A program made the translations under genes and the position numbers. DNA of 6,335 bases from Desulfobacteraceae bacterium (lineage in GTDB: Bacteria > Desulfobacterota > DSM-4660 > Desulfatiglandales > HGW-15): the NCBI GenBank assembly GCA_003819975.1, contig RPPU01000277.1:1-6335 (forward strand). Direction: 5' to 3'. Each line of letters begins with the position of its first letter. Positions within the stretch are counted from its first letter, which is position 1. Below the pieces are notes generated by a model. It made no database searches. It had not been told where the DNA came from and was given only the letters and a program-made list of their open reading frames with translations. Positions 1-6,335 of this stretch are shown one piece after another.

Positions 1-220
1 CCAAATGAAAAACATAATCCATACCTTGTACAGCCGCAATCAAAGAGCTTTGCTCAAGGCAGTCGCCCTTCACGATCTGAACAGAAAGATCCTTTAACCA
101 GCCCAATTGGTCCGGATTGCGCAAAAGGCAGCGGACTTCCAGACCTTTTTGTAATAAAAATTCAACTAAATGGCTGCCGATAAAGCCGGTAGCACCTGTG
201 ACCAGCGATTTCAATTTCAT
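1..220 (-). CDS. NAD-dependent epimerase/dehydratase (extended SDR), N-terminal part, cut by window start
   Basis: Reading the minus strand from the ATG at 220-218 gives 73 codons that run off the window edge. The protein begins MKLKSLVTGATGFIGSHLVE. GATGFIG at residues 9-15 is the GxxGxxG dinucleotide-binding turn of the Rossmann fold, in the position typical of extended short-chain dehydrogenases. Further on, KGDC (about residues 52-55) and DYVFHL (about 68-73) match the conserved 'GD...VFHLA' strands of this family. These cytoplasmic enzymes act on nucleotide sugars, dihydroflavonol-like or steroid-like substrates. The substrate-specific half and the YxxxK catalytic motif lie outside the window, so the reaction cannot be named. 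AAAGGA (230-225) sits just upstream of the start, and a near-consensus promoter lies directly behind it, giving a very short leader. The gene is transcribed away from the cytochrome gene and there is no evidence of a functional link. Confidence 0.9.
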   Translation of the reverse strand, partial: MKLKSLVTGATGFIGSHLVEFLLQKGLEVRCLLRNPDQLGWLKDLSVQIVKGDCLEQSSLIAAVQGMDYVFHL

Positions 221-241
221 TGATTCCTTTAAAATCGCAAA

Positions 242-269
242 ATTCTACATACTTTCAGTAAGTTGTCAA
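242..269 (-). promoter_or_regulatory. Sigma-70-type promoter of the epimerase gene
   Basis: On the minus strand a perfect TTGACA -35 box (269-264) is followed after 16 bases by TAGAAT (247-242), a 5/6 match to TATAAT. Transcription would start near 235, leaving a leader of about 15 bases that contains just the AAAGGA ribosome binding site. The match and position make this the most convincing promoter in the window. Confidence 0.7.
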
Positions 270-437
270 GGTTAATCCTGGATGATGCTGTTTTAGAAGC
301 CAACCAGGGGTCGATTTAAATGATAGGCCATGGCATAAAGAAAAAATCTCAAAGGACTTGAGCGCTCCCATAACGTTTTATGTCGGTCTACCGGCTGAAC
401 GTTTTCGGTCGATCAATATTCAAAAGCTTTTTTATTA

Positions 438-466
438 TTGACAATAAGGCGCCAGATAGGTAAAAA
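438..466 (+). promoter_or_regulatory. Probable sigma-70-type promoter of the cytochrome gene
   Basis: A perfect TTGACA (438-443) is followed by a 17-base spacer and TAAAAA (461-466), a 4/6 match to the -10 consensus. A start near 473 would give a leader of about 44 bases before the ATG at 517. The -35 box and spacing are good but the -10 box is weak, so activator help is possible. Two direct copies of AACGTTTT lie upstream of it (372-379 and 398-405). Confidence 0.45.
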
Positions 467-516
467 TAGACACAAGGGAAAATCATAACGCTCTATCACA
501 AAAGGGGTTACTGAAT

Positions 517-906
517 ATGAAAAAAGGAATGCTACTGCTTGCTTTGCTGGGTTTACTGCTTGCTTATATGGGCATCGTGATTGCCGCGGATTTGCCGAAA
601 GAGATCGTCATCGACAACAAGGGCTATTCGCCGGATACCAAGGGGCCGGTGAAATTCAGCCATAACAAACATTCGGTGGACTTAAAGCTGGCCTGTAACG
701 ATTGTCACCATGTTTATCAGGACGGCAAAAATGTTTTGAAACAGGGTCAGCCGATTCAGAAATGCTCGGCTTGCCATGATGTAAAAGAGTCCAAGGGCAA
801 TGCCAAAAAGCTGCAGCTGGCCTATCACGCCAATTGTAAAGATTGCCATAAGACCATGAAAAAGGGTCCGACCGACAAATGCGCGGATTGCCACGCCAAG
901 AAATAA
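517..906 (+). CDS. Periplasmic tetraheme cytochrome c3 (class III cytochrome c)
   Basis: This 129-aa precursor has a Sec signal peptide: MKKG, a leucine-rich core at about residues 5-22, and likely cleavage near VIA/AD at 23-25. The mature part is small and lysine-rich. It carries four CxxCH heme-attachment motifs at residues 60-64, 83-87, 107-111 and 122-126. The four extra histidines of bis-His class III cytochromes are also present: H49 and H52 in FSHNKH, H65 directly after the first motif (CHH), and H104 in YHANC. The full heme-ligand set of cytochrome c3 is therefore intact. All four motifs are CxxCH, whereas several Desulfovibrio c3 proteins use CxxxxCH for two hemes. The family shuttles electrons in the periplasm between hydrogenases or dehydrogenases and membrane complexes or outer-surface acceptors. 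AAAGGGG (501-507) precedes the start by 9 bases. The gene has its own promoter-like sequence and terminator, so it appears monocistronic, and no redox partner is visible here. Confidence 0.95.
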   Translation: MKKGMLLLALLGLLLAYMGIVIAADLPKEIVIDNKGYSPDTKGPVKFSHNKHSVDLKLACNDCHHVYQDGKNVLKQGQPIQKCSACHDVKESKGNAKKLQLAYHANCKDCHKTMKKGPTDKCADCHAKK

Positions 907-930
907 ACAGCCGGATATAATTAGAATTTC

Positions 931-960
931 AAAAGGCCGCTCGATTGAGCGGCCTTTTTT
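931..960 (+). terminator. Intrinsic terminator of the cytochrome gene
   Basis: A perfect 12-bp stem (AAAAGGCCGCTC at 931-942, GAGCGGCCTTTT at 947-958) closes a GATT loop and runs into a T-tract (955-960). It lies 24 bases after the cytochrome stop codon. Because the stem starts with four A's, it could also terminate transcription from the other strand. Confidence 0.92.
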
Positions 961-976
961 ATTTGGAGTGAAAAAA

Positions 977-1002
977 GGAACAGGCGAATCATCCCACCGT
1001 TA
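977..1002 (+). promoter_or_regulatory. Possible ECF-type promoter upstream of the sigma factor gene
   Basis: GGAAC (977-981), preceded by a run of six A's (971-976), is followed by a 16-base spacer and CGTTA (998-1002). ECF sigma factors commonly recognise a GGAAC- or GAAC-type -35 element and a CGT-type -10 element at this spacing, often with an A-tract just upstream, and they often control their own gene. The leader to the sigma start at 1122 would be about 115 bases, longer than usual. No second copy of the motif pair was seen before the downstream genes, so this remains a candidate. Confidence 0.3.
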
Positions 1003-1121
1003 CCAGGATAGGGCTGGGATTAAAATCAGTCTAATGATTCCTGATTCTTAAAATAATTGAAGTCACATGTGCATCAAAACAATGACTTCGGGCGTGGTTA
1101 GGGTAGGATCGATTATTCCTA

Positions 1122-1595
1122 ATGAAGCGAATTGAGAAGATACGAATCTTTTATCAAGAAAACAAGAAGGCGCTCTATACGTATGCCCTGTCGCTGACCC
1201 GTAACCGCGAAAGCGCCGAAGACGCGATGCATACGGCGTTCTGCAAACTCCTGAACCGGCCCATGCTGCCGATTAGCCTGCGTCCCTATGTTTTCAGATG
1301 CGTGCGTAACGCGGCCATCGATGATTGGCGCGGTCGTGAAGCCTCAAAAGAGGCGCTTTTTGATTTGGAAGCACCGAGCATGCTTCCCGAAGATAGGGCC
1401 TTATGGAACCAAATAGGCGAGTTGTTGTTCGAACTTTCCGGCGATGAGCGCGAGACCATCATCCTCAAAGCGCTGCATGAGTTCACTTTTCAGGAAATCG
1501 CGACCCTCAGAAGGACCCCCATTCGTACCGTTATTTCCTGGTATCGCCGGGGATTGGAAAAACTGAAAAACATGATCGGAGAGGAAGTAAAATGA
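1122..1595 (+). CDS. ECF-like (sigma-70 family) RNA polymerase sigma factor
   Basis: This 157-aa cytoplasmic protein has the two-domain layout of extracytoplasmic-function sigma factors. The region 2 domain spans about residues 10-72. It includes SAEDAMHTAFCKLLNRP, resembling region 2.2 (core RNA polymerase contact), and LRPYVFRCVRNAAIDDWR, resembling regions 2.3-2.4 (-10 recognition and melting). A short linker rich in acidic residues leads to region 4 (about 98-151). There, LSGDERETIILKALHEFTFQEIA and TPIRTVISWYRRGLEKLKNM form the helix-turn-helix that reads the -35 element. The length is at the short end for the family. The start is bounded by an in-frame TAG at 1104-1106. The only Shine-Dalgarno-like sequence (AGGAT, 1105-1109) is distant, so translation may be weak. 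The stop overlaps the next start in ATGA (1592-1595), implying coupled synthesis with a partner that probably restrains it. The ECF subgroup cannot be assigned from this reading. Confidence 0.88.
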   Translation: MKRIEKIRIFYQENKKALYTYALSLTRNRESAEDAMHTAFCKLLNRPMLPISLRPYVFRCVRNAAIDDWRGREASKEALFDLEAPSMLPEDRALWNQIGELLFELSGDERETIILKALHEFTFQEIATLRRTPIRTVISWYRRGLEKLKNMIGEEVK

Positions 1596-1915
1596 AAGAC
1601 CTTGAAAAGATTTTAAAAAAGGCGCCCTGTCGGGATGTTCCTGACCGGGTGGGCCGGAAGGTGGAGATGGAATTCCAACAAGCGGAAGAAAAGCGCCGGG
1701 TATTTTTTTCCCGACCGATCCCGCTTTGGGCCCATATCGGTATTTGTTTCTTGTGCCTTTATGCCGGGTTTGCATTCCATTCTCTTATGGTGGAGAAGCC
1801 GGGTTATTCCCCGCTGGCAGATAAGCCGGAAGAAACCCAATTATCCGGTCTGGCCGTTTCGAGCGAATCTTATAAGCTCTTTTTTGATGAGATGAATAAC
1901 CGATCAGGACGATAA
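1592..1915 (+). CDS. Small single-pass membrane protein, putative anti-sigma factor
   Basis: This 107-aa protein starts inside the stop codon of the sigma gene (ATGA overlap) with a purine-rich GGAGAGGAAG ribosome binding site just upstream (about 1577-1586). A basic and acidic N-terminal segment (residues 1-40, including CRDVPDRVGRKVEMEFQQ) should lie in the cytoplasm. One hydrophobic helix follows (about 43-67, IPLWAHIGICFLCLYAGFAF), then a 40-residue polar C-terminus on the far side of the membrane. Gene order, coupling and topology are those of membrane anti-sigma factors that hold an ECF sigma at the membrane. There is no HxxxCxxC zinc motif, and the cytoplasmic part is shorter than the usual anti-sigma domain, so the role is inferred from context and not from a recognised domain. 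Two cysteines (C52, C55) sit within the membrane helix. The outer tail is too short for a typical sensor domain. Confidence 0.7.
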   Translation: MKDLEKILKKAPCRDVPDRVGRKVEMEFQQAEEKRRVFFSRPIPLWAHIGICFLCLYAGFAFHSLMVEKPGYSPLADKPEETQLSGLAVSSESYKLFFDEMNNRSGR

Positions 1916-2024
1916 TTCTTTAAAAAGCGCAATTACTCTGGCACTTAAAAAAATCTTTAAATATAGCCGTTCTTGCTGAGTCCTTCGTCATGCCCAGTGT
2001 GAATGGGTGGTGAAATATCGACCC

Positions 2025-2038
2025 TGAGTAGTAACTCA
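2025..2038. repeat. Small inverted repeat upstream of the beta-lactamase-fold gene
   Basis: TGAGT and ACTCA form 5-bp arms around AGTA, 46 bases before the ATG at 2085. It could be a regulator site or a small hairpin in the leader, but inverted repeats this short arise by chance. No convincing promoter was found in the 169-bp gap (1916-2084), and no terminator separates it from the sigma/anti-sigma pair, so read-through from that pair is possible. Confidence 0.2.
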
Positions 2039-2070
2039 AAAATGATAAAACCAATTGTACATAGTTAAAA

Positions 2071-2075
2071 GGAGG
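2071..2075 (+). promoter_or_regulatory. Ribosome binding site that fixes the start at 2085
   Basis: GGAGG, within AAAAGGAGG, lies 9 bases before the ATG at 2085. An upstream in-frame TTG at 2055 would place this Shine-Dalgarno inside the coding sequence and add ten residues before the signal peptide. The ATG at 2085 is therefore the better start. Confidence 0.85.
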
Positions 2076-2084
2076 TATATAGCC

Positions 2085-3806
2085 ATGAAGTATCTAAAAG
2101 TTTTACCAAAAACCATCCTTTCCATCTTTTTGATTTTGGCCGTCTTCACCCCCGCTCTTTTGATTCAGGCCCAGGAATCCGCGAAGAATGCGGCGCCTTC
2201 CTTGGCCGCTCAGGCTGATGCGCGGCTAAGTCGCTGGTTTAAAGCGGATCAACCCGGAGCCGTGGTTTTATTGGTGCAGGACGGTAAAGTGCTTTTCAAA
2301 AAAGGGTACGGTCTCGCCAATGTGGAACTGGGCGTAACGATGCAGCCCGATATGCTTTTCCGCATCGGCGCAGTCACACAGCAGTTTACGGCCGCGGCGG
2401 TGATGTTGTTGGCAGAGGAAGGCAAGGTGGATTTGGCGGCTCCTATTGCGCGTTATTTGGAGAAACTACCTAGGGCCTGGAGGTCCGTTACCGTGGAGCA
2501 ATTGCTTAATCACACCTCGGGGATACCGGATTTTAGGGTTAGTAAAAATTTCTGGGAGCATAGACTGGAGAGAATCACTCCAAATCAATTGCTGGAGCTG
2601 TATGTGGTTAAAATGGCCATGGACTTTGAACCCGGCACCCAACATCGTTATACCTATACGGGTTATATCCTTCTGGGCATGATCATTGAAAAGGTTACGG
2701 GCCAATCCTATGCACGCTTTCTTCAAAAACGTTTGTTCGAACCTTTGGGACTGAAACACACGCATTACGATGAAGAAACCCAAGTTATTCCCGGCTTGGT
2801 CTCAGGATATTATTCTACCAATCCCAAGCCGGCTCCCTTCTGGAGTGTGACCCAGAAATACTCAGCAGTAGGACTCGTTTCCAACGCGGAAGACCTTGCC
2901 CAATGGACCCTGGCCTTGCATGGCGGCAAAGTGGTGAACTCGAAGAGCCTGGCCCGCATGTTGAGACCCACGCGACTAGCGAACGGCAAAGAGGAGCCTT
3001 ATGGTTTCGGTCTTGCATTCCGGCAATCCCAAGGAGATCGTTTAGTGGGTCAAGCTGGGGAAGTCTATGGTTTTGATTGTTTTGTAGAGGCGGATCCGGC
3101 AATTAAAGCTGTGGCCGTGATTCTCAATAACACCTTTGATCCCAAATGTGATCGAGATTATTTCAGCCGGTTCCTATTGGCGTTGGCTGCCGGTAAACCG
3201 CTCCCTGAGATCAAACCGGTTGCGATTGAGTCGTCAAAACTTAAGCGTCTAACCGGTTGGTATAAATTAGGGATGGAATTCCGCATTATTTCTTTTGACG
3301 GGAAAAATCTTTTCAGTCGCCGGAGGCCAGGCGCTGGCAAATATATGTTGATTCCGCTTTCGGAAACGGAATTCAGTTTCGATGATAGTGACCACCGTTT
3401 GCGTTTCGAATTGGCGGGGGATAAGGTGATCGGTCTATACCGCCGTTTTGCAGTGGATGTTCCCGAGCAACCGATAGAAAAGCGCATGGAACCGCTTGAG
3501 GATAAAGATCCAAAGGTCGTGAACATGGTGCAGCAAGGGTTTCGCGACTTGGTCGCGGGAACCTTGAAGCCCGACCTTTTTACGCCAGATTTGGAAACGA
3601 ATAATTTTTCTGACCGGGTGAACGAAGCCGCCGCGTTCGTCAAAGAACTTGGACCGCTAACCGGCATTGTGCTGTACGCGCGCGAAGAGAGATCGGGGGG
3701 GTATAAATATGTGTATCGGGTCAGCTTTGGAGAAAAAAGTATTGTCCTTCCTCTGTGGATAGCAAAGGATGGACGAGTTGGTAGTGTATCGCTTTGGGAG
3801 GAATAG
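2085..3806 (+). CDS. Exported serine beta-lactamase/PBP-fold protein with lost active-site motifs (probable pseudoenzyme)
   Basis: This 573-aa protein has a signal peptide (residues 1-30, cleavage near QAQ/ES). A class C beta-lactamase / S12 peptidase domain (about 40-375) is clearly recognisable from landmarks such as NHTSGIPDF (142-150), FEPGT (181-185), TGYILLGMIIEKVTG (192-206), IFEP-like LFEPLGL (217-223) and GLVSNAEDLAQW (263-274). The catalytic motifs are changed. The SxxK site reads AVTQ (96-99), so both nucleophile and general base are gone. YxN reads YTY (189-191). The HTG/KTG site reads QAG (323-325). A DUF3471-like beta-barrel follows (about 383-456: LTGWYKLGMEFRI...), then a C-terminal NTF2/DUF3887-like domain (about 475-573: GPLTGIVLYAREE, YRVSFGEKSIVLPLW). 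The frame is open and flanking motifs are well kept, so this is not a decaying gene. It more likely binds a peptide, peptidoglycan fragment or beta-lactam-like ligand in the periplasm without hydrolysing it. The role is inferred. Confidence 0.88.
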   Translation: MKYLKVLPKTILSIFLILAVFTPALLIQAQESAKNAAPSLAAQADARLSRWFKADQPGAVVLLVQDGKVLFKKGYGLANVELGVTMQPDMLFRIGAVTQQFTAAAVMLLAEEGKVDLAAPIARYLEKLPRAWRSVTVEQLLNHTSGIPDFRVSKNFWEHRLERITPNQLLELYVVKMAMDFEPGTQHRYTYTGYILLGMIIEKVTGQSYARFLQKRLFEPLGLKHTHYDEETQVIPGLVSGYYSTNPKPAPFWSVTQKYSAVGLVSNAEDLAQWTLALHGGKVVNSKSLARMLRPTRLANGKEEPYGFGLAFRQSQGDRLVGQAGEVYGFDCFVEADPAIKAVAVILNNTFDPKCDRDYFSRFLLALAAGKPLPEIKPVAIESSKLKRLTGWYKLGMEFRIISFDGKNLFSRRRPGAGKYMLIPLSETEFSFDDSDHRLRFELAGDKVIGLYRRFAVDVPEQPIEKRMEPLEDKDPKVVNMVQQGFRDLVAGTLKPDLFTPDLETNNFSDRVNEAAAFVKELGPLTGIVLYAREERSGGYKYVYRVSFGEKSIVLPLWIAKDGRVGSVSLWEE

Positions 3807-3876
3807 CGTTCTTTTCCGAATTCCGGCTCGAAATGTCCCTGTTGCCAAGTATTTTTTTCGAATCAGGAAAAAAGCG

Positions 3877-3898
3877 GGGGTTCAAAATTTTGAACCCC
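3877..3898. repeat. Perfect 22-bp palindrome between the two exported-protein genes
   Basis: GGGGTTCAAAA (3877-3887) is followed directly by its exact complement TTTTGAACCCC (3888-3898), then TAC. The CCCCTAC edge is the same as in the two larger palindromes at 5530-5560 and 6038-6066, but the core differs. It lies 70 bases after the stop of the beta-lactamase-fold gene and 118 bases before the next start. It could fold into a 3' hairpin, but there is no T-run directly after it, so it is not a standard terminator. Confidence 0.85.
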
Positions 3899-3941
3899 TA
3901 CGGGGGAATGAAAAATTTTTACCGCGAAATAATTTTAAGCA

Positions 3942-3974
3942 ACACAAAATTGTGTATACACGAAAGACACGAAA
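3942..3974. promoter_or_regulatory. Cluster of overlapping palindromes and a direct repeat before the C45 lipoprotein gene
   Basis: ACACAA-AA-TTGTGT (3942-3955) overlaps the perfect palindrome GTGTATACAC (3952-3961). This in turn overlaps two copies of ACACGAAA (3958-3965 and 3967-3974) separated by one base. All lie 42-74 bases before the ATG at 4016, where a promoter and operator would be expected. TATACA (3955-3960) could serve as a -10 box, but no good -35 box stands at the right distance. The symmetry is seen directly; regulator binding is inferred. Confidence 0.35.
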
Positions 3975-4015
3975 ACATAAATAAATACAACAACCGGGAT
4001 AAAAGGGGCTGAATC

Positions 4016-5518
4016 ATGAAATATAAAAAATTTTCGATTGTGCTGTTCCTGCTCATGTTGTTTGCGGCTTGTCAGGCGACTATCGCAAATAAGCCGGAGC
4101 CAGTGCTGTCTCTGGAATCTTTTGTCGGGCAATATGAATTCAAATCAATGATTGCCAGGGTTGTCCTCAAGGGGGAGACCACCCTCACGCTTACTGTGCC
4201 CGGTCAGCCGACTTACGAATTGATTCCCGCTAAAGGTACGTCGTTTGACATCAAGGGCCTGAACCGTTATCGCATTGAATTCAAGAAAAACGCTTCCGGG
4301 GCGGTTACTCAATTGATCGCGCACCAGCCCGACGGCACCTTCGTTGCGAAAAAGCGGTCAAATATCCCATATCCAAGCAGTGTCGTCTTAACCCCCAATC
4401 CGGCTATTCCGGCAGAGTATAAGGGTGCTTATTGGTCGAACGAACAACCTATAAAGGATTATCCTTTTGAAAAAATAGAAGTAGCCGGGACGTATAAGCA
4501 AATCGGCTGCATGTTCGGTCAGTGGTATCAGGCCAATGGTTATGTTCCCCGGGCTTTGCCGTCCGATAAACAAGAAACGGCACGCGCCTATTATGGTTTT
4601 ATTGATAAGATCTATCCAGGTATGGCAGAACAAATGCAGGGTGTTTATGCCTCTTATGGCCCGAATCTGAGTGAAATGCACATGGGAATCCCGGTCTGGG
4701 AAAGTCCGGGTTTCGGCTTTTTATTGCCGGGGGTGATCATCAATAAAAACAATGCAAGTCCGGGAAAAGACGGGTGTTCCAATGTTTTTGCCCGGCCCGG
4801 GATGAATACGGACGGACACGCTCGTTTTGGCCGTAATCATGACTGGTCTAATCCTATGCTGCACACAGCCTTGATTTTTACTTATCCCGAGACCACCGGT
4901 CATTATCCGACCCTTGTTATGACTTGCGGAGCGCCGGGTTTCATAGCTGCCGATGGAATCAACAACCAAGGACTGGCTATGGGTGCGGCAAGCGTGTCTC
5001 TTAAATATCAACCTCTAAAAGAGCCGGCATTAATAGATGTAAGCGCCTTTCATCTTGTTTTGGAGAAATGTGCCAATGTAGAAGAAGCCATAACTTTGTT
5101 GCGTTCAATCCCAATAACCTATTGTGATGCTTTTATGCCAAACCATTTCTTGCTGGCAGACCGCGGGGGTGCGTCCGTGGTCGTTGAATTTTTACCCACG
5201 GGAATCGAATTCAGCCGGGCCGATACCCCTTATCAGGTGATGACGAATAGCTATTGGGCCGGTCCTGCTGATAAAGATCGTTGTTGGCGCTATCGGCTGG
5301 CGATCTGTAAACTGCAAAGCAAACAAGGCCAAATAGATATGAATGGAATGATGGACGTTATGTCCTCAATCCATCATTCCACGCAATGGACCAGTATCTA
5401 TGACTTGCAGGATTTGAGCATGATTTTAACTTTGCCTAACGATCATTTTACGAAACAATACAAATTTTCCCTGGCGGATTTTATCGTTCGTATGGAGCAG
5501 AGAAAAAAAGGGAGCTGA
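4016..5518 (+). CDS. Lipoprotein: N-terminal beta-barrel-like domain fused to a C45 (acyltransferase/linear amide) Ntn hydrolase
   Basis: This 500-aa protein begins with a lipoprotein signal ending LFAAC, with C19 as the lipidation site. Gln at +2 does not signal inner-membrane retention under the enterobacterial rule. Residues about 33-113 (LESFVGQYEF, LTVPGQPTYELIPA, RIEFKKNASGAVTQL) resemble the DUF3471/lipocalin-like domain common at the C-terminus of beta-lactamase-fold proteins. The C45 domain spans about 150-490: GTYKQIGCMFGQW (158-170) near its start, DGCSNVF (252-258) with likely nucleophile C254, FGRNHDW (271-277), and MTNSY (409-413). These match the layout of isopenicillin N acyltransferase, whose precursor self-cleaves at a Gly-Cys bond roughly 100 residues into the domain. 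Here G253-C254 is about 104 residues in, so autoprocessing is predicted. Family members hydrolyse or transfer acyl groups on amides such as penicillins, bile salts or N-acyl amino acids; the substrate here is unknown. AAGGGG (4003-4008) precedes the start by 7 bases. Confidence 0.88.
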   Translation: MKYKKFSIVLFLLMLFAACQATIANKPEPVLSLESFVGQYEFKSMIARVVLKGETTLTLTVPGQPTYELIPAKGTSFDIKGLNRYRIEFKKNASGAVTQLIAHQPDGTFVAKKRSNIPYPSSVVLTPNPAIPAEYKGAYWSNEQPIKDYPFEKIEVAGTYKQIGCMFGQWYQANGYVPRALPSDKQETARAYYGFIDKIYPGMAEQMQGVYASYGPNLSEMHMGIPVWESPGFGFLLPGVIINKNNASPGKDGCSNVFARPGMNTDGHARFGRNHDWSNPMLHTALIFTYPETTGHYPTLVMTCGAPGFIAADGINNQGLAMGAASVSLKYQPLKEPALIDVSAFHLVLEKCANVEEAITLLRSIPITYCDAFMPNHFLLADRGGASVVVEFLPTGIEFSRADTPYQVMTNSYWAGPADKDRCWRYRLAICKLQSKQGQIDMNGMMDVMSSIHHSTQWTSIYDLQDLSMILTLPNDHFTKQYKFSLADFIVRMEQRKKGS

Positions 5519-5529
5519 AATAAGCCAAT

Positions 5530-5560
5530 AGTAGGGGCAGGTTTCAAACCTGCCCCTACT
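5530..5560. repeat. Dispersed palindromic repeat, copy 1
   Basis: The arm GTAGGGGCAGGTTT (5531-5544), a central C, and the exact complement AAACCTGCCCCTAC (5546-5559) form a perfect palindrome, extended by one more A/T pair to 5530-5560. It starts 12 bases after the stop codon of the C45 lipoprotein gene. The same element recurs at 6038-6066. Its size, intergenic position and symmetry resemble REP-type or small non-autonomous elements. As RNA it would be a very stable hairpin that could protect the 3' end of the upstream message, but no T-tract follows. Confidence 0.9.
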
Positions 5561-5631
5561 GGTTCTGGGTTAGGGCTTTTATTCTGGGCTGGGAGCTTCT
5601 TTTAGGAATGCGGCAATAAGGGTAAAAGCCA

Positions 5632-5706
5632 TCGCGTGACAAGGGCAGGAGCCCTCGCGTGACAAGGGCAGGAGCCCTCGCGTGACAAGGGCAGGAGCCC
5701 TCGCGT
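5632..5706. repeat. 23-bp tandem repeat, three perfect copies plus a partial fourth
   Basis: Three identical 23-bp units occupy 5632-5654, 5655-5677 and 5678-5700. Each starts TCGCGTGACAAG and ends GGAGCCC. A fourth begins with TCGCGT (5701-5706) and then diverges. Within each unit AGGGC-AGGA-GCCCT can form a 5-bp hairpin. The period is not a multiple of three and no open frame of note crosses the array, so it is not a protein repeat. There are no variable spacers, so it is not CRISPR. Confidence 0.93.
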
Positions 5707-5762
5707 AGCAAGAGGCCGTTTTTCAAGACGTGACCTATCGCGCCAAATCAAAGCGTGGACAT

Positions 5763-5782
5763 GTCACACGAGGGCTCCTGCC
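5763..5782. repeat. Inverted copy of the 23-bp repeat unit
   Basis: The reverse complement of these 20 bases matches GGCAGGAGCCCTCGCGTGAC from the tandem array at 19 of 20 positions (C to T at position 15). It lies about 60 bases after the array in opposite orientation, so array and copy could pair into a long stem whose loop holds 5701-5762. Confidence 0.85.
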
Positions 5783-6037
5783 ATGGTTCGCGTAATCCAA
5801 GGTTTTTTTGATCCTGAAAATATCGGACCAAAAAAATCTCCAATCCGATAAAGGATTACCGGAATGTCGTAATGGTCCAAAGATTACTTGAAATAAATCG
5901 ACCATAAATTGTCTATATTTTGGAATCAGAAGCCTATTGATATTAAAAATTTTACTTTCAATCAATCCGCATTTGCTTTATAGTCATAAAAAAAGACCGC
6001 TCATTAAGTTAATTCTATAAAAATCGTATTCTTAGCC

Positions 6038-6066
6038 GTAGGGGCAGGTTTAAAACCTGCCCCTAC
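6038..6066. repeat. Dispersed palindromic repeat, copy 2
   Basis: This is the same 14-base arm as at 5531 (GTAGGGGCAGGTTT, 6038-6051), with a central A and the exact complement (6053-6066). It differs from copy 1 only in the central base and the outermost pair. It lies 125 bases before the second lipoprotein start, close to the 118-base distance between the palindrome at 3877-3898 and the first lipoprotein start. Confidence 0.9.
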
Positions 6067-6094
6067 AATCACAAAGAAATATGCGACGTTGGGG

Positions 6095-6109
6095 TTGATG
6101 TAGCATCAA
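6095..6109. repeat. Short inverted repeat upstream of the second lipoprotein gene
   Basis: TTGATG and CATCAA form a 6-bp inverted repeat around TAG, 82 bases before the ATG at 6191. TTGATG could double as a -35 box, but no good -10 box stands 16-18 bases on (GATAGA at 6118-6123 is weak). It may be an operator or chance symmetry. Confidence 0.25.
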
Positions 6110-6190
6110 AAAGATAAGATAGATTCTTTTGCCTTTTCGATAATTCAAAAAAATGACACAACTTGGAAATAAATAAGAAAGAGGCCGATC

Positions 6191-6335
6191 ATGAAATATA
6201 AAAAAAAATCGATTGTGCTATTTATGCTATTGTTGTTTGCGGCTTGCCAGGCAATCCTGGAAAACAAGCCGGTGCAAACGGTATTTCCAAGTATGACCGG
6301 CCAGGCCGATGAAGACGCGTTCGGGATTTACTATA
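6191..6335 (+). CDS. Lipoprotein with leader paralogous to the upstream C45 lipoprotein, cut by window end
   Basis: Forty-eight codons are visible. The leader matches the lipoprotein at 4016 at 18 of its first 21 residues (21 of 30 overall) and ends in the same LFAAC lipobox, with C19 as the lipidation site followed by Gln. After the leader the sequences diverge, apart from a shared NKP (25-27). DAFGIYY near the end faintly resembles the start of the barrel-like domain of the upstream protein (ESFVGQYE), which would suggest a second copy of the same architecture, but too little is visible to be sure. GAGG (6181-6184) precedes the ATG by 6 bases. The product should be exported and membrane-anchored. 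The shared leader and the matching upstream palindrome suggest gene duplication, or reuse of a leader segment. Confidence 0.85.
   Translation, partial: MKYKKKSIVLFMLLLFAACQAILENKPVQTVFPSMTGQADEDAFGIYY

Follow-up and report, generated by a model that had tools for sequence, protein, structure and literature searches.

A predicted exported PF00144-fold protein that has lost all three catalytic motifs, encoded near an ECF-type sigma factor gene in a Desulfobacteraceae contig

The window, by which we mean the whole stretch of 6,335 nucleotides analysed, carries on its plus strand a gene for an ECF-type sigma factor (1122..1595; PF04542 and PF08281, TIGR02937 above its cutoff) and, overlapping it, a gene for a 107-residue protein with one predicted transmembrane segment (1592..1915). 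The original prediction had named the two a sigma/anti-sigma pair. The sigma half of this was confirmed by the Pfam matches; the 107-residue protein matched no Pfam or NCBIfam family, and its putative anti-sigma role is suggested only by its place and its transmembrane segment. The gene of main interest, encoding a PF00144 protein of 573 residues (2085..3806, plus strand), starts 169 bases after the end of the 107-residue gene. Between them no terminator-like site was found on the plus strand, and promoter-like sites were no commoner than chance. A tblastn search, which is a weak test, matched neither the sigma factor nor the 107-residue protein at 81 other loci. Positions 517-906 resemble a TmcA-like acidic tetraheme cytochrome c3 (90 bits, below the NCBIfam cutoff of 114).

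Downstream, also on the plus strand, lie a gene for a C45-type autoproteolytic acyltransferase/hydrolase with an N-terminal DUF3471-like segment (4016..5518; profile and protein searches) and a gene start cut off by the end of the window (6191..6335). The product of the latter is 57% and 47% identical, over 44-47 residues, to the N-termini of P0006 and P0007, two long PF00144 proteins that keep SxxK; its PF00144 part would lie beyond the window. A segment of the C45 protein, 16-21% of its length, is 43-67% identical to PF00144 proteins that bear PF11954 (DUF3471; P0155-P0180), and residues 26-103 match DUF3471 weakly; the same small predicted domain is found on two unrelated hydrolase folds. 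The N-termini encoded at 4016 and 6191 are 78% identical over 27 residues and then unlike, as if the 5′ ends of the two genes had been duplicated. Relatives of the C45 protein carry the labels Desulfobacteraceae and Chloroflexi. A palindrome in two copies (5531-5559 and 6038-6066, around GTAGGGGCAGGTTT / AAACCTGCCCCTAC) and a short tandem repeat, GACAAGGGCAGGAGCCCTCGCGT at about 5638-5705, were read by eye.

The PF00144 gene has GGAGG at 2071-2075, ahead of its ATG, and translation gave the predicted intact frame of 573 codons plus a stop. A signal peptide covering about residues 1-31 (2085..2177) is predicted from hydrophobicity only, the hydrophobic segment starting at residue 11 (mean Kyte-Doolittle 2.4). 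Residues 54-354 (2244..3146) match PF00144, the only domain found by Pfam search, with 237 bits against a curated cutoff of 27, which places the protein in this fold family. The C-terminal region (residues 381-573, 3225..3803) is predicted to be folded and has no Pfam match up to E 1. The structure model, whose input alignment consisted mostly of active relatives, has the DD-peptidase/class C three-dimensional fold and says nothing on inactivity.

All three active-site motifs of the fold are replaced, at exactly the residues originally predicted: AVTQ at 96-99 (2370..2381, codons GCA GTC ACA CAG), YTY at 189-191 (2649..2657) and QAG at 323-325 (3051..3059). In an alignment with the R61 DD-peptidase (1cef), the alkaline D-peptidase of B. 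cereus (4y7p) and the Pyrococcus abyssi homologue (2qmi) these occupy the canonical motif positions. AVTQ stands opposite SVTK or SITK, YTY opposite YSN or YLN, and QAG opposite HTG, HGG or HSG. The protein thus has none of the patterns of SxxK acyl-serine enzymes, with AVTQ in place of SxxK, YTY in place of [SY]x[NT] and QAG in place of [KH]xG. Its sole SxxK is SKLK at residue 384, outside the PF00144 match, and the loss is not confined to this protein, as its sister P0002 has lost the site too. The refuting outcomes named with the original prediction, a true SxxK elsewhere in the domain or its retention by all sisters, were thus not seen. A further substitution, Val262 (2868..2870), replaces a residue that is Gly in 97% of relatives; it lies opposite Gly238 of R61, five residues past Trp233, which we take to line the R61 pocket. 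That the protein lacks the machinery for acylation is about as certain as sequence data allow.

The loss separates the window protein from the closest known systems. The class C-type DD-peptidases and D-stereospecific hydrolases of PF00144 (R61, 3pte; alkaline D-peptidase, 4y7p; D-amino acid amidase, 2drw) have the SxxK, YxN and HxG that it lacks, and LACTB (7v21, 7ulw) differs too, since metazoan LACTB family members are classified by having all three motifs (PMC2266909), which are absent here. One survey states that almost every domain sequence of the superfamily has SxxK (PMC4917113); both papers stress the generality of the motifs.

The scaffold around the lost site is well preserved. The alignment comprised 120 listed proteins including the window protein (P0001), and conservation was scored over 118, P0001 and P0002 being left out. 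Sixty columns were conserved in at least 90% of the 118; one, in the signal peptide, was set aside, leaving 59. P0001 departs at six of these (S96A, K99Q, N191Y, H323Q, P178A and G262V), four of which fall among the five catalytic columns (hypergeometric 1.6e-4), and it keeps 52 of the 54 non-catalytic conserved columns. P0002 departs at eight (S96W, H143D, P178T, F181S, Y189F, N191A, Y306H and H323Y), with four of the five catalytic columns changed (hypergeometric 7.2e-4). The 118 other proteins depart on average at 1.9 of the 60 columns, and at 10 at most. Neutral change was simulated at two divergence levels, 300 times at each; every frame came to contain stops, and all altered more of the 54 non-catalytic columns than P0001 does. 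The protein has lost the catalytic residues and retained the fold, as expected of a pseudoenzyme, and the simulation, the branch lengths of the tree and the inactive sister indicate a frame kept under selection. The claim of a scaffold retained under selection after the loss of every catalytic motif was supported in this way by the conserved columns, the fold model and the simulation; the window protein is likely to be maintained by selection.

P0002, represented by three member sequences and encoded on a contig of 5,948 bases, is 71% identical to P0001. Its motifs are GWVTK, FTA and YWG; K99 is kept, and the protein is inactive by motif. At positions 96, 99, 191 and 323 P0001 has Ala, Gln, Tyr and Gln, P0002 Trp, Lys, Ala and Tyr. 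The two formed a supported clade in four trees (100/98, 100/99, 99/98 and 100/98), the fourth of them calculated with the motif columns dropped. One loss before the split of P0001 and P0002, followed by drift at positions that had become useless, is the simplest history; two separate losses would also fit.

Three protein searches scored 7,999, 7,999 and 6,195 candidates, and the matches listed were the best 120 of 2,253, 120 of 597 and 60 of 60. Among these, S..K is kept in 213 of 217 PF00144 proteins; the other four are P0001, P0002, P0181 (FLTE/FSN/SGG) and P0185 (FLTQ/FSS/SGG). Further inactive members may lie below the matches listed. The contigs that carry P0181 and P0185 are 294 kb and 1.77 Mb long. 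Two trees join the pair to P0032, a protein with the site intact (96/91 and 89/91); the tree without motif columns does not place them with support. A set of 98 loci gave 109 hits, counting duplicates, and two of these lack S..K. One, from a Gemmatimonadaceae MAG (L049:5347-6798; SLTT/YDY/NGG), keeps the Ser and has lost Lys, Asn and His; at a distance of 1.1 kb the opposite strand carries a further PF00144 gene, with SVSK. The second, L062 from Sphingobium sp. CECT 9361, reads AVGM/FSY/HSG. Three more proteins like it turned up in a search with L062: L102 (QLG) in the same genome, and L105 (QAG) and L107 (HSG), each from a further genome of the family. All three read AxxM/FSY. The tree neighbours of this sphingomonad clade, L108 and L109, keep SVGK/YSN/HGG. 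L049 stands apart from the clade, adjoining rows counted as S..K (96/91), with tree position as the sole basis.

A single shared origin of the inactive proteins was rejected by AU tests; since the groups were named after the motifs had been seen, the p values are indicative only. They were 6.9e-9 for P0001, P0002, P0181 and P0185 as one clade (0.0026 with motif columns removed) and 1.8e-75 for the window pair joined with the sphingomonad clade (motif columns in). Pairing P0001 or P0002 with P0003, which keeps the site, was likewise rejected (p-AU 0.0018 and 0.0023). The border between inactive and active PF00144 proteins is not sharp: His323 is absent in 8 of the 213 S..K proteins, with Gln there in two, and P0118, an S..K protein, lacks both Asn191 and His323. 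P0202, P0204 and P0209 keep S..K and have SGN in place of YxN.

A single-query scan of genome contigs found no relative; a second scan, of which the best 80 of 548 loci were taken, had at its top L001, 49% identical and with an intact site. Of 297 genomes from the phylum to which L001 belongs, two had a match to the window protein at E 1e-90, with 48% identity in each case. For P0185, a search of 396 genomes from this phylum gave no match at E 1e-100; when the threshold was E 1e-60, 7 of 93 genomes of the class had one, with at most 43% identity, and none of these matches was among the frames without S..K. One viral contig matched at 29%.

Immediately upstream of the inactive gene, in three of the four sphingomonad cases (three genomes), stands a gene for a membrane-anchored putative transcription regulator. 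In L110, from Sphingobium sp. CECT 9361, the inactive gene occupies 5394-6884 and the regulator gene 6881-8236, with the divergent genes from 8526 onwards. The regulators have 451-480 residues and one transmembrane segment and are 40-50% identical among themselves; a Trans_reg_C-like stretch is weak in two of the three (E 0.026 and 0.063, below the Pfam cutoff) and absent in the third. They face a divergent set encoding a DUF6152 protein, a 258-283-residue protein and a DUF4185 protein (L110, L111 and L112; Pfam was run on the L110 copies, to which the others are 59-81% identical). In L110 a TPP/indolepyruvate-oxidoreductase-like gene follows this set, and a like frame was seen by eye in L112. 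The L062 gene lacks the regulator arrangement and comes after an 809-residue frame, by eye a putative TonB-dependent receptor. The regulator family occurs in 36 of 397 genomes at E 1e-15. Of 30 regulator loci (1.5 kb flanks), 3 have the inactive protein, 2 an S..K PF00144 protein on the other strand and 25 neither; as the family is common and mostly without the inactive protein, the regulator alone does not predict it.

The window protein and the sphingomonad clade, though separate in origin and far apart in the tree, share more than the PF00144 fold and a C-terminal extension. Ala96 and Tyr191 are common to P0001 and all four sphingomonad proteins, and Gln323 to P0001 and two of the four, with L105 sharing Q323-A324. 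The clade differs in M99 and F189, and in that three of its four genes adjoin the membrane-anchored regulator instead of an ECF sigma factor. None of 315 S..K rows (213 proteins and 102 locus frames, sets that may contain duplicates) has an aromatic residue at 191, and all nine proteins without a full S..K have one at 96 or 191 (Y191 in P0001, L049, L062, L102, L105 and L107; W96 in P0002; F96 in P0181 and P0185), a pattern spotted after the fact on the same cases. The aromatics could plug the pocket, form a cage for an aromatic ligand or reflect easy codon changes.

Such convergence would speak for a new chemistry at the changed site (e.g. Y189/Y191/Q323), the protein then being another kind of enzyme. 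We regard this as very unlikely: the inactive proteins have no nucleophile in common, positions 191 and 323 of the sister are occupied by Ala and Tyr, and Gln323 is not restricted to proteins without S..K. Still less credible is a recent pseudogene or sequence error. P0001 has only one known member sequence, on the window's own contig, but the intact frame, the conserved scaffold, the outcome of the neutral simulations and an inactive sister with three member sequences all speak against such an origin.

More has to be said about the view that the PF00144 domain is a scaffold or carrier only, its catalysis lost, and that the C-terminal region does the selected work. Between P0001 and P0002 the domain (residues 55-365) is 66.9% identical and the C-terminal region (366-573) 74.6%, whereas in 43 of the 45 pairs formed by ten full-length proteins, these two included, the domain is the part more alike; P0006/P0007 is the only other exception. 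The C-terminal region of the inactive pair may therefore be under the strongest selection, and the pattern suggests, though not decisively, that constraint on the domain has relaxed and that the pocket has not been kept. Because the replacing residues differ, no pocket function is seen conserved in the pair, and those of P0002, together with K99, would fit drift at unneeded sites better than one conserved pocket. However, P0006/P0007, which keep S..K, show the same ratio (1.34), so that it is not peculiar to inactive proteins, and nearly all non-catalytic conserved columns are kept in P0001. We think this view rather improbable.

The reading we favour, with some reserve, is that of an exported PF00144-fold pseudoenzyme whose cleft is kept for non-covalent binding of a ligand or partner, and which maybe reports on the envelope or regulates a hydrolase. 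Four catalytic residues, the nucleophile with its lysine, the Asn of YxN and the His of HxG, are missing from the sequence and the scaffold is kept; acyl-enzyme formation would be impossible, and the fold has probably been kept for binding or signalling rather than cutting. The cleft would be lined with A96, Q99, Y189, Y191, V262 and Q323, and our best guess is that it takes up either a partner protein or a ligand, which might be a D-amino-acid or wall-peptide-like compound. With its neighbours the protein might report the state of the envelope to the ECF sigma factor; alternatively, it might control the C45 hydrolase or those PF00144 paralogs that are active. A sensor role, the bolder part of the original prediction, is possible: it has an independent parallel in the separate sphingomonad clade with its adjacent regulator, and in the window itself the only pointer to it is gene order.

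The BlaR1/MecR1 beta-lactam sensors become acylated at the serine of SxxK and are joined to a membrane protease. Like them, the window protein would be a penicillin-recognising fold used in signalling; unlike them, it has Ala96 and no SxxK in place of the acylatable sensor serine, and PF00144 as its only Pfam domain, without a membrane metalloprotease part. Pseudoenzymes are a known kind of protein. In titles and abstract starts of the open-licence papers searched we found no paper on a PF00144 pseudoenzyme, nor on pseudoenzymes that arose repeatedly in this fold, one clade of them linked to a regulator.

A broader and speculative proposal, which we hold to be unlikely as it stands, is that non-covalent envelope sensors arose from the class C beta-lactamase fold on several separate occasions, with the catalytic Ser or Lys replaced, an aromatic residue (Y191, W96 or F96) filling the pocket, and a coupling to trans-membrane transcription control, by the ECF sigma factor in the window and in sphingomonads by a wHTH-like membrane regulator facing conserved divergent genes. 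Sphingobium sp. CECT 9361, judging by its name a culture-collection strain, offers proteins for testing. The present cases caution against labelling such metagenome genes beta-lactamases, and the separate losses, the convergent Ala and Tyr and the regulator-tied clade would make this fold a candidate source of non-acylating sensors derived from a penicillin site.
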